Shown piece after piece: positions 1-64,000 of a stretch of 64,000 bases of DNA. Both the position numbers and the translations under genes were made by a program. The notes under the pieces were generated by a model. That model made no database searches and was not told the origin of the DNA. It saw only the letters and a list, made by a program, of their open reading frames with translations. How positions within the stretch are numbered: the stretch's first letter is position 1; each line of letters begins with the position of its first letter. This stretch comes from Gordonibacter sp. 28C. GTDB lineage: Bacteria; Actinomycetota; Coriobacteriia; Coriobacteriales; Eggerthellaceae. The stretch covers positions 62,001 to 126,000 of the forward strand of contig NZ_PPTR01000002.1 of assembly GCF_003339845.1 (NCBI RefSeq). The letters are read 5' to 3'.

Positions 1-1279
1 GCATCCGGTCAACCTGCGAGTTCAAGATCATGTTGCAGTACGCCGGATACTCGGCCATGCCGATCATCTTTTGGAACAACTCGTCGGGAATGCACTCCTT
101 GTAGCCGAAGCCCAGCTCGTTGTGACCGGCGTCGGCGCCGGGAAGCAGCTGGCCGCCCGGACGGTCCAGGTTGCCGGTGATGGCCTGCAGCGAGATGATG
201 CACTGGCTGTTCTGCATGCCGTCGGTTTTCTGATCGACAGCGAGGCCCCACATGATAGCGGCTGGTTTCGCCGCGGCGTACATGCGGGCGGCGGCGTAGA
301 TCTTCTCGACCGGAACCTCGCAGATCTCAGCCGCCTTATCGGGAGGCATCGTCCGCACGCGTTCGGCCAGCTGCTCGAATCCGTAGCACCAGTACTCCAC
401 GAAATCATGATCGTACAAATCCTCGTCGATGATGATGTTGAGCATGGCCATGGCCAGCGCCGTGTCGGTGCCGCTGCGCAGCTGCAAGTGGATGTCGGCA
501 CGCGCTGAAAGCCAGTTCACACGCGGGTCTATCTGGATGATGCGCGTGCCGCGCCGCATAGCGTCGACCACCGCATGCCCGAAGAATCCGTCGGGGTTCG
601 ATTCGAGCGGCGCCTTGCCCCACATAACGATGCACTCGGTGAGCTCATAGCGCTCGTCGTCCCAGCGGCCGGGAAGCGCGCCGGAGTAGTCCCACTCGGC
701 GTACGTCGTGCCCGTGATATAAGCGGCGGCGGCCAGGCGCGGGGTATAGCAGGCATAGCCCGACTGCATGTAGCAGTAGTTCGGGGTGCCGAACACCATG
801 GTGGGATACAGCGACATCGTGCCGCCCTCGCGGCCGGTGCCGGACATGCCGATGATGGATTCGGGGCCGTATTCGGCGCAGATGCGCTCGTAGTTCTCCT
901 TGACGATGGCAAAGGCCTCGTCCCATGAGCATTCCTCCCACGACTCCGCCTTGCCACGATCGGCGCGGTCGCGCTTCAGCGGCGTCAAAACGCGCGCCGG
1001 ATTGTAGACGTAGTCCTTGAGCGCGATGCACCGCGGGCACAGGCGGCCCTGCGTGACCGGATGGTTCTCGTCGCCCTCCACCTTGACCAGGCGTCCTTCG
1101 TCGTTGACGTACAGCTTGAGGCCGCAACCGACCGGATGGCAGCCGGGAGGCGACCAGGGGCACGTGCGTGTCACCGTCATGCCGTCCTCCTCGTAGCGCC
1201 AAGGCTTGCCGAGGTCGTTCACGTCTGCAAGTGTGTCGAGCTTCACCGCTTTCGCGGCCCTGTAGTCTTCTTCCCGCAT
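1..1279 (-). CDS. Molybdopterin (bis-MGD) oxidoreductase large subunit, partial (C-terminus beyond window)
   Basis: About 426 N-terminal residues of a DMSO-reductase-superfamily large subunit; the rest lies left of the window. The start follows GAAGGAG with good spacing. Visible are C40, C47, C52, C81 and C84 (CPWSPPGC, HPVGCG, RLCPRC) for an N-terminal [4Fe-4S] cluster, and the conserved QSGYACYTPR stretch whose Cys is the likely Mo ligand. No Tat signal, so probably cytoplasmic. It is closest in the window to the enzyme at 39023-41395 (both have KLDTL-DVND-GKPWRYEEDG near the start). It lies 108 bp after the ferredoxin gene at 1388-1735 on the same strand and may be the third gene of that operon. 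Family resemblance is to acetylene hydratase and catechol-dehydroxylase-type enzymes; the substrate is unknown. Confidence 0.93.
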   Translation of the reverse strand, partial: MREEDYRAAKAVKLDTLADVNDLGKPWRYEEDGMTVTRTCPWSPPGCHPVGCGLKLYVNDEGRLVKVEGDENHPVTQGRLCPRCIALKDYVYNPARVLTPLKRDRADRGKAESWEECSWDEAFAIVKENYERICAEYGPESIIGMSGTGREGGTMSLYPTMVFGTPNYCYMQSGYACYTPRLAAAAYITGTTYAEWDYSGALPGRWDDERYELTECIVMWGKAPLESNPDGFFGHAVVDAMRRGTRIIQIDPRVNWLSARADIHLQLRSGTDTALAMAMLNIIIDEDLYDHDFVEYWCYGFEQLAERVRTMPPDKAAEICEVPVEKIYAAARMYAAAKPAAIMWGLAVDQKTDGMQNSQCIISLQAITGNLDRPGGQLLPGADAGHNELGFGYKECIPDELFQKMIGMAEYPAYCNMILNSQVDRM

Positions 1280-1387
1280 CTTGCTCTCCTTCTCGTTGTT
1301 GCATACTCGTCGCATCCGCGCGAAGGAACCGGGCTCGGCATGGTAGCCGGACCCTTTCCCCGTCCAAACAGGCGGGCGCAACGCCAC

Positions 1388-1735
1388 TTAGTACTGGTAG
1401 GGCAACGGGGCGAACAGCACCTGGTTGGGCTTTTCCTCCAACTCCCGCGCCAATTCCTCGACCGTGCCGTACTGCATGACGCCTGCCAGGCAGTGGTGCA
1501 CGCAGCTGGGCTGCTTGCCCTTCGCCGTGCGCGCGGCGCACAGGTCGCACAGGCGGGTGGGCACGGGTATCTTGTTCCAGTTGAACTTGCCGTCGCCACA
1601 CTCCCACGGGCCGTCGTCAAGTAGATGGATACCCCATTGCCCTACGGGAATCTTGTGCTCTTCTTTGCAGGCCACCTCGCACGACTGGCAACCCGTGCAG
1701 AACTCGTAATCGATGAGCAGTCCGTAAGCAGCCAT
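1388..1735 (-). CDS. Two-cluster 4Fe-4S ferredoxin subunit of molybdoenzyme
   Basis: 115-residue electron-transfer subunit. C13-x2-C16-x2-C19-x3-C23 and C63-x2-C66-x11-C78-x3-C82 give eight ligands, enough for two [4Fe-4S] clusters; DmsB/PsrB-type subunits normally carry four. The ATG directly abuts the TAA of the large subunit at 1736-4066 (no gap), and the Shine-Dalgarno GGTGAAG lies inside the upstream gene, so the two are translationally coupled. It should pass electrons to the Mo enzyme encoded upstream, and possibly to the partial enzyme downstream. No membrane segment or NrfD-like anchor is present nearby, so the electron donor is unknown. Confidence 0.93.
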   Translation of the reverse strand: MAAYGLLIDYEFCTGCQSCEVACKEEHKIPVGQWGIHLLDDGPWECGDGKFNWNKIPVPTRLCDLCAARTAKGKQPSCVHHCLAGVMQYGTVEELARELEEKPNQVLFAPLPYQY

Positions 1736-4066
1736 TTACTTCACCAGCTTTCCGAAGCGATCCCAAACCTCTTGCATGTCCGTGTCGTAGTTCTTGTCCG
1801 CCGGTTTCACGCTGCACAGCAGGCACTTGAACGGCGACCCGAACCCGAGCTTCCCGATGTACTTGTGCGGAACGAGCTCGTTGATGTTCGAGCGCCACAC
1901 CTCGTACAGGCTCGGCTCCTCTCCGTCCTTCTCGGGGAACCAGAACCCGTGCTGGGCGTGGACGACGCCCGGCTTCACGATCTGGGACACCTTCGCCTTG
2001 AGCACCACCTTGCCAAACGGGTTCTCCACCTCGACCCACTGCCCGTCCGCCACGCCGAAGCGCAGGGCGTCGGCGGGGTTGATCTCGATGAGCGGATCGG
2101 GATTCATCTCGCGCAGATAGGGAATCTGCTTGCCCTCGGAGTGGAAGTAGCAGTACGTGCGGGCCCCGGTGGTCAGCACGAGCGGGAACTGCTCGGCGAG
2201 CTCGGGCGTGGACACGGGGCTGAGCTGCGGCTCTTCGTAATACGGCAGCGGATCCTCGCCGAACTGGCGGAACATCGTCGAATACAGCTCCACGCGACCG
2301 GTGGGGGTGTTGAAGCCCGGTTTGCCGTCAGGACGCAGCTTGCCCGACTCGTACTTGCGATAGGACAATGTCTCCACCTTCTGGTGCACCACCTCCTCGC
2401 GCAGCTCCTCGAAGGTCTGTTTGTTGTTGAGGCGGTAGTACTCGAGGAAGTCGTAGTAATCCTTGAACCGCTCGTAGTTCTCGGGCATGCAGCGCTTGCC
2501 TATCTCGTACATGATCTCGCAGTCGCCTTTGCCCTCGCCCACGGTGATGGACTTGTTCACGGCACCGGCCATGATGGGCGAAGCGCCGTAGTGGGTATAG
2601 ACGACCGTGTCGTGTTCGACCGTGGTGGAAAGCGGCAGGAAAAGCTCGCAGCATGCCTGTATGGTGGGAGTCATCCACACGTCGATGCCGAAGCACCATT
2701 CAAGGTTCTTCACCATGGCGTCGTGCCAGCGCTTCGGCTGCGCCGCACACGTGCCCGCAAGGAAGTTCGTGTCCTCGAAGCCGCCCATCTTGAATTCGTA
2801 GGGCTCGCCGGTCTCCAACGCGTCGAGCACCATGTCGCACTGGGCGTTCAACACTAAGCCCACGTAAGCCGGATACTCCTTGATGCCCATGATCTTGCTT
2901 TGCAGCTCCGGACCCAGGTTGTTCCACCCGAAGCCGAGCTCGAGCCCGTCGTTCACGTCGCCGATGAGCTGTCCACCCGGCACGTCGATGTTGCCGGTAA
3001 TGGCCTCGAGGGCCAGCACGCAATGCCCGGCCTGTACGCCGTTGGATTTTTGATCGATAGCCAAGCCCCAAGCGATCTGCGCCGGCTTCGCGGAGGCGTA
3101 AGCACGCGCCGCCTCGCAGATGAGATCGGCGTCGACACCCGTGATCTCGGCGGCTTTGTCGACCGGCATGCTCCGCACGCGCTCGGCCAGCTCGTCGAAG
3201 CCGTAGCACCACTTCTCCACGAAGTCGTGGTCGTACAGGTCTTCGGAGATGATGACGTTCAGCATGGCCATGCCGAGCGCCGCGTCGGTTCCGGGACGCA
3301 GGCGCAGGTGCCAGTCGGCGCGCGTGGCCACCCAGTTCACGCGGGGGTCGATGCTCATGAGCTTCGCACCGCGGCGCATCATGTCGATAGCCGCATGGCC
3401 GAACAGGCCGTCCCCGTTCGACGGCAGCGGCTCCTTGCCCCAGAACACGATGACCTCGGGCAGCGTGAACGCGGGGTCGTCGTAGCGCCCGTGCAAACCG
3501 CCGGCGTAGTCCATCTCGGGGTAGGTCGCGCCCAGCACGTACGTGGTGCCAGCCACGCGCGGGATGTAGCACGAATAGCCCGACTGCGTGTAGCAGGCGT
3601 TCGGCGTTCCGAGCGCCGAGTGGGCGTAAGCGGGAAGCATGGGGCCGCCTTCGCGGCCGGTGCCGCCCATGAGCAGGATGGACTCCGCTCCATAGCGGTC
3701 CTTGTAGTAACTCACCTTCTCGGCAAGCAGATCGAACGCCTCTTCCCAGGTGATACGTTCCCATGCGTCTTTGCCGCGATCCTCGCGAGCGCGCTTCATG
3801 GGATGGCGCACGCGATCGGGGTTGTAAACGTAGTCGGGAATCGTCAGGCAGCGCACGCACAGGCGACCGTTGGTTATGGGATGGTTCTCGTCACCCTCGA
3901 TCTTCACCAGCTCGCCTTGATCGTTCACGTACGTCTTGATGCCGCATCCGGTGGGGTGGCAGCCCGGCGGTGACCATGCGCAGCCGCGGATGACGGTGAG
4001 CCCGTCCTCGACGTAGCGCCACGGCTTGCCGAGATCGGCGGTTCCCTGGCCTTTGAAAATCTTCAT
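1736..4066 (-). CDS. Molybdopterin (bis-MGD) oxidoreductase, acetylene-hydratase-like large subunit
   Basis: 776 residues. I chose the ATG at 4066 because AAGGAGAGGGC precedes it; the reading frame stays open upstream but has no better site. N-terminal Cys are C29, C36, C41, C70 and C73 (CAWSPPGC, HPTGCG, RLCVRC). C166 in QSGYSCYIPR aligns with the Mo-ligand Cys of acetylene hydratase. Middle and C-terminal blocks (LYDHDFVEKWCYGF, TPTGRVELYS, DPLPYYEEP) are characteristic of that clade. No signal peptide, so cytoplasmic. It is followed without a gap by its ferredoxin. It has a long structured 5' region (4067-4490) and lies downstream of an MFS carrier that ends in a terminator. A reductive dehydroxylase role on an aromatic compound is inference from family and context. 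Confidence 0.93.
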   Translation of the reverse strand: MKIFKGQGTADLGKPWRYVEDGLTVIRGCAWSPPGCHPTGCGIKTYVNDQGELVKIEGDENHPITNGRLCVRCLTIPDYVYNPDRVRHPMKRAREDRGKDAWERITWEEAFDLLAEKVSYYKDRYGAESILLMGGTGREGGPMLPAYAHSALGTPNACYTQSGYSCYIPRVAGTTYVLGATYPEMDYAGGLHGRYDDPAFTLPEVIVFWGKEPLPSNGDGLFGHAAIDMMRRGAKLMSIDPRVNWVATRADWHLRLRPGTDAALGMAMLNVIISEDLYDHDFVEKWCYGFDELAERVRSMPVDKAAEITGVDADLICEAARAYASAKPAQIAWGLAIDQKSNGVQAGHCVLALEAITGNIDVPGGQLIGDVNDGLELGFGWNNLGPELQSKIMGIKEYPAYVGLVLNAQCDMVLDALETGEPYEFKMGGFEDTNFLAGTCAAQPKRWHDAMVKNLEWCFGIDVWMTPTIQACCELFLPLSTTVEHDTVVYTHYGASPIMAGAVNKSITVGEGKGDCEIMYEIGKRCMPENYERFKDYYDFLEYYRLNNKQTFEELREEVVHQKVETLSYRKYESGKLRPDGKPGFNTPTGRVELYSTMFRQFGEDPLPYYEEPQLSPVSTPELAEQFPLVLTTGARTYCYFHSEGKQIPYLREMNPDPLIEINPADALRFGVADGQWVEVENPFGKVVLKAKVSQIVKPGVVHAQHGFWFPEKDGEEPSLYEVWRSNINELVPHKYIGKLGFGSPFKCLLCSVKPADKNYDTDMQEVWDRFGKLVK

Positions 4067-4494
4067 GCCCTCTCCTTTGCTCGTCTTCGCTTCCTCGTGC
4101 TCCCCGGCGGTCCTGCCCGCACCCGGAGCGTCGCGCGCGGCGCAAAACGACCACGCGCAGCCTTGGCATCGGGAGCCCCGGCCGGGCCGAAAGGCCGGGC
4201 ACACCAAGGCGGATCAACGCTGCTCCTTTCATCCTGCTGCGTTCGACGGTGCGGATGCGATCGGCTTCGCACCCGACGCGGAACGCGGCACCCCGCACAT
4301 CCGACCCGCGAGGCACCTGCTTTCGAAGCCCCGCCGTCCGGGGAGGCAGAGCACTGTCTGCAATCTAGGCCACGGAAGGGCGGCTGGGTATCGTACGCGA
4401 ATTGCGAATTGCGTCCCGAAGGCGCGGCACCCCTCATACCGCCCGTTCGAATAACGTCCGCCCGATCCTGTTTTACCTGATCATCGCCTCATAC
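4067..4494 (-). promoter_or_regulatory. Leader region of the 1736-4066 operon with nested stem-loop
   Basis: Gene-free stretch between the MFS terminator and the large-subunit start. On the minus strand it can fold into an outer stem (positions 4160-4166 with 4204-4210, GCCTTGG/CCAAGGC) enclosing an inner stem (4177-4183 with 4193-4199, CCCGGCC/GGCCGGG), about 95-145 nt before the start codon. A copy of the recurring CTCATACCG element lies at about 4434. This could be an attenuator or protein-binding leader; I do not recognise a known riboswitch fold. Confidence 0.4.
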
Positions 4495-4495
4495 A

Positions 4496-4521
4496 AAAGA
4501 CGGCCCCAAAGGGCCGTCTTT
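4496..4521 (-). terminator. Rho-independent terminator after MFS gene
   Basis: Perfect 11-bp stem AAAGACGGCCC / GGGCCGTCTTT with a 4-nt loop, followed on the minus strand by a short T run. It lies 32 bp past the stop of the MFS gene at 4553-5758 and separates it from the molybdoenzyme operon. Confidence 0.85.
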
Positions 4522-4552
4522 GCGTGCGGTATGCGGTACTCCTCTCAGCCGC

Positions 4553-5758
4553 TCAGCGGAGTTTGCGCAGCCCGACGAAGAAGATGACGATGCAGATAAG
4601 GTAGCAGGGCACCAGCACGGCGTACGATGCCGTGGCCCACCCGAACGCCGCAACGGCGTTGCCCATGAACATGGCGCCCACGAACATGCCGAGGTTCTGC
4701 GTCGTGGCCACAAGGCCGTTTGCCACGGGAACGTCGTCGGGGTCGACCGTGTCGGGCGTGGCGGCCCAGATGATGGAAGGCACGAAACCGCCCGCGATGC
4801 CGGCCAAGACCATGATTCCCCAATACAGTTCGGGGATCGGGCAGATAAACACCACGGCGGTGTACGCGACGCCGCCGCACAGAGCGAAGAACAGCACCCA
4901 TTTACGGGTCTTCAGCCAGTCGGACAGCTTGCCGCACAAAGGAGCGCAAATGGCTCCGGCTACGCCGAACGCCGAGGCGATTCCCGTGGCCCATACCAGC
5001 GTCGTCGCCAACTGCTCGGTCAGGTACGTGGTCAGAAAGCCGTTGATGGCCATGAACGCCGCCTCGTCGAAGAAGAAGATCATGCCCAGCGCCCACAGCA
5101 TAGGGTTCTTGAGAGCGCGCTTGAAGTCGGCTTTGCCCGCGTGCTGGTCCTCCTCAGTCTGGAAGGGCTTCTCGGGCTCGCGATAGAAGATCACGAACAC
5201 GATGCCCACCACGATGTCGAACACGAACGTGCCCCACCACACCGTCTGCCACGGCAGGGCGAGCGAATCCACCACGTAGCCGTACAGCACCGGGCAGATG
5301 CACATGGCCAAAGCCACCCACATGGCCCATATGCCCAGCGGGAAGCCGCGTTTCTCGGGCGCGAACCAAGGAGCGATGGCCGAGGCTCCCGCCACGCCCA
5401 TCACGCCCATGCCGGCCCCTTCAAGGAAGCGGCTAATCATGAACACGGTCACGTCCGTGGTCATGGCGCCTATGGCCGAGCCGAGCGCCGCACACCCGAT
5501 GGCGATAAGCACGACGTTGCGTATGCCCAACTTGTTGATGAGTCCTGCCGTGGGAAACGCCATGACGAAGCCGAGCACGTAGAACAGCGCGATTACCCAT
5601 CCCAGGGTGTCGGGTCCGAAGCCGAACGTCTGCATGACCACCGGTGCCAGCGCCGTCACCTTGGCCATATTGGCCGGTGCGGTGAAGCCGGCCAAAAACG
5701 TCACGGCAAGCACCACCCACCCGTAACTTGAATCCGTACTCTTGGTTTTAACTGCCAT
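4553..5758 (-). CDS. MFS transporter
   Basis: 401-residue major facilitator protein with about 12 hydrophobic segments and the usual loop motif region around residues 60-75 (TAGLINKLGIRN). The start is preceded by AAGGAGGGCCCTT. There is no signal peptide; residues 1-12 are hydrophilic. It lies just upstream of the molybdoenzyme operon at 1388-4066 on the same strand, as MFS carriers commonly do next to catechol-dehydroxylase-type enzymes in Eggerthellaceae, so it may import that enzyme's substrate or export its product. It has its own terminator. Substrate cannot be assigned. Confidence 0.9.
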   Translation of the reverse strand: MAVKTKSTDSSYGWVVLAVTFLAGFTAPANMAKVTALAPVVMQTFGFGPDTLGWVIALFYVLGFVMAFPTAGLINKLGIRNVVLIAIGCAALGSAIGAMTTDVTVFMISRFLEGAGMGVMGVAGASAIAPWFAPEKRGFPLGIWAMWVALAMCICPVLYGYVVDSLALPWQTVWWGTFVFDIVVGIVFVIFYREPEKPFQTEEDQHAGKADFKRALKNPMLWALGMIFFFDEAAFMAINGFLTTYLTEQLATTLVWATGIASAFGVAGAICAPLCGKLSDWLKTRKWVLFFALCGGVAYTAVVFICPIPELYWGIMVLAGIAGGFVPSIIWAATPDTVDPDDVPVANGLVATTQNLGMFVGAMFMGNAVAAFGWATASYAVLVPCYLICIVIFFVGLRKLR

Positions 5759-5983
5759 AAGGGCCCTCCTTCGGTAATGTTCGCTCTCTTCCCCGGTGTT
5801 TACGGCTCCCCCATAAACGAAGATCGCGCCCGCGGGGTCAGGAAACCCGGAGCACCAACGCGATTATTCCGCGTCGAAAGGCAGCTCGGGAATGGGCCGC
5901 AAATGAGGAAAACGAACATTCGAAGGAATACGAGGCGGTTTTTCTCAACCTCATGCTCCCCGTACGAGGCACTCGAACGAGCC

Positions 5984-7492
5984 TCAGACTGCCTCATCGC
6001 CAGCGGCGCCGACCAAACCCCCGGAATCGTCCGAAACCTCGATGCCCTCGATGAAGTCGAGAAGCTCTTGGCGGGAGTGGATACCGAACTTGCGGTAGAT
6101 GTTGTAGATGTGCGTTTTCGCGGTGGACTGCGAGATGTAGAACGTATCGGTTATGTACTTGGCGTCGCGCCCCTTGAGCAGGATCTGCAGTATCTCCCGT
6201 TCGCGCGGCGAAAGCCCGTAGCGCTCGCAGGCGATCTCGCGCTTCTGCTGCCAGAGCGTCTTGCGCTGGCCGTCGTACTCTCTATATGCGCGCGTCTCGT
6301 CATCGAGGCTCGTCTCGATAACCGGTTCGAACGGGTACACTTGGTAGTTCACGCGAATCTGCATCCACGCACATGCGACGACCGCTGCCGCGCAGGTCGC
6401 GTACAGCGCCAGCGGCGCGTTCCCCGAGGCCAGCCCTCCAACAGAGAACAAAACCCCTCCTACGGCTATGCCCGCGAAGAACACCGACCCCTCCTGCCCG
6501 AACAACCACACGGGCGAGATCATGTCGAAACGAGACGTTTCAACCACCGCGTTCAGCAAGACGATAACGTTCAGACTCACCAGGCAGGTGTACGCGCACA
6601 GAAGCGCGAGCTGCACCTCGCTGGGCGAAACCGGCAGGGGGAGCAAAAGGAGCGCCGCAGTGAAGGCGGGGCTCTTCTTCAAAGCCTCCTTGTACCTGCG
6701 CTCGTCGGTCTGCTCGAGCAGAAGCGAGAATATTCCCGCCAAACCGACCGCAGCGCCCAAGGCAACGACCACGATTTCGGGAGGATATCCGAGGAAAAAC
6801 GCCAGCAGAGAGCCGCTTAGCATGAATCCGAGCAGAAGCAGCGTGTGGTTGTTCCCCTTCACCTTGATGCTGCGCTTTTTCGAGTCGGCCGCGGCCACCA
6901 GATCGCTGTACTGGTAAGGCTTGCGCGCAAACAACAGGGAGACAACGGCGCAAAGCGCAACCGATACGAACAGCATCGCATACGAGTACCAAAACGCCAT
7001 CTGCGAGAACACGAGCAACATGAGGCCGACGTACATGAACGCAAGGTCGAACACGAGCATGAGGGCTTTGCGCGCCAGTCGCTCGAGGAAGCGGCCGTAC
7101 AGGAAGGCCGTCGCCACCAATCCGACACCAGCCAGCGCCGCAGAGGCCAGCGGGATGGACAGCCCCAAGGCCGCCATTGCCGCGACGGAGGCCGTCGCCT
7201 GGCAGCAAAGAATGGCGCGGCGACCGAGATCGGTCTGCAGGGCGTCCGCGGCGAGCTGGCCCGCACGCAGCGCGGTGGCCACGACAAGGGCCGTGGCCAC
7301 CGCCACGACGCTTCCCTGCTGAAGGTCGACGGTGGAGCAAAGCGATGCGACGAGAATCAGCACGCCGTTGCCCATGCCCACGCCGAAGCCAAGGCAGCCA
7401 TCCACCAAAACCGCTTCGAAGTCGCCACCGTTCTCGCCTATCGGCCGAACGGGTGCCTCGACAGCATCCTCGCGCTCTGGTGAAGTATCCAT
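5984..7492 (-). CDS. Membrane-bound LuxR-family transcriptional regulator
   Basis: 502 residues. The N-terminal ~420 residues form about 12 hydrophobic segments (MFS-like fold, not an obvious carrier). The C-terminal ~65 residues are a LuxR/FixJ helix-turn-helix (LSPREREILQILLKG, STAKTHIYNIYRKFG, HSRQELLDF). I chose the ATG at 7492, with AAGGGGG upstream, over an earlier in-frame start at 7543 with a poorer site. This architecture matches the transmembrane LuxR regulators known in E. lenta that control dehydroxylase genes in response to substrate. It sits between two MFS genes on the same strand and probably senses a ligand in the membrane or outside the cell. Confidence 0.9.
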   Translation of the reverse strand: MDTSPEREDAVEAPVRPIGENGGDFEAVLVDGCLGFGVGMGNGVLILVASLCSTVDLQQGSVVAVATALVVATALRAGQLAADALQTDLGRRAILCCQATASVAAMAALGLSIPLASAALAGVGLVATAFLYGRFLERLARKALMLVFDLAFMYVGLMLLVFSQMAFWYSYAMLFVSVALCAVVSLLFARKPYQYSDLVAAADSKKRSIKVKGNNHTLLLLGFMLSGSLLAFFLGYPPEIVVVALGAAVGLAGIFSLLLEQTDERRYKEALKKSPAFTAALLLLPLPVSPSEVQLALLCAYTCLVSLNVIVLLNAVVETSRFDMISPVWLFGQEGSVFFAGIAVGGVLFSVGGLASGNAPLALYATCAAAVVACAWMQIRVNYQVYPFEPVIETSLDDETRAYREYDGQRKTLWQQKREIACERYGLSPREREILQILLKGRDAKYITDTFYISQSTAKTHIYNIYRKFGIHSRQELLDFIEGIEVSDDSGGLVGAAGDEAV

Positions 7493-7584
7493 AACGAGCC
7501 CCCTTCGTGCATTCAGGTTATAGACAAGCTGCCGAGTCAACAAAAAGCATCATCGACCAGCCTTTTCACCTTACGCTATCGATC

Positions 7585-7602
7585 GTTTCCCCCACGGGAA
7601 AC
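7585..7602. promoter_or_regulatory. Palindrome GTTTCCC-N4-GGGAAAC upstream of LuxR gene
   Basis: Perfect 7-bp inverted repeat with a 4-bp spacer, flanked by a second inverted pair ACGCTA/TAGCGT, 93 bp upstream of the regulator at 5984-7492. The arm GTTTCCC also occurs in the promoter block of the 35138-37630 operon. It is a candidate autoregulatory operator. In the plus direction it is followed by a T run, so it could also act as a terminator, but no plus-strand gene precedes it. Confidence 0.4.
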
Positions 7603-7762
7603 CTAGCGTTTTTTCGGCATCTGCACATCTCGACTCGTATCGAACGACGGTTTCCGAGGACCAACGCCGACATCGTTATTACCGGGGACTCTACTACCCC
7701 CGGCCGCAGCGAGCCATCGTACATGAAGTATGAAACGCGCTGCCCGCCTCCTCATCCAGGTG

Positions 7763-9007
7763 CTAACGGAAGCGGCAAAGGACCAACAGCAGGGTTCCCA
7801 GCAAGCCCAGCCCCATGAGCACAACGCCCGCGAAAAACACGTTGCTCAAATCGGGCCCGAGAAGCATTTGCACAAGAAACGTGCCCAAAAATTGCCCCAA
7901 GCCCTGAACCATCACCATAACGCCCATTCCCGGCGACGCAAGTTCGGGTCGAGGCAAGAGCTTGACGAATCCCGAAAGGAAGAGGCCGACGCCGCCCATC
8001 CCGACCAAACCCATCACTGCCACGGCCGTCCATAAAAGCGCGTCGGTTTCCGTGTAGAGGAGAAACGTGCAGGGGCCCATTACCGCGCATGCCGCAACCA
8101 GCAAGGGCTTGCAGCGGCCGACTCGATCGGAGAGCACGCCAAACAGCGGCGAAGACGCCACCGACAGGATCATGGGAGCCGTGCTGATGAGCCCCGAAAG
8201 CGTCGGATCGACTCCTTGGGATTGAAGGATCGTCGGAACGTAGGCGAGCACCGCTAGAAGGCAGATGTTGAACGTCGAAAATCCGCCGAAGAAGAGCAGA
8301 ACATCGCGCGAGAACAGCTCCCGGCCGTGCGCGCGCAAAGAGGGAGCCACAACCGGGTCTTCGGCTACGGACTTTGCCGACAATTGGCCGTCAACCGAGG
8401 AAGACGCCGCCCGAGCGGTGGGCATCCTCACGGCAACGAGAACCAGAGCGGCCGCAACGGCTACAACGGCGGCGAACGCCACCCACACGCCCGCGAAGCC
8501 CATCGTCTCGAACACGGTCGGCGTTACCACGGCCGCCACCGTCGAACCCACGCACCCCCAGATTCCCCATATCCCCATGGCGGTGCCCACCTTGCCAGGA
8601 TCCACGCACGCCCGCACCACCAAAGGCCCGCAGGTGGTCAAAATGGTTAAGGCCGCCCCCTCTACCGCGCGCGAGGCAACGAGCATCGCAGACGTTCCCG
8701 CGGCAAGGCCGATACCAGACCCGACAAGAGCGATGCCCAACGCCGCAACCATCATGTTCTTCGCGCCGAATCGCTGGGCGAGCAACCCCGCCGGCAAAGC
8801 CACGAACACACCCACCAAGGTGAACGCGGACATGAGCCATGACGCCGCCTCGGCATCCATCGAGAACCGGACCATGAGATCGCTTAAGATGGTGGGGACC
8901 TTGTACTGGATCATGGCTACCGACACGCCGGCAGCCAGCATAACCAATCCTATTGCAAGAGGATTCTGGCGCGTTCCCTTTCGAGCGCCGTCGTCTTTCC
9001 CATCCAT
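7763..9007 (-). CDS. MFS transporter
   Basis: 414-residue, 12-segment major facilitator protein. The start at 9007 has AAGGAGGGGCA just upstream; an in-frame ATG nine codons earlier has a weaker context. A loop motif (PAGLLAQRFGAKN) lies near residue 75. A copy of the CTCATACCG element lies about 90 bp upstream (9097). It is followed after 270 bp by the membrane LuxR gene. A hairpin at 7682-7703 (CCGGGG/CCCCGG) may end the transcript. Substrate unknown. Confidence 0.88.
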   Translation of the reverse strand: MDGKDDGARKGTRQNPLAIGLVMLAAGVSVAMIQYKVPTILSDLMVRFSMDAEAASWLMSAFTLVGVFVALPAGLLAQRFGAKNMMVAALGIALVGSGIGLAAGTSAMLVASRAVEGAALTILTTCGPLVVRACVDPGKVGTAMGIWGIWGCVGSTVAAVVTPTVFETMGFAGVWVAFAAVVAVAAALVLVAVRMPTARAASSSVDGQLSAKSVAEDPVVAPSLRAHGRELFSRDVLLFFGGFSTFNICLLAVLAYVPTILQSQGVDPTLSGLISTAPMILSVASSPLFGVLSDRVGRCKPLLVAACAVMGPCTFLLYTETDALLWTAVAVMGLVGMGGVGLFLSGFVKLLPRPELASPGMGVMVMVQGLGQFLGTFLVQMLLGPDLSNVFFAGVVLMGLGLLGTLLLVLCRFR

Positions 9008-9244
9008 TGCCCCTCCTTCGCCAACACCCTGCAAGCAACCATAGCGAACCGCACGAGGGCACGCTATCGAATGCGAGGGACGATATCATCGGAGCGTCTC
9101 ATACCGCGCTTACGATAGGCACGCCGTCCCGTTGCGGGTACCATCGAACGCAAGCGAAGCCGCAGCGCCGACGATGCGAGCCACCCGCGGGGCGGCCGCC
9201 CGTCCAACCCGGCTTCTGGCCGCAACCGCGACAAGGAGGACACC

Positions 9245-9421
9245 ATGGAAGAAAAAAAGAAGGCCGCACCGGCCGAGATGACGGAAAACGAGCAGGAAAC
9301 GAAAGCCCCTGTCAGCGAAATCTGCGGGAACGCCCAAGAACAAGCGGCGGCGCTCGTAGACGACGACAGCGAGATCAAGCCCGTCGAGGGGTTCTTCCTC
9401 ACCTCCCAGCGCTGGCACTGA
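9245..9421 (+). CDS. Small acidic hypothetical protein upstream of FKBP gene
   Basis: 58-residue protein with a strong ribosome-binding site (AAGGAGGACACC before ATG). The N-terminus is Lys/Glu rich (MEEKKKAAPAEM), the middle acidic (LVDDDSEIKPVEG), the end aromatic (FFLTSQRWH), and there is a single Cys at position 27. No transmembrane segment and no recognised domain. It ends 25 bp before the FKBP gene at 9447, which has its own AAAGGAGG, so the two probably form an operon. It could be a client or partner of the isomerase, or a short peptide precursor; no peptide-modifying enzyme is nearby. Confidence 0.65.
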   Translation: MEEKKKAAPAEMTENEQETKAPVSEICGNAQEQAAALVDDDSEIKPVEGFFLTSQRWH

Positions 9422-9446
9422 GCCGGGATCGAAAGGAGGATGCGCC

Positions 9447-9893
9447 ATGCCGAGCAAAGGGCAACGTGCCCGGTTCTTGTACCGGGGAAGCTTTCCCGAC
9501 GGAAAGGTATTCGACGACTGCGAGGGCACCCCGCACGAGGTGATCTTAGGCCGGCACCAAGTCATGCGAGCGCTTGAAGAAGCGCTCTTGGACATGGAAC
9601 CCGGAGATGAGCGGATCCTCGAACTCGCACCTGCCGAGGCGTACGGCGAGCGCGACGAGGCAGCGCTGCAGCGCGTGCCCACGTACCGTATACCGAACGG
9701 AGAGAACCTCCCCGTCGGTCACATAATCGGCTGGACGACGCCACGCAACGCCGAGCCGATCCCCGCCACCGTCGTGAGCATCGAAAACCAGGTGGCGACG
9801 CTCGACTTCAATCATCCCCTTGCCGGACGGGATATCGTCTACTGGATCAAGCTCGTAGACGTCGAACCGGCAGCATCCGGGGCTACCGTTTGA
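9447..9893 (+). CDS. SlyD-type FKBP peptidyl-prolyl cis-trans isomerase
   Basis: 148 residues. An N-terminal FKBP half (DGKVFDD, MEPGDERILELAPAEAYGE) leads into an insert-in-flap region (about residues 68-120, QRVPTYRIPNG) and returns to the FKBP strand LDFNHPLAGRDIVYW, the SlyD arrangement. It lacks the His/Cys-rich metal-binding tail of E. coli SlyD. Cytoplasmic; expected to isomerise Xaa-Pro bonds and act as a chaperone. It shares the DFNHP-AGK/R block with the isomerase at 38043-38477, which is inside a molybdoenzyme operon. Ends just before a bidirectional terminator. Confidence 0.92.
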   Translation: MPSKGQRARFLYRGSFPDGKVFDDCEGTPHEVILGRHQVMRALEEALLDMEPGDERILELAPAEAYGERDEAALQRVPTYRIPNGENLPVGHIIGWTTPRNAEPIPATVVSIENQVATLDFNHPLAGRDIVYWIKLVDVEPAASGATV

Positions 9894-9934
9894 TGCGTAA
9901 GGTCGTGCGCTTTACGACCAAGCTCCCGTCGAAG

Positions 9935-9974
9935 AAAACGAGGGCCCGTCGCCGAAGCGACAGGCCCTCGTTTT
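9935..9974. terminator. Bidirectional terminator between FKBP and ATPase genes
   Basis: 12-bp perfect stem AAAACGAGGGCC / GGCCCTCGTTTT around a 16-nt loop; A and T tracts on the two sides allow termination of both converging genes. Confidence 0.85.
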
Positions 9975-9996
9975 CCCGCGATCTCCTACCCCGGCT

Positions 9997-10689
9997 TTAC
10001 GCCAGCGCCTGCTCCACGAAATCGCGGGAAAGCTCCGCGCCCGGCTCTCCCTCGTACTGCGTCATGAGGAAGTGGGTGGCCTTGCGGATCATCGTGGGCG
10101 TCTGGCCCAGATCGCGGGCGATGTACTCGATGGCCTCCGGCGCGAGCACCGGGCTCTTGCCCTCTTCGGTGTAGTCCTCGACGAGGCCCTGCACGTACGT
10201 CACCAGGCCGTCGGCATCGAGCGCCTCGATGGCGATCTCCTCGAAGTCGTCCAACATGCCGCCGAACTCGGACAGATCGTACTCGGACAAGGGCTTGGTC
10301 GAAGTGATGACGGTGTCCAAACCGTGCTGCGCGCGCTCGCCCAGCAGCAGCTTGCACATCATGGGACCCAGCTCCGCGTCTTCGAAGAACCCTTCGAAGT
10401 CGTCCAGGAACAGCACCTCGTAGGTGCCCAGATCTTCGAAGAAGCCGTCGTAGACCTCGGCGCGCATGGCCTCGGGCAGCTCTGCGCAGGGGCGGTAGAG
10501 CACCCTCTTCGTGGAGAGCAGGTCCTTGTCGAGCTGGCGGGCGCGCAGAAGCGTGGTCTTGCCGGACTCCTTCGGGCCCACGAGGAACAGCTTCTCGGGC
10601 TTGTCGTGCTTCTCGGTGATATCGATGACGCGGTCGAACGCTTCGCGGTTTCCGTCGGTTTTGACGAGCTCGTCCAAAGGCATTCTCAT
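9997..10689 (-). CDS. DnaA/Hda-like AAA+ ATPase, no DNA-binding domain
   Basis: 230 residues. Walker A GPKESGKTT at about residues 36-44, Walker B LFLDDFEGF at about 94-102, sensor-1-like VITSTKPLSEY, and a C-terminal lid helix bundle (APEAIEYIARDLG). It resembles the ATPase part of DnaA or its relative Hda but ends before any domain IV helix-turn-helix. I chose the ATG at 10689, with AAAGGGGAG upstream. It stands alone, convergent with the FKBP gene. A role as a replication regulator or ATP-dependent loader is inference; a general ATP-binding annotation is safer. Confidence 0.8.
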   Translation of the reverse strand: MRMPLDELVKTDGNREAFDRVIDITEKHDKPEKLFLVGPKESGKTTLLRARQLDKDLLSTKRVLYRPCAELPEAMRAEVYDGFFEDLGTYEVLFLDDFEGFFEDAELGPMMCKLLLGERAQHGLDTVITSTKPLSEYDLSEFGGMLDDFEEIAIEALDADGLVTYVQGLVEDYTEEGKSPVLAPEAIEYIARDLGQTPTMIRKATHFLMTQYEGEPGAELSRDFVEQALA

Positions 10690-10935
10690 GATATGGCTCC
10701 CCTTTCGCCTTATTGCCTGAAACGCAGTCGATGGAACGCGACGCCGAGGCGCCGCGTTCCGCATAGGTACTGCCAATCATGGTAACAAGGGGGCGGGGGC
10801 AAAGCGAGTATGAAGGCCGACTCTCATACCGGCAGGGCTATGCCTCTGCGTATGAAAAACCGCCCCACGCCCTTGGCGCCTCGTACGTTGCGGCCTGACA
10901 GGCGCGCCTTTCGGCGAAGCACGATCCCGCCCTGC

Positions 10936-12231
10936 CTATTCCCAGCCTTCCGCGCTGCAGCCGAGCTCGTCCGCCGTGTCGCATTCGACCGCTTCCTGCG
11001 GTTCGCCGACCAATTCCCCGTCATGCTTGCGCTTCGCCTCTTTGATGAAGAAGGAGCACACCACCGACACGAGCGCCAACCCGCCCAGCATAACCAGCCC
11101 GGCGGCCTTGAACGACGTGGCGTCGGCGGCGAGCGCGTAAAGGGACGCGCCGAACGCGATGCCGAGCGTCGTGCAGAACGTGATGAGCGCGAGCGCCTTG
11201 TTCGTCATGCCGGGGGGCAGGTTCTCAACCGCCAGCGTGCGCACGCACACCGGGATGCCCGCGCAGGCGACGCCCTCGAAGAAGATGCCGGCCCACACGC
11301 CGGGAATGGTGGGCATGGAGTACATGAGCACGACTCCCAGCAGGTACGAAAGCCCGAAGGCGATCAGCCACCTCTTGCGCTTGCCCGTCAAGTCCATCGT
11401 GAAGCCCACGGCGAACGACAGCACCGACAAGCCGCTGCACACGCTCACCATGGCGTTCGCCGTCACCGCGTCGATGCCGAAATCCTCCGTCAGGTACACC
11501 GGGTAGTACGTGTTCACGCCGCCCGCGCATATCCAGGCGAAGATGAGGAACACGATGCCGATCATCCAGGCGGTCGGCGTTTTCAGCAAATCGGCCCAAG
11601 AGCTCTCCTTCGGCATGACCTTGCCCTTGGCCTCCTCCTCTACGAAGTTCACCTTCGGAGTGAGGTTCATCACGCACACCACCACGAGCGCGAGCACCGA
11701 CCACACGGCCGACAACACGAGCACGAGGTCGTAGCCGTAGTCGAGCAAGCGCGGGATGACGTTGAGGTCGACGATGGTGCCGATGCCGGCGTAGGCACCC
11801 ATGATGCCCATGGCCGTCCCGCGCGTCTTCTCGGGAAACCATATGCCCATCAGCGGAGGCCACGCCACCTGGTACAAGCCGAAACCCAAACCGATGATCA
11901 CGCGGCAGAGCAGGAAGAACGCGTAGTTGCCCCCGCTGAAGCAGGCGAGGATCGAGCCCGCCGCCGTGAGGCCGGCCGATATGACGACGACCTTCTTCAA
12001 ACCCAGCTTGTCGCACAGGCCGCCGGCGGGAAACGCCATGACGACCGCGGCGAACGAGAACACCGACACCAGCATGCCGATGGCGACGGTGTCTATCCCG
12101 TAGCGAGGAATGATCACCGAGGCGGCCGGAGGAACGTTGAACATGTTTACCGGACCGGCGCACGCGGAAAACAGAATGACGAACACCACGACCCACGCGT
12201 AGCGGGGCGTCTTGACAGCGCCGTCTCTCAC
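10936..12231 (-). CDS. MFS transporter (last gene of the 12 kb operon)
   Basis: 431-residue, 12-segment MFS protein (FPAGGLCDKLGLKK loop near residue 70, conserved LTGKRKRW-type central loop) with a hydrophilic C-terminal tail. The start is GTG at 12231, chosen because AGGAGGTGAT lies 5 nt upstream, inside the end of the Cys-rich microprotein gene whose stop is one base away. Translation of the two is therefore coupled. Co-transcription with the molybdoenzyme at 12934-15414 suggests transport of its substrate or product. Confidence 0.9.
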   Translation of the reverse strand: MRDGAVKTPRYAWVVVFVILFSACAGPVNMFNVPPAASVIIPRYGIDTVAIGMLVSVFSFAAVVMAFPAGGLCDKLGLKKVVVISAGLTAAGSILACFSGGNYAFFLLCRVIIGLGFGLYQVAWPPLMGIWFPEKTRGTAMGIMGAYAGIGTIVDLNVIPRLLDYGYDLVLVLSAVWSVLALVVVCVMNLTPKVNFVEEEAKGKVMPKESSWADLLKTPTAWMIGIVFLIFAWICAGGVNTYYPVYLTEDFGIDAVTANAMVSVCSGLSVLSFAVGFTMDLTGKRKRWLIAFGLSYLLGVVLMYSMPTIPGVWAGIFFEGVACAGIPVCVRTLAVENLPPGMTNKALALITFCTTLGIAFGASLYALAADATSFKAAGLVMLGGLALVSVVCSFFIKEAKRKHDGELVGEPQEAVECDTADELGCSAEGWE

Positions 12232-12232
12232 C

Positions 12233-12466
12233 CTAATCACCTCCTGTAATCGATGCCCGAACCGTCCCTTCGAGACGGCTCGGTTTCGGCGATGCGTTCG
12301 CAGGACGGCCTCCGATTCCCGGAGGGGGCGGCATGCGCGACCCGCACCGCGGGCACAACGCCGCACCGAGCGGAACGCTCGCCCCGCAGCGGATGCACGC
12401 GGCGGAGTCGGCCGATTTCTGTTCCCCTCGGCATCTGCCGCACTTGATGCAGAACAACCCGCACAT
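12233..12466 (-). CDS. Cys-rich CGRC microprotein with zinc ribbon and Pro-rich end
   Basis: 77 residues, start ATG with AAGGAGGGACGGCT upstream. The N-terminus MCGLFCIKCGRC holds C2, C6, C9 and C12; a zinc-ribbon-like pair follows (CIRCG ... CPRCG) and then MPPPPG and a basic, Pro-rich tail. It is one of four related small proteins here (others at 21797, 37812 and 46903). It lies in an operon after the ferredoxin at 12564-12911 and is translationally coupled to the MFS gene at 12231. It could bind zinc or an iron-sulfur cluster and act as a maturation or sensing factor. Function unknown. Confidence 0.75.
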   Translation of the reverse strand: MCGLFCIKCGRCRGEQKSADSAACIRCGASVPLGAALCPRCGSRMPPPPGIGGRPANASPKPSRLEGTVRASITGGD

Positions 12467-12496
12467 AGCCGTCCCTCCTTCGTCGACGCGTCCGCG

Positions 12497-12532
12497 CGGT
12501 CGGGCCGCGCCTTCCAGCGCGCGACCCGACCG
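12497..12532 (-). terminator. Hairpin between ferredoxin and CGRC microprotein genes (possible attenuator)
   Basis: Stem CGGTCGGG / CCCGACCG with an inner CGCGC/GCGCG pairing. No T run follows, so it may be an mRNA-processing or attenuation element rather than a full terminator. A similar hairpin occupies the same place in the 18937-23448 operon. Confidence 0.45.
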
Positions 12533-12563
12533 GTAGCCTACCCTCGGCGCACCGCCCTTGCCG

Positions 12564-12911
12564 TCACTGCTTCGGCGCGAACAGGGCGAAGCGCGTCGTG
12601 CCGTCGATCTGCTTCACCAGGTCCTCCACCTCTCCGTAGTGCATGCACCAGGCCTGGCAGTGCTGGACGCACATGGGCATCTTCCCCTTCTCCACGCGGT
12701 CGGCGCACAGGTCGCACGCCTTCGTGACCACGGGAAGCCACGTCCACTCCCATTTGTCGGGGCCCTTGGGCTTTCCCTCGTAGGCGTACGGGCCCGTCTC
12801 GGACAGCTTTATCCCGAACTCGCCCTTGGGCAGATCCAGATGCTTCTTGCACGCCACCTCGCAGGAATGGCAGCCCGTGCAGTAGTCGTAGTTGATGAGG
12901 ATTCCCTTCAT
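12564..12911 (-). CDS. Two-cluster 4Fe-4S ferredoxin subunit
   Basis: 115 residues with C11-x2-C14-x2-C17-x3-C21 and a second set in ACDLCADR and MCVQHC. The start has AAAGGAGCGGAGCA upstream. It lies 22 bp after its large subunit (12934-15414). It is close in sequence to the ferredoxins at 28555 and 34782 (LPKGEFGIKL, WEWTWLPV, KACDLCA, MPMCVQHCQAWCM), matching the fact that their large subunits also form one subgroup. Confidence 0.93.
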   Translation of the reverse strand: MKGILINYDYCTGCHSCEVACKKHLDLPKGEFGIKLSETGPYAYEGKPKGPDKWEWTWLPVVTKACDLCADRVEKGKMPMCVQHCQAWCMHYGEVEDLVKQIDGTTRFALFAPKQ

Positions 12912-12933
12912 TGCTCCGCTCCTTTCCCTTACC

Positions 12934-15414
12934 TTAAGGTTTCATCGGCTCGTACTCGCGGAAGCCCCCCAACTCCGCAACCTGGACGCCCGGCATGACA
13001 TCGCCCTCGCGCACCTTGCAGATCCGGGCGGGCAGGCACTTGATAGGCGCGCCGATGTTGCCGGGTCCCGATTCGTAGGCGTGCGTCAAGTTGTTGGGGT
13101 TGTAGTCGAACGCGCCTCCGAAATGGGGTTTCGCAAGATCCTCCTCCGGCTTCCACCAGCCGTGCTCGCCGACGATGACCCGTTCGTCAACCTCGTTGGT
13201 GACCTTGGCCTTCTGCATGCAGCGGCCGTCCTCGTTCTCGATCCAAACCCACTCGCCGTCGGCAATGCCCTCCTTCTCGGCCGTCTTGGGCGATATCTTC
13301 ACCAGGGGCTCGGGGTGGAACTCGCGCATAGTCTCCGCCATGCGGTGCTCGGTGTGGAAGAACTCGTAGGAGCGCGTGCCGTTCACGAAGTAGTACGGAT
13401 ACTCTTCGAACACCTCGGGCGTCGTGTCCTTGCTCTTCGAAACCGGCGTGTAAACCGGGTACTGCGGGATGCCCCACGCCTCGAAGATGGTGGGGATGAG
13501 CTCGATGCGCCCGGACGGCGTGTTGAACCCCACCTGCCCGTCGGGGCGGAGCATGCCCTTCTCGTGCTTGTAATAGGTGGCGTTCCACGGGTCGTAGGAG
13601 TGCCCGCCGGCCTCGACGAGCGAGCGGTGGTCGCGGTAGGGGCAACCGGTTTCCGCCTCGTCCTTGATGTTGCGCTTGACGCCGCCCTCCTCGTCGGTCG
13701 AACCGGCGAAGTTGCCCTTGCGCACGTTGCCGTCCTCGTCGATCGCGGCGAGGCCCGTCGTCATGTACTCGTTGGACAGGTCGATGGCCTTCTCGAAGCG
13801 CTTGCCCGGCCCGAACAGCGCGGGGTTGAGCCGCTCGCCCAGCCAGATGGCTATCTCCTCGTCGGTCTTCGCCTCGTAGAACTGCGTGACTTTCTTCATG
13901 GCGCGCAGCGGCACCCACCACGTGCGCACGGAGTCTCGCTCGCACGAGGCCGCCACGGGCAGCACCAGGTCGGCGAAAGCCACGGCCGAGGGGGTGAGGA
14001 CGGGGTCGACGTAGACGATGAACGGGATGTCCATCATGTACTTGTACGCGCGCGGCGCCGGCTCCTCGTGCCCGGCGATGGCGTTTTGCGATTGCGCCCA
14101 GAACATCTTTATGGGATAGGGTTTGCCCGTCTCCAGCGCGTACGCCATCGCGTCGGGGTTGGACATGCCCACGAAGTCGACGCCCGGCATGTCGATGTAG
14201 GCCTTCTTGAACTTCTTGGCCACGGCCTCGGGGCGCCCGTACACGTCGGCCGACGAATAGCCGGCGTTCATCTCGTAGGCGTTGTGCACGAGGATGTGCG
14301 TGCCGGGCTTCTCGATGTCGCCGCAGACGGCCATGATGGCGCACACGGTCTGCACCCAGTGCATGCACGAAGCCGACGAGGCGTCGAACGCGAGGCCCCA
14401 CTGGATCATGCCGCGGTTCGCCGAGGCGTACAGGCGCGCGGCGGCGCGGATGTCGTCGGCGTCCACGCTCGTGATGGGCGCGGCCCACTCGGGCGGGAAC
14501 TGCGCGCAATGCGCCTTGAACTCGTCGTAGTACGCCACCCACTTGTCGACGAAGTCGTGGTCGATCAGGTCTTCTTCCATGATGACGTTCGCCATGGCCA
14601 GCGCGAGGGCGGCGTCGGTGCCGGGGTTGGGCGCCAACCAGACGTCGGCATGGGCACCCCACCACGTGAGCACGGGGTCGATGGATATGATCTTGCTGCC
14701 AAGCTGGTGGCACACCATGAGGTAGTGGCCGATGAACCCGTCGGCGTTCGACTTCAGCGGCTCGTTCGCCCACACGACGATGACGTCGGGGCGCTCCCAC
14801 TCCTCGGCCGCGTAACGTTTCTCCTGCGCCTGCGCGCAGTCCACAACCGGGTAATCGCCCAAGGGTCCGGCGGCGCCGCACACGCGCGGCATGTAGCACG
14901 ACCAGCCGGAAAAGTAGATGCCGCCGCAGTTCGCCGTGCCGAAGCAGGCGCCGGCGATGAACGGTATCTGCCAGTTGATGTTGCGCCCGGTTCCGTGGCC
15001 CACCACGATGGACTCGCGTCCGAAGCCCTTGCCGTCGATCTCCTCGACGATGAACTTCTCAACGATGTCGAGCGCCTCTTCCCACGTGATGCGCTCCCAC
15101 TTGTTCTCGCCGCGCTCGCCGGCGCGCTTCATGGGGTACTTGATGCGGTGGTCGTTGTTCACCATCTCAGGCAGGTCGAGGCAGCGCATGCACAGCTTGC
15201 CGTTCACGCAGGGGTCGAGCGGGTCGCCCTCCACGTGGTCGAGCACGCCGTCCTTGACGTAGAGCAGCACGCCGCACGAGTCGTGGCAGCCGGGATACGT
15301 GTAGTTGTAGGTGCGGGTGACGGTGAAGCCGTCCTCTTCCCACTGCCATTCGCCTTCGTGGTAGGCCTTGCGGTCGACGTTGTCGAGGAACGCCTGGTAA
15401 TCGAATGCGGACAT
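12934..15414 (-). CDS. Molybdopterin (bis-MGD) oxidoreductase large subunit, second subgroup
   Basis: 826 residues. Start ATG with GAAGGAGGAGAAACT upstream. Cluster-type Cys: C43-x3-C47-x27-C75-x2-C78 (PGCHDSCG, KLCMRC). The candidate Mo-ligand Cys is C173 in SGWSCYMPRVCG. Other blocks: GHGTGRNINWQ, RTWWVPLRAMKKV, NTPSGRIELIP, EFFHTEHRMAETMREF. No Tat signal, so cytoplasmic. The large subunits at 28925 and 35138 share this layout. The operon order is MFS, large subunit, ferredoxin, CGRC microprotein, MFS, with a membrane LuxR gene upstream. Catechol-dehydroxylase-like by family and context; substrate unknown. Confidence 0.93.
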   Translation of the reverse strand: MSAFDYQAFLDNVDRKAYHEGEWQWEEDGFTVTRTYNYTYPGCHDSCGVLLYVKDGVLDHVEGDPLDPCVNGKLCMRCLDLPEMVNNDHRIKYPMKRAGERGENKWERITWEEALDIVEKFIVEEIDGKGFGRESIVVGHGTGRNINWQIPFIAGACFGTANCGGIYFSGWSCYMPRVCGAAGPLGDYPVVDCAQAQEKRYAAEEWERPDVIVVWANEPLKSNADGFIGHYLMVCHQLGSKIISIDPVLTWWGAHADVWLAPNPGTDAALALAMANVIMEEDLIDHDFVDKWVAYYDEFKAHCAQFPPEWAAPITSVDADDIRAAARLYASANRGMIQWGLAFDASSASCMHWVQTVCAIMAVCGDIEKPGTHILVHNAYEMNAGYSSADVYGRPEAVAKKFKKAYIDMPGVDFVGMSNPDAMAYALETGKPYPIKMFWAQSQNAIAGHEEPAPRAYKYMMDIPFIVYVDPVLTPSAVAFADLVLPVAASCERDSVRTWWVPLRAMKKVTQFYEAKTDEEIAIWLGERLNPALFGPGKRFEKAIDLSNEYMTTGLAAIDEDGNVRKGNFAGSTDEEGGVKRNIKDEAETGCPYRDHRSLVEAGGHSYDPWNATYYKHEKGMLRPDGQVGFNTPSGRIELIPTIFEAWGIPQYPVYTPVSKSKDTTPEVFEEYPYYFVNGTRSYEFFHTEHRMAETMREFHPEPLVKISPKTAEKEGIADGEWVWIENEDGRCMQKAKVTNEVDERVIVGEHGWWKPEEDLAKPHFGGAFDYNPNNLTHAYESGPGNIGAPIKCLPARICKVREGDVMPGVQVAELGGFREYEPMKP

Positions 15415-15522
15415 AGTTTCTCCTCCTTCTTCCTTGACTCATTCATGAGCGGAGGAGGCGGGATGCGCTCGGCATTCGGCTCGAAAGCCCTCCCGCCTCG
15501 CAGATGCGTCGCGAAAACCCGA

Positions 15523-16806
15523 TCAGACGGCAGCCTGCTGCAGGTCGTCGGCCTGGTCCGGCTCGTCGACCGGCTCGTCGCGCTCGTACTCCACCTTGTT
15601 CTTGTTGACGACCGCCAGCACGATGAGCACCACGGCCGACACGATGAGGATGACGACGGCCGGGTACCATTGGTAGAACAGGTTGCCGGACGTCAGACCC
15701 GCCACGGCCGCCACGGCCGCCAGCCAGAACGGGGCTATGAACTGCCCCACGCCCTGCATGGCCACGTAGAACGACGACCCATCGGCGGAACGGTGCGGAT
15801 CCACCACTTTCTTGTTCGCCATGTCCGACCACGCCGCGTTGATGGTGCCGAATGCGATGCCGCACAAAAACGCGCAGGCGAAGAACATAGGCAGGCTCGG
15901 GAAGAGCATCGTCACGAGCAGCATGATTCCGTACAGCAGCATCCAGCACGGCAGCGCGATGCGCTTGAGCGCCCGGTACACCGGGATGTACGCGAACCCG
16001 CCCAGCATGAGCCCGATGGAGAACCCGGTCATCACCAGGCCCACCGTGGCGCCTGTGCCCAGCTCCAAGCCGACGATGCAGATGGCGGCGTTGTTGATGA
16101 ACGCGGTCATGGTGCCGATGCAAACCGTGGTCACGGCGAGGAAGGCCCAGTACTTCGAGCCGAAGCCCGCGAGGGAGAACTTCTTCTTCCCGCCGTCGCC
16201 CGCCGCAGCGAACGATTCCTTGGGCAGGTCCGAGTAGTTGGGCATGAACACGGCGTAGTACACGGCCCACACGATGATGATCGCGTAGAACCAGTACGGA
16301 GCCGTCCAGCTGATGTCTGTGAGCCATCCCGCGATGAGGCTGTAGGCGATCCCCCCGACGCCGGCGAACGCGGTCACCAGACCCACCATCGTCGTGGTCT
16401 CCTTGCCGCGCCAGAAGTCGCCGCAGGCCGCGATGGCCATGGCGAACACCATGCCGTAGCCGATGCCGAACACCGCGCGCTCCACCACCACGGCCACGAT
16501 GGACGGATGGTAGATGGCGGGCATGATGCCGCCCACGAGCGCGAACGCCATGCCCAAAAGCCCCGCCCACTTGTAGCCCATCTTTCGCGATAGGGGCCCG
16601 CAAACGGCCGAGGACACGATCATGACGATAGCCGGGATGGTGTTCACCATCTGAACGACGGTCACGTCCGCCTCGGGGAACGCCGCTTGGATGGCGGCGA
16701 GTGTCGGCGAGCACATCGCCTGGGTGTTCTGCACCAGAATGAGCGTGAGGACGGCGAACTTGACGGCAGCGCCGTACTTCTTCTTGCCCGATGCCAATTC
16801 AGACAT
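15523..16806 (-). CDS. MFS transporter
   Basis: 427-residue, 12-segment MFS protein (CGPLSRKMGYKW loop near residue 72) with an acidic C-terminal tail. It lies 108 bp upstream of the molybdoenzyme at 12934-15414 on the same strand, so that operon has a carrier at each end. It is not a close paralog of the carrier at 10936. One may import the substrate and the other export the product, but this cannot be told from sequence. Confidence 0.9.
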   Translation of the reverse strand: MSELASGKKKYGAAVKFAVLTLILVQNTQAMCSPTLAAIQAAFPEADVTVVQMVNTIPAIVMIVSSAVCGPLSRKMGYKWAGLLGMAFALVGGIMPAIYHPSIVAVVVERAVFGIGYGMVFAMAIAACGDFWRGKETTTMVGLVTAFAGVGGIAYSLIAGWLTDISWTAPYWFYAIIIVWAVYYAVFMPNYSDLPKESFAAAGDGGKKKFSLAGFGSKYWAFLAVTTVCIGTMTAFINNAAICIVGLELGTGATVGLVMTGFSIGLMLGGFAYIPVYRALKRIALPCWMLLYGIMLLVTMLFPSLPMFFACAFLCGIAFGTINAAWSDMANKKVVDPHRSADGSSFYVAMQGVGQFIAPFWLAAVAAVAGLTSGNLFYQWYPAVVILIVSAVVLIVLAVVNKNKVEYERDEPVDEPDQADDLQQAAV

Positions 16807-16947
16807 GTTTCTTCAACCCCCTTGCCTTGATCTTTGTCGTTAGCGATTCGAAGATGAGGCCTCGAGGCGCACGGTACGCGAAGCACCGGGTGCGGCGCAT
16901 CGGGAATTAGGGTCAAAACTTGGTTTTCGGAACTCGACAAAAAAGGC

Positions 16948-18447
16948 TTAGGCGGAACGTTTCTCCTGTTCGCGGATGCAATAGGGGCCGCCCGCCTCGA
17001 TGAGGCGGATAAGGTCGGTCCGCGAGTGCACGTTCGCCTTGTTGTAGATGTTGTACGTATGGCACTTCACCGTGCTCTTGGAGATGTAGAGGCGCTCCTG
17101 GATGAGCTCCGCGCTGAACCCGCGCGCGAGGAGCAGCATGACCTCGGTCTCGCGGGCCGTCAGCCCCACCTCTTCCGCGAACGCCTCGCAGCGCCGCGTC
17201 CACTGGCCGTGCCGGGCGTCCTCCCCGCCATCCTCCTCGGGCGCGGCCTCCTCGCTGCCGGGATAGAGGCTCTTCTGGTCGAACACGATGGTGATGACGA
17301 TGAGCACGATGACGAGGACGGCCACGCTGACGCCGAACGCGCTTCCCTCGAGCAGCCCGCCCGGGAAGGCCACCCAGCCCGCGCACCATCCAAGCGCCAC
17401 CCCGAGCGTCGAAACCGTCCGGATCTTCCCGACCGTTCGGAAGGGCGCGAGGTCGTCCCGCACGATATGCTCGCAGGTTGCGAACATGGCGCTCGTGTAG
17501 GGAAGCAGCGAGACGACGAGGACGGCCGCGCAAAACCACTCCCAGGTCGACTCGGGCATGAAAACCATGAGGAGCAGGCAGGTGGCTATCAGGGGGAGCA
17601 TGAGGTACCTGATGATAGACTCCCTGATGATGAACGCCTTGAGCGAGTCGATCGCCAGGCAGAGGAACAGCGCGAACGCCAGCAGGCAGACGACCCTCCC
17701 CGTGGACCCGCTCGATCCGAAGTCCAGCATGCCGTACAGGGCGAACCCCTGCGCCAGCGAGTTTGAGGCCGTGAGTATGATGGAGTTGGGCGTGATGCGC
17801 GACCGTTCGTCGGAGTCTTCCGCGGAGACGTCGGCCAGGTTCCTCGCAACGGGGAACGCCTGCCATTGCGCCAGGTAGACCGCAGCCGAAAAAGCGCCGA
17901 GGGCGGCGACGAAGAACGGGCGCAGCTCGTGCTCGACCGCGAAAACAAGGCCGCAGAGCACCGTGGCGAACAGCAGGGAGAACGAAAGGACGGCGCGCGT
18001 CCTCTGCGGGGCGAGCCGGCAGCAGGACTCGAGCCACAAGGAAACGGCGATGGCGCCTCCAAGCCCGGGCGCGACACAGCACGCGAGCATCCTCGCCGCC
18101 TCCAGGTTCGAGCCGAACGCGAGCAGAGGGTCGAGAAGCGGCAGCAGGCAGCACGCCAAGGAGACGGCGGCAAGCGTCCTGCGCCGCCGCTGGAGACGAT
18201 CGGAAAAAAGGCGCAGAACGCCGTAGGCGATGGCGAAGGACACGAGGAGCGGCAACCGGTACTGGCCGGCGGCCGACGATGAGGAGAACAGCACCAGCGT
18301 TCCGAACACCCAGGCGAAGCACAGCGACGCGCCCGCCATGCTCGCCACGACGGGAACGTTCACGACGAACCGTCCCTCCGACGCGCTCTTCGACGAATCC
18401 GCTTTCGCTACGATGGCGCTTTGGGTCCCTGTCGCTTTGTCAAACAA
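16948..18447 (-). CDS. Membrane-bound LuxR-family transcriptional regulator
   Basis: 499 residues; about 12 hydrophobic segments followed by a LuxR helix-turn-helix (LTARETEVMLLLARG, STVKCHTYNIYNKAN, HSRTDLIRLIE). The start appears to be TTG at 18447 with GGGGGTGG upstream. It is clearly paralogous to the regulator at 43095 (shared KAF-ES-IR block, LLPY-SA-FATCEHI, AGWVAF). It is divergent from the molybdoenzyme operon at 18937 and upstream of the one at 12934, so it could control either. Confidence 0.88.
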   Translation of the reverse strand: MFDKATGTQSAIVAKADSSKSASEGRFVVNVPVVASMAGASLCFAWVFGTLVLFSSSSAAGQYRLPLLVSFAIAYGVLRLFSDRLQRRRRTLAAVSLACCLLPLLDPLLAFGSNLEAARMLACCVAPGLGGAIAVSLWLESCCRLAPQRTRAVLSFSLLFATVLCGLVFAVEHELRPFFVAALGAFSAAVYLAQWQAFPVARNLADVSAEDSDERSRITPNSIILTASNSLAQGFALYGMLDFGSSGSTGRVVCLLAFALFLCLAIDSLKAFIIRESIIRYLMLPLIATCLLLMVFMPESTWEWFCAAVLVVSLLPYTSAMFATCEHIVRDDLAPFRTVGKIRTVSTLGVALGWCAGWVAFPGGLLEGSAFGVSVAVLVIVLIVITIVFDQKSLYPGSEEAAPEEDGGEDARHGQWTRRCEAFAEEVGLTARETEVMLLLARGFSAELIQERLYISKSTVKCHTYNIYNKANVHSRTDLIRLIEAGGPYCIREQEKRSA

Positions 18448-18936
18448 CGTCCACCCCCATAGACTTGGTTTTGACTCGTATCGATGCTGCGGCAGGGCCC
18501 GGGGATGCGTCGACCGCTCGCGCGGCCATCCGCCGCTGCGGCCAGGTTCGATTGACTCGTTCTCTAGATCCTCCCCTTGTACGCCCTACCGATGCACCAA
18601 TAATACCGTAGAAGTCAATCGCTCTAGCTGCGAAATTTCCTGTGATTCGATGGGAATTCGAACACGGCCCCCACCTTCGAAACCTACCCCACATCGAGAA
18701 AGGCGTCATCGGACTTTAGATTCGGTATTGCACCAGAGGCTCGAACGGGCATCAGACTTTTGGTACGAGACGGCCCGTTGACCGGCGCTGAGCGCCCGCT
18801 GACAAATTCCTTTTGTCACGCCGAACATTTTAGACGGCTACTCGCGGCGGCCTCTCGCTCGGACAATGAAGGCGCATCGAGGGGAAACCAAACTTCGTGC
18901 GTTCATCGTTTCCAAAACGAGCGAAAGGAGAGGAAC
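18448..18936. promoter_or_regulatory. Divergent promoter region between LuxR gene and molybdoenzyme operon
   Basis: 489 bp without a gene. AT-richer stretches suitable for promoters lie around 18598-18660 and 18790-18840. I see no strong palindrome or tRNA; a TTCGAA-containing stretch near 18650 was checked and does not form a tRNA arm. Confidence 0.5.
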
Positions 18937-21348
18937 ATGACGGAGTGGAAGAGGCAAGAGGGCGAGGAGACCATCTTCAGGACCTGCGCATGGTCGCCCC
19001 CGGGGTGCCACCCGGTGGGATGCGGTTTGCAGGTGCACGTCAAAGACGGCAAGGTAACGAAGGTTGAAGGCGACCCCGAGCACCCCATCACCAAAGGCTC
19101 GCTGTGCACGCGCTGCCTAGCGCTTCCGGAGTACATCTACCATCCCGACCGCATCACGCACCCGCTGAAGCGCGCCAAGGAAGACCGCGGCAAGGACAAG
19201 TGGGAGCGGTGCACGTGGGACGAGGCCACCGACCTCATCGCCAAGAACGCCCGCGAGATCACCGAGAAGTACGGCGCCGAGGCCATCTGCGTGTTCGGCG
19301 GAACCGGCCGCGAGGGCAACAACTGGTACCCGCAGTGGGCGAACCTCGTGTTCGGCACGCCGAACTCCGTGTACGCCCAGGCCGGCTGGTCGTGCTACGG
19401 CCCACGTATGACGAACACCGCCTTCATGATCGGCGGCGGCTATCCCGAGATCGACTACGCCCAGAAGTTCGAGGACCGCTACGAGCACGAGGGTTGGGTC
19501 GCCCCCGAGTGCATCCTCATCTGGGGCAAGGAGCCGCTGCGCAGCAACCCCGACGGCCTGTACGGCCACGCCGTCATCGAGATGGTGCGCCAGTTCGGCA
19601 CGAAGCTCATCTGCGTCGACCCACGTGTGACCTGGCTCGGCACGCGCTCCGAGGAAGTGCTGCAGCTGCGCCCCGGCACCGACACGGCGCTGGCCATGGC
19701 GTTCATCTACGTCATGGCGCACGACGACCTCGTGGACCACGACTTCATCGACAAGTGGTGCTACGGCTACGAGCAGCTCGTCGAGCGTGTACAGGACATG
19801 CCGCCCGCGAAAGCCGCCGAGATCTGCGGCGTGCCCGAAGAGCAGATCTGGCGCGCGGCACGGCTGTACGGCAACGCCAAGCCCAGCAGCGTGGCCTGGG
19901 GCCTCGCCGTGGACGAGAACCCGAACGGCACCCAGCTCGGCCAGTGCCTCATCGCGCTCATGGCCATCACCGGCTTCATCGACGCGCCCGGCGGCACGAC
20001 GCTCGGCATGGGCGACGACCAGGGCAACGTCGTGCGCGACGGCGGCTCCATCTCCGCCGACGAGAAGGTGGACGACGCCACCGACTCCACGCTGGAGCTC
20101 GCGTTCAAGAACGGCATCATGACCGAGGAGACGTGGGCGAAGCGCGTGGGCATCGACAAGTACCCGGCCATGGGCTCCATCCTGTGGACGGTCATGCCCG
20201 ACGAGTTCCTGAAGGCGCTTGAGACCGAGAAGCCCTACAAGATCCATATGGCGCACTTCATCTCGTCGAACCCCATCGGCACCGCCATCTCCGCCGAGCC
20301 GCAGCGCTGGTACGAGGCGCTCAAAAAGCTCGACTTCAACTGCGCGGCCGACCTGTTCATGAACCCCACCACCATGGCCTGCTGCGACGTGTTCCTGCCC
20401 ATCGCCTCCACCATCGAGCACGACGGCATGGTGGTCACTCATTACGGCCTGAACTCGTCGTTCTACGGCGCGCAGAACAAGTGCGTGCAGGTGGGCGAAT
20501 GCAAGTCCGACGTCGAGGCCATGATGGCCGTGGGCAAGAAGATGTACCCCGACTTCTGGAACCGTTTCGAGACCCAGACCGACTACGACAACTTCCACGT
20601 CATGCGCTCGTGGCTGCCCTACGAGGAGCTGCGCGAGAAGGTCACCGTCATGTCCAACGAGCCGTACTACAAGTACGAGATCGGCAAGCTGCGTCCCGAC
20701 GGACAGGTGGGCTTCCCCACCAGCACGGGCCGCGTGGAGCTGTACTCCTACATGTACGAGCAGTTCGGCGAGAACCCCCTGCCCTACTACGAGGATCCCG
20801 CCTACGGCCCCGAGCGCACGCCCGAGCTCATGGAGAAGTACCCCTTCATCCTCACCACGGGCGCCCGTCGCCAGGAGTTCTTCCATTCCGAGCACAAGCA
20901 GGTTCCCAGCCTGCGCCAGATCACCCCGTATCCGCAGATCGACCTCAACCCCGCCGATGCCGCGCGCCTCGGCATCGAAGAGGACGACTGGGTGGAGATC
21001 GCCTCGCCCTACGGCGCCGTGCGGCAGCGCGCCCACGTGGTGCCCACCATCAAGGAGGGCGTGTGCCACGCCATGCACGGCTGGTGGTACCCCGAGGAAG
21101 ACGGCGAGGAACCCAACCTGTTCGGCAACTGGAAGTCGAACATCAACGTGCTCATGCCCAACAGCGTGAACGGCGTGATGGGCTTCGGCAACACGTTCAA
21201 GCAGATGATCTGCTCGCTGAAGAAAGTCGAGGGCGAGGGAGGCCCGAACGATCCCGACAACACCGGCATCTTCCTGGAGCCCAGCCGCCAGGCCGAGTTC
21301 ACCTACCAGCAGGTATGGCGTCCCACCGACGAAACCAAGCAGGCTTAG
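18937..21348 (+). CDS. Molybdopterin (bis-MGD) oxidoreductase large subunit
   Basis: 803 residues. I chose the ATG at 18937, with AAAGGAGAGG upstream, over earlier in-frame codons that give an unrelated extension. C17, C24, C29, C57 and C60 (CAWSPPGC, HPVGCG, SLCTRC); candidate Mo-ligand C153 in AGWSCYGPR; later blocks TSTGRVELYS, NPLPYYEDP, EFFHSEHKQVPS. It belongs with the large subunits at 1, 1736 and 39023. The operon continues with ferredoxin, CGRC microprotein and a DASS-type carrier, the only molybdoenzyme unit here served by an anion carrier rather than an MFS. That hints at a carboxylated substrate (inference). Confidence 0.93.
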   Translation: MTEWKRQEGEETIFRTCAWSPPGCHPVGCGLQVHVKDGKVTKVEGDPEHPITKGSLCTRCLALPEYIYHPDRITHPLKRAKEDRGKDKWERCTWDEATDLIAKNAREITEKYGAEAICVFGGTGREGNNWYPQWANLVFGTPNSVYAQAGWSCYGPRMTNTAFMIGGGYPEIDYAQKFEDRYEHEGWVAPECILIWGKEPLRSNPDGLYGHAVIEMVRQFGTKLICVDPRVTWLGTRSEEVLQLRPGTDTALAMAFIYVMAHDDLVDHDFIDKWCYGYEQLVERVQDMPPAKAAEICGVPEEQIWRAARLYGNAKPSSVAWGLAVDENPNGTQLGQCLIALMAITGFIDAPGGTTLGMGDDQGNVVRDGGSISADEKVDDATDSTLELAFKNGIMTEETWAKRVGIDKYPAMGSILWTVMPDEFLKALETEKPYKIHMAHFISSNPIGTAISAEPQRWYEALKKLDFNCAADLFMNPTTMACCDVFLPIASTIEHDGMVVTHYGLNSSFYGAQNKCVQVGECKSDVEAMMAVGKKMYPDFWNRFETQTDYDNFHVMRSWLPYEELREKVTVMSNEPYYKYEIGKLRPDGQVGFPTSTGRVELYSYMYEQFGENPLPYYEDPAYGPERTPELMEKYPFILTTGARRQEFFHSEHKQVPSLRQITPYPQIDLNPADAARLGIEEDDWVEIASPYGAVRQRAHVVPTIKEGVCHAMHGWWYPEEDGEEPNLFGNWKSNINVLMPNSVNGVMGFGNTFKQMICSLKKVEGEGGPNDPDNTGIFLEPSRQAEFTYQQVWRPTDETKQA

Positions 21349-21378
21349 AACCGTTTGAAAGAGAAGGAGGTACTGAAA

Positions 21379-21714
21379 ATGACGCAAATGGCCCTGTACA
21401 TCGACTACGAATTCTGCTCTGGTTGCCACAGCTGCGAAGTCGCATGCCGCAACGAAATCGAGTGCGGAATCGACGATTGGGGAATCAAAGTCCTCGAGGA
21501 CAAGCCGCGCCAGCACGCTGACGGCTCCTGGCACTGGGACTACCTGGCGCTTCCGGGCGAGCTGTGCGACATGTGCGAAGAGCGCGTCGCGGCGGGAAAG
21601 CTTCCCGCCTGCGTGCAGTCCTGCCAGGCCAAGTGCCTTGAGATCGGAACGATCGAGGAATGCGCCCAAAAGCTTGCCGCCAAGGGCAAGAAAGCGGCGA
21701 TCCTCGTTCCTTAG
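21379..21714 (+). CDS. Two-cluster 4Fe-4S ferredoxin subunit
   Basis: 111 residues; start ATG with GAAGGAGGTACTGAAA upstream. First Cys set CSGCHSCEVAC; second set CDMCEER and CVQSCQAKC. It lies 30 bp after its large subunit. It is the most divergent of the six ferredoxins here in its middle region (NEIECGIDDWGIKVL). Expected to carry electrons to the enzyme at 18937-21348. Confidence 0.92.
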   Translation: MTQMALYIDYEFCSGCHSCEVACRNEIECGIDDWGIKVLEDKPRQHADGSWHWDYLALPGELCDMCEERVAAGKLPACVQSCQAKCLEIGTIEECAQKLAAKGKKAAILVP

Positions 21715-21742
21715 GACCGAAGCGACACGTCGATTCGAAGTC

Positions 21743-21774
21743 GGGGGATGCGAAGGGTCCGCGTCGCATCCCCC
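21743..21774 (+). terminator. Hairpin between ferredoxin and CGRC microprotein genes (possible attenuator)
   Basis: Perfect 11-bp stem GGGGGATGCGA / TCGCATCCCCC with a 10-nt loop, not followed by T residues. It occupies the same place as the hairpin at 12497-12532 in another operon. Confidence 0.5.
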
Positions 21775-21796
21775 CTCGCAAGGGAGATGAGCGAGA

Positions 21797-21997
21797 TTGG
21801 GCAGCTGCGGAGCGTTTTGCTCGTTTTGCGGAAGGTGCGGCAAAACCGTCGAGAAGTCTTTCGCCAACCCGAAACCCCCCGACGTCGCCCCACCGGGCGT
21901 GTCGGCTCGGGATGCGAAGCGGGAAGCGGAGGCCCATAAGACCGAAGGGAACGTGTCGAGGGGAAACCACCACATATCGAAGGAGGGGTTATCTTGA
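21797..21997 (+). CDS. CGRC microprotein, short form without zinc ribbon
   Basis: 66 residues from a TTG start, with AGGGAG ten bases upstream. The N-terminus MGSCGAFCSFCGRCGK has C4, C8, C11 and C14 in the same arrangement as the microproteins at 12233, 37812 and 46903. It then has KPPDVAPPG and a charged tail, and lacks the second Cys pair set. Its TGA overlaps the TTG start of the DASS carrier (TTGA), and the carrier's AAGGAGGGG lies in its last codons, so the two are translationally coupled. A competing ATG at 21787 reads a Cys-free frame and is unlikely. Function unknown. Confidence 0.62.
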   Translation: MGSCGAFCSFCGRCGKTVEKSFANPKPPDVAPPGVSARDAKREAEAHKTEGNVSRGNHHISKEGLS

Positions 21998-23448
21998 GCG
22001 CAACCACAGCCACACTACCGAACCAAACCGCCAACGGCAAGCAGATGAAAAAGCTCATCGCCATCGTCGTGGCAGCGTTGGTCTTCCTGTTCTTCCAGTT
22101 CGTTTGCCCGGTGCCGACCGGCCTGGAGAGAACCGCCATGTCGGCGGTCGGCATCCTGCTCGCCTGCATCATCCTATGGGTCACCGAAGCCCTGCCGTTC
22201 ATCGTCACGGTCGTGCTGATATTCCTGCTGATACCCCTAACGGGAATCTTGCCCTACGCGTCGACCGAAACCCAGGCGAGCGTGTTCAATTCGTCCAGCC
22301 TGCTCGTGCCCATCTACTGCCTGTTCGTGTTCACGGTGTCCGGCGCCGTCATGTCCACGCCGATTCCGTATCGCGTCGCCAGCGCGGCCCTGAAGTTCGC
22401 GGGCAACAGCACGACGAAGCTCATCATCGGCTTCTCGGTGGCCACGTCGGTCCTGTCGATGTTCGTCTCCGACCTCGCCGCCTCCGCCATCTTCATCGGC
22501 ATCGGCCTGTCCATCGTCGAGGCGAACGGCGGAATCAAGGGCAAATCCGGTCTCGCCAAAGCGCTCACGGTGTCCGTTGCCGCGGCGGCCGCCATCGGCG
22601 GCATCGGCACGCCAATCGGCAACTCGCTGAACATCCTGTGCATGACCTTGGTCGAAACCTACATGGGGGTGCGCGTCACGTTCTTGGCCTGGTGCGCCGT
22701 CAACATCCCGCTGGCCTTGGTGGTGTCCGTCATTTCCGGCTTCTGGTGCTCCAAGGTGTTCAAGATCGAGGAGATCAAACCGGAGGCCCTGTCGGTCGTG
22801 TCCGCCAAGCTCGCCGATTACGGCAAGATGACCGTCATCGAGATCAAGCTCATCGTCTGGTTCGTCATCGCCTTCGGCCTGATGATCATGAGCACGTGGT
22901 TCCCGCAGATCAACTCCATGCTCGTCGCCTTCGCCTTCACGGTTATCGCTTTCGTCCCCGGCATCAACCTGCTGAGCAAAGAGCAGTACTACAAGAACAT
23001 CCCCTGGGAGATCATCATGATGATCATCGGCGTGCAGGCCCTGGCCACCGGCCTGGTGGGCACCGGCGTCGCCGCATGGTTCGTCAACACCGTGCTTGCC
23101 GGCGCATCCGCTTGGCCGCTGCTGCTCGTCGTGCTCGTCATGTGCTTCATCACGATGATCCTGCACATCTGCATCCCCGTCGGCCCGCCCACGGTGTCCG
23201 TCGCCGTGCCGCTCATGATCGCGCTGGCCGCCACCACCGGCGTGAACGGCGCGGTCATCGCCTGTATCGGCGGCATCCTCGGCGGCGTCACCACCTGGCT
23301 TCCCATCGACTCCATCATGATGATCTGCTACGAGAAGGGCTGGATCAGCATGGCGGAGTGGCTGAAGAAGGCATGGTTCCCCACCGTCGTGCTCTGCGTG
23401 CTGAGCGCCCTGTACTTGCCCGCCATGACCGGGCTCATGGGCTACTAG
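21994..23448 (+). CDS. DASS/SLC13-family anion transporter
   Basis: 484 residues with about 11-12 membrane segments. The start is TTG with AAGGAGGGG at proper spacing. Family features: the first SNT-like loop (TPIGNSLNILC), a long cytoplasmic loop, and CIPVGPPTVSVAVPL near the C-terminal pore. Members of this family import di- and tricarboxylates or sulfate with sodium. Placement in the molybdoenzyme operon suggests uptake of that enzyme's (carboxylate) substrate. Confidence 0.88.
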   Translation: MSATTATLPNQTANGKQMKKLIAIVVAALVFLFFQFVCPVPTGLERTAMSAVGILLACIILWVTEALPFIVTVVLIFLLIPLTGILPYASTETQASVFNSSSLLVPIYCLFVFTVSGAVMSTPIPYRVASAALKFAGNSTTKLIIGFSVATSVLSMFVSDLAASAIFIGIGLSIVEANGGIKGKSGLAKALTVSVAAAAAIGGIGTPIGNSLNILCMTLVETYMGVRVTFLAWCAVNIPLALVVSVISGFWCSKVFKIEEIKPEALSVVSAKLADYGKMTVIEIKLIVWFVIAFGLMIMSTWFPQINSMLVAFAFTVIAFVPGINLLSKEQYYKNIPWEIIMMIIGVQALATGLVGTGVAAWFVNTVLAGASAWPLLLVVLVMCFITMILHICIPVGPPTVSVAVPLMIALAATTGVNGAVIACIGGILGGVTTWLPIDSIMMICYEKGWISMAEWLKKAWFPTVVLCVLSALYLPAMTGLMGY

Positions 23449-23463
23449 TTTCGTTTCCGACCA

Positions 23464-23489
23464 TGCCGGGCGGCCGCGGCCGCCCGGCA
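23464..23489. terminator. 26-bp perfect palindrome after DASS gene
   Basis: Fully self-complementary GC-rich sequence (arms TGCCGGGCGGCCG) starting 16 bp after the carrier's stop. No T run; it probably stabilises or attenuates the transcript before the small genes that follow. Confidence 0.5.
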
Positions 23490-23527
23490 GCCAAGCTGTC
23501 GCGTTTTATGCATCTAAGGAGGAGGCA

Positions 23528-23689
23528 ATGGGAGACCCCGGCCTTGTCGGCGCGATCGTCGTCGGCATCGTTTTTCTGATGCTGGCAGCGGCCGTCGGTA
23601 AAAAGAAGAACAAGAACAAGACGAAAGACCAGCGGTTGAGCGAGTGCTTCGAGGAATACGACCGGAAGATGGACAAGTTCCGTCGCTAG
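23528..23689 (+). CDS. Small single-span membrane protein
   Basis: 53 residues; start ATG with AAGGAGGAGGCA upstream. One hydrophobic segment (about residues 5-23, ending MLAAAVG), then a Lys-rich stretch KKKNKNKTK and a charged C-terminus (EEYDRKMDKFRR). The positive-inside rule puts the C-terminus in the cytoplasm. It lies between two anion carriers and could be an accessory subunit of either. No recognised family. Confidence 0.7.
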   Translation: MGDPGLVGAIVVGIVFLMLAAAVGKKKNKNKTKDQRLSECFEEYDRKMDKFRR

Positions 23690-23731
23690 CCTCCCCAACG
23701 CCGCTTCACCCCAAAGAGAAGGAGAACCACC

Positions 23732-23947
23732 ATGTGCTTCAGACCAGCGACCACCTCCACGCCCGCCCCCGGAGCCGGAGCGCCCGGCGCCCCCTCGGCC
23801 CCCGGTGCACCGGGTGCACCAGGCGCACCCGGCGCACCAGGCGCACCCGGTGCGCCTGCGGCCCCCAGCGCACCCGGCACTCCCGCGGCGCCCGGAAACC
23901 CCGGCACCGCCGGCAAATCCGCCGCAACGGACGCGCCCGGCGAATAA
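23732..23947 (+). CDS. Collagen-like Gly-Ala-Pro microprotein (MCFRPA family)
   Basis: 71 residues; start ATG with GAGAAGGAGAACCACC upstream. It begins MCFRPA, exactly as the protein at 47625-47864, then is almost entirely GAP-type triplets from about residue 15 to 60. Only one Cys; the zinc ribbon of its paralog is missing. No signal peptide, so cytoplasmic unless exported by another route. Repeat-rich, low-complexity sequence, but start, ribosome site and spacing to neighbours (42 bp before, 43 bp after) favour a real gene. Confidence 0.65.
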   Translation: MCFRPATTSTPAPGAGAPGAPSAPGAPGAPGAPGAPGAPGAPAAPSAPGTPAAPGNPGTAGKSAATDAPGE

Positions 23948-23990
23948 CCGGCCATTCGCGACCGTTCGACTTCAAGGAGAGGGCTCACCG

Positions 23991-25256
23991 GTGACTACCC
24001 TGCAGATAATTTCGATCGTGGTGTTCGTGGCCGTCATGGCCCTGGTCGTATCGGAGAAGATACACCGAGCGCTCGCGGCGCTGCTCGGCGCCGTCGTGCT
24101 GTTCTGCATCGGCGTCGTCGACTTCGACGCGGGCATGGAGTCGATAGACTTCAACACGCTCGGCGTCCTGTGCGGCATGATGATGTTCGTGGCCGTGGTG
24201 AAGCAGTCCGGCCTTTTCGAATACGTGGCCATACGGTCGGCCAAGCTGTGCAAGGGAAACCCCTGGAAGATCATGGTCGCCTTCGTGGTCATCACGGCGG
24301 TGTTCTCCGCCCTGCTCGACAACGTGACCACCATCCTGCTCATCGGCCCCATGACCATCATGCTGTGCCGAACGCTGAAGATCGACGCGACCCCCTTCCT
24401 CATCGCCGAGATCATCGCGTCGAACGTAGGGGGGACCGCCACGCTCATCGGCGACCCGCCGAACATCATGATCGGTTCGGCGGCGGGCCTCACCTTCTTC
24501 GACTTCATCCGCTACGACGCCCCCGTCGTGGTGGTCATCCTCGTCGTGCTGCTGCTCGTGTTCAGGATGCTGTACGGACGCAAGCTGTTCGTCGACGAGG
24601 GCGACATGTTCAAGGTGATGGCCCTCTCCGAACAAGACGCCATCAAGGACCGCCCCCTGTTCGTCAAGAGCATCGCGATGATCGTGGCCGTCACCGCCGC
24701 GTTCATGCTCCACGGCGTGCTGCACCTCGAGTCGGCGGTGATCGCCTTGGGTGCCGCCGGAATCATGCTCCTCATATCGAGAAGCGATCTGGAAGTGGCG
24801 CTCGAGGGCGTCGAATGGGGCACCATCGGCTTCTTCCTCGGCCTGTTCGTGGTGGTGGGGGCCATGGAGCACACCGGCGTCATCGCGCTTATCGGCGAGG
24901 GGCTCGTGTCGCTCACCGGGGGCAACGTGGTGCTGCTCATGATCGCCCTGCTGTGGGGCTCCGCGCTGCTCTCGGCCGTGCTCGACAACATCCCGTTCGT
25001 CGCCACCATGATCCCCATCATCACCGTCATGGCATCGACGGGCATCGACGTGTTCCCCCTGTGGTGGGCCATCTCGCTCGGCGCCTGCCTCGGCGGCAAC
25101 GGGTCGCTCGTGGGAGCGTCGGCCAACGTCGTGCTGTCGGGCATCGCGAACAAAGAGGGCTACCCCATCAGCTTCATGGGCTTCACCAAGATCGGCTTCC
25201 CCATCATGCTGCTGACGGTTGCCATCGCAACGGCGTACCTGCTCGTGGTCTTCTAG
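23991..25256 (+). CDS. ArsB/NhaD-type (ion transporter superfamily) anion permease
   Basis: 421 residues, about 11-12 membrane segments. I chose GTG at 23991, with AAGGAG upstream, rather than earlier codons overlapping the collagen-like gene. Typical features: LDNVTTILLIGPMT, NVGGTATLIGDPPN (the family pore signature), and the second repeat LDNIPFVATMIP with GGNGSLVGASANV. Relatives carry arsenite, citrate or Na+/H+. It is the last gene of the plus-strand series, before a strong terminator shared with the LysR gene. Confidence 0.88.
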   Translation: MTTLQIISIVVFVAVMALVVSEKIHRALAALLGAVVLFCIGVVDFDAGMESIDFNTLGVLCGMMMFVAVVKQSGLFEYVAIRSAKLCKGNPWKIMVAFVVITAVFSALLDNVTTILLIGPMTIMLCRTLKIDATPFLIAEIIASNVGGTATLIGDPPNIMIGSAAGLTFFDFIRYDAPVVVVILVVLLLVFRMLYGRKLFVDEGDMFKVMALSEQDAIKDRPLFVKSIAMIVAVTAAFMLHGVLHLESAVIALGAAGIMLLISRSDLEVALEGVEWGTIGFFLGLFVVVGAMEHTGVIALIGEGLVSLTGGNVVLLMIALLWGSALLSAVLDNIPFVATMIPIITVMASTGIDVFPLWWAISLGACLGGNGSLVGASANVVLSGIANKEGYPISFMGFTKIGFPIMLLTVAIATAYLLVVF

Positions 25257-25285
25257 CCGACGGCGGCAGGCGCGACGCGAAGTGG

Positions 25286-25325
25286 AAGGACGGCCCGTCG
25301 GGCTCGAACCCGACGGGCCGTCCTT
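25286..25325. terminator. Bidirectional terminator
   Basis: 17-bp perfect stem (AAGGACGGCCCGTCGGG arm) with a 6-nt loop between the converging permease and LysR genes. Confidence 0.85.
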
Positions 25326-25393
25326 CATGCGCGCCCGCAGGACGCAGCTACGTTGCGAGCCCCGCGAAAGCGGGCGCGGCGTTCCTTGAAGGC

Positions 25394-26266
25394 CTAGAAG
25401 GTGCCTTGGATGCCTTGGGCGAACTTCGCTATCGAGCGGAAGCTCGCCGAGTTTTTCTGGAACAGTATGTAGAAGTGCCAATTCAGGCGAGGATCCGACA
25501 GAGGGATCGCGCAGAACCCCGCAGGAGGGGCCACGGAGAACTTGTCGGAGACGATGCCCGTGCCGCCGCTCCTCTTCACCACATGGATCATCGAGCTCGT
25601 GCTGGGTATGACGCTGACGTTGGCCCGATCGAAGCCGAGCGAGTCGAGTTGCGCGAACAGCGGCGCGTACTGGAAAACCGGCTCCGACATCAGCAGCAGC
25701 TTCTGGTCCTTCAAGTCCATCACCGACAGGCTCTCCTTGCGGCCCAACGGCGATGCGGCGCTCGTCAGCGCGAACGAAACCGACCCCTCCCCCATCTCGA
25801 GCACGTCGCAATCGGGGAACTTCCGCTCCATGCACATAACGACGGCGACGTCGGCCTTCCCCGTGCAAACCGATCGATAGCAATCCTCGCAGCTCATCTC
25901 GGACACCCGCAGCCGGTCGGAATGCTGCGCGATGTACTCGTCGGTACCCAGCGATATCCCTGCGAAGAGGTTGGTGCTCACCGCGAGGTTGAGCGTTTGG
26001 TCGGATGCGTCGGGGCCGGCGAACATGACGTGCAAGCCGTCCACCTTCGTGACGATCTCGCGCGCCTCGCCGGCCAGCTGCTGCCCCGCGGGAGTGAGCA
26101 CCATCTCGTTGCCATGGCGCTCGAAGAGCGCGATGCCGAGCTCGGTCTCGATGGCCTTGATGGAGTGCGCGACGTTCTGCCTGCTGGTGAAGCACCGTTT
26201 GGCCGCCTGGGCGTAACTGGAGTTCTCTGCCGCAGCCAGCAGATGACGAAGTTGGTGGATTTCCAT
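25394..26266 (-). CDS. LysR-family transcriptional regulator
   Basis: 290 residues. N-terminal winged helix-turn-helix (MEIHQLRHLLAAAE, SYAQAAKRCFTSRQNV, ALFERHGNEMVLTPAG), followed by a periplasmic-binding-like effector domain. I chose the ATG at 26266 because it gives the standard LysR N-terminus, although its ribosome site (GGGGG) is weak. Convergent with the 18937-25256 series and divergent from sufS. Target unknown. Confidence 0.88.
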   Translation of the reverse strand: MEIHQLRHLLAAAENSSYAQAAKRCFTSRQNVAHSIKAIETELGIALFERHGNEMVLTPAGQQLAGEAREIVTKVDGLHVMFAGPDASDQTLNLAVSTNLFAGISLGTDEYIAQHSDRLRVSEMSCEDCYRSVCTGKADVAVVMCMERKFPDCDVLEMGEGSVSFALTSAASPLGRKESLSVMDLKDQKLLLMSEPVFQYAPLFAQLDSLGFDRANVSVIPSTSSMIHVVKRSGGTGIVSDKFSVAPPAGFCAIPLSDPRLNWHFYILFQKNSASFRSIAKFAQGIQGTF

Positions 26267-26683
26267 ACCCGACCCCCTGCCCCGCTCGTTGTCGACGGCA
26301 AGTCCGCGGCACCCTGAAACCCGCGACGCCGTCAACCTCCAAGGAAAACGAATCCCTCCGGCAAAACGCATTCCGCTTCGCCGTCCCCATGGTTCGATTA
26401 TAACCGATTATCATGAAGCCTCAACGAGAGAGACGAACCGGCATTGTTCCGAGGAGTCGCCTTCGCATATCCGAAATCCGCCGGCTCGGCTCACGCCCGG
26501 GAAGCGCACTTCAGATATGGGCTCGATATCGCCGGAATTCAGATCAATGCGTCGAATGCCGCACCGGCAACGTCGTTTGGAACTGACGGTGCGATGAAAT
26601 CGACCTGGGTTTGCCTTATCCTTTCTTTAGAGGCGAATCGGTACGCAAGCAGCGTCGCATGACTTTGACAGGAGCAAAAGGAC
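26267..26683. promoter_or_regulatory. Intergenic region between LysR and sufS
   Basis: 417 bp without a supported gene. It holds the 14-bp element TCGATTATAACCGA at 26394-26407 and, just 3' of it, a second GATTAT half. A short open frame from 26412 has no ribosome site and I do not call it. Confidence 0.5.
26394..26407. promoter_or_regulatory. TCGRTTATAWCCGA element, copy 1
   Basis: TCGATTATAACCGA, 128 bp upstream of the LysR start. Near-identical 14-mers occur at 44860-44873 and 45229-45242. Imperfect palindrome (TCGG/CCGA ends), suggesting a dimeric repressor or activator site. Confidence 0.45.
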
Positions 26684-27931
26684 ATGAAATTGAACGAGGG
26701 CATCGTCGAAGGGCTTCGTGGTGATTTTCCCATCCTCTCCCAAGAAATCAACGGGCATCCGCTCGTGTATTTGGATAACGGGGCGACAACGCAAGTACCC
26801 GACCCAGTGCTTCGAGCCATCACGAGGCACTATCGCACCGACAACGCCAACGTGCATCGCGGCATCCACACATTGTCGGAGCGATCCACGGCATCGCTTG
26901 AACGGGCGCGCGAGAAAGTTCGCGCATTCGTGAACGCGGAATCGAGTGACGAGATCGTGTTCACCAAAGGAACGACCGACTCCATCAACATCGTGGCAAG
27001 AGCCTTGGAAGAATCGGTGAAAGCCGGCGACACTGTAGTGGTAAGCGCCATGGAGCACCATGCCAACTTCGTGCCATGGCAGCAGCTTTGCATGCACACG
27101 GGTGCGCATTTCGCCGTAGCCCCCCTCGACGAGCGGGGGGATGTCGACCGCTGTGAACTCAAACGCCTATTAGAGCAGGCAAAGCATGTCGCGATAGTTG
27201 CGATAGCCCACGTTTCGAACGTGACAGGAGCCGTCAACCCCGCGGCCGACATCGTAAGACTCGTGCACGCGTACGACAGCCCCATCTTGATCGACGCCGC
27301 ACAAAGCGTCCGCCACGAGGAGGTGGATGTGCGCGCTCTGGACTGCGACTTTCTTTGCTTTTCGGGACATAAGATGTTGGGACCCACCGGCATCGGAGTG
27401 TTGTACGGCAAGCGCGGCGAATTCGAAAAACTACGACCCGTTGAATATGGAGGGGAAATGGTGGACGTCGTCACCACGCAGGCAACCACGTTTGAAAAGC
27501 TGCCGCTGCGTTTCGAGGCGGGAACCCCCAATTATACGGGAGCCATCGGTCTCGGCGCCGCCATCGACTATCTAGAAGGCGTCGGGCGGGAGGCGATACG
27601 CGAACGCGAGCATGCTTTGCTTGCTTACACCGAAAAAAGACTTAACGAAATAGAAGGACTCACCCTTCTCGGAGCGCCGAAACGCCGCGGCGGATGCCTG
27701 TCTTTCGCCTTTGATTCGATACACCCTTTCGACCTGGCGACGCTCATGGACACCCAAGGAATTGCACTTAGATCGGGGAATCAGTGCGCGCAACCTCTCC
27801 TACACGAAGTCTACCAAGTACAGAACGTCACGCGGCTGACGCCGGCGTTTTACAATACGTTCGAAGAAATCGATCTTTGCATTGCCGCAGTAAAGCGCGT
27901 TGCGCCATTGCTGGCAACCGCATCCCGTTGA
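26684..27931 (+). CDS. sufS: Cysteine desulfurase, SufS/CsdA type
   Basis: 415-residue PLP enzyme that removes sulfur from cysteine to leave a persulfide. Visible: DNGATTQVP near the N-terminus, HHANFVPW, the PLP-binding Lys in SGHKMLGPTG, and the catalytic Cys in SGNQCAQPLL (group II signature; the usual form is TGHHCAQP). AGGAG and AAAGGAC precede the ATG. Followed 60 bp later by sufE. No sufBCD scaffold genes are here, so this pair could feed a scaffold elsewhere or serve the iron-sulfur/molybdenum enzymes around it. The region is less GC-rich than its neighbours. Confidence 0.93.
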   Translation: MKLNEGIVEGLRGDFPILSQEINGHPLVYLDNGATTQVPDPVLRAITRHYRTDNANVHRGIHTLSERSTASLERAREKVRAFVNAESSDEIVFTKGTTDSINIVARALEESVKAGDTVVVSAMEHHANFVPWQQLCMHTGAHFAVAPLDERGDVDRCELKRLLEQAKHVAIVAIAHVSNVTGAVNPAADIVRLVHAYDSPILIDAAQSVRHEEVDVRALDCDFLCFSGHKMLGPTGIGVLYGKRGEFEKLRPVEYGGEMVDVVTTQATTFEKLPLRFEAGTPNYTGAIGLGAAIDYLEGVGREAIREREHALLAYTEKRLNEIEGLTLLGAPKRRGGCLSFAFDSIHPFDLATLMDTQGIALRSGNQCAQPLLHEVYQVQNVTRLTPAFYNTFEEIDLCIAAVKRVAPLLATASR

Positions 27932-27991
27932 CATTCGAAAAAAGGAGCCAAGAAAGCAACGTTGGATACTTCTACTTGAAAGGCACCGGCC

Positions 27992-28426
27992 ATGGGCAAC
28001 GTACAAAAAAGTATCGCTGAACTGCAGGACAAGATTGTGGATGACTTCTTAGCGATCGGCGATCCATTGTCCCAATACGAATACCTGCTTGAATTCGCTG
28101 CATCGTTGCCAAAGCTCGACGCTCAGAATAAGATCGACGAAAATTTAGTAGAAGGTTGCCAATCTCGGGTTTGGCTCATCCTTGAATGCAAAAACGATCG
28201 CCTCTCTCTGACCGCCGACAGCGACACCCTTATCGTGCGAGGCATACTCAACTTGCTCATTGAAATTCTCGATGGGCAAAGCTGTTCAGAGGTGGCCGCA
28301 GCGGATTTATACTTTTTACGCGAAGCCAATCTTATGATGACGTTCAACGAAGCTCGACGCAAAGGCATCGGATCGGCCATCGCTTCTATAAAAGCGTATG
28401 CTGCATCACAGACCAACCTCGGATGA
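27992..28426 (+). CDS. sufE: SufE-family sulfur acceptor
   Basis: 144 residues, the usual SufE length. The sulfur-accepting Cys lies in EGCQSRVWL (about residue 56), with the usual preceding LPKLD and following RGIL-LLIEILDG. It accepts persulfide sulfur from the desulfurase encoded just upstream. The ribosome site is weak (GAAAGG ten bases before ATG). Like sufS it uses more A/T-ending codons than the molybdoenzyme genes. Confidence 0.92.
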   Translation: MGNVQKSIAELQDKIVDDFLAIGDPLSQYEYLLEFAASLPKLDAQNKIDENLVEGCQSRVWLILECKNDRLSLTADSDTLIVRGILNLLIEILDGQSCSEVAAADLYFLREANLMMTFNEARRKGIGSAIASIKAYAASQTNLG

Positions 28427-28496
28427 AAATCTCAGATATCCAACCATCCTGATCGTCGCCTTTTGCAGACACGACGGCATTCGCCCGGAACAACTC

Positions 28497-28522
28497 GCGG
28501 GGATGCATGATGCATCCCCGCG
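28497..28522. terminator. Hairpin between sufE and the converging ferredoxin gene
   Basis: Stem CGCGGGATGCAT / ATGCATCCCCGCG with a one-base bulge. No clear T run, so a moderate call. Confidence 0.5.
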
Positions 28523-28545
28523 ACACTAGCCCAGCATAGGTTTCT

Positions 28546-28916
28546 CCTCGGGCCCTACTTCGCGTACAGCGCCCAGCGGCTGCCGCCGTCCATCTTCTTG
28601 GCCAGCTCCTCGGCCTCGCCGTAGTACATGCACCAGGCCTGGCAGTGCTGCACGCACATGGGCATCTTGCCGGCCTGCGTGCGCGACGCGCACAGGTCGC
28701 ACGCCTTGGTGAGCACCGGCAGCCACGTCCACTCCCAGCGCTCGGGGCCGTCCTTGCCCTCGCGCTCCCAGGGGCCGGTCTCGGTGAGCTTGATGCCGAA
28801 CTCGCCCTTGGGCAGGCCGAGCTCCTTCTTGCAGGCCACCTCGCAGCTGTGGCAGCCCGTGCAGTACTCGTAGTTGATCAGGATCGCCTTGGTCATGATG
28901 AAACTCCTCCTTACGC
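28546..28916. repeat. 371-bp perfect direct repeat, copy A (ferredoxin gene)
   Basis: Identical base for base, by eye, to 34773-35143. It contains the whole ferredoxin gene with its ribosome site and stops a few bases before the end of each large-subunit gene. The flanking DNA diverges at once on both sides. Confidence 0.9.
28555..28896 (-). CDS. Two-cluster 4Fe-4S ferredoxin subunit (copy A)
   Basis: 113 residues, identical to the protein at 34782-35123. First set CTGCHSCEVAC (C12-C22), second set CDLCASR and CVQHCQAWC. AAGGAGGAGTTTCATC precedes the ATG. It lies 28 bp after the large subunit at 28925-31486. The same electron-transfer subunit therefore serves two different catalytic subunits, or the two copies are kept alike by gene conversion. 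Confidence 0.93.
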   Translation of the reverse strand: MTKAILINYEYCTGCHSCEVACKKELGLPKGEFGIKLTETGPWEREGKDGPERWEWTWLPVLTKACDLCASRTQAGKMPMCVQHCQAWCMYYGEAEELAKKMDGGSRWALYAK

Positions 28917-28924
28917 GGTAACCG

Positions 28925-31486
28925 CTACGCTTCGACCTTGGTGCCGGTCTTCAGATCGGTTCGCTCGCCTGTCGCAGGGTCGACCAGTTGGTTGGCCATA
29001 ACGTCGTATTCCATACCCGCTTCCTGTGCTCTATGGAAACGCTCGATCTCTTCCTGACGCGGGGATTCGACCTTTCGATACCAGGGGAAGTTACCGGTGG
29101 CGGCAATCTGCTCGTAAGGCATCGTATCGCCCTCCCGCACCGGGTATATCTTGCAAATCATTCCCTTGATGGGAGAGCCCACGCCGCCTTGGCCCGTCAC
29201 GAACGCCTTGGTGCAGTTGTTCGGATTGGATTCGAACGTGCCGAACAGGAACGGCGCCGCCGGTTCGGTTTCGGGGAACCACCATCCGTGCTCGGCATGG
29301 ACGGTCTTTTCGTTAACCACCGGCGATACCCTCGCCTGCTGCTTGAAACGACCGTGATCGTTCTCAATCCACACCCACTGCCCGTCTTGGATACCGTACT
29401 TTTCGGCCGTGGCGGGATTGACGAGCACCCGCGGCTGAGGATGCAGCTCGCGCATGGTGGGCAGCTGACGATGTTCGCTGTGAAAGAACTCGAACGAGCG
29501 ACCGCCGCAGGTCAGAACAAGCGGGTACTCTTCCATGAGCTCCGGCGTAGACAGTGGACTTTCCGGCGGTTCGGTATGGAACGGCGTGGTGTTTAGCCCC
29601 CAATAACGGTACAGCATGGGCGCAAGCTCCAATCGACCCGACGGTGTGCCGTAACCCACCGAACCGTCTGCACGGAACATGCCCTTCTCGGCCTTGCGGT
29701 ACGTGGCGTTGAACTCGTCGTAAGCATGCCCCACCATATCGGGATCGCGCACAAGTTCGTCCCACGAGGCGGTGAACAGCGTCTTGCCCGAATTTTTAGC
29801 ACCGCCCTGGTCGGTGGCCTCCGTCGTCGCGGAGAACGAACCGGTGCCGTCGTGCAGATACCAGTTCAGCCAGTCGATATCGGTTTCCCATTGACCGAAC
29901 ACCTCGGGATTCAAGCGTTTGCCCAAATCAAGGATGATCTGCTCGTCGGACTTCGCCTCGTAGAAGTCCACCACTTTCACCATGGCGCGGCATGGAGACC
30001 ACCACGTGCGCGCGGAATTGCGCTCGGCACTCATGGCCACCGGCAAGACGATGTCGGCCAAGGCCACCGACGTAGGCGTCAAATAGGGATCGGCGTTGAC
30101 GATGAACGGAATATTCCGCATAGCTTTCAACACGCGCGGAGAGTCCTGGCTTGGGCAGGACAGCGTGTTGGAAGACTGTATCCACATCATCTTGATAGGA
30201 TACGGGAAGCCTTCTTCGATAGCCTGGAGCAAGCCATCGGAGCTTGCATGCGCCACGAAATCGCCACCCTCGATGGACAGCGCAAAATTGTTGTTGAGCT
30301 TCTTGGCCCGCCATTCGGCTGGCGTCAGATTCTCGCCTGAAGCGTACCCGGCGTTGATCTCGAACGCGTTGTGAACCAGGATGTTGCCGCCCGGCACGTC
30401 CACATTGCCGCAGATGGCCATGAGGTCGCACCCGGCAAGGCACAGCGCCATGGCGGAAAGCTGCTGATCGAACGCGAGACCCCATTGAATGGCGCCGGGC
30501 TTGGCCTGGGCGTACAGGCGCGCGGAAGCGCGGATGTCGTCGGCATCGAGGTCGCATATCTCGGCGGCCCACTCGGGCGTGGTCTTCTCGACCGAAGCGG
30601 CCAGCTCGTCGAAGCCGGAGCACCAGCAGTCCACGTACTCCTGGTCGAAGAGACCCTCCCCGATGATGACGTTCAACCATGCGCAGCCCAAAGCGGCATC
30701 GGTGCCGGGACGAATCTGGAGCCAGTACTCGGCGCGGGCGCCCCACCACGTCAGGCGCGGGTCGATGGAGATGATCTTCGTTCCCATCTGCACGCACTGC
30801 ACCAGCCAATGGCCAACGTAGCCGTCCGCGTTCGACGCCAGCGGCTCGTTGCCCCACACGACGAGCACCTCAGGCGGAACCCATTCCGCGTTGTTGTAGC
30901 GATCCGCATGCGTCTCCGACGCATCCACGATGGGGAAGTCGCCGAAGGGCGCGATGCTGCCGCAGATGCGCGGCATATAACAGGAGAATCCGGTGAATCC
31001 GAACGTGGAGATGTTCGGCGTTTTCAAGCCGGCCTGACCGAAGAACGGCACCTGCCAGTTGATGTTGCGTCCCGTACCGTGCACGCAAATGATGGCGTTC
31101 CCGCCGTCCGTCTCCCAAATATCCTTCACTCTCGCTTCGATCTCGTCGTACGCCTCGTCCCACGAGATGCGCTCCCATTTGTTTTCGCCGCGTTCCCCCG
31201 CGCGTTTCATGGGATACTTCAGGCGGTCGGGGTGGTTGAGCGATTCGTCGAGCGTCAAGCACTTGATGCACAGCTTGCCGTTCGTGCACGGGTCGAGCGG
31301 ATCGCCCTCGACGCGCTCCACCTTTCCGTCTTTCTCGTACAGCAAAATGCCGCAGGACGTATGGCACCCCGGAGGCGAGTAATGGTACGTGCGGGTGACG
31401 GTATAGCCGTCCTCCTCCCATTGCCACTCCCTATCGTGATAGGCCGCACGATCGATGCCGTCAAGGAATTCCTGATAATCAGCCAT
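28925..31486 (-). CDS. Molybdopterin (bis-MGD) oxidoreductase large subunit with C-terminal extension
   Basis: 853 residues. I chose the ATG at 31486, preceded by AGAGAGGGC; the open frame upstream is Arg-rich and lacks a site. C41-x3-C45-x27-C73-x2-C76 (PGCHTSCG, KLCIKC); candidate Mo ligand C169 in TGFSCYMPRICG; also HGTGRNINWQV, RTWWSPCRAM, GTPSGRLELAP, EFFHSEHRQLPTM. It runs some 40 residues past its relatives at 12934 and 35138, with a charged tail (QEEIERFHRAQEAG). Followed by a ferredoxin. An MFS pair lies upstream. Substrate unknown. Confidence 0.93.
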   Translation of the reverse strand: MADYQEFLDGIDRAAYHDREWQWEEDGYTVTRTYHYSPPGCHTSCGILLYEKDGKVERVEGDPLDPCTNGKLCIKCLTLDESLNHPDRLKYPMKRAGERGENKWERISWDEAYDEIEARVKDIWETDGGNAIICVHGTGRNINWQVPFFGQAGLKTPNISTFGFTGFSCYMPRICGSIAPFGDFPIVDASETHADRYNNAEWVPPEVLVVWGNEPLASNADGYVGHWLVQCVQMGTKIISIDPRLTWWGARAEYWLQIRPGTDAALGCAWLNVIIGEGLFDQEYVDCWCSGFDELAASVEKTTPEWAAEICDLDADDIRASARLYAQAKPGAIQWGLAFDQQLSAMALCLAGCDLMAICGNVDVPGGNILVHNAFEINAGYASGENLTPAEWRAKKLNNNFALSIEGGDFVAHASSDGLLQAIEEGFPYPIKMMWIQSSNTLSCPSQDSPRVLKAMRNIPFIVNADPYLTPTSVALADIVLPVAMSAERNSARTWWSPCRAMVKVVDFYEAKSDEQIILDLGKRLNPEVFGQWETDIDWLNWYLHDGTGSFSATTEATDQGGAKNSGKTLFTASWDELVRDPDMVGHAYDEFNATYRKAEKGMFRADGSVGYGTPSGRLELAPMLYRYWGLNTTPFHTEPPESPLSTPELMEEYPLVLTCGGRSFEFFHSEHRQLPTMRELHPQPRVLVNPATAEKYGIQDGQWVWIENDHGRFKQQARVSPVVNEKTVHAEHGWWFPETEPAAPFLFGTFESNPNNCTKAFVTGQGGVGSPIKGMICKIYPVREGDTMPYEQIAATGNFPWYRKVESPRQEEIERFHRAQEAGMEYDVMANQLVDPATGERTDLKTGTKVEA

Positions 31487-31833
31487 GCCCTCTCTCCTTT
31501 CTCTCCTCGTCTTGCGCATCCGGCCGAAGCGCGAACCACGCTTTTCCCAGATGCGTCGAACCGCCGCCGTCCGGCGACGGCCACGGAAACGGTCCGGCGC
31601 CGAACGATGCCGCCGGACCGAACGCATAGTAGCCGCCTTAGGCGCTCGCCCGCATCGCTCGCCAAGGCTAAAACGGGATCTTTGGAATGCTTATTTTCAG
31701 AGCGCAGCCGGCAGACTCCTTGCCTGAGGGGCTGCCGGCTCAGGTAAGGCTTTAAACCTTAGAGTCCGACCAGCGTGTTCGCGGACAACGCGCTCCAAAC
31801 AGGTGGGGGAACCGCCGCCCTGCTCGGACTTCC
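31487..31833 (-). promoter_or_regulatory. Promoter/terminator region between MFS and molybdoenzyme
   Basis: 347 bp without a gene. A terminator-like hairpin (AGCCGGCAG 31706-31714 with CTGCCGGCT 31732-31740) ends the MFS transcript. The rest must hold the promoter of the 28925 gene. The stretch TTTTCCCAGATG near 31552 resembles the one in the 41468-41572 promoter block. Confidence 0.5.
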
Positions 31834-33078
31834 TCACTCCCACTGCGCCCGCAGTTTTTTCTTTTGGGTAAGGGCGACGCCTACCAGCACCGCGCATATG
31901 GCCAGGATGACGATTCCGGCAAAGAACGACCCAACGTAGCTTCCCGTGAAGTCGTAGCAAGCCCCCACCGCAGCGGCGCCAAAACAGCCGATAATGCCCG
32001 ACATGCGAGAGTACGACAATATCTGCGCGAAATACTTTTTTCCGAATAGTTCGGATATGAGCGTTGGAACCGAGATGGTGATGATGACCGAATTCATGCC
32101 GAATACGAAAGCGCATACCATAAGCGGCGCTTCCGCTTGCAGGAACGAGAACCCGAGCAGCGAGGCTGCCGTTACACCGAGGGTGATGTAAGTGGACGCA
32201 GCCACTCCTATCTTGTCGGTAACCCATCCCATCACGAGCGTTGCCACGCTGTAGCCCAATTGGGCCAGCGACAAAATACCCGCACCGAACGCTGCCGAGT
32301 AACCGATCGATTCCGCGAATCCCGGCAAATGATTGTTGTACCCGCTGAACAGGGCTTCGATGCCCGCATATAAGAAAATGCAAACGAACGCGAGCGTGAC
32401 GATGGCCTTCTTTGCCGGCATACCCTTCGCCGCCGCTTCAGCCGCCGCCATCTCCTCGGCACGCTCAGCCCCGTAAGGTTTGAGCCCAAGGTCCGAAGGA
32501 TGGAGGCGAAATACGAATATCGTGAACGGGAGAACGATGAGGCACATGATAAGGGCTATGCTCGGATAGGCCATACGCCATCCTACAGCCTCGATGAGGT
32601 AATTGCCGAACATCGGGAAGAAAAACCCGCCAATGCCCGACCCGCACATAGCAATGCCCAAGGCCGTGCCTCGTTTGGCAATAAACCAGTTCTCAATGAG
32701 CACCGTCGATGCCACCACGAACACGAGCGCACCGGCTATCCCCAAAACGACGCCCGCCACGTACCATTGCCAGAGCTCGTTCATAAAGCCCATGGCGGCC
32801 TCAGTCGCCGCGAGAATGAGAAAGCACACCGTCAGGAACACGCGGAAATTCCATTTTGGAAGATACTTCGCCACCAACGGATACGTAAATGTGGTAGCGA
32901 TGAAGTAGAACGTGAGATAGAGCGCCAACGCTCCACGATCGAATCCGAGCTCGTTGCAAACGGGCACGAAGAAAATGCCACCCGAGTTCATGATGGCCCC
33001 CAGAGCCCCGGCCTGAAGAAAGAAGCATCCGATCATCACCCACCACGCGTAGTGGATGCCGTGCGTTTTCTCCGACAC
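31834..33078 (-). CDS. MFS transporter (oxalate/formate-antiporter-like)
   Basis: 414 residues, 12 segments. I chose GTG at 33078 because AAGGAGG lies 8 bases upstream; the frame is open further but without a site. It begins HGIHYAWWVM, followed by NSGGIFFVPVCNELG, typical of the OFA-like MFS group. It is paralogous to the carrier at 33287 (shared GMN--I-TISVP and YS-SRMSG/MMG regions near the C-terminal half). It ends in a hairpin before the molybdoenzyme at 28925. Confidence 0.9.
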   Translation of the reverse strand: MSEKTHGIHYAWWVMIGCFFLQAGALGAIMNSGGIFFVPVCNELGFDRGALALYLTFYFIATTFTYPLVAKYLPKWNFRVFLTVCFLILAATEAAMGFMNELWQWYVAGVVLGIAGALVFVVASTVLIENWFIAKRGTALGIAMCGSGIGGFFFPMFGNYLIEAVGWRMAYPSIALIMCLIVLPFTIFVFRLHPSDLGLKPYGAERAEEMAAAEAAAKGMPAKKAIVTLAFVCIFLYAGIEALFSGYNNHLPGFAESIGYSAAFGAGILSLAQLGYSVATLVMGWVTDKIGVAASTYITLGVTAASLLGFSFLQAEAPLMVCAFVFGMNSVIITISVPTLISELFGKKYFAQILSYSRMSGIIGCFGAAAVGACYDFTGSYVGSFFAGIVILAICAVLVGVALTQKKKLRAQWE

Positions 33079-33148
33079 GGAAAACACCTCCTTGAAACGA
33101 CCTCCCCCGCCCGGCCAAGAGCGGGGGAGGTCGAACAATCAGTAGTCA

Positions 33149-33238
33149 TTAGTTAGGCATGAACCACATACGTCCCGGCAAATGCAGCCCCGAGTTCCAG
33201 GGAAGACCACCAAGGACGATCGGTCTTTTTGCACTCAT
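33149..33238 (-). CDS. Tiny 29-residue protein between two MFS genes
   Basis: Start ATG with the excellent ribosome site AGGAGGTTTGATCGT; stop TAA. The peptide begins MSAKRPIVLGG and ends GRMWFMPN. It lies 48 bp after the MFS gene at 33287 and 70 bp before the next MFS start, on the same strand. No transmembrane segment, no known motif. It could be a leader peptide for the downstream carrier, a small regulator, or the start of a decayed gene. Confidence 0.45.
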   Translation of the reverse strand: MSAKRPIVLGGLPWNSGLHLPGRMWFMPN

Positions 33239-33286
33239 ACGATCAAACCTCCTACAAACGCTCTTCGCTCTCGAAGCCCGCGTCCA

Positions 33287-34552
33287 TCAAGCTTCCCAAT
33301 GGGCTTCTTTGACCTTCTTGGCGGGAACGAACGACAGCAGAATGATGACGATGGCAACGGCCGCGATAACGGCGCCGACCAAAAACGAGCCGCTGTACGT
33401 CTTCGTCATATCGAAGATGATGCCGATGACCGGAGCGCCCATGGAACCGCACAAACCGACGCCCATCATGCAGTAGGAGAGGATCTTATCGTAGGCCTTC
33501 ATGCCGAAGTGCTCGCGTGCGAGCATCGGCACGGAAATGGTGACGATGGCGTTGTTCATACCGAAGAAGAACGCCGTTACCATAAGGGCCATTTCGGTCG
33601 AGGCCATGGAGAAGCTGATGTAGCAGACGATCAAAATGACGTACAGGATGACCGTGAGCCAACGCACGCCGATCTTGTCGACCAGAATGCCGCCGACCAG
33701 GGAGGCGATGATGTAGCCAACCTGCAGGGCGATCATGAGCGTCGATGAGAAGATGAGAGCCTCGGGGCCGAGCACTTCGACGGCATTCGCCTGCACAAAG
33801 GAGTTGAAGCTGCCCGGGAAAGCCGACAACGTGCAGCCCAGGAACAGGAGAACGAAGGCGAGCGTCGGCAAGGCGAACTTCAGCGGCACGCCCGGAAGGC
33901 TCTTGGATTCGCCCATCTCGTCCTCTTCCGCGCCGAATGCATGCAGGCCGATCTTCGCCGGATCCTCGCAGAACACCGTGAGCGAGAAGATGAGAATGCA
34001 CAGCAGCAGGACCGCGTTCAGGTAATAGGCGCTTTGCCACCCCATGACCGTGGACAGAGACGTGAACACCAGCGGAAAGAGCGCTCCGCCAACACCGGAC
34101 ATCAGCTGGGCGATACCCAAGTAGCGTCCGAGCACCTTCTTGCCGAACCAGGCGCCCATGAGCAGCGGCGTGGCATACAAAAAGTACATGCCGCCCGTGA
34201 GGCCCATGATCGCCCCAATGACCATGAACTGCCAAGTCCAGGTTGCATCAGCGAACGTGAACGCAACGACGCAGAGGGCGGTGACGACAACGTCGAAAGA
34301 AATGACGATCTTCGCGCCAAACTTGGGTATAAGTATTCCCGCGAAGAACGTACCGAACAATGCGGCGATACCGTAGCAGGTTATCCACATGGCGAACACG
34401 CCCATGTCCACGCCAACTGCGGCGGGAACGATGGCGAAAAACGCAGACGAGGAGTTCAGCACGGTTCCCAAGCCGAACGCCTGCATAACGCAACAGCCCA
34501 CGAACACGAGCATGGCTCTCTTCTTGCTGCGCGCATCAATATCGGTAGACAT
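33287..34552 (-). CDS. MFS transporter (oxalate/formate-antiporter-like)
   Basis: 421 residues, 12 segments, start ATG with AAGGAGGATTAACATT upstream. N-terminal block NSSSAFFAIVPAAVG and C-terminal FFFGMNNAIVTISVPM mark it as a paralog of the carrier at 31834. It lies downstream of the large subunit/ferredoxin pair at 34782-37630, separated by a terminator hairpin. The tandem arrangement suggests a duplication in which each carrier serves a neighbouring molybdoenzyme. Confidence 0.9.
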   Translation of the reverse strand: MSTDIDARSKKRAMLVFVGCCVMQAFGLGTVLNSSSAFFAIVPAAVGVDMGVFAMWITCYGIAALFGTFFAGILIPKFGAKIVISFDVVVTALCVVAFTFADATWTWQFMVIGAIMGLTGGMYFLYATPLLMGAWFGKKVLGRYLGIAQLMSGVGGALFPLVFTSLSTVMGWQSAYYLNAVLLLCILIFSLTVFCEDPAKIGLHAFGAEEDEMGESKSLPGVPLKFALPTLAFVLLFLGCTLSAFPGSFNSFVQANAVEVLGPEALIFSSTLMIALQVGYIIASLVGGILVDKIGVRWLTVILYVILIVCYISFSMASTEMALMVTAFFFGMNNAIVTISVPMLAREHFGMKAYDKILSYCMMGVGLCGSMGAPVIGIIFDMTKTYSGSFLVGAVIAAVAIVIILLSFVPAKKVKEAHWEA

Positions 34553-34736
34553 AATGTTAATCCTCCTTAAATCTGATATTCCCCTTCTGGGTTGTGCCCT
34601 TCGGCACGACAGCGCGAATCACCCCCTCTCGCCGCCGCGCGTTCCCCGAAAAGCCCGTATCGATCGCATCTCTGCGAAATGAACGCGATTCTCGGCCTGC
34701 CATCCGCCCATCCGCCGCAGACGACAAGCCCCGCAC

Positions 34737-34767
34737 GGCGGCTTCCAACCCGACGCCGGAAGCCGCC
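34737..34767 (-). terminator. Hairpin after ferredoxin copy B
   Basis: 10-bp perfect stem GGCGGCTTCC / GGAAGCCGCC with an 11-nt loop, 15 bp past the ferredoxin stop; no strong T run. Confidence 0.6.
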
Positions 34768-34772
34768 CTTCG

Positions 34773-35143
34773 CCTCGGGCCCTACTTCGCGTACAGCGCC
34801 CAGCGGCTGCCGCCGTCCATCTTCTTGGCCAGCTCCTCGGCCTCGCCGTAGTACATGCACCAGGCCTGGCAGTGCTGCACGCACATGGGCATCTTGCCGG
34901 CCTGCGTGCGCGACGCGCACAGGTCGCACGCCTTGGTGAGCACCGGCAGCCACGTCCACTCCCAGCGCTCGGGGCCGTCCTTGCCCTCGCGCTCCCAGGG
35001 GCCGGTCTCGGTGAGCTTGATGCCGAACTCGCCCTTGGGCAGGCCGAGCTCCTTCTTGCAGGCCACCTCGCAGCTGTGGCAGCCCGTGCAGTACTCGTAG
35101 TTGATCAGGATCGCCTTGGTCATGATGAAACTCCTCCTTACGC
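34773..35143. repeat. 371-bp perfect direct repeat, copy B (ferredoxin gene)
   Basis: Identical to 28546-28916, offset 6,227 bp. The identity covers the gene and ribosome site and includes the last few bases of the large-subunit gene. Confidence 0.9.
34782..35123 (-). CDS. Two-cluster 4Fe-4S ferredoxin subunit (copy B)
   Basis: 113 residues, identical to the product of 28555-28896, with the same AAGGAGGAGTTTCATC site. It follows the large subunit at 35138-37630 by 14 bp. See copy A for Cys ligands. Confidence 0.93.
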   Translation of the reverse strand: MTKAILINYEYCTGCHSCEVACKKELGLPKGEFGIKLTETGPWEREGKDGPERWEWTWLPVLTKACDLCASRTQAGKMPMCVQHCQAWCMYYGEAEELAKKMDGGSRWALYAK

Positions 35144-37630
35144 CTGCATGGGTTGGTAGTCGTCGCGCCAACCACCGAGCTGCGTGATCTGCTTGCCTGG
35201 CATGACGTCGCCATCCTGCACCTTGTAGATGCGGCAGCGCGTGCACTTGATGGGAGAGCCGATGCCGCCCGGACCCGATTGGAAGTTGCGCGTGAGGTTG
35301 TTCACGTTGTAGTCGAAGCATCCGTTCAGGTGCGGTGCAGCGGCTTCCTCCTCGGGCTTCCACCAGCCGTGCTCGGCCGAGATGCAATCATCGGGAATTC
35401 CCTCGAACACCTGGACCATCTGCTTGCAGCGCCCCTCGTTGTTCTCCATCCAAATCCAGTCGCCGTCCTGCAAGTCGTAATCGGCGGCCGTCTTTGGCGA
35501 CACCTTCACGCGGGGCTCGGGATGGAACTCGCGCATGGTGGGAGCCTGACGATGCTCGGTATGGAAGAACTCGTAGGAACGGGCGCCGTTGATCATGTAG
35601 AACGGCAGCTCTTCCATGACCTCCGGCGTGGTCTCCCAGGTTTCGGGAGCAGGCGTGTACACCGGATACGGCGGAATGCCCCATGACTGGAAGATAGTCG
35701 GCACCAGCTCGATGCGGCCGGACGGCGTGTTGAAGCCGACCTGGCCGTCGGGGCGCAGCATGCCCTTCTCGTGCTTGTTGTACGTGGCGTTCCATTCGTC
35801 GTAGGCGTGACCGCCCGCCGCAACCAGCTGGTCGAACGTGTAAGGGCATTTCGTGGTGATAGAGGGGCCGCTGTCGTCGGTAACCGACGTATGCCCCCAC
35901 TCGTCGTCGGTCGCCGCCGAGAAATTGGCCTTCTTCACCTTGCCGTCGGGACCGACGACCGCAAGGTCGGTCAGCAGATAGTCGTTGATGAAGTCTTCGG
36001 CGGAATCCCAACGCACGAACAGCTCGGGATTCAAGCGCTTGCCCAGCCAGAGCGCGATCTCCTCGTCGGACTTCGCTTCGTAGAAGCTCGTCACCTTCTT
36101 CATGGCACGCAACGGCGTCCACCAGGTACGGGCCGAGTCGCGCTCCACCGACATGGACACCGGCAAGATGATATCCGCCAAGGCGACCATCGTCGGCGTG
36201 ATGAAGGGGTCGGCGTACACGATGAAGGGTATCTTCGACATGTACTTGTAGGCACGGGGAACCTGCCCCTCGTGTCCGGCGAACGCATTGCAGCTCTGGG
36301 CCCACAGCATTTTGATCGGGTAATCCTCGCCCGTCACGGGAATCTTCCCCGCCTCGAGAACCGAGGCCATGGAATCGCAGTTGGACATGCCCACGAAGTC
36401 GAGGCCTTCGTCGCCCACCATCCACTTGCGGAACTTGCGCTCCAGCGCGCCAGGATCGGCGTAAAGGTCCACCGACGAGTAGCCGGCGTTGATGTCGAAG
36501 GAGTTGTGCACGAGCACATGCGTGCCGGGCTTCTCTATGTTGCCGCAAATGGCCATGAGGTCGCACACCGCCTCGACCCAATGCATGGACGAGCTGGTGC
36601 CCGCGTCGAAAACGAGGCCCCATTGGATGGCCCCGCGATCCGCCTGAGCGTATAGGCGGGCGGAGGCCGTGATGAGATCGGCCGGAACGCCTGTTATGGA
36701 CGCGGCCCATTCGGGGGAGAACTGCTGCACGTGCTCTTTGAGCTCGTCGTAATAGGCGCACCAGTTCTCGACGAACTCGTGATCGATGATGTCCTCGTTC
36801 ATGATGACGTGGAGCCACGCGAGCGCGATGCAGCAGTCGGTGCCGGGATGGGGCTGCAGCCAATACTCGGCGCGGGCGCCCCACCAGGTGAGCACCGGGT
36901 CGATCGACACGATCTTCGTGCCCATCTGCACGCATACGTTCAACCAGTGGCCCAGATAGCCGTCGCCGTTCGACTTCAACGGCTCGTTGCCCCATACCAC
37001 CAATACGTCGGGACGGGCCCACTCGTCGTTCGCATAGCGGTCGGGAAGCGTCTCGGACGCGTCCACGATGGGGTAATCGCCCAGCGGACCTGCGGCGCCG
37101 CACACACGCGGCATGTAGCACCACCATCCGGAGAAGTAGATGCCGCCCACGTTGGCGGTGCGGAAACACGCTCCGGCGATGAAGGGGACTTGCCAGTTGA
37201 TGTTGCGGCCCGTGCCGTGTCCCACGAGAATCGCCTCGCGGCCGAGGCCCTTGTCGTCGATCTCTTCCTTGATGTAGGTCTCGATCGTGTCGAGCGCCTC
37301 TTCCCATGAGATGCGCTCCCATTTGTTCTCGCCCCGCTCACCCGCGCGCTTCATGGGGTACTTCAAGCGCTGGGGGTGGTTGACCATCTCCTCCAAGTCC
37401 AAACAGCGCATGCACAGTTTGCCGTTCGCATAGGGGTCGAGAGGATCGCCTTCCACCTTTTCCAGCTTGCCGTCTTTGGTGTAAAGCAGAACGCCGCAGG
37501 AATCGTGGCAGCCGGGAGCGCTGTAATTGTAGGTGCGCGTGACGGTGAAGCCGCCCTCTTCCCAAACCACCTCCCCTTCGTGATACGCTTTGCGATCAAT
37601 GCCGTCCAAGAACCCTTTGTAGTCAGCCAT
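35138..37630 (-). CDS. Molybdopterin (bis-MGD) oxidoreductase large subunit, second subgroup
   Basis: 830 residues; start ATG with AAGGAGGCAAGTCC upstream. C41-x3-C45-x27-C73-x2-C76 (PGCHDSCG, KLCMRC); candidate Mo ligand C171 in SGWWCYMPRVCG, where a Trp replaces the small residue seen elsewhere. Closest relative in the window is 12934-15414 (FIAGACF, AAGPLGDYP, RTWWTPLRAMKKV, NTPSGRIELVP). The upstream promoter region shares a ~104-bp block with that of the 39023 operon. Cytoplasmic; catechol-dehydroxylase-like by family. Confidence 0.93.
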   Translation of the reverse strand: MADYKGFLDGIDRKAYHEGEVVWEEGGFTVTRTYNYSAPGCHDSCGVLLYTKDGKLEKVEGDPLDPYANGKLCMRCLDLEEMVNHPQRLKYPMKRAGERGENKWERISWEEALDTIETYIKEEIDDKGLGREAILVGHGTGRNINWQVPFIAGACFRTANVGGIYFSGWWCYMPRVCGAAGPLGDYPIVDASETLPDRYANDEWARPDVLVVWGNEPLKSNGDGYLGHWLNVCVQMGTKIVSIDPVLTWWGARAEYWLQPHPGTDCCIALAWLHVIMNEDIIDHEFVENWCAYYDELKEHVQQFSPEWAASITGVPADLITASARLYAQADRGAIQWGLVFDAGTSSSMHWVEAVCDLMAICGNIEKPGTHVLVHNSFDINAGYSSVDLYADPGALERKFRKWMVGDEGLDFVGMSNCDSMASVLEAGKIPVTGEDYPIKMLWAQSCNAFAGHEGQVPRAYKYMSKIPFIVYADPFITPTMVALADIILPVSMSVERDSARTWWTPLRAMKKVTSFYEAKSDEEIALWLGKRLNPELFVRWDSAEDFINDYLLTDLAVVGPDGKVKKANFSAATDDEWGHTSVTDDSGPSITTKCPYTFDQLVAAGGHAYDEWNATYNKHEKGMLRPDGQVGFNTPSGRIELVPTIFQSWGIPPYPVYTPAPETWETTPEVMEELPFYMINGARSYEFFHTEHRQAPTMREFHPEPRVKVSPKTAADYDLQDGDWIWMENNEGRCKQMVQVFEGIPDDCISAEHGWWKPEEEAAAPHLNGCFDYNVNNLTRNFQSGPGGIGSPIKCTRCRIYKVQDGDVMPGKQITQLGGWRDDYQPMQA

Positions 37631-37701
37631 GGACTTGCCTCCTTAATCGTTTGACGCGGGACATCGTCATAAGATCGGAGGATACGGAGCTGAAAAACGG
37701 T

Positions 37702-37805
37702 TGTCATCGTACCGTTCTTGGTGTTCCAGGCCGTACCTCATACTTGACGATGCCCCACCTTGGGAAACACAAAAAAATAAGCCTTCTCGAAAATGCAATA
37801 GGTAG
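37702..37805 (-). promoter_or_regulatory. Conserved promoter block, copy 1
   Basis: About 104 bp upstream of the 35138-37630 gene, alignable almost without gaps with 41468-41572. Shared words on the plus strand: TGTCATCGT, GTTCTTGGTGTT, TTGACGAT, GGGAAACAC, AGCCTT, ATAGGTAG. The half-sites GGTGTTCC and GGGAAACAC form an inverted pair around the TTGACGAT core. Probably bound by one of the adjacent membrane LuxR regulators. Confidence 0.6.
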
Positions 37806-37811
37806 GCCCTG

Positions 37812-38030
37812 CTAAGCCTGGTGCCGCCTAGGGTCGGGCTGTTTACTCCCCGCAACCATCCTTGTTCCGCCCGGGGCGAACGCAACGACGCCGCACGACG
37901 AGCATTGCCCTGTCGCAGGGTCCACCACGCCGCCGCAAGCGAAACACGGTATCTCGGCGGGAGGAGTGTAGTACGGGCTGTCTTCGCAGTACTTGCCGCA
38001 CCTGCCGCATTGCGTGCATGGGTAGCACAC
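37812..38030 (-). CDS. Cys-rich CGRC microprotein with zinc ribbon
   Basis: 72 residues from a GTG start; AGGAGGCGGGGGCT precedes it and overlaps the isomerase's stop codon 12 bp upstream. The N-terminus MCYPCTQCGRCGKYC has C2, C5, C8, C11 and C15; C5-x2-C8-x2-C11-x3-C15 matches a ferredoxin cluster motif. CFACGG and CSSCGV follow as a zinc ribbon. It is the last gene of the operon large subunit - ferredoxin - FKBP - microprotein. May bind an iron-sulfur cluster or zinc; function unknown. Confidence 0.75.
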   Translation of the reverse strand: MCYPCTQCGRCGKYCEDSPYYTPPAEIPCFACGGVVDPATGQCSSCGVVAFAPGGTRMVAGSKQPDPRRHQA

Positions 38031-38042
38031 AGCCCCCGCCTC

Positions 38043-38477
38043 CTATTTCAGGTCGACCAGCTCGACCCAGTACTCGAGCGTCTTTCCGGCAAACGGATGG
38101 TTGAAATCAAGCTTCACCATATCGGCAGTCATCTCCGTCACCCAAACGGGCATCTTTCTACCATCGTCGGGGTTCGTCCAAAAGATCACGTCGCCGATTT
38201 TCAAGCCGTATCCGTTCTCCACCATGGTCTTGAGATGCCATGATGCGAGCTTCTCCTGGTACTCCCCGTATCCGAGCGCGCAGGGCACTTCGATGGTCCG
38301 GCTCTCTCCCACTTCCATGTCCACGATCGCGTCCTCCACGCCGCGGGGAAGCTGCAAGGTTCCGATCGTGACGGCAAGCGGCTCGCCCGTCGAGCGATCG
38401 TCGATCGGCTCCTCGCCCAGCACGCCGCCCCGGTACCGGATGAAAGCGGTTTTTCCAACCCTGTTTGCCTGTCCCAT
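38043..38477 (-). CDS. SlyD-type FKBP peptidyl-prolyl isomerase in molybdoenzyme operon
   Basis: 144 residues; ATG at 38477 with GGAGGAGACT upstream (an ATG five codons earlier is possible). FKBP halves (FIRYRGG, PRGVEDAIVDMEVGES, LGYGEY) flank an insert-in-flap region and end LDFNHPFAGKTLEYWVELVDLK, like the isomerase at 9447. No metal-binding tail. Its position between ferredoxin and CGRC microprotein suggests a role in folding or cofactor loading of this molybdoenzyme; E. coli SlyD is known to assist metalloenzyme maturation. Confidence 0.9.
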   Translation of the reverse strand: MGQANRVGKTAFIRYRGGVLGEEPIDDRSTGEPLAVTIGTLQLPRGVEDAIVDMEVGESRTIEVPCALGYGEYQEKLASWHLKTMVENGYGLKIGDVIFWTNPDDGRKMPVWVTEMTADMVKLDFNHPFAGKTLEYWVELVDLK

Positions 38478-38522
38478 AGTCTCCTCCAGCATTTCCCTCG
38501 TGCGATCGGCCGCAATGGCCGC

Positions 38523-39020
38523 CTATGCTCCCTCGAGCTCTTCGGTCTCGTCGATCTCGCCGACCTTGGTGTCGTGGCGGTGCACGGCGTAGGACGCTTT
38601 GCCGGTTCCCTGAACCTCGATGTGAGCCGCACGGTGCGTGCTCTTGCTGCTGGGCACGAACGCGCCCTTGGCTTCGATGGGGTTGTACTGAGGCACCATC
38701 AGGAACTGCTTCGGCTTATCAACGAGCTGCTTGGAAAGCTCCTCGACCGTACCGTAGGTGATGATGTTGGACAGGCAGTGATGCACGCACATGGGCTCGC
38801 GCCCCTTTTCCGTACGCTCGGCGCACAGATCGCACAGATCGGTGAGCACCGGGAAGTAGTTCCAGTTCCAATGCGTCTCGTCGATCTTCCAAGGCCCGTC
38901 GGAGAGTACCTTGATACCCGTCTTGCCCACCGGGTAGCCATGCTCTTCCTTGCACGTAACCTGGCAAGATCCGCAGTTCGTGCAGTATTCGTAATCGATC
39001 AAAAGTCCATACGTCGCCAT
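38523..39020 (-). CDS. 4Fe-4S ferredoxin subunit with ~50-residue C-terminal extension
   Basis: 165 residues. The first ~115 match the other two-cluster ferredoxins (CTNCGSCQVTC at residues 13-23; CDLCAER, MCVHHC). The remaining ~50 (starting around VPQYNPIEAKG) are unique in the window, His-containing and acidic at the end (DETEELEGA). The ATG lies two bases after the large subunit's TAA, so they are coupled. Followed by the SlyD-type isomerase. The tail may dock the isomerase or the microprotein (inference). Confidence 0.92.
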   Translation of the reverse strand: MATYGLLIDYEYCTNCGSCQVTCKEEHGYPVGKTGIKVLSDGPWKIDETHWNWNYFPVLTDLCDLCAERTEKGREPMCVHHCLSNIITYGTVEELSKQLVDKPKQFLMVPQYNPIEAKGAFVPSSKSTHRAAHIEVQGTGKASYAVHRHDTKVGEIDETEELEGA

Positions 39021-39022
39021 GG

Positions 39023-41395
39023 TTACACCAGCTTTCCGAATTTTTCCCAGATCAGGTTCATGTCGGTGTCGTAGCTCTCGGCAATGGGCTCGATGTTGCA
39101 CACGAGGCATTTGTTCGGAGCCCCGAACCCGAGCTTGCCGAAGTGGTCGTTGGGAAGGAGGTTGTTGATGTTCGAACGGAAGTTGCCGTAGAGGTTCGGC
39201 TCATTGCCATCCTCCTCCGGGAACCACCACGCATGCTGCGCGTGGATCGTTTTCGCATCGACAGTTTCCGTGATGCGCGCCTTTTCCACGCATTCGCCGA
39301 AGGGGCTCCACAGGCGCACCCACTGACCGTCGGTGATGCCCAGGTCCTTGGCGACCTTCGGGTTGATCTCCACGATGGGGTCGGGGTTCAACTCGCGCAG
39401 GTAGGCTATCTGGCGATGCTCCGAATGGAAGAACGCGGTCGTGCGCGCACCGGTGGTGAGGATGAACGGGTACTCCTTCATGAGCTCGGGATTGGCAGGG
39501 CCGAACTCCGGCTCCAAGAAGTACGGAAGCGGATCGTCGCCGAATTGGTTGAACGCCGTCGACCACAGTTCAACGCGGCCGGTGGGCGTCGCGAAGCCGG
39601 GCTGGCCGTCTTGTCGCATCTCCCCGCGCTCGTACTTGTAGTAGTCCACGGGAATCTGGCACACCACGTTCTGGGAGACCTCGTCGAAGTACTTGCCGCC
39701 CTCCTTCTTGCCCAGGCGCAGGGCCTCCATGAACTCCTTTGCGCTTGCGAAATCCTCCCACACTTCCGGGCGAAGGCGACGCCCCAGCTCGTAGCACAGC
39801 TCGAAGTCGGTCATGGTCTCCCCCACTTCGATGGCCTTGTGCATGAACCCGGCCGTAACGGTGCAGGGCGCGTAGTGCGTGAACACCGTGCCCTCGCGCT
39901 CGGCCACGGTGGACAGCGGCAGGAATATATCGCAGGACGCCTCGATGGACGGATTCATGAACGTGTCGAAGCCGATGCAGAACTCGAGCGATTTCACGAT
40001 GGCGTCATGCCAACGCTGCGGTTCCATGGACGTGCAGCTCATGAGGTTGTTTCCGGCGTAGAAGCCCATCTTGATGGGGTACGGATCGCCCGTCTCCAAC
40101 GCGTGCAGCATCAAATCGGCATGGGCGTTCAGGATGATCATGCAGTAGGCGGGATACTGCTCGAGGCCGATCATCTTCTTCTGCAGCTCCTCGCCCACGC
40201 CTTTCTCGAAGCCGAAACCGGATTCGTTGTGACCCGCGCCCGTACCCGGCAGGATCTGCCCGCCCGGAACGTCCAGGTTGCCCGTGATGGCCATGAGGTC
40301 AACGGTCACCTGCCCGTTCTGCATGCCGTCAGTTTTCTGGTCGGCGGCGAGCCCCCATTGGATGGCGGCCGGCTTGGCTTGCGCGTACATGCGCGCGGCG
40401 GCATAAATGTCCTCGACCGGCACGTCGCATATCTCGGCAGCCTTCTCCGGCGGCATCTCCTGCACGCGCTCGGCCAACTGCTCGAAGCCGTAGCACCAGT
40501 ACTCCACGAAGTCGTGATCGTAAAGGTCCTCGTTGATGATGATGTTGAGCCAGGCCATGCCCATGGCCGTGTCGGTGCCGGCGCGCAGCTGCAAATGGAT
40601 GTCGGCGCGGGTGGCCAGCCAGTTCACGCGCGGGTCGATGACGATGAGGCGCGTGCCGCGGCGCAGCGTGTCGATGACCGCATGCCCGAAAAAGCCGTCG
40701 GGATTCGACTCGAGCGGAGCCTTGCCCCAAACCACCAGGCACTCGGTAAGCTCGTAGCGCTCGTCGTCCCACCGGTTCGGCAAAGCGCCCGCGTAATCCC
40801 ATTCGGGATACGTCGTGCCCGCGATATAGGCGATAGCCGCCAAGCGCGGCGTGTAGCAGGCGTAGCCCGACTGCGTGTAGCAGAAGTTCGGCGTGCCGAA
40901 GCACATGGTGCCGTACGGGGCGAACGTGCCCCCCTCGCGGCCGGTGCCTGCGAACACCACGATGGACTCGCGCCCGTAGGCGGCGGTGATGCGATCGTAC
41001 TCGCCTTTGATGATGTCGAACGCCTCGTCCCAGGTGATCTGCTCCCACGCATCGGCGTTGCCACGATCTTTGGGATCGCGTTTCATGGGATGCAGAAGAC
41101 GTGCCGGATTGTAAATGTAATCCTTGAGCGCGATGCACCGGGGGCACAGGCGCCCCTGGGTCACCGGGTTGTTCTCGTCCCCCTCGACTCGCACGAGCTT
41201 GCCCTCGCCGTCCACGTACAGCTTGAGACCGCATCCTACGGGGTGGCACCCCGGAGGAGACCACGGACTCGTGCGGGTGACGGTGAGGCCGTCCTCCTCG
41301 TAGCGCCACGGCTTGCCAATGTCGTTGACGTCCGAAAGCGTATCGAGCTTGACTACTTCGGCTCTTTTGTAGAATTCGTCTTCGCTCATGGCCAC
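39023..41395 (-). CDS. Molybdopterin (bis-MGD) oxidoreductase large subunit
   Basis: 790 residues from GTG at 41395 (ATG two codons in, 41389, is equally possible; GAAGGAG and AAAGGA lie upstream). C50-x4-C55-x28-C84-x2-C87; the extra Cys seen in its relatives is Ser here (SPWSPPGC). Candidate Mo ligand C180 in QSGYACYTPR. Other blocks: TPTGRVELWS, DPLPYFLEP, FFHSEHRQIAYL. Closest to the partial enzyme at 1-1279. First gene of an operon with ferredoxin, SlyD-type isomerase and CGRC microprotein. Two membrane LuxR genes lie upstream on the same strand. Confidence 0.93.
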   Translation of the reverse strand: MAMSEDEFYKRAEVVKLDTLSDVNDIGKPWRYEEDGLTVTRTSPWSPPGCHPVGCGLKLYVDGEGKLVRVEGDENNPVTQGRLCPRCIALKDYIYNPARLLHPMKRDPKDRGNADAWEQITWDEAFDIIKGEYDRITAAYGRESIVVFAGTGREGGTFAPYGTMCFGTPNFCYTQSGYACYTPRLAAIAYIAGTTYPEWDYAGALPNRWDDERYELTECLVVWGKAPLESNPDGFFGHAVIDTLRRGTRLIVIDPRVNWLATRADIHLQLRAGTDTAMGMAWLNIIINEDLYDHDFVEYWCYGFEQLAERVQEMPPEKAAEICDVPVEDIYAAARMYAQAKPAAIQWGLAADQKTDGMQNGQVTVDLMAITGNLDVPGGQILPGTGAGHNESGFGFEKGVGEELQKKMIGLEQYPAYCMIILNAHADLMLHALETGDPYPIKMGFYAGNNLMSCTSMEPQRWHDAIVKSLEFCIGFDTFMNPSIEASCDIFLPLSTVAEREGTVFTHYAPCTVTAGFMHKAIEVGETMTDFELCYELGRRLRPEVWEDFASAKEFMEALRLGKKEGGKYFDEVSQNVVCQIPVDYYKYERGEMRQDGQPGFATPTGRVELWSTAFNQFGDDPLPYFLEPEFGPANPELMKEYPFILTTGARTTAFFHSEHRQIAYLRELNPDPIVEINPKVAKDLGITDGQWVRLWSPFGECVEKARITETVDAKTIHAQHAWWFPEEDGNEPNLYGNFRSNINNLLPNDHFGKLGFGAPNKCLVCNIEPIAESYDTDMNLIWEKFGKLV

Positions 41396-41467
41396 GTCCT
41401 TTCTCCTTCTCGTCTACGGTGCCGAAGGGCACCATTGCGAGGGAGGATAACGTGGCGCGAAGCGGGC

Positions 41468-41572
41468 TGTCATCGTGGCGTTCTTGGTGTTTGCACCGAT
41501 ACCCTATATTTGACGATATTCCATCTGGGAAAACACAGGAAGATTAGCCTTGGGGGTAACACCGATAGGTAG
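41468..41572 (-). promoter_or_regulatory. Conserved promoter block, copy 2
   Basis: Counterpart of 37702-37805, starting 73 bp upstream of the 39023-41395 gene. On the plus strand GGTGTTTGC and GGGAAAACAC form the outer inverted pair around TTGACGAT. Located between the molybdoenzyme and the LuxR regulator at 41640. Confidence 0.6.
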
Positions 41573-41639
41573 AGAAACACGAGGCCCGTTTTATCTAGTA
41601 TCTGAGATACGAAACGGCATCATGCAGCCAGAAGGGCCT

Positions 41640-43073
41640 TCATTCCTCTCCGTACAGCTTCGTGTTCTCGATAAGGTTGAGCAGCTCCTGACGAGAGTGC
41701 ACGCCCGTCTTTCGATAGATGTTGCGAATATGGGTTTGCGCCGTGCTCAAAGAGATCGACAGCGCTTCTTCGATGTACTTGGCATTCCTTCCCTGAGCCA
41801 CCAGAACCAGAACCTCGAACTGGCGCTCGGAAAGATCGCACTGCTCGCCCACCACTCGACACCGTTTCTTCCAGAGGCCTTTCGTTTCCGGCATCGCGCC
41901 CCCCTCTTCCATGCTGGCCTCGGGAAAGCGCGCTTTATGACAATACGAGGCGACGAAACCGTAGGCGACCGCTATCGCCGCAGACGCCTGAATCGCAAGC
42001 ATCATATCCGTAGAAGCTATCTCGGCGATGCCGAACCCACTCGCGAATCCAACGGCCACGCCCACGTAGTCGAGCGCCCGGGCCTTTCCGTAGACGCGCA
42101 GGGCCGAAAGGCGAGATATGCGCACATGTTCGGCCACGGCGACCGTGCCGAACAAGGTGTAGACCGTGAACAGGGCCGATAGGATGCAAAGCGCAATCAA
42201 GCGAAAAACGTCGCCGAACAAATACATCGACAAGAACGCAAACATGGTCAGGGGAGGTGTGAGCGGCGACAAGCTTCGCTCGCTCACTGCGCCTTTTCGG
42301 GCGAAGTTTATCGCCAACAAGACCGCCACGACCGCCGCAACGGCTAGGCAAAGCATGCGCTCCGACCCTTCCGCCGCAGATCCGAGCACGTAACCGAACT
42401 CAAAGTTGCTAATCGAGAGCATGAGCGCCGAAGTCCATAGGATCTTTGAGCGCTTGTCCGATTCCCTATTCTCGATCGGCTCGGGAAAAACGCTCTCGGG
42501 CCTCGATTTGACCAGCACGAGCAGGCAAACCAGAGAAACCGCCCAAACGAGCACAGTGGCTATACGGGACGCCTCGTCTACCAAGTAGCTCTCAACCATG
42601 CAGACGAGAACCCCGGCACCGACCGCCGCCGAAGCGAACAGGGGAATGATCTTATGGGGTCGAGCGCATATGAAGCAAAACCAGAGAGCGCAGAGGGCAC
42701 CTAAACCCAAAGCCGCCCCGCACACGGCAATCAAAACACGCGATGGACCGAACGGAGCCAACGTGACGAGGGCCATGGAAGCCAAGCCTGCGATAGCGCC
42801 GACCACGAGAACCCCGCATCGACCAGAAGCCAACGCGTGCGACGCAAAATGAACCAAGGAAAAGGCCAAGGCCAAGGCGAGCGCGCAGCCAATGCGCATC
42901 GCGGCCGCATGACTTTCCCCCGGAGCAAAGCCGGGGACAATGAGGAACAGGGCTAGAACCGTCGCAGCGAGCGATGCGAAGCCGACAAACCCTATCAGCG
43001 TATCAAGATCGAGCTTCATCGATCCGACACGCGAAATCCCCCTGGATTCGTGCATCATATTCCCAACCTTCAT
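41640..43073 (-). CDS. Membrane-bound LuxR-family transcriptional regulator
   Basis: 477 residues; about 12 hydrophobic segments then a LuxR helix-turn-helix (LSERQFEVLVLVAQG, STAQTHIRNIYRKTG, HSRQELLNLIE). The start is uncertain: ATG at 43073, or ATG at 43058 with AAGG eight bases upstream. It follows the regulator at 43095 by 21 bp, so they are probably co-transcribed. Likely sensor for the adjacent 39023 operon, whose promoter block lies just downstream. Confidence 0.88.
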   Translation of the reverse strand: MKVGNMMHESRGISRVGSMKLDLDTLIGFVGFASLAATVLALFLIVPGFAPGESHAAAMRIGCALALALAFSLVHFASHALASGRCGVLVVGAIAGLASMALVTLAPFGPSRVLIAVCGAALGLGALCALWFCFICARPHKIIPLFASAAVGAGVLVCMVESYLVDEASRIATVLVWAVSLVCLLVLVKSRPESVFPEPIENRESDKRSKILWTSALMLSISNFEFGYVLGSAAEGSERMLCLAVAAVVAVLLAINFARKGAVSERSLSPLTPPLTMFAFLSMYLFGDVFRLIALCILSALFTVYTLFGTVAVAEHVRISRLSALRVYGKARALDYVGVAVGFASGFGIAEIASTDMMLAIQASAAIAVAYGFVASYCHKARFPEASMEEGGAMPETKGLWKKRCRVVGEQCDLSERQFEVLVLVAQGRNAKYIEEALSISLSTAQTHIRNIYRKTGVHSRQELLNLIENTKLYGEE

Positions 43074-43094
43074 CCTGGAACTCAGTCCGATGGG

Positions 43095-44693
43095 CTATAA
43101 GGATTCCCCAAGGAAACTTTCGTCGATGCTCTCGTTTTCCACAAGGTCCATCAAATCCTGGCGCGAATGCGACCCTGTTTTTTGATAGATGTTGTATATA
43201 TGGGCCTTGGCGGTGTGTGGCGAGATAACCAGCTGTTTTTGTATGTACTCGGCATTGCGTCCCTTGGCGAGCAAATGGAGCACTTCGGTTTGACGCTTAG
43301 ACAAACCGTACTTTTCGGCGACCGCATCGCATTTCAGATGGAAGAACCTAACGCCCGAATCGGCGTTTCCGTATCCTGGGTCAACCACCACTTCCCCATG
43401 CGGCCCCAACTTGGCGCGCGCCTCCTGCTTTTGCTCTTCGCCGGGATAGTAGCTTTGCTTGCTCACCGTCGTTGAAACCAGAATGAAGAACATAACCACG
43501 ATCGTCACCATGACCGGAAGCGTAATGGAACCGAACGCCTGCGTAGAAAACGCAACCCAACCCGCCGCCAATCCCAGCAGCAGCCCCGACGACGAAAACA
43601 GCCTGCCCCATCCAAACGTCCTTACGGATGACAAGTCGCATCGTGCGATATGCTCGCATGTCGCAAAAATGGCGCTGGCGTAAGGCAGCAGCGAGAACAG
43701 GAACGCGAAAACGCACGGCCACACCCAGAGCTCCTGCGGCAAGAAAAACAACGGGAGAATGCATGCCGCGAGCACGGGGAGAAACATCTTCCGAATGAAG
43801 GACTCTTTGAGGAAAAACGCCTTCTGAGAATCAACGAGGAGCAGAGCGAGAACGATCAGCGAGCCGCCCTGGATGATCGCGGACACACCGAAGGTGTGCA
43901 CTTCAGGCGCCAGCAACCAGTACAGAGCAAATCCCTGGGCTGCCGAGCCCATAACGGTAAGAAGGGAGGGCTTCCATGTGATCTGCAGCCTTTGGTCGGA
44001 CTCTTTAGCCGCTATAGCGGGAAGGTCGTCCATGAGCGAGAAACGCGCATGCAAGAACAGGTACGTCAGCCCGGAGAGCAGAGCGTAGAGCATGATGATG
44101 TAAGGTATCAGATGACTGTCCACAAAAACCGTTCCCACATACCATAGAAACGAGAGCGCCAGCATCGCGGCAACCGCAGAACGTATTTGCACCTTCAAGA
44201 GCACGCACACGAACTCGATCCACAACGTCGTGAGGACAGCGACGCCCACGCCGGCCAAAGCGGCAATCACATAACCCCATACGGGCTGGATATTGGAAAG
44301 GGCACCTAGGGAGTGGGCCGCCCCGCAAACAAGAGCCGTCACCACCAAGACAACGCGGTGATTCTGGAGCCAGTTGGACAACAGCCATTGGACGAAGTAC
44401 GTCAGCAGAAGCGCGGCAACGAACACGAAATGCAGCATGCCCACATCCGAGGGAGAGCCGCCCTCCCCTGTCACGAAATCGCTCGTCGTAAGGATCGCGA
44501 AAAACCAGGTGAAGCAAAACGAAGCCCCCAAAACCCCGGCGATGAGGTAAGGGTTGACGAAAAGCCATTCGTTCCTTTTTTTCGGGTCTTTGCTTTTCGA
44601 TGAAGTTTCTGATGAGATTTCACGAACCATGGAAACAGTCACCCCCGTTGACGGTTTCATCCACTCGCTTGACGACGTCTTCGCCATCGCCAT
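43095..44693 (-). CDS. Membrane-bound LuxR-family transcriptional regulator
   Basis: About 532 residues; the start is uncertain because no strong ribosome site is visible (I chose ATG at 44693 after CGAGGT). A hydrophilic N-terminus of ~60 residues (SSETSSKSKDPKKRNEW) precedes ~12 hydrophobic segments and a C-terminal LuxR domain (LSKRQTEVLHLLAKG, HTAKAHIYNIYQKTG, HSRQDLMDLVE). Paralog of the regulator at 16948. A TCGRTTATAWCCGA element lies 167 bp upstream. Confidence 0.86.
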   Translation of the reverse strand: MAMAKTSSSEWMKPSTGVTVSMVREISSETSSKSKDPKKRNEWLFVNPYLIAGVLGASFCFTWFFAILTTSDFVTGEGGSPSDVGMLHFVFVAALLLTYFVQWLLSNWLQNHRVVLVVTALVCGAAHSLGALSNIQPVWGYVIAALAGVGVAVLTTLWIEFVCVLLKVQIRSAVAAMLALSFLWYVGTVFVDSHLIPYIIMLYALLSGLTYLFLHARFSLMDDLPAIAAKESDQRLQITWKPSLLTVMGSAAQGFALYWLLAPEVHTFGVSAIIQGGSLIVLALLLVDSQKAFFLKESFIRKMFLPVLAACILPLFFLPQELWVWPCVFAFLFSLLPYASAIFATCEHIARCDLSSVRTFGWGRLFSSSGLLLGLAAGWVAFSTQAFGSITLPVMVTIVVMFFILVSTTVSKQSYYPGEEQKQEARAKLGPHGEVVVDPGYGNADSGVRFFHLKCDAVAEKYGLSKRQTEVLHLLAKGRNAEYIQKQLVISPHTAKAHIYNIYQKTGSHSRQDLMDLVENESIDESFLGESL

Positions 44694-44859
44694 ACCTCGA
44701 ATAATAGTACGTCCAGCAGGGACTTTGTTCCGAGGTGATGACGATCCCTCAAGTTTCAGGCATGACGCATTAGACTTGCATACGGACATAAGGTCTCGAT
44801 GCTTACGCCTCCTACCCTAGATTCCCACATCCTTCGCAACATCGCGTCACAAGGGAACT

Positions 44860-44873
44860 TCGATTATATCCGA
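44860..44873. promoter_or_regulatory. TCGRTTATAWCCGA element, copy 2
   Basis: TCGATTATATCCGA, 167 bp upstream of the LuxR gene at 43095-44693. Confidence 0.45.
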
Positions 44874-45228
44874 ATACGAAAACAGATCAAACGATCAAGC
44901 TAAATCTCAAACCAGATCCCGAGCCTTCGCTTTGCCGCATGGTTCTTTTCGCATAGCCGGCAACCGCCGCCACCTTCGCCACACCGACCGCAGCACAGCG
45001 CTACCATCAAGCGGATTTTGCGGTGCCGAAGCGCTTGGTTTCGCTACGGCTTCTTCATATTGAGGCCGCGCAAGACGATAGGAAGCACCCCTAACGCAGG
45101 GGAACACCAGGGCAAAACAGAAGGAGAGACGAGTATGGCGGTGCAGTGGCGGCGAATGCAGACATTAGCCCACTATAAGCGGCAAGTTGGGAAAACGATC
45201 GATTTTAGTGATTTCTTTTTTCCAATAT

Positions 45229-45242
45229 TCGGTTATATCCGA
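45229..45242. promoter_or_regulatory. TCGRTTATAWCCGA element, copy 3
   Basis: TCGGTTATATCCGA, 34 bp upstream of the XRE start; close enough to overlap its promoter, consistent with autoregulation. Confidence 0.5.
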
Positions 45243-45276
45243 TTAATGACCAATAAGCTTCGATAGCCTTCACAAT

Positions 45277-45528
45277 ATGGATTATTTCGACAAAAGAAGG
45301 CAGCTGGGACAGCGCATCGCCAAGGTGCGTAGGGCCCAGAACATCTCGCAAAAGCAGCTTGCCCTCATGTCCGACATCAACAAGGGATATCTCTCCGAGA
45401 TCGAGAACGGTATCAGCAACATCAGCGTCAACAAGCTCTTCCACATAGCCGATGCGCTCGGCATCTCGCCGAAGGACCTCTTCTCGGACATCGGGGACGA
45501 CAGAGAAGGCGACCTGACCACTACGTAA
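45277..45528 (+). CDS. Small XRE-family helix-turn-helix regulator
   Basis: 83 residues, almost all one Cro/CI-type domain: LGQRIAKVRRAQNISQKQLAL, then SDINKGYLSEIENGISNIS and ADALGISPKDLF. No effector domain. No Shine-Dalgarno is visible before the ATG, so the message may be leaderless or have a very short leader. A strong candidate to bind the TCGRTTATAWCCGA elements. Ends at a bidirectional terminator facing the trigger factor gene. Confidence 0.88.
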   Translation: MDYFDKRRQLGQRIAKVRRAQNISQKQLALMSDINKGYLSEIENGISNISVNKLFHIADALGISPKDLFSDIGDDREGDLTTT

Positions 45529-45538
45529 AAGCCTTGGA

Positions 45539-45574
45539 AAACAAGAGAACCGGCCAAGGCCGGTTCTCTTGTTT
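45539..45574. terminator. Bidirectional terminator between XRE and trigger factor genes
   Basis: Perfect stem with arms AAACAAGAGAACCGGCC and its complement, tight loop, A and T runs on the two sides. Confidence 0.88.
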
Positions 45575-45592
45575 CGTCTTCGAGAACTTCCG

Positions 45593-46906
45593 CTATTCCG
45601 CAGCCGGAGCCTCGTTCGGATCCTTCACCGTGATCTCCGCGTGGTCGAGGAGCCACTTGTTCGCCTTGATGCGCTCGGCGGCCTCGCGCAGCGCGAAGCC
45701 GCGGCCCGACTCCTCCATCTGGCGACGGACGCCCTGCGGGTTCTGCGGGTTCATGGACGCGCACGCCTCCTGCACGTCCTCGTCGCTCACGACGAGGCCC
45801 TCGTGGCGGAACACCGCGTCCAGAGCGTAGCCCTGCACGAGCATCTGGCGCGTCTGCATCATCATCATCATGTTGAACTGCTGCTCGCCGCCCTGCTGCT
45901 CGACGAACTGGTCCCACGTCATGTTCTGCTGCTCCACCTCGGCGCGCAGGTTGTTCATGAGGTTGCGCGACATGGACTCGTACACCTCGTCGGCGATGCT
46001 GCCCTGGAAGCGCTTCGCCAGCTCGCCGGCGGCGAGGTTGCGCTTGTAGTTCTCGTATTCGCCCGAAAGCTGGCGGTTCAAGCCGTTGCGGATGTCATCG
46101 CGCATGGCGGCCAGGTCCTTGTACATGGGCATGTACTTGGCCACCCACGCGTCGTCAATGACGGGAGCGACCTTCTTCTGGATTTCCTTGACGGTGGCCG
46201 TGCATTCGATCGTCTCGACGATCTCGTTGCCCTCGTCGTCGATTCCGGGGCCCTCGAACGTGAACGTCTTGGTCTCGCCCACGTCCATGCCGACGATGTT
46301 CTCGTCGAAGCCGTCGGGCATGAGGCCCGCGCCGGTCGTGTAGGTGCGCGCGTCGGTGGTGAGGCCGGGGAGCTTCTCGCCGTTCTCGTAGGACTCCATG
46401 GCCAGAAGGCAGCTGTCGCCCTTGCGCACCGGGTGCGGGTCGTCGGCCACGAACTCGGCGTAGCGCTCGGCCACTTGGCTGATCTGCGCGTCGACCTGGC
46501 TCTCGTCGACGGACACCTCCTGCACGGTGATGGACACCGGCTCGTAGGACGTGAGCTCGTAGTCCGGCTTCGGGGTGAGGTGCAGCGCGAACTGGAACGT
46601 CTGGCCGCGCTTGAGCGCCGTCTTGGGCTCGGGCTGCGGCGGGAACGCGGGAATGACGCCGGTCTTGTCGATGGCGAACGGCACGAGGGCCTCCACCGCC
46701 TGGTTCATAACGACCGAATCGAGGTCCTTGATGCCCATGCGCTCCTCAGCGGCCTGGGCCACCGTCTTGTCCTTCTCCGGGCGCATGCCCATCTGCTGGG
46801 CGAACGCGAGATGCGCGTTGTTAAGCGCGTTGCTCACCTCGGCCGTCGAGGCAACGGCATCGATGAACAGCGTGCCGTCGTCGAGTTTCTTCTGCGTGAT
46901 CTTCAT
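45593..46906 (-). CDS. tig: Trigger factor-like chaperone/peptidyl-prolyl isomerase
   Basis: 437 residues. N-terminal ribosome-binding-type domain (MKITQKKLDDGTLFIDA), a central FKBP-like domain (VRKGDSCLLAMESYENG, GFDENIVGMDVGETKTFTF) and a C-terminal helical arm rich in Gln/Met (QQFNMMMMMQTRQM). The start overlaps the stop of the upstream microprotein gene (ATGA). Length and layout fit trigger factor, but the N-terminal ribosome signature is divergent and the usual clpP/clpX neighbours are absent, so this may be a paralog rather than the housekeeping copy. Confidence 0.85.
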   Translation of the reverse strand: MKITQKKLDDGTLFIDAVASTAEVSNALNNAHLAFAQQMGMRPEKDKTVAQAAEERMGIKDLDSVVMNQAVEALVPFAIDKTGVIPAFPPQPEPKTALKRGQTFQFALHLTPKPDYELTSYEPVSITVQEVSVDESQVDAQISQVAERYAEFVADDPHPVRKGDSCLLAMESYENGEKLPGLTTDARTYTTGAGLMPDGFDENIVGMDVGETKTFTFEGPGIDDEGNEIVETIECTATVKEIQKKVAPVIDDAWVAKYMPMYKDLAAMRDDIRNGLNRQLSGEYENYKRNLAAGELAKRFQGSIADEVYESMSRNLMNNLRAEVEQQNMTWDQFVEQQGGEQQFNMMMMMQTRQMLVQGYALDAVFRHEGLVVSDEDVQEACASMNPQNPQGVRRQMEESGRGFALREAAERIKANKWLLDHAEITVKDPNEAPAAE

Positions 46907-47085
46907 CTTGGTTCCGTCTCCTTCATACGAGCATTGCGGCGCTTGACGCCGGGTGGAGGCGGAAACGGCGTGTCGCATTTCGCGCATCGCTCGGCTCCCG
47001 TGCCGTTGACGTATCCGCATACGGCGCACGTTCCGGGCTTCACCGCCTCGCGGCAGCGGCCGCAATGCGTGCAGGGATAGCACAC
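46903..47085 (-). CDS. Cys-rich CGRC microprotein coupled to trigger factor
   Basis: 60 residues from a GTG start with GGAGGGGG upstream. The N-terminus MCYPCTHCGRC matches the microprotein at 37812; CAVCGY and CAKCDT form a zinc ribbon; PFPPPPG and a basic tail follow. Its TGA overlaps the ATG of the trigger factor gene, so translation is coupled. Same family as 12233, 21797 and 37812, here with a chaperone instead of a molybdoenzyme. Confidence 0.75.
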   Translation of the reverse strand: MCYPCTHCGRCREAVKPGTCAVCGYVNGTGAERCAKCDTPFPPPPGVKRRNARMKETEPR

Positions 47086-47549
47086 GGGCGTTCCCCCTCC
47101 AGTCCTTGCTAGCTAGCAATTGTAACGCACATCGCCGCCCGTCGCGACGAGATGCGGGCAATTATAGGGCGATGTCCAGCAGTTGCGCCCCGGTAAAAAA
47201 AGAGACTGCACGGCAAGCGTTCCGCGAAGCCTTGAAAGGCGAACGAGGTGCGAAAGGTCTATTCAGGGGGTTCGACCTTCGCACCCGCGCGGTGCATGCC
47301 GTGCAGCACAGTACGTACTATACGGAATCAGTCCGATCCGCGCATTGCACCAATGGGCTTATTTTGATGCGCCGGCCTCATACCGCACGTACCACTTTCA
47401 TATCATCGCCCGGCAAAACGCGGAAACAATGCCCGGACGCGTCACATCGGCGCGCAGAAGCGGGGCGACTAGGACGGCAGCAAACCCGCGCCCCGCCTCC
47501 GAGCGACGCGGAAAACGCTCCGGCGAGACCTGCCGCCCGCCTCAAACGA
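47086..47549. other. Gene-free region upstream of the microprotein/trigger factor operon
   Basis: Contains a long stem-loop (GGTGCGAAAGGTC 47247-47259 with GACCTTCGCACC 47274-47285, one bulged base) and a CTCATACCG element near 47383. No credible gene. Confidence 0.4.
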
Positions 47550-47585
47550 CAAGGCCCCCGGCCAGAGAGAAAGCCGGGGGCCTTG
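47550..47585 (-). terminator. Terminator after zinc-ribbon/collagen-like gene
   Basis: Perfect 13-bp stem CAAGGCCCCCGGC / GCCGGGGGCCTTG with a 10-nt loop, 39 bp past the stop of the 47625-47864 gene. Confidence 0.75.
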
Positions 47586-47624
47586 CGTTCGTCGTTGAAA
47601 GAGGAGATCGACGAAAGGGGTTTG

Positions 47625-47864
47625 CTACTTGCCGGGGGCACCAGGAGCGCCGGGAGCCTTCGGAGCGCCGGGGGCTCCGGGAGGCTTCGGGGCGCCGGGA
47701 GCGCCGGGCACGCCAGGGGCGCCGGGGGCGCCGGGGAAGCCGGGGGCGGGGCTCGCCTTGGCGCCGCAGTTCGGGCACGCGTCAAGGTTCGCCGCGACCT
47801 CCGCGCCGCACTTGGGGCACTTCACGGGGCCGCCCGCATCAATAGCTGCTGGTCTGAAGCACAT
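47625..47864 (-). CDS. Zinc-ribbon protein with collagen-like tail (MCFRPA family)
   Basis: 79 residues; AAAGGATCTCCTC before ATG. It starts MCFRPA as the protein at 23732 does. A zinc ribbon (CPKCGAEV, CPNCGAKA) occupies residues 16-36, followed by ~40 residues of GAP/GVP/GAPKPP repeats to the end. No signal peptide. Own terminator, so a single-gene unit. Links the zinc-ribbon microproteins to the pure collagen-like one. Function unknown. Confidence 0.75.
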   Translation of the reverse strand: MCFRPAAIDAGGPVKCPKCGAEVAANLDACPNCGAKASPAPGFPGAPGAPGVPGAPGAPKPPGAPGAPKAPGAPGAPGK

Positions 47865-48297
47865 GAGGAGATCCTTTCTCTTTTACGATAAGACCGATTG
47901 CTGCCGGGCCCGCCAGGTGCTTGGTCTCGCGGGCCCGCGAGGATCGCGTTCGGCGCGCGGGGGGCTTGCGCACCTTCATCCAGCCCGACAGAACCGAGCC
48001 GATCACACGAAACGAATTCGATCTCTCGTAGTGCACTCTAACAATCAGCTCTGCCCGTCTGCATCCCCTATAAGCGCTTAAATGGTTGAAAAAGCGTAAT
48101 ACCTCTGGTCTGATTTACATATCCGACCTGGTGTTTTACAGCCGAGAATAAATCAAACAAGAAGAATCCCCGCCTGCCGGACGCCAAGCGAGGCTCGTTT
48201 CCCAGAGCCGAGGGGCGGGGCCGGCCGCAAGACTCCGCACGAGCCAGGCTGCTCCGCAAGTTGAATTCCTCACCTGCCGAACGTCAAGCGAGCCCCA
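47865..48297. other. Gene-free region with decayed repeat copies
   Basis: Includes imperfect direct repeats: CCTGCCGGACGCCAAGCGAG near 48173 and CCTGCCGAACGTCAAGCGAG near 48273, and repeated GCACGAGCC words near 48236 and 48342. It looks like a mosaic of partial repeats; no gene seen. Confidence 0.5.
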
Positions 48298-48429
48298 GTT
48301 CTTCGCCTCCCGCCTCCGGGCGGGGGCTCGATGCGAGTTCCGCACGAGCCGAAGCGTCCAGCGGACGCTTCGTGCGAGCCAGGACTGCCCGAGCAGCGAG
48401 CCCCCGCCCGGAGGCGGGAGGCGAAGAAC
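48298..48429. repeat. 33-bp perfect inverted repeat with nested hairpin
   Basis: Arms 48298-48330 and 48397-48429 are exact reverse complements. The 66-bp loop contains another perfect hairpin (CGAAGCGTCC-AGC-GGACGCTTCG, 48350-48372). It ends one base before the stop of the permease gene at 48431, so its transcript could fold into a very stable 3' structure. Confidence 0.85.
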
Positions 48430-48430
48430 G

Positions 48431-51400
48431 TCACTCGTTGGACTTCAGGCTCTCCACCATGTTGACGCCCGCCAGCTTTCGGCGCATGGCCACCATGACG
48501 AACACCGTGAACAGCATGGTGAGCGCGAAGGCGATCAGGAAGCTGGCCGGGTGGATGATGCGGCCGAACATCACCTGGTCGACCTCGGCCGTCACCACGA
48601 CGAAGCTCTCCATCCACACGCCCAGCACCAAACCGACCAAGCTGCCGATGATCGACAGCAGCGCGGTCTCTCGGTAGATGTAGGCGTCCACCTCGCGCGG
48701 CGTGAAGCCGAGCACCTTGAGCGTGGCTATCTCGCGCACGCGTTCGGTGATGTTGATGTTCGTGAGGTTGTACAGCACGATGAACGCGAGCGCCGCGGCG
48801 GCCACCACCAGAACCACCACGATCATGTTCACGCTCGACAGCATGTCGCGGTAGGCGTCGATGGTCTCGTCGTTGTAGGCGACGGTCTTCACACCGCCGA
48901 GCGCGCCCAGCTCCCGGCTGAGCTCGGCGCGCAGGTCCCCGTCGGAGGTTGCGAGGGCGAGCACCGTTGAGCACGGCGGTTCCTCCCCCGCCATCTGCTC
49001 GTAGCGCGCAGGGCCGATGAACGCGTAGTTGTAGATGTAGTTCTCCATGACGCCCGTGACCGTGGCCTCGTGCGGCGCGCCTGTGGCGTTGCCAATGGCG
49101 TCCTGCTCGGTCAAGGAGACCGCGTCCCCCACGCCCACACCAAGCTGCGCAGCCAGCTTCTCGCTCAGCACGACGCCGTCCTCGCCGAGCTCGATAGGAT
49201 CGTGCCCCAAGCGCGTGCGCATCATCACGAAGCGGTCGATGTCGGCCGCATCCTGCGGCACGATCACCTGGACGTGCTGGTCGGCGTCGTCGGGGCCGGA
49301 GGCCAGCATGTTCTCGCGCTGCACGCGCGCATGGTCGCTCACCAGCCGGGAATCGCCCAGCACTCCATCGAGCTCCATCTGCTCCTGGCTCGTCAGATCG
49401 TCCTTCAGGGTGACCATGGCGTTGTACTTGGTGATCTTGCCGAACTGGTTGTCGATGATGTCGTTGATGGCGTCGGACAGGCCCAACCCCGTCAACAGCA
49501 GCGCCGTGCAGCCCGCGATGCCGATGACCGTCATGACGAAGCGCTTCTTGTAGCGGAACAGGTTGCGGAACGTCACCTTCCACGAGAAGGACAGGTGCCG
49601 CCATAGGGGCGCCGCCCGCTCCAGCAGGATGCGCTTGCCCGACTTCGGGGCGCGCGGCAGCATGAGCGTGGCCGGACGCTCGCGCAGCGTGGCCGTCGCC
49701 GCCGCCCAGGTGGCCACCAGGGTGACGCCCACCCCGAGGCCGGCCGCCAACGCCGCCAGGCCCCCGTCGATGGCCAGGGGGAGCGGCTGCGACGGCACGA
49801 AGTAGATGATACCGTACGCCTGCATGATGACCGCGGGCAGCACCTGCGACAGCACGGCTATGCCGACGACGCTGCCCGTCACGCTGGCAATGGACGCGTA
49901 CACCAGGTACTTCGCCGTGATGCGCGCGCGGCTGTACCCGAGCGCCTTGTAGGTTCCGATGAGCATGCGCTCTTCTTCCACCATGCGCGTCATGGTGGTG
50001 AGCGCCACGAGCGCCGCCACGAGGAAGAAGATGAACGGGAACACCTGCGCGATGCTGTCCACCCGGTCAGCGTCGGCGTTGAAGCTGGCCACGCCGTAGT
50101 TGGCCGCGCGGTCCATGACGTACCAGCTCGGATTCTCCAAATCGTCGATCTGCTTCTGGGCGTCGCTTAGCTGGCGCTCGGCGTCGGCCAGCCGGGATTC
50201 GGCCTCGGCCTTCTTGTCCTCGTACTCCGCCAGGCCGCTCTCGTAGTCGGCCCTGCCCTGCGCGAGCTGCTCGCGCCCGCTCGCCAACTGCGCGGCCGCC
50301 GCGTTGAGCTGCTGCTGGGCGGCGGCCAGCTGGGATTCGGCCTGCTGGCGGGCGGCGGCGAGATCGGCCGCGCCCTGCTCGGCCTGGGCCACGGCCGCAT
50401 CGAACTGGACCTTCTGGCCGTCGAAGGCGGCTTGCTGCCGGTCGAGCTCGGCCTTACCGGCATCGACCTCGGCCTGCTTCTGATCGAGAGTCGCCTTCGC
50501 ATGCTCCAACGCGGCGAAATCGCCTTGGTGGTCCTGCTCGAATTGGGCCAGCTGCTGGGCGAGAGCGTCGCGTTGCTGCTCAAGCGCTGCTTTTTTGGCG
50601 GCGAAATCGGGATCGTCCGGATCGAGCGCCGCGATCTGCGCCTTCAGGGCCGCAACGCCATCCTGCATCTGCTGCCTGGCCGCATAGAGCGGATCGGCGC
50701 TTGCGTGCCACTCCGTCCACCCCTGCGCCAACGCGTCGGCTCCCTGCTGCCACTGCGCCCATGCCTGCCGGAGCTGCGCCTGCCCCTGCTCGATGGCGGG
50801 GCGGGCGGCCTCCACCTGCGCACGGCCGTCGGCTACCTGCTGCTCGGCAGCGGCCAGCTGCTGCTGGGAGCTTGCGCGCTGGCTCGCCAGCTCCGCAACC
50901 CCGCCGTCGTAGCTCGCCTGCCCGTCGGCCAGTTGCCGCTCGCTCTCGGTGATGGCGGCCGCGGCGTCGTCCAACTGGCGCTTCGCGTCGGCAAGCTGCG
51001 TCTCGGCGTCGGCCTTCTGCCGCTCGTAGTCGGCGCGCTTCTCGTCAAGCTCTTCTTGCGCATCGACGCGCAGGCCGTCGGCACGTGCTCGCTCGCGCGC
51101 GGGAGCGAGCGCCTCGACGCGGTCCTTCACCTCCGCCACGCGGTCGTCGTACGCGGCGCTCGAAGCGCGCTCGCTGGCCGCACCCGCAACCGCGAGAAAC
51201 GCCTCGGTGTAGGGCAGATCGTCGGAAAAGTCGCTTTCGGGCACGTACATATACTGCTGGATGGATCCGCTGCCGAGCGACGTGGCCCCCAAGTTCGAAG
51301 ACGTCGCGTAATAGGACGAGCTGACGAACCCGACGACCGTGTACGTGTCGACCGCCAGAGCGTCTTCCATGCCCTCGGTCGTCTCGGTGATGCGCACCGT

Positions 51401-51907
51401 GTCGCCGATGCGCGCGTTCTCGGCCACCACGAGGTCGGACGACAGCACGCACTCGCCCTCCCTCGCCGGCCACGAACCCTGCGTCAAAATGGGCCGGTTG
51501 AGGTAGTCCGCGTCGTCCGAGCGGGCGTTCACCCCGTCGGAGGTGTCCGACGAGAGCGCCGCGGAGGGCAGCGAGTGCACGCGCACCGCGTACTGCTCGT
51601 CGCCCACGTCGGCCATGACGTCGGTCTCGTAGGCGCCCATGACCGTCTGCACGCCCCCCACGTCGGCGAGCGCCCCCAGGTCGTCGTCCGTGAGTCCGAG
51701 CGTCGAGAGCACCCGGATGTCCATGAGGTTGGTGCCGTCGTAGAACGCATCGGCCGCCAGCTTCATGTCGGGGGCCGTCATGCGCAGGCCCGCGTAGAAG
51801 CCGGTGCCCAGCGCCACGATGGCGGCGATGGCCAGGAAGCGCCCGAGCGAACGGGTGATGGATCGGGCGACTTCTTTGTCGAACGCGTTTCTCACGACAG
51901 CAGGCAA
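48431..51907 (-). CDS. ABC transporter permease, FtsX/MacB type with long coiled coil
   Basis: 1,158 residues. One N-terminal membrane segment (FLAIAAIVALGTGFYAG), an extracytoplasmic part with a very long Ala/Gln/Glu-rich coiled coil (about residues 280-610), a three-segment FtsX domain in the middle and a second at the C-terminus, with an extra segment around FVMTVIGIAGCTALLL. The start is TTG at 51907, one base after the ATPase stop. Such two-FtsX permeases in Gram-positives work on lipids, peptides or cell-wall functions. Forms a unit with the ATPase at 51909. Confidence 0.92.
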   Translation of the reverse strand: MPAVVRNAFDKEVARSITRSLGRFLAIAAIVALGTGFYAGLRMTAPDMKLAADAFYDGTNLMDIRVLSTLGLTDDDLGALADVGGVQTVMGAYETDVMADVGDEQYAVRVHSLPSAALSSDTSDGVNARSDDADYLNRPILTQGSWPAREGECVLSSDLVVAENARIGDTVRITETTEGMEDALAVDTYTVVGFVSSSYYATSSNLGATSLGSGSIQQYMYVPESDFSDDLPYTEAFLAVAGAASERASSAAYDDRVAEVKDRVEALAPARERARADGLRVDAQEELDEKRADYERQKADAETQLADAKRQLDDAAAAITESERQLADGQASYDGGVAELASQRASSQQQLAAAEQQVADGRAQVEAARPAIEQGQAQLRQAWAQWQQGADALAQGWTEWHASADPLYAARQQMQDGVAALKAQIAALDPDDPDFAAKKAALEQQRDALAQQLAQFEQDHQGDFAALEHAKATLDQKQAEVDAGKAELDRQQAAFDGQKVQFDAAVAQAEQGAADLAAARQQAESQLAAAQQQLNAAAAQLASGREQLAQGRADYESGLAEYEDKKAEAESRLADAERQLSDAQKQIDDLENPSWYVMDRAANYGVASFNADADRVDSIAQVFPFIFFLVAALVALTTMTRMVEEERMLIGTYKALGYSRARITAKYLVYASIASVTGSVVGIAVLSQVLPAVIMQAYGIIYFVPSQPLPLAIDGGLAALAAGLGVGVTLVATWAAATATLRERPATLMLPRAPKSGKRILLERAAPLWRHLSFSWKVTFRNLFRYKKRFVMTVIGIAGCTALLLTGLGLSDAINDIIDNQFGKITKYNAMVTLKDDLTSQEQMELDGVLGDSRLVSDHARVQRENMLASGPDDADQHVQVIVPQDAADIDRFVMMRTRLGHDPIELGEDGVVLSEKLAAQLGVGVGDAVSLTEQDAIGNATGAPHEATVTGVMENYIYNYAFIGPARYEQMAGEEPPCSTVLALATSDGDLRAELSRELGALGGVKTVAYNDETIDAYRDMLSSVNMIVVVLVVAAAALAFIVLYNLTNINITERVREIATLKVLGFTPREVDAYIYRETALLSIIGSLVGLVLGVWMESFVVVTAEVDQVMFGRIIHPASFLIAFALTMLFTVFVMVAMRRKLAGVNMVESLKSNE

Positions 51908-51908
51908 C

Positions 51909-52610
51909 CTACCATTCCAACGTCTCGGCCGACAACGGCGCCTCGTTGAGCTCGACGCCGGCCACGCGCCCTTCGCGAATATGGATGACGCGATCGGCGA
52001 TGGCCGTGAAAGCGGAGTTGTGCGTGATGAGCACGACGGTCTTGCCGGTGTCGTAGCACGTGTCCTGCAACAGCTTCAGGATGGCCTTACCCGTCTGATA
52101 GTCCAGCGCGCCGGTGGGCTCGTCGCACAGCAGAAGCTTCGGGTTCTTCGCCAACGCGCGAGCGATGGCCACGCGTTGCTGCTCGCCGCCGGAGAGCTGC
52201 GCCGGGAAGTTGTCCAGCCTATGCCCCAACCCCACCTGCGCCAGCACCTCTGCCGCATCGAGCGGATCCTTGCATATCTGGCTGGCCAGCTCAACGTTCT
52301 CCAGGGCCGTGAGGTTCTGCACGAGGTTGTAGAACTGGAACACGAACCCTATGTCGTAGCGACGGTAGTACGTGAGCTCCTTCTGCCCGAACGCGCTGAT
52401 GTCGCGCCCGTCCAGCATGATGGTGCCCGACGAGCATCCGTCCATACCCCCCAGCATGTTCAGCAGCGTGGTTTTGCCGGCGCCCGAAGGCCCCACCACC
52501 ACCACGAGCTCCCCGTGCTCGATGTCGAACGTCATGCCGTCGACGGCCGCCACCTCGACCTCGCCCATCGTATACACTTTGCGCACATCGCGAAACTCGA
52601 CGAAAGCCAC
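51909..52610 (-). CDS. ABC transporter ATP-binding protein, MacB/LolD type
   Basis: 233 residues from GTG at 52610 (GAGAGGT upstream). Walker [11 protein letters not shown]-loop FVFQFYNL, signature [15 protein letters not shown], Walker [14 protein letters not shown]-loop ITHN. Partner of the permease encoded right after it. The open frame continues upstream but lacks ABC homology. Confidence 0.94.
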
Positions 52611-52810
52611 CGGTCGACCTCTCTCTTCCTTTCGGTTACGCTCGAACCACCATACACCAACGCCCCAACGCGCGCCAGCAACGAACATGCTTGTCAAACT
52701 ATCCGCGTTCCGCGTGAGCAGAGCGCTGAAGGTCGCGTTCGGATTCAACAGCAACGCGACCCTGTGACGCACCCGCGCGAAACGGCTGTTCCCAACGTCC
52801 CCAACATGCA

Positions 52811-52841
52811 CGAATGGCGGCCCTTTCGGAACCGCCATTCG
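52811..52841 (-). terminator. Terminator hairpin after surface-protein gene
   Basis: 10-bp perfect stem CGAATGGCGG / CCGCCATTCG, 48 bp past the surface-protein stop; no strong T run. Confidence 0.65.
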
Positions 52842-52888
52842 TTCACATCTCTGCACTCAGTTTGGAATCGCTTGAGCGCTTTGGGGTT

Positions 52889-55800
52889 TTAGCGTTCGCG
52901 CCTCCTTCTCGACCACGAGAGGAGAACCCCACCGGCGGTTACTCCCGCAAGGGCCGCAACAGCGAGCGGCAAAGCGAGGTCGTCGCCAGTTTTCATGAGA
53001 GACGACACCGTCTTCTTGCCGTTGTTGCTTGGCAAACCGGACGGCACCGGGTCCACCACGTCGTTGATAAGAGTGACTTGAACGATGACGGTATGTCCCG
53101 CCGAAGAATCGAATCGGAGGGGATAGGTGCCCACCACGGCGGTGTCTCCAGCGGACGACGTGCCAAGACCGAGATTCGCGATCGCGGTAGTCGGAACCGC
53201 TCTGACGATCGGGTTCTGGTTCGCCGCGATAACGTCGTTGATCGAACCGAGATGCTCGGCGAACACCGCGGCATCCTCTTCGGTCATGTCACCGAACTCG
53301 TCGTACACGCGGGCGTTGGCCGCAACGCGGGCCGTCGCTTCGTCGATTTCGCCGCCCTTCACGTGATAGGTGAAGTTGTTGGCGGAGATACCTTCTTGGT
53401 TGTTGTTGTGCGTCTCGTCCCAAACGGTGGCCAGGACGGTTGTCTGAGCGTATCCTCCTTCAACGTCGATGTCCCCGGCGAAGTACGTGACGTCGTAATA
53501 GCCGATAGCCGGGTCGATCGACACCCCGGAAGCGGATGGGACGACCGTGGCGTACACGATATCCACCGGCTCTTTGGTATCGAGCATCCATGCCTGAGCG
53601 AAGCCGCGGGCGATAAGGTCGTTCAGTTTTTCGGCGGGGCTCAATGCATCGTGAGCCTGCGCCTCGGCCAGCGTCATCCTGAAGGGATTGGCGACCACGA
53701 CGATCTCGTCGGTATAGCCGGGCTTGCCCATCACCCATACCGCCTTCAGCGTGATCTCCTCAACGGTCGGATCGACCGCCAAGTCCCCGTATGTTTTGTC
53801 GTCGAGCACAAGCTGGCCGTTGTATTCCCATTGCTTGAATACATAGCCTTTCTTCACGGGCTCTTCCGAAGGCAGCAGGTTGTTGTCTACCCAGTACACA
53901 TCGGTTCGATCCTCGAACGGATTGCTGGCGCTTGTCGAATCGGATTGGGATCCACCGTCGAGATCGTATTTCACGGTATAGTGCCGCTCGGTCTCGATCG
54001 TGACCTCGCCCTCGGGGTCGGTGCCGCCGTCGATGGGGGCGGTGACCGCGTTGGGGATGGTCGCGTCGACGGCGTCGTCGGCGATGTCGGCGCCGAAGCT
54101 GAAGGAACGGGACTGGTTCTGCCCGATGCCCGCGAGGGTCACGGTCAGCGTGCGGGAGGCCTCGTCCCACGCGACCGAGTCCCCGGGCTTCTCGCCGCCG
54201 GCGATGCGCACGGCGGACTCGCCGGCGAACACGAGCTTGTCGTCGAGCACGTCGGTGACGACGGCGTCCCACGAGGAGGCCTCGGTGGATTCGTTGGTGG
54301 CCTCGACGGTGTAGGTGACCGAGTCGCCGGCGTAGTAGGTGCCGTCGGCGCGGTCGTTGTTGACGACCGTCTTGACGAGGCTCGCGTCGTCGACGTCGTT
54401 CTCGGTCTCGATCGTGACCTCGCCCTCGGGGTCGGTGCCGCCGTCGATGGGGGCGGTGACCGCGTTGGGGATGGTCGCGTCGACGGCGTCGTCGGCGATG
54501 TCGGCGCCGAAGCTGAAGGAACGGGACTGGTTCTGCCCGATGCCCGCGAGGGTCACGGTCAGCGTGCGGGAGGCCTCGTCCCACGCGACCGAGTCCCCGG
54601 GCTTCTCGCCGCCGGCGATGCGCACGGCGGACTCGCCGGCGAACACGAGCTTGTCGTCGAGCACGTCGGTGACGACGGCGTCCCACGAGGAGGCCTCGGT
54701 GGATTCGTTGGTGGCCTCGACGGTGTAGGTGACCGAGTCGCCGGCGTAGTAGGTGCCGTCGGCGCGGTCGTTGTTGACGACCGTCTTGACGAGGCTCGCG
54801 TCGTCGACCGGATTCTCCGAGAAGACCGCCGTATACATCACCGGCCCCACCACTACCTCGTTGGCAGGATCCGCAACCATCGTGGTGCCGTCGTCGGACG
54901 ACCAGCCCACAAAGTTGTACCACGGCTGCGTCGGGTCGAGCACAGGTACCGCGCTGCTCCCGGCGACTCCCGCAAAAGTACCATCGGTCGGCACATAGAT
55001 CGAAGTCTCCGCGTCGAAAGGATTGGAGAGCGAACCCTTAGTCGCATCCCACTTGAATTGCACGCGATTATCGTACACGGCCGTATAGGTGATGGGTGCT
55101 TTGATAGTGTCGGCGACGAAAGCGAGCTCGTTTTCCGCAAAGCCCGTTTCGCCATGTAGCTTTCCGCTCGGATCGCCGGCAAGCAGCCATCCGGCGAATC
55201 GATACGCACCCTGATGCGCGGCGGCATTGTCGACGACGTCGACGCTTTTCAGGCCGACGTCCGCGTCGCCCTCGACGATAAATGGTTTGTTCGTTGTTGC
55301 AGAATTATCGTAGTTCAGCACGCCGCGCGACGAGGCAAGGTCGGCGGCATTCGGATCGACCTCGAAGACATAGCGCCCTTCGTCTCGATCGTCCACTTCG
55401 TTGTTGTTTATGTCGATGAGGAACCGCGCCTCGTACGTATGGGACGTCGGGCCGACTTCGCGACTGGTTATTTCGGGGTCGGAGTACTCCGTATCGCTCA
55501 AGAACCAACCGATAAAACGGATGTCGCCCGGCTGGTATTCGGGCAACGAAGCGTACTCCGGAGGAACGATCACCTCGTACTCGGGGATATCGCTCTGCTT
55601 GACCTTGTCGGTCATGGCTTGGTACGTTTTTGTATCGGTTCGATCATTAGGGGTGTTGGTGAAGCGGCCGATACCGTCCGTGTAATCGCGATCGCGTATC
55701 TGGAACGTCACCTTCGTTTCGTCCACGAGCCGGAGGACAACGTCCTTCTGCCCCGAGTTTCGGCCGGGACCGCCGCTCACGGGGTAGGTGAAGTCGTGAT

Positions 55801-58800
55801 CGCCCATGACGGTGATCGTCACCTCGGAACCGCTTGCCACCGAAGCGCCGAGCGCATGCACGGCATCCACGTCCTCAGCGCTCAACGACATGTCGCACAC
55901 GCCGCCATCCGCCTCGAACTCCCAGTCGCGGTCGATGCCTGCGGCGGGACCGCCGTTGTAGAGCACCGAGAGAATCTGCGGCCCGGTGGCAGTCGCAAGC
56001 CACCCGACATTCGAGAAGTTGTACTCGACCACGTCGTCGGCGAAGATGTCGACGACGCCGAACTCGTTCACAACGTGCGTGTGGTCGAACGTCACGCCGC
56101 GCGTTGTGGTGTACGTCACCTTGTACGGCCCGTTCTTGTCCACCTCGTAGGGCCATTTCAACGTGCGCGTCGTGTAGTCGACGGAATGGGTCGTACCGTC
56201 CGGAAGCGTGATAGAAGCGAAGTACATGCCCTCGGGAAGCGTCGCATCGAAGAATATGGTCCCCTTCGGGCCCTGCTTCGTAAAGGTCGAGCTGGGGCTT
56301 CCCGCAGCCGGATCGAAGTACACGCTCTTCGGCGTCACGCCATCCGCTTCGTATCCTAAACCATAGTTGATCGTGTTGACGACGGAGGAGCTCGCCTGCG
56401 AGCGATACATCTTCACCACGGCGTACGCCACATCGGGGTTGCCGGTGAAGGAATTCGAGGCGATTCCCGCTATCGAAGCCGGAATCTCGAGAACGCCCCG
56501 CAGGTTGTTGTTCGCGAACGCCTCTTCGCCGATGCTTGCAACCGGGCCGAACGCGATGTGTTCGATAGCGTTCCCGGAAAACGCGTTGGCGTTCACCGAG
56601 ACCACACTCGGCAGCGCAAGGTCGACGATCTTGTTATTGGAGAACGCACCGGTTCCCACGTAGGTGACGTACGGAATATCGAGGGTTTCGATCAGGTTGT
56701 CGCTGAAGATATACGTAGGGAGCGACGTCATCCACGACGGCAGCTCGACCGTCTTCATGTTATTGAAGGAAAACACTCCCGAGCCGAAGGAGCCCATCGC
56801 AAGCGGCGTATCGGGGAATTTCACCGTCTCGATCAAGTTATTGCTGAACGCGCCGCTTCCCACGGCGTAGGTGCCCGCCTTCAATTCCACAGCGGTAAGC
56901 TTGTTGTTGCGGAAGGCATTCGATTCGATCTTCTCGACGAATTCGGGCAGATCGATCGCTTCGATGCTATTGTTGGCGAAAGCGCTGGCACCGATGGTGG
57001 CAAGCGATGCGGGAAGCGTCAGGGACACGATCCCACTGCCATCGAACGCTTGCTGCATGACGGTCTTGAGGTTCTTTGGCAAAACCAGATTCGTCAGCGT
57101 GTTGCCCCTGAAGGCGAAAGCACCGATCGTCGTCAGCGCCGATTCTGAGGCAAACTCGACATGGGACATTTCGCACGCATCGAATGCGCTTGGCCCGATG
57201 CTCGTCACCGTCTTCGGAATGTACACCGTACCTGAAATCTTCGCCTTGCCTCCGGAGGTGCCTCCGCCGCCGAACGCCCTTTCGCTGATCGTGACGATTC
57301 CCTCTTCGATGGTTACGTTCGAAAAGGTAACGGACGACGGAAACGTTTGCGGGGCTATGGTCGTAACGACGACGTCGTCGAACTTCGCCGGCACCTTCAG
57401 ATCGGTCGTGCTCCCGCCGAGATATTTCGTGATCGTGCCGGTCTTCACACCGTCGATCACCTGCACGGAGTATTCCCAGTCATCTGTTTTGTTTCGAACG
57501 GGAGGTGTTTCGCCGTCGCTCCAATGGATAGTCGCGTACTCGGCTTCCCATGGTGCTCCCGGAATCGAGTCGGTAAGATGCTGGGTCAGATAGATATCCT
57601 TGAGGCTCTTCGAGTCGTTCGCGGCGATGATCCTATGGGCTTCTCCGCCGATCGACTGGATACCGGCACCGAAGGTGATCGACTCGATAACGGAGTTGTT
57701 CAAGAACGCCATCGAACCGAACGAAGTCACGCTGTCGGGGACGACGAGGTTTGCTATTCTCGTATAGGCGAACGCCGCTTCGCCGATCGTGGCGAGAGAT
57801 CCGGGAAGCGTGATCTCTTCCAAACTGGAACAGCCGCTGAACGCGCGGGGTTCGATAGTCGTAACCGCGCTGGGAGTCGACGCGTCGATGGCGTCGAACG
57901 CGACCGACACGATGTCGCCGTTGTTTTGGAACGCCCATGGCATAACCGACGTGACGGCCGTCGTTCCCACCTTGCCCGGAACAACCACTTTGCCGCCCGT
58001 ATCGTCGATAGGATGCGGAGGAGGAGTCGCACCTGACAGCCATGATTCGGCGGCGCGGAGCCCGATCAGCTCACCGGTGCCTTCGTCGACATACCACCAA
58101 GAATTGTCATCCGCCGTCTTCCAATACACTGTGCAGAACCTGCTATCGGTTAGGTCTGCACCGCCGACGATGCTGCTGGGGTACGCCCACTCCAGATGGA
58201 CGATCGGTTTCGTCGTGCCGCCCGTGCGGCCGAACGCCTGAACGCCGATTTCCTTCAAGCGCGTCGGCAGATACACTTCGACGATGGGAGCATATGAGAA
58301 CGCAAGCATCCCGATGACAAGATCGGCGGTGCCGTCTTCGAACGTGACCGCTGTAAGACCGCTTGATGCGAACGCGCTGTTCTCGACAAGCTCAAGCGAT
58401 CCCGGAAAGGATATGCTCTTCAGTGCGGTGGTCTTCTGAAAAGCCAGGTATTCGATCGTCTTCAACTGGCTGCCCGCCTCGAACGTCACCGACGCAAGCG
58501 AGGTGCAGCCGTCGAACGTCGACGAAGGGATCGCCGTGATGCCGGAGGGAATCGCAACGCTCTTCACGCCCGAATCCCGGAACGTTTGATCGGCGAAGGT
58601 GGTGATCGTCGGAAGCTGTATCGCTCCAAGGCTCGGGCAGTCGGAAAAAGCGCCGATGCTCAGCGTGTCGAGCGTCGTGGGCAGATCCACATCGACAAGC
58701 GACCCGCATCCCCGAAACGCGTATTCCCCTATGAGGTTTACCGATTCGGGTATGGAGACAGCCGCCAGACCACTGCCGGCGAATGCGTATCCTCGAATAG

Positions 58801-59860
58801 CCGTAACCGCATTGCCCGCGAACGTGGCCGATGAGAGCGATGCGCAGTCTGCAAAAGCATACGCGTCGACCGCAGAGACGTCCGCCGGAACGACCACGCT
58901 CGATATCGAGGTTCCCTGGAAAGTCGCCTCGCGAATCAACGTGAGCCCAGAGGGAAGTCGGCCATCCTTCAATTCCATAGGCAAAAACTGGAACGCACGA
59001 GCGGCGATGACGGTTATCTCGCTGTTGACGTCGAATTCGATGCCTTTCACATGGGTGCCCGGGAACACGCCGCCGGCGATTTGCGTGATGGTCACCGGGA
59101 CCGGCTCGCCGTCCTCGGTGTCGGTGCGCAGGCCGACCTTCGGGATATAGAGATGGCCGTTCGCCGGAAAGCCTTCGAGCTCTTCGTTCAGCCCTCTGAC
59201 GATGCCGTCTTTGTCCACTTCGAGATACGGCGTTGCGTCCACGTAATCGCCGCTCGGCGCGCCGTTTTCGGCAAGGCTGGGAGCGGCGAACGGTGCAACG
59301 GCGCTGCGAGTCGCCCCGTCAGGATCGTCCGAGTCCTCCGGGTCGCCCTCCTCTCCCTCGTCGGATGGGGCCTCGGGGGCGGGAGTCGAATCGACGACGG
59401 TCACTTCGAGCTCTTTCTCATGCCCGCCGAAAACCGCGTAGAAGGTGTGGACGCCCACGGGGAGACTTGCCAGATAGCCTTTCGCCATCGTGAAGGCACT
59501 TTGCTCCGCCGTGTAGGCATTATCGGCCAGCGCGGCATGCTGGGAGTCGTTCAGCGCGTCGAGATCCAAGGAAGCCGTCGCACGGTAGACGACCCGCTTG
59601 TCTTCGTGCAAGGAAGAATCGACGTTAAGATCGAACGTGACCTTTGCGGGATTCAATACGATCTCGTCGGCATGTTCCGACAGGACGGAGACGTCCTGCG
59701 GGAAGGCTTCTTGCAAACCTCCCTCTATCGGCTGTCCCCTGTCGCCCGCGTTGTCCGTCGACTGCCCGGCGAACGCGGTCGTCGGCACGAGGCCGAAAAC
59801 AAGCAACGCCGAGAACAGAACCGACAACGCTTTTCTTGTTTTACGTTTCGTTGTATTCAT
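52889..59860 (-). CDS. Very large LRR surface protein with sortase-type C-terminus
   Basis: 2,323 residues; ATG at 59860 with GGGAGTGAG upstream. Signal peptide in residues 1-31 (KRKTRKALSVLF, cleavage after TTAFA). A long array of BspA-type leucine-rich repeats (roughly residues 230-1180, units such as NAF-NN-L--V-LP) is followed by Ig/DUF11-like modules, two of them identical (about residues 1685-1958), and Listeria-Bacteroides-type repeats (KYDLDGG, GYVFKQWEYNG). The C-terminus has LMKTGD, a hydrophobic stretch and RRRRER, as in sortase substrates of this class. Likely adhesin anchored to the wall. An ECF sigma gene lies upstream. Confidence 0.9.
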   Translation of the reverse strand: MNTTKRKTRKALSVLFSALLVFGLVPTTAFAGQSTDNAGDRGQPIEGGLQEAFPQDVSVLSEHADEIVLNPAKVTFDLNVDSSLHEDKRVVYRATASLDLDALNDSQHAALADNAYTAEQSAFTMAKGYLASLPVGVHTFYAVFGGHEKELEVTVVDSTPAPEAPSDEGEEGDPEDSDDPDGATRSAVAPFAAPSLAENGAPSGDYVDATPYLEVDKDGIVRGLNEELEGFPANGHLYIPKVGLRTDTEDGEPVPVTITQIAGGVFPGTHVKGIEFDVNSEITVIAARAFQFLPMELKDGRLPSGLTLIREATFQGTSISSVVVPADVSAVDAYAFADCASLSSATFAGNAVTAIRGYAFAGSGLAAVSIPESVNLIGEYAFRGCGSLVDVDLPTTLDTLSIGAFSDCPSLGAIQLPTITTFADQTFRDSGVKSVAIPSGITAIPSSTFDGCTSLASVTFEAGSQLKTIEYLAFQKTTALKSISFPGSLELVENSAFASSGLTAVTFEDGTADLVIGMLAFSYAPIVEVYLPTRLKEIGVQAFGRTGGTTKPIVHLEWAYPSSIVGGADLTDSRFCTVYWKTADDNSWWYVDEGTGELIGLRAAESWLSGATPPPHPIDDTGGKVVVPGKVGTTAVTSVMPWAFQNNGDIVSVAFDAIDASTPSAVTTIEPRAFSGCSSLEEITLPGSLATIGEAAFAYTRIANLVVPDSVTSFGSMAFLNNSVIESITFGAGIQSIGGEAHRIIAANDSKSLKDIYLTQHLTDSIPGAPWEAEYATIHWSDGETPPVRNKTDDWEYSVQVIDGVKTGTITKYLGGSTTDLKVPAKFDDVVVTTIAPQTFPSSVTFSNVTIEEGIVTISERAFGGGGTSGGKAKISGTVYIPKTVTSIGPSAFDACEMSHVEFASESALTTIGAFAFRGNTLTNLVLPKNLKTVMQQAFDGSGIVSLTLPASLATIGASAFANNSIEAIDLPEFVEKIESNAFRNNKLTAVELKAGTYAVGSGAFSNNLIETVKFPDTPLAMGSFGSGVFSFNNMKTVELPSWMTSLPTYIFSDNLIETLDIPYVTYVGTGAFSNNKIVDLALPSVVSVNANAFSGNAIEHIAFGPVASIGEEAFANNNLRGVLEIPASIAGIASNSFTGNPDVAYAVVKMYRSQASSSVVNTINYGLGYEADGVTPKSVYFDPAAGSPSSTFTKQGPKGTIFFDATLPEGMYFASITLPDGTTHSVDYTTRTLKWPYEVDKNGPYKVTYTTTRGVTFDHTHVVNEFGVVDIFADDVVEYNFSNVGWLATATGPQILSVLYNGGPAAGIDRDWEFEADGGVCDMSLSAEDVDAVHALGASVASGSEVTITVMGDHDFTYPVSGGPGRNSGQKDVVLRLVDETKVTFQIRDRDYTDGIGRFTNTPNDRTDTKTYQAMTDKVKQSDIPEYEVIVPPEYASLPEYQPGDIRFIGWFLSDTEYSDPEITSREVGPTSHTYEARFLIDINNNEVDDRDEGRYVFEVDPNAADLASSRGVLNYDNSATTNKPFIVEGDADVGLKSVDVVDNAAAHQGAYRFAGWLLAGDPSGKLHGETGFAENELAFVADTIKAPITYTAVYDNRVQFKWDATKGSLSNPFDAETSIYVPTDGTFAGVAGSSAVPVLDPTQPWYNFVGWSSDDGTTMVADPANEVVVGPVMYTAVFSENPVDDASLVKTVVNNDRADGTYYAGDSVTYTVEATNESTEASSWDAVVTDVLDDKLVFAGESAVRIAGGEKPGDSVAWDEASRTLTVTLAGIGQNQSRSFSFGADIADDAVDATIPNAVTAPIDGGTDPEGEVTIETENDVDDASLVKTVVNNDRADGTYYAGDSVTYTVEATNESTEASSWDAVVTDVLDDKLVFAGESAVRIAGGEKPGDSVAWDEASRTLTVTLAGIGQNQSRSFSFGADIADDAVDATIPNAVTAPIDGGTDPEGEVTIETERHYTVKYDLDGGSQSDSTSASNPFEDRTDVYWVDNNLLPSEEPVKKGYVFKQWEYNGQLVLDDKTYGDLAVDPTVEEITLKAVWVMGKPGYTDEIVVVANPFRMTLAEAQAHDALSPAEKLNDLIARGFAQAWMLDTKEPVDIVYATVVPSASGVSIDPAIGYYDVTYFAGDIDVEGGYAQTTVLATVWDETHNNNQEGISANNFTYHVKGGEIDEATARVAANARVYDEFGDMTEEDAAVFAEHLGSINDVIAANQNPIVRAVPTTAIANLGLGTSSAGDTAVVGTYPLRFDSSAGHTVIVQVTLINDVVDPVPSGLPSNNGKKTVSSLMKTGDDLALPLAVAALAGVTAGGVLLSWSRRRRER
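53987..54808. repeat. Perfect 408-bp tandem repeat (period 414 bp) in surface-protein gene
   Basis: 53987-54394 and 54401-54808 appear identical at every base; the spacer is 6 bp, so the frame is kept (138 codons per unit). Encodes two identical DUF11-like modules (KTVVNNDRADGTYYAGDSVT opening). Confidence 0.92.
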
Positions 59861-60078
59861 CTCACTCCCACTCTTCTCTCGCGAAGACTCCTGTCTTCGA
59901 CTTTGCCCAAACGTCTTTCCCACCATTCGCTTCCGGTTCCCATTGGTTTGATCGGGGTCGGCAATTCCCCCTCCGATTCCGTCCGCGCAGACGAGCTAGG
60001 GGTGTCCGATGCGGACGGAACCGGAGAGGAGATTGCCGGCTACGGCTTGCCGAAAACGGTTGTGTCGATGCTTTCCAT
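59857..60078 (-). pseudogene. Possible interrupted small gene between sigma factor and surface protein
   Basis: An ATG at 60078 overlaps the sigma-factor stop (TGATG). The frame runs 74 codons to a TGA that overlaps the surface-protein ATG (ATGA). It contains one in-frame TAG at codon 13. The part after it is Ser/Pro rich (SSPVPSASDTPSSSA), like an extracytoplasmic linker. The coupling at both ends suggests a decayed or recoded gene; it could equally be plain leader sequence. Confidence 0.3.
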
Positions 60079-61328
60079 CACGCTCCCCCCTGCCAGCTGT
60101 CGAAGGCGGAGATGATGTCGATTCCCGACGGCGGCTTCATATCGAGCGGACCGGTCTTTCGAACGACCGCGCGCTCGCCGGATTGGCTCGTGCGCTCGAT
60201 ATAGAGCGTGCGCGACGTTTCCGAATCAAGCTGGTACACGAGGTATTGATAGGTTGCGGTGACGCCGATCGTGTCGCGAAGGGGCTTCGCCTCGGGCGGT
60301 ATGGCCATCGGCTCGCCGGGAGCGGTGGTTTCGGAGGAAACCTCGATCGTCTCGCCCGAAGACGGCTCCGAAGGAGCAGTCGGCTCAGATGCCTCGGGCA
60401 GCCGACCGTCTTCTTTCTCCTCTTCGTCATTTGCGATGCGCCCGGGCGAAGCAGCGGGCGCCTGGATCGACGAAGGACTCATCGGCGTCGCATCGGATTG
60501 CGCCGAAGATGGGAGGGTCGTCAGAAACCAAGCCCCGCCCAGCAAGGCGGCAGCCGCCAGCCCCGCGATGACGGTTTTCGCGACGACGCCCAGAGAAAGA
60601 GCCGACGCCGTCGATACGGTGGCCGCCGCGGCGACGCCTGCGCCCGCGAGCACCGCTTCCTTGAGTTTGTCGACGACGTCGGCGGACGCCACCGCGTCGG
60701 CATCGATGCGGAAGGCCTCGGTCATGACGGGAAGGGCGGCCACGCCGAACCCCGACGCCCCGATCGACGTGCCGAACTCGGCTTCGAGAAGCTTGCGGAG
60801 CTTCTTCTTCGCGCGGTTCAGACGGGTCGACACGGCGGTCATCGAGATATCGAGCGACGAGGCGATTTCCGCGTAGCTGAAATCCTCGAAGTAATACAGC
60901 AGCAGGCATGCGCGGTACTTTTCGGGAAGCTCCGAAACGGCGGCCATCAGGCGCGCACGCTCGTCTTCCCGCTCGACGTACTCGTGCGGAAGGAACTCTT
61001 GGCGCATTTCCGGAACGGAGAGAGCCTGAGACTCGATCGGCACCTCGTTCGCCGATCGCTTCATCTTTCGCTTCATATCCATACATGCTCCGAACACGAT
61101 CCGATACATCCACACATCGAATGCTTCCGGACTCTGAAGTTGGTGAATCGATCGTTTTACCGTGAGCAGTGCCTCTTGCGCGGCGTCCTTTCCGTCGTGC
61201 TGGTTCCCCATCATCTCGATGGCTATGTACAGCACGTTCTTTGCCCGGGCGTCGAGCAGTTTCTTGAACGATTGTTCGTCGCCTTGTATTGCCCCTTCGA
61301 TAACTCGAAGAAGTTTCTCGTCAACCAT
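60078..61328 (-). CDS. ECF sigma factor fused to a membrane segment and outer domain
   Basis: 416 residues; ATG at 61328 with AGGGG seven bases upstream. Sigma region 2 (about 10-90, DAAQEALLTVKRSI, FDVWMYRIVFGACMDMKRK), region 4 (about 130-185, LPEKYRACLLLYYFEDFSY, TAVSTRLNRAKKKLR), one membrane segment (about 250-272), a Pro/Ser/Glu linker, and a C-terminal domain of ~70 residues outside the cell. Ordinary ECF factors end near residue 190. The fused part may replace a separate anti-sigma factor and sense surface conditions. The next gene downstream, on the same strand, is the giant surface protein, a likely target. Confidence 0.88.
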   Translation of the reverse strand: MVDEKLLRVIEGAIQGDEQSFKKLLDARAKNVLYIAIEMMGNQHDGKDAAQEALLTVKRSIHQLQSPEAFDVWMYRIVFGACMDMKRKMKRSANEVPIESQALSVPEMRQEFLPHEYVEREDERARLMAAVSELPEKYRACLLLYYFEDFSYAEIASSLDISMTAVSTRLNRAKKKLRKLLEAEFGTSIGASGFGVAALPVMTEAFRIDADAVASADVVDKLKEAVLAGAGVAAAATVSTASALSLGVVAKTVIAGLAAAALLGGAWFLTTLPSSAQSDATPMSPSSIQAPAASPGRIANDEEEKEDGRLPEASEPTAPSEPSSGETIEVSSETTAPGEPMAIPPEAKPLRDTIGVTATYQYLVYQLDSETSRTLYIERTSQSGERAVVRKTGPLDMKPPSGIDIISAFDSWQGGA

Positions 61329-61905
61329 TTCCACACCCCTAGCGCGTTGGTATTAGATAGTCGTAACGTCGAAGGGCTTTCTTTCACTTTTTCGAAAAAT
61401 AGTTCCGAAAAAATGAGCGACGAGTATTGCATAATCCGTTCCATAGCGATTTGCTGGAATTTACGGCGGAATTGCCCGATTCGACGACATTCCTCTCCGA
61501 CGGCGGCGGGAGGCTTGGGCGCATTTGACGGAAGGCGCGGCCTCCTCCCGCAATGAACGCTGCGACGAACCCCCTGCGGCGCGAGAGCCTGAAGCAAGGG
61601 TTTGACGAGGTTCTTCTTTTGATTGAACCATCATGGGAAACGTAATGGTAATTTCACTTGTCAGCTTGAGAAGCGCTTTCTCGGCGCAGAAGATTTTTCG
61701 CTTGAAAGCTACGTGAAATGACGAAATCGGGCGCTTACCATGCCCGATTTCGTCGTTTCACCCGCATAATATGTAACCTTGCCGTAAACAAGGGGAAAAC
61801 AAGACGTTATGGTAAATCCACAGGATGCATCCATCGCGGCATGCGTTAGGGAGCCGTTTCCGATCCGCAACGGCGCCCTCATCGAATTGCAGAGGCACCG
61901 ACAAA
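61329..61905. promoter_or_regulatory. Gene-free region upstream of sigma factor with large hairpin
   Basis: 577 bp. A 20-bp inverted repeat (61713-61732 with 61742-61761, one G/A mismatch) with a 9-nt loop, arms GTGAAATGACGAAATCGGGC. AT-rich stretch near 61370-61440 suits the sigma gene's promoter. No gene seen. Confidence 0.5.
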
Positions 61906-61934
61906 AAAGCGCCCTGCACGTTGCAGGGCGCTTT
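61906..61934 (-). terminator. Terminator directly after rplW
   Basis: 13-bp perfect stem AAAGCGCCCTGCA / TGCAGGGCGCTTT with a 3-nt loop, followed on the minus strand by six T residues, 30 bp past the rplW stop. Confidence 0.9.
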
Positions 61935-61964
61935 CGGTTAAGCGATGGTGCGAGCCAGAGCGGC

Positions 61965-62249
61965 TTAGGAGGCGAACAGCTCGATCGTGTCGCCTTCCTT
62001 GAGCGTGACCATGGCCTTCTTCCACGTGCGGGTCTTGCCCAGCTGGTAGCGAACGCGCTTGGGCTTCGGCTTCACGTTCAGCGTGTTCACCTTGACCACC
62101 TTCACGTCGAAGATGGCCTCGACGGCCTGGGCGATCTCCACCTTGTTGGAGTCCTTCGCCACCTCGAACGTGTACGTGTTCTGCTCCATCATGTCGTAGC
62201 TATGCTCCGTGATGATGGGGCGGATGATAACCTCGCGGGGATCCTTCAT
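61965..62249 (-). CDS. rplW: 50S ribosomal protein L23
   Basis: 94 residues, full length for L23 (IIRPIITEHSYDMM, YTFEVAKDSNKVEIAQAVE, KKAMVTLKEGDTIEL). The ATG overlaps the rplD stop (TAATG). Binds 23S rRNA at the peptide exit. In most bacteria rplB follows; here a terminator follows. Confidence 0.97.
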   Translation of the reverse strand: MKDPREVIIRPIITEHSYDMMEQNTYTFEVAKDSNKVEIAQAVEAIFDVKVVKVNTLNVKPKPKRVRYQLGKTRTWKKAMVTLKEGDTIELFAS

Positions 62250-62872
62250 TATGCGAGCACCTCCTCGATGTACTTGAGGGCGTCGGCCGTCACCACGAGC
62301 TTCTTGTTGTCGATGAGCTCGTAGGTGTTGATCTCGGACACCGGGATGATGTTCACCTTCGGGATGTTGCGGAACGACAGGTAGGTGTTCACGTCGTCGT
62401 CGGCGATGACCAGCGTCACGCGGCCTTCCAGGCCGAGCGCTTTCATCGCGGCGACGGCGGCCTTCGTGGACGGCTTCTCGAACTTGAAGCCCTCGACGAT
62501 CACCAACTCGTCGTCGGCCAGCTTGGCGGACAGCGCGGAGCGCATGGCCAGCTTGACCTCTTTGTTGTTCACGCGGAACGCGTAGGAACGCGGATGCGGG
62601 CCGAACACGGTGCCGCCGCCGGCCCACTGGGGAGCGCGGATGGTGCCCTGACGGGCGCGGCCGGTGCCCTTCTGGCGCCACGGCTTCTTGCCGCCGCCGC
62701 GCACCTGCCCGCGGGTCAGCGTGTTGCTCGTGCCCTGACGCCACGCCGCGCGCTGGGAGCGCACGACCGTGTGCATGACCGGCACGTTCGGCTCGATGCC
62801 GAAAACGGAGGCGGCGAGGTCGGCGGAACCGGCCTTCTTCCCGCTCGCGTCTTTGATCTCAATCGTGGTCAT
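62249..62872 (-). CDS. rplD: 50S ribosomal protein L4
   Basis: 207 residues; AAAAGGAGTTATACACCT precedes the ATG. L4 signatures: RSQRAAWRQGTSNTLTRGQV, GGGKKPWRQKGTGRARQG, GGGTVFGPHPRSY. Coupled to rplW. Confidence 0.97.
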   Translation of the reverse strand: MTTIEIKDASGKKAGSADLAASVFGIEPNVPVMHTVVRSQRAAWRQGTSNTLTRGQVRGGGKKPWRQKGTGRARQGTIRAPQWAGGGTVFGPHPRSYAFRVNNKEVKLAMRSALSAKLADDELVIVEGFKFEKPSTKAAVAAMKALGLEGRVTLVIADDDVNTYLSFRNIPKVNIIPVSEINTYELIDNKKLVVTADALKYIEEVLA

Positions 62873-62906
62873 AGGTGTATAACTCCTTTTGTTTCAAATC
62901 CCACGT

Positions 62907-63527
62907 TTACGCCATGCGGACGCGAACGATGCCATTCTTGCCGCCGGGGACGGCGCCCTTCACCAGGATGAGGTTCTGATCCTCGTCGATGCGCACGACC
63001 TCCAGGTTCTTCACCGTCACGGTGTCCACGCCCATGTGGCCGGGGAGCTTGAGCCCCTTGAACACGCGGGACGGCGTGGCGCACTGGCCAACCGAACCGG
63101 GAGCGCGGTGGAAGTGCGCGCCGTGGCCGCCCGGGCCGCCGCGATGGCCGTAGCGCTTCATGACGCCGGCGAAGCCCTTGCCCTTGGACGTGCCCGTGAC
63201 GTCGACCTTCTTCGTCTCGGCGAAGGCGGCGACCGTCTGCTCGTCGCCCACGTTGTACTCGCCGGCGTTCTCCACGCGGACCTCGCGCAGGTAGCGCACG
63301 GGAGCCGTGCCCTGCTTCTCGAAGTGTCCCTTCATGGGGCGGTTGACCTTCTTCTCCTTGATGGTGCCGAAGCCCATCTGAACGGCCTCGTAGCCGTCGG
63401 TGTCCTTCGTCTTGACCTGGCAGACCTTGTTGGGCTCGGCCTGGATGACCGTCACCGGAATGACGCGGTCGTCCTCGCCGAAGATCTGGGTCATGCCGAT
63501 CTTCTTACCGTAGATTGCGTTGATCAT
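62907..63527 (-). CDS. rplC: 50S ribosomal protein L3
   Basis: 206 residues. [13 protein letters not shown] at the start, [35 protein letters not shown] and [13 protein letters not shown] are typical of L3. 16 bp after rpsJ. Confidence 0.97.
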
Positions 63528-63543
63528 TATCGCCTGACCCCCT

Positions 63544-63852
63544 TTACAGCTTGATTTCGATGTCGACGCCGGCGGGGAGATCGAGACGCATCAGGGAGTC
63601 CACCGTGTTCGGGGTGGGCTCGAGGATGTCGATGAGGCGCTTGTGCGTGCGCATCTCGAACTGCTCGCGGGAATCCTTGTCGACGTGCGGACCGCGGACG
63701 ACGCAGTACAGGTTGCGCTCCGTCGGCAGCGGGATGGGACCGGACACTTTGGCACCCGTCTTCTGCGCGGTATCGACGATGAGCTTCGTGGACTGGTCCA
63801 CGATCTCATGGTCGTACCCCTTCAAGCGGATGCGAATCTTCTGATTAGCCAC
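63544..63852 (-). CDS. rpsJ: 30S ribosomal protein S10
   Basis: 102 residues: [65 protein letters not shown]. First gene of the S10 group; lies 36 bp after the end of fusA with no tuf in between. Confidence 0.97.
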
Positions 63853-63888
63853 TTACCTTACCTCCGTTATGCTTCAGGTCGCGCGCGC

Positions 63889-64000
63889 TTACGCGTTCCC
63901 GCCGGCCTTGCTGATAATTTCCTCCGCCACGTTCTTCGGCACTGCCTCGTACGAATCGAACTGCATCGTGTACGAAGCGCGGCCCTGCGTGCCACTGCGC
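63889..64000 (-). CDS. fusA: Elongation factor G, C-terminal end (partial)
   Basis: Only the last 37 residues are in the window ([19 protein letters not shown], then [14 protein letters not shown] and stop), matching the end of domain V of EF-G. The rest lies right of the window. Confidence 0.93.

Follow-up and report, generated by a model that had tools for sequence, protein, structure and literature searches.

A conserved FKBP-type prolyl isomerase gene in one clade of putative catechol dehydroxylase operons from Gordonibacter and related bacteria

The window, that is, the whole stretch of 64,000 nucleotides from Gordonibacter sp. 28C that was analyzed, carries on its minus strand a compact group of four genes encoding a molybdopterin large subunit (L), a ferredoxin-type subunit (B), an FKBP-type prolyl isomerase (FKBP) and a Cys-rich microprotein. 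These genes and the features around them are as follows.

43095–44789, minus strand: second membrane LuxR-type regulator (PF00196).
41640–43073, minus strand: membrane LuxR-type regulator (PF00196).
41403–41572, minus strand: upstream element of the L operon, aligned to 37639–37805 and holding a promoter-like ATGACA-18-TATCCT at 41473–41444.
39023–41389, minus strand: L, large molybdopterin subunit, 788 aa; start ATG, with a GTG at 41395 possible (Pfam PF00384, PF01568 and PF04879).
38523–39020, minus strand: B, ferredoxin-type 4Fe-4S subunit, 165 aa (profile matches).
38526–38684, minus strand: C-terminal tail of B, about residues 113–165, confined to FKBP-bearing operons.
38043–38477, minus strand: FKBP-type prolyl isomerase of SlyD/FkpB architecture without a metal-binding tail, 144 aa (PF00254, E=1e-11; PDB matches to FkpB/SlyD; alignment).
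37812–38030, minus strand: Cys-rich microprotein with a CxxCxxCGRC and a zinc-ribbon-like CxxC...CxxC part, 72 aa; start GTG (eight conserved Cys, paralog family).
37639–37805, minus strand: second copy of the upstream element, 5' of the second dehydroxylase, which delimits the four-gene unit at its 3' end.
35138–37630, minus strand: second molybdopterin large subunit, without an FKBP of its own, 830 aa (ORF and profile match).
34782–35120, minus strand: short (tail-less) 4Fe-4S partner of the second large subunit (ORF, profile match, comparison of ferredoxin lengths).

All four ORFs are present in the tight order L, B, FKBP, microprotein, with gaps of 2, 45 and 12 bp, just as a preliminary description of this DNA had claimed; the range that it gave, 38043–41395, holds L, B and FKBP, and the microprotein (37812–38030) falls outside. 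A Shine-Dalgarno-like GGAGGAG precedes FKBP, and a similar TAGGAGG, which overlaps the stop codon of FKBP, precedes the microprotein. The element of approximately 170 bp located 5' of L recurs 5' of the next dehydroxylase gene (local score 109 versus 40 or less for shuffled sequences), and since the two copies bracket exactly L, B, FKBP and the microprotein, all four appear to be transcribed together. The promoter scan revealed weak promoter-like matches in both copies, whose number was not above chance. These copies (37639–37805 and 41403–41572) form a regulatory-looking repeat. Positions 1–41395 of the window are a dense island of seven dehydroxylase-type large subunits in 41 kb, and sequence inspection placed a trigger-factor-like gene, another prolyl isomerase, next to this island (45593–47161, minus strand).

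A Pfam scan of L revealed all three molybdopterin oxidoreductase domains of the DMSO reductase family, and comparison with the PDB identified acetylene hydratase (2e7z) as its best solved relative, the enzyme reported as the nearest characterized relative of catechol dehydroxylases (PMC7028382). The described Gordonibacter type comprises a soluble enzyme with a small 4Fe-4S partner, an MFS transporter and a LuxR regulator (PMC7028382, PMC12771579); L has a small 4Fe-4S partner and both LuxR and MFS neighbors, and no Tat signal was seen on inspection of its sequence. By these sequence features L belongs, as a putative member, to the cytoplasmic Gordonibacter-type catechol dehydroxylase family, and its branch of molybdenum enzymes probably removes hydroxyl groups from plant compounds. 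Matches to this family numbered 32 in the source genome and 30 in a congener (G002), and a representative of another genus in the same family of bacteria (G102) had two weak matches only. FKBP accompanies 3 of the 32 paralogs in the source genome, leaving the great majority without it. The glucocorticoid 21-dehydroxylase cluster, considered as a candidate identity for the L operon, was rejected as a match, as a commentary on it gives FdhD, a ferredoxin, a molybdopterin oxidoreductase and a band-7 protein, and no FKBP. The ellagic acid (eam) cluster was likewise rejected as the identity, there being no PF04909 amidohydrolase near the FKBP loci. At a separate locus (L181:4468-7485), a dehydroxylase, a ferredoxin and a CGRC microprotein without FKBP lie approximately 2.2 kb before a PF04909 amidohydrolase (G003:C1:2719715), and this locus is possibly the eam cluster.

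The FKBP_C match spans residues 7–75 of FKBP, and alignment with FkpB and SlyD covers nearly the full length of the protein, including the IF insert, in keeping with the architecture of both SlyD and FkpB/SlpA. Its scores lie below the cut-offs of both equivalog models, at 42.5 bits for SlyD (NF008008, cut-off 174) and 47.9 bits for FkpB/SlpA (NF011676, cut-off 125). The alignment revealed no His/Cys-rich metal-binding C-terminal tail, the protein ending in ...TLEYWVELVDLK; FKBP shares this lack of a tail with FkpB/SlpA, and its description as a SlyD relative without the metal-binding tail was correct. The equivalents of the FKBP-pocket Tyr, Asp and Tyr and an NHPxAGK motif are kept, Asp and Tyr being active-site residues of FKBPs. 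Elsewhere in the window, another tail-less FKBP (9447–9893, plus strand) is divergent from an MFS transporter gene, and its relatives adjoin MFS genes in L100 and L109. A second FKBP–molybdoenzyme association was found at L117, L122, L130 and L175, where His/Cys-tailed SlyD-like FKBPs lie near another molybdoenzyme (about 900 aa, with a 267-aa ferredoxin), sometimes with an SDR gene.

Linkage was surveyed in the FKBP and large-subunit match lists of 41 genomes, with L as the reference. Each of the 20 L homologs with 62% identity or more has an FKBP downstream on the same strand, at a distance of 21–778 bp; among the matches listed (the best 25 scored candidates per genome, a selection that leaves the bin of at least 62% unaffected), FKBPs lie beside 3/17 large subunits at 55–61%, 0/59 at 45–54% and 3/54 below 45% identity. 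By a rough estimate, with about 30 large-subunit genes in each genome, chance would place 0.05 FKBPs in the 1.5 kb 3' of them. Five further L–FKBP pairs came from a search of 298 genomes across the class (two in G183 and one each in G286, G205 and G057; 60–96% identity). The gene order, whose conservation the preliminary description had made decisive for its proposal, is thus conserved far more than chance would allow. The four genes also occur together in Raoultibacter timonensis (L093), where another gene follows them, and in one rearranged operon (G026:C96) the ferredoxin has moved upstream of L, with FKBP still directly 3' of L.

Distances of L and FKBP were strongly correlated (Mantel r=0.86 over 22 operons, 0.80 in the main clade; 0 of 2000 permutations). 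The main clade of the FKBP tree has a support of 100/100 and includes one FKBP located away from any detected large subunit (L114). Strongly supported branches of the tree force at least three changes of operon label, so that FKBPs were linked to dehydroxylases more than once, or repeatedly lost. A phylum search of a thin sample of 396 genomes gave no match at E≤1e-200 outside the family, and a DNA scan of named genomes returned close relatives only, the best being a Gordonibacter genome with a 98% identical FKBP. One genome from another family of bacteria (G029) contains five dehydroxylase operons with FKBP (L099, L101, L102, L103 and L104), which suggests spread of the module or repeated duplication. 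Taken together, the data support FKBP as a fixed member of the molybdoenzyme operon, in an association that is old and clade-specific.

These patterns bear on two readings that would deny FKBP a role tied to its enzyme. A general folding helper without a specific client could have been carried along by operon duplication, and duplication is indeed evident in the island of a genome that holds other FKBPs, including a housekeeping pair; we regard this as quite unlikely, given that FKBP is kept in every close homolog across many genera and several families, that it was associated with these operons in more than one event, and that it is under purifying selection (NG86 dN/dS 0.08–0.19). A role at another point of the regulon, such as the LuxR regulator, the transporter or the handling of substrate, is suggested by the adjacency of other island FKBPs to MFS transporter genes (9447–9893, L100 and L109), and seems very improbable for an FKBP that lies inside the enzyme operon and co-diverges with L, with the regulators upstream of the duplicated element.

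The extra C-terminal tail of B, already noticed in the preliminary description, amounts to approximately 50 residues beyond the short ferredoxins. Where a downstream ferredoxin was detected, the 161–172 aa form occurs in 17 operons with FKBP and in none without; ferredoxins of the latter are mostly about 105–124 aa long, aside from a family of 205–267 aa and some contig-cut pieces. Eight FKBP-bearing operons have the short form, those without the tail including L103, L104, L162 and L172, which indicates that the tail marks the main clade and not every FKBP operon. AlphaFold gave pLDDT values of about 27–39 for the tail and 47 for the tailed ferredoxin overall, too weak for fold claims. The exclusive co-occurrence with the tail, along with the strict operon linkage and the co-divergence, is what would be expected if FKBP stayed permanently in the mature dehydroxylase as a structural subunit, attached to the tail of the ferredoxin, instead of acting transiently in maturation. 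However, FKBP keeps the active-site residues of a working isomerase, which is unexpected for a purely structural role, it evolves faster than L (78% identical where L is 95%), and it is also present in the four operons with tail-less ferredoxin named above; a permanent subunit therefore appears unlikely, and a factor acting in maturation remains the preferred reading.

We also considered which proline might be isomerized. Pro44, beside the Fe-S motif, is present in 18/20 members of the clade and 0/30 relatives; it was rejected as the single client proline because it tracks the main clade but is missing from other FKBP-bearing operons, which leaves it only a lead. The clade that bears it is one lineage, and the pattern may therefore reflect inheritance.

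Comparison of the microprotein with 18 relatives revealed seven invariant Cys and a nearly invariant eighth, arranged as CxxCxxCxxC and CxxC...CxxC; with these two four-Cys sites, it is presumably a metal-binding protein. A dN/dS of 0.46 from one pair indicated weaker constraint outside the Cys residues. No known family reached its cut-off (DZR, 11.8 versus 27.3; rubredoxin-like, 12.6 versus 32), no fold match was found below E=0.5, PDB matches to WD40 proteins were rejected as repeat artifacts, and the AlphaFold model (pLDDT 61) is too weak for fold claims. A search of three genomes of one further genus (g39) gave partial ribbon matches only. The source genome contains about 15 full-length copies, 13 of them within 3.5 kb of a dehydroxylase gene and 3 beside FKBPs. 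A second CGRC-type microprotein in the window (12233–12466, minus strand) follows the ferredoxin (12564–12911) of a dehydroxylase (12934–15414) in an operon without FKBP.

The preliminary description had proposed that the microprotein is the metal tail of SlyD split off into a second gene, the two products forming a two-gene SlyD metallochaperone. The 12-bp spacing of the two genes and their joint presence in 16/20 clade operons speak for this idea, which nevertheless has very little chance of being right and was abandoned: most microprotein copies lie beside dehydroxylases without FKBP, 4/20 FKBP operons lack the microprotein, and two four-Cys sites with little His take the place of a His/Cys tail. 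Furthermore, separate SlyD-like FKBPs with a tail of their own are found in the same bacterial group, and FkpB-type FKBPs without a tail, such as E. coli FkpB, are a normal known type. The microprotein thus appears to be a separate, more widely used partner of dehydroxylases, not of FKBP.

Gene order, near-obligate and clade-restricted linkage, co-divergence, purifying selection, kept active-site residues and linkage with the ferredoxin tail suggest that FKBP is dedicated to the assembly of cytoplasmic Gordonibacter-type catechol dehydroxylases of a single clade, a reading to which we assign a probability of roughly 60%. In the best supported mechanism, a two-domain FkpB/SlpA-like prolyl isomerase with an IF chaperone domain, translated from the mRNA that also encodes its clients, would act on apo-L and/or B, either ahead of cofactor insertion or while it takes place; NifM, SlyD and the TorD-like DadhF serve as precedents. 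FKBP would most likely bind unfolded or apo-L and/or the tailed 4Fe-4S subunit B, speed a slow prolyl step, and hold the L–B pair until it has received its Fe-S clusters and molybdopterin cofactor; chaperone action, the subunit that is the client, and the B tail as part of docking are the parts that we infer. Such a factor would not be a general need of the dehydroxylase family, because most of the 32 paralogs lack FKBP and because expression in E. lenta yields active enzyme for other members of the Gordonibacter type (PMC11887054). The earlier proposal of a prolyl isomerase built into a molybdoenzyme operon for maturation thus survives in part, as the old, clade-specific linkage would fit a maturation role, and is lost where it took the microprotein for a tail. 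A more far-reaching and only tentative possibility is a molybdenum-enzyme counterpart of NifM, in which a family-specific FKBP and a matching 4Fe-4S-subunit tail, linked more than once to dehydroxylase operons, would work together with a large, distinct family of two-site Cys microproteins that supply metal or clusters to cytoplasmic catechol dehydroxylases.

How gut bacteria process polyphenols and drugs depends on catechol dehydroxylases, most of which are uncharacterized, in part owing to the difficulty of obtaining active enzyme. A folding helper that is conserved and clade-specific could account for failed expression of the branch of L and defines a set of genes for co-expression, with the ferredoxin tail as a concrete candidate docking site. 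Genetic tools are available for G. urolithinfaciens (PMC11887054). If the reading is right, the assembly factors known for molybdenum enzymes would gain a prolyl isomerase. The text of the main catechol dehydroxylase papers makes no mention of an FKBP or isomerase, though annotation in gene maps of figures or supplements may exist, and a search of the open-access literature found no paper joining the two; a dedicated FKBP assembly factor for these enzymes is apparently so far undescribed. Isomerases dedicated to metalloenzymes are already known in kind, and what looks new is an FKBP combined with a molybdenum enzyme whose ferredoxin carries a matching tail.

Among known systems, the Gordonibacter-type catechol dehydroxylases Cldh/Dodh, Gp Hcdh, Eadh1/2 and (+)-Eldh1/2 share with L a cytoplasmic DMSO-reductase-family enzyme, a small 4Fe-4S partner and MFS and LuxR neighbors (PMC7028382, PMC12771579, PMC11887054), whereas the ferredoxin tail and FKBP, the latter not mentioned in the texts on these enzymes, set the subclade of L apart. 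The TorD-like DadhF is a dedicated chaperone indispensable for E. lenta Dadh (PMC11887054); a dedicated dehydroxylase chaperone is what we propose here, but TorD-like proteins have another fold and serve Tat-exported enzymes, and Pfam and NCBIfam scans found no TorD-family match among the operon proteins. SlyD, which has been linked to metal enzymes and Fe-S biogenesis (PMC10653786), has the same FKBP and IF architecture, from which FKBP differs in lacking the His/Cys tail and in its score below the NF008008 cut-off. NifM is a prolyl isomerase dedicated to NifH of nitrogenase, and only part of the client family depends on it (PMC12691677); dedication of a prolyl isomerase to one metalloenzyme partner, proposed here for FKBP, would be common to both, whereas NifM has a PpiC/parvulin fold instead of FKBP_C and another client. 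E. coli FkpB (SlpA) is likewise a two-domain FKBP with an IF insert and no metal tail, and its gene lies directly before ispH, which encodes a 4Fe-4S enzyme; at about 20% identity, it is a single general gene, in contrast to the dedicated, multi-copy operon partner described here.
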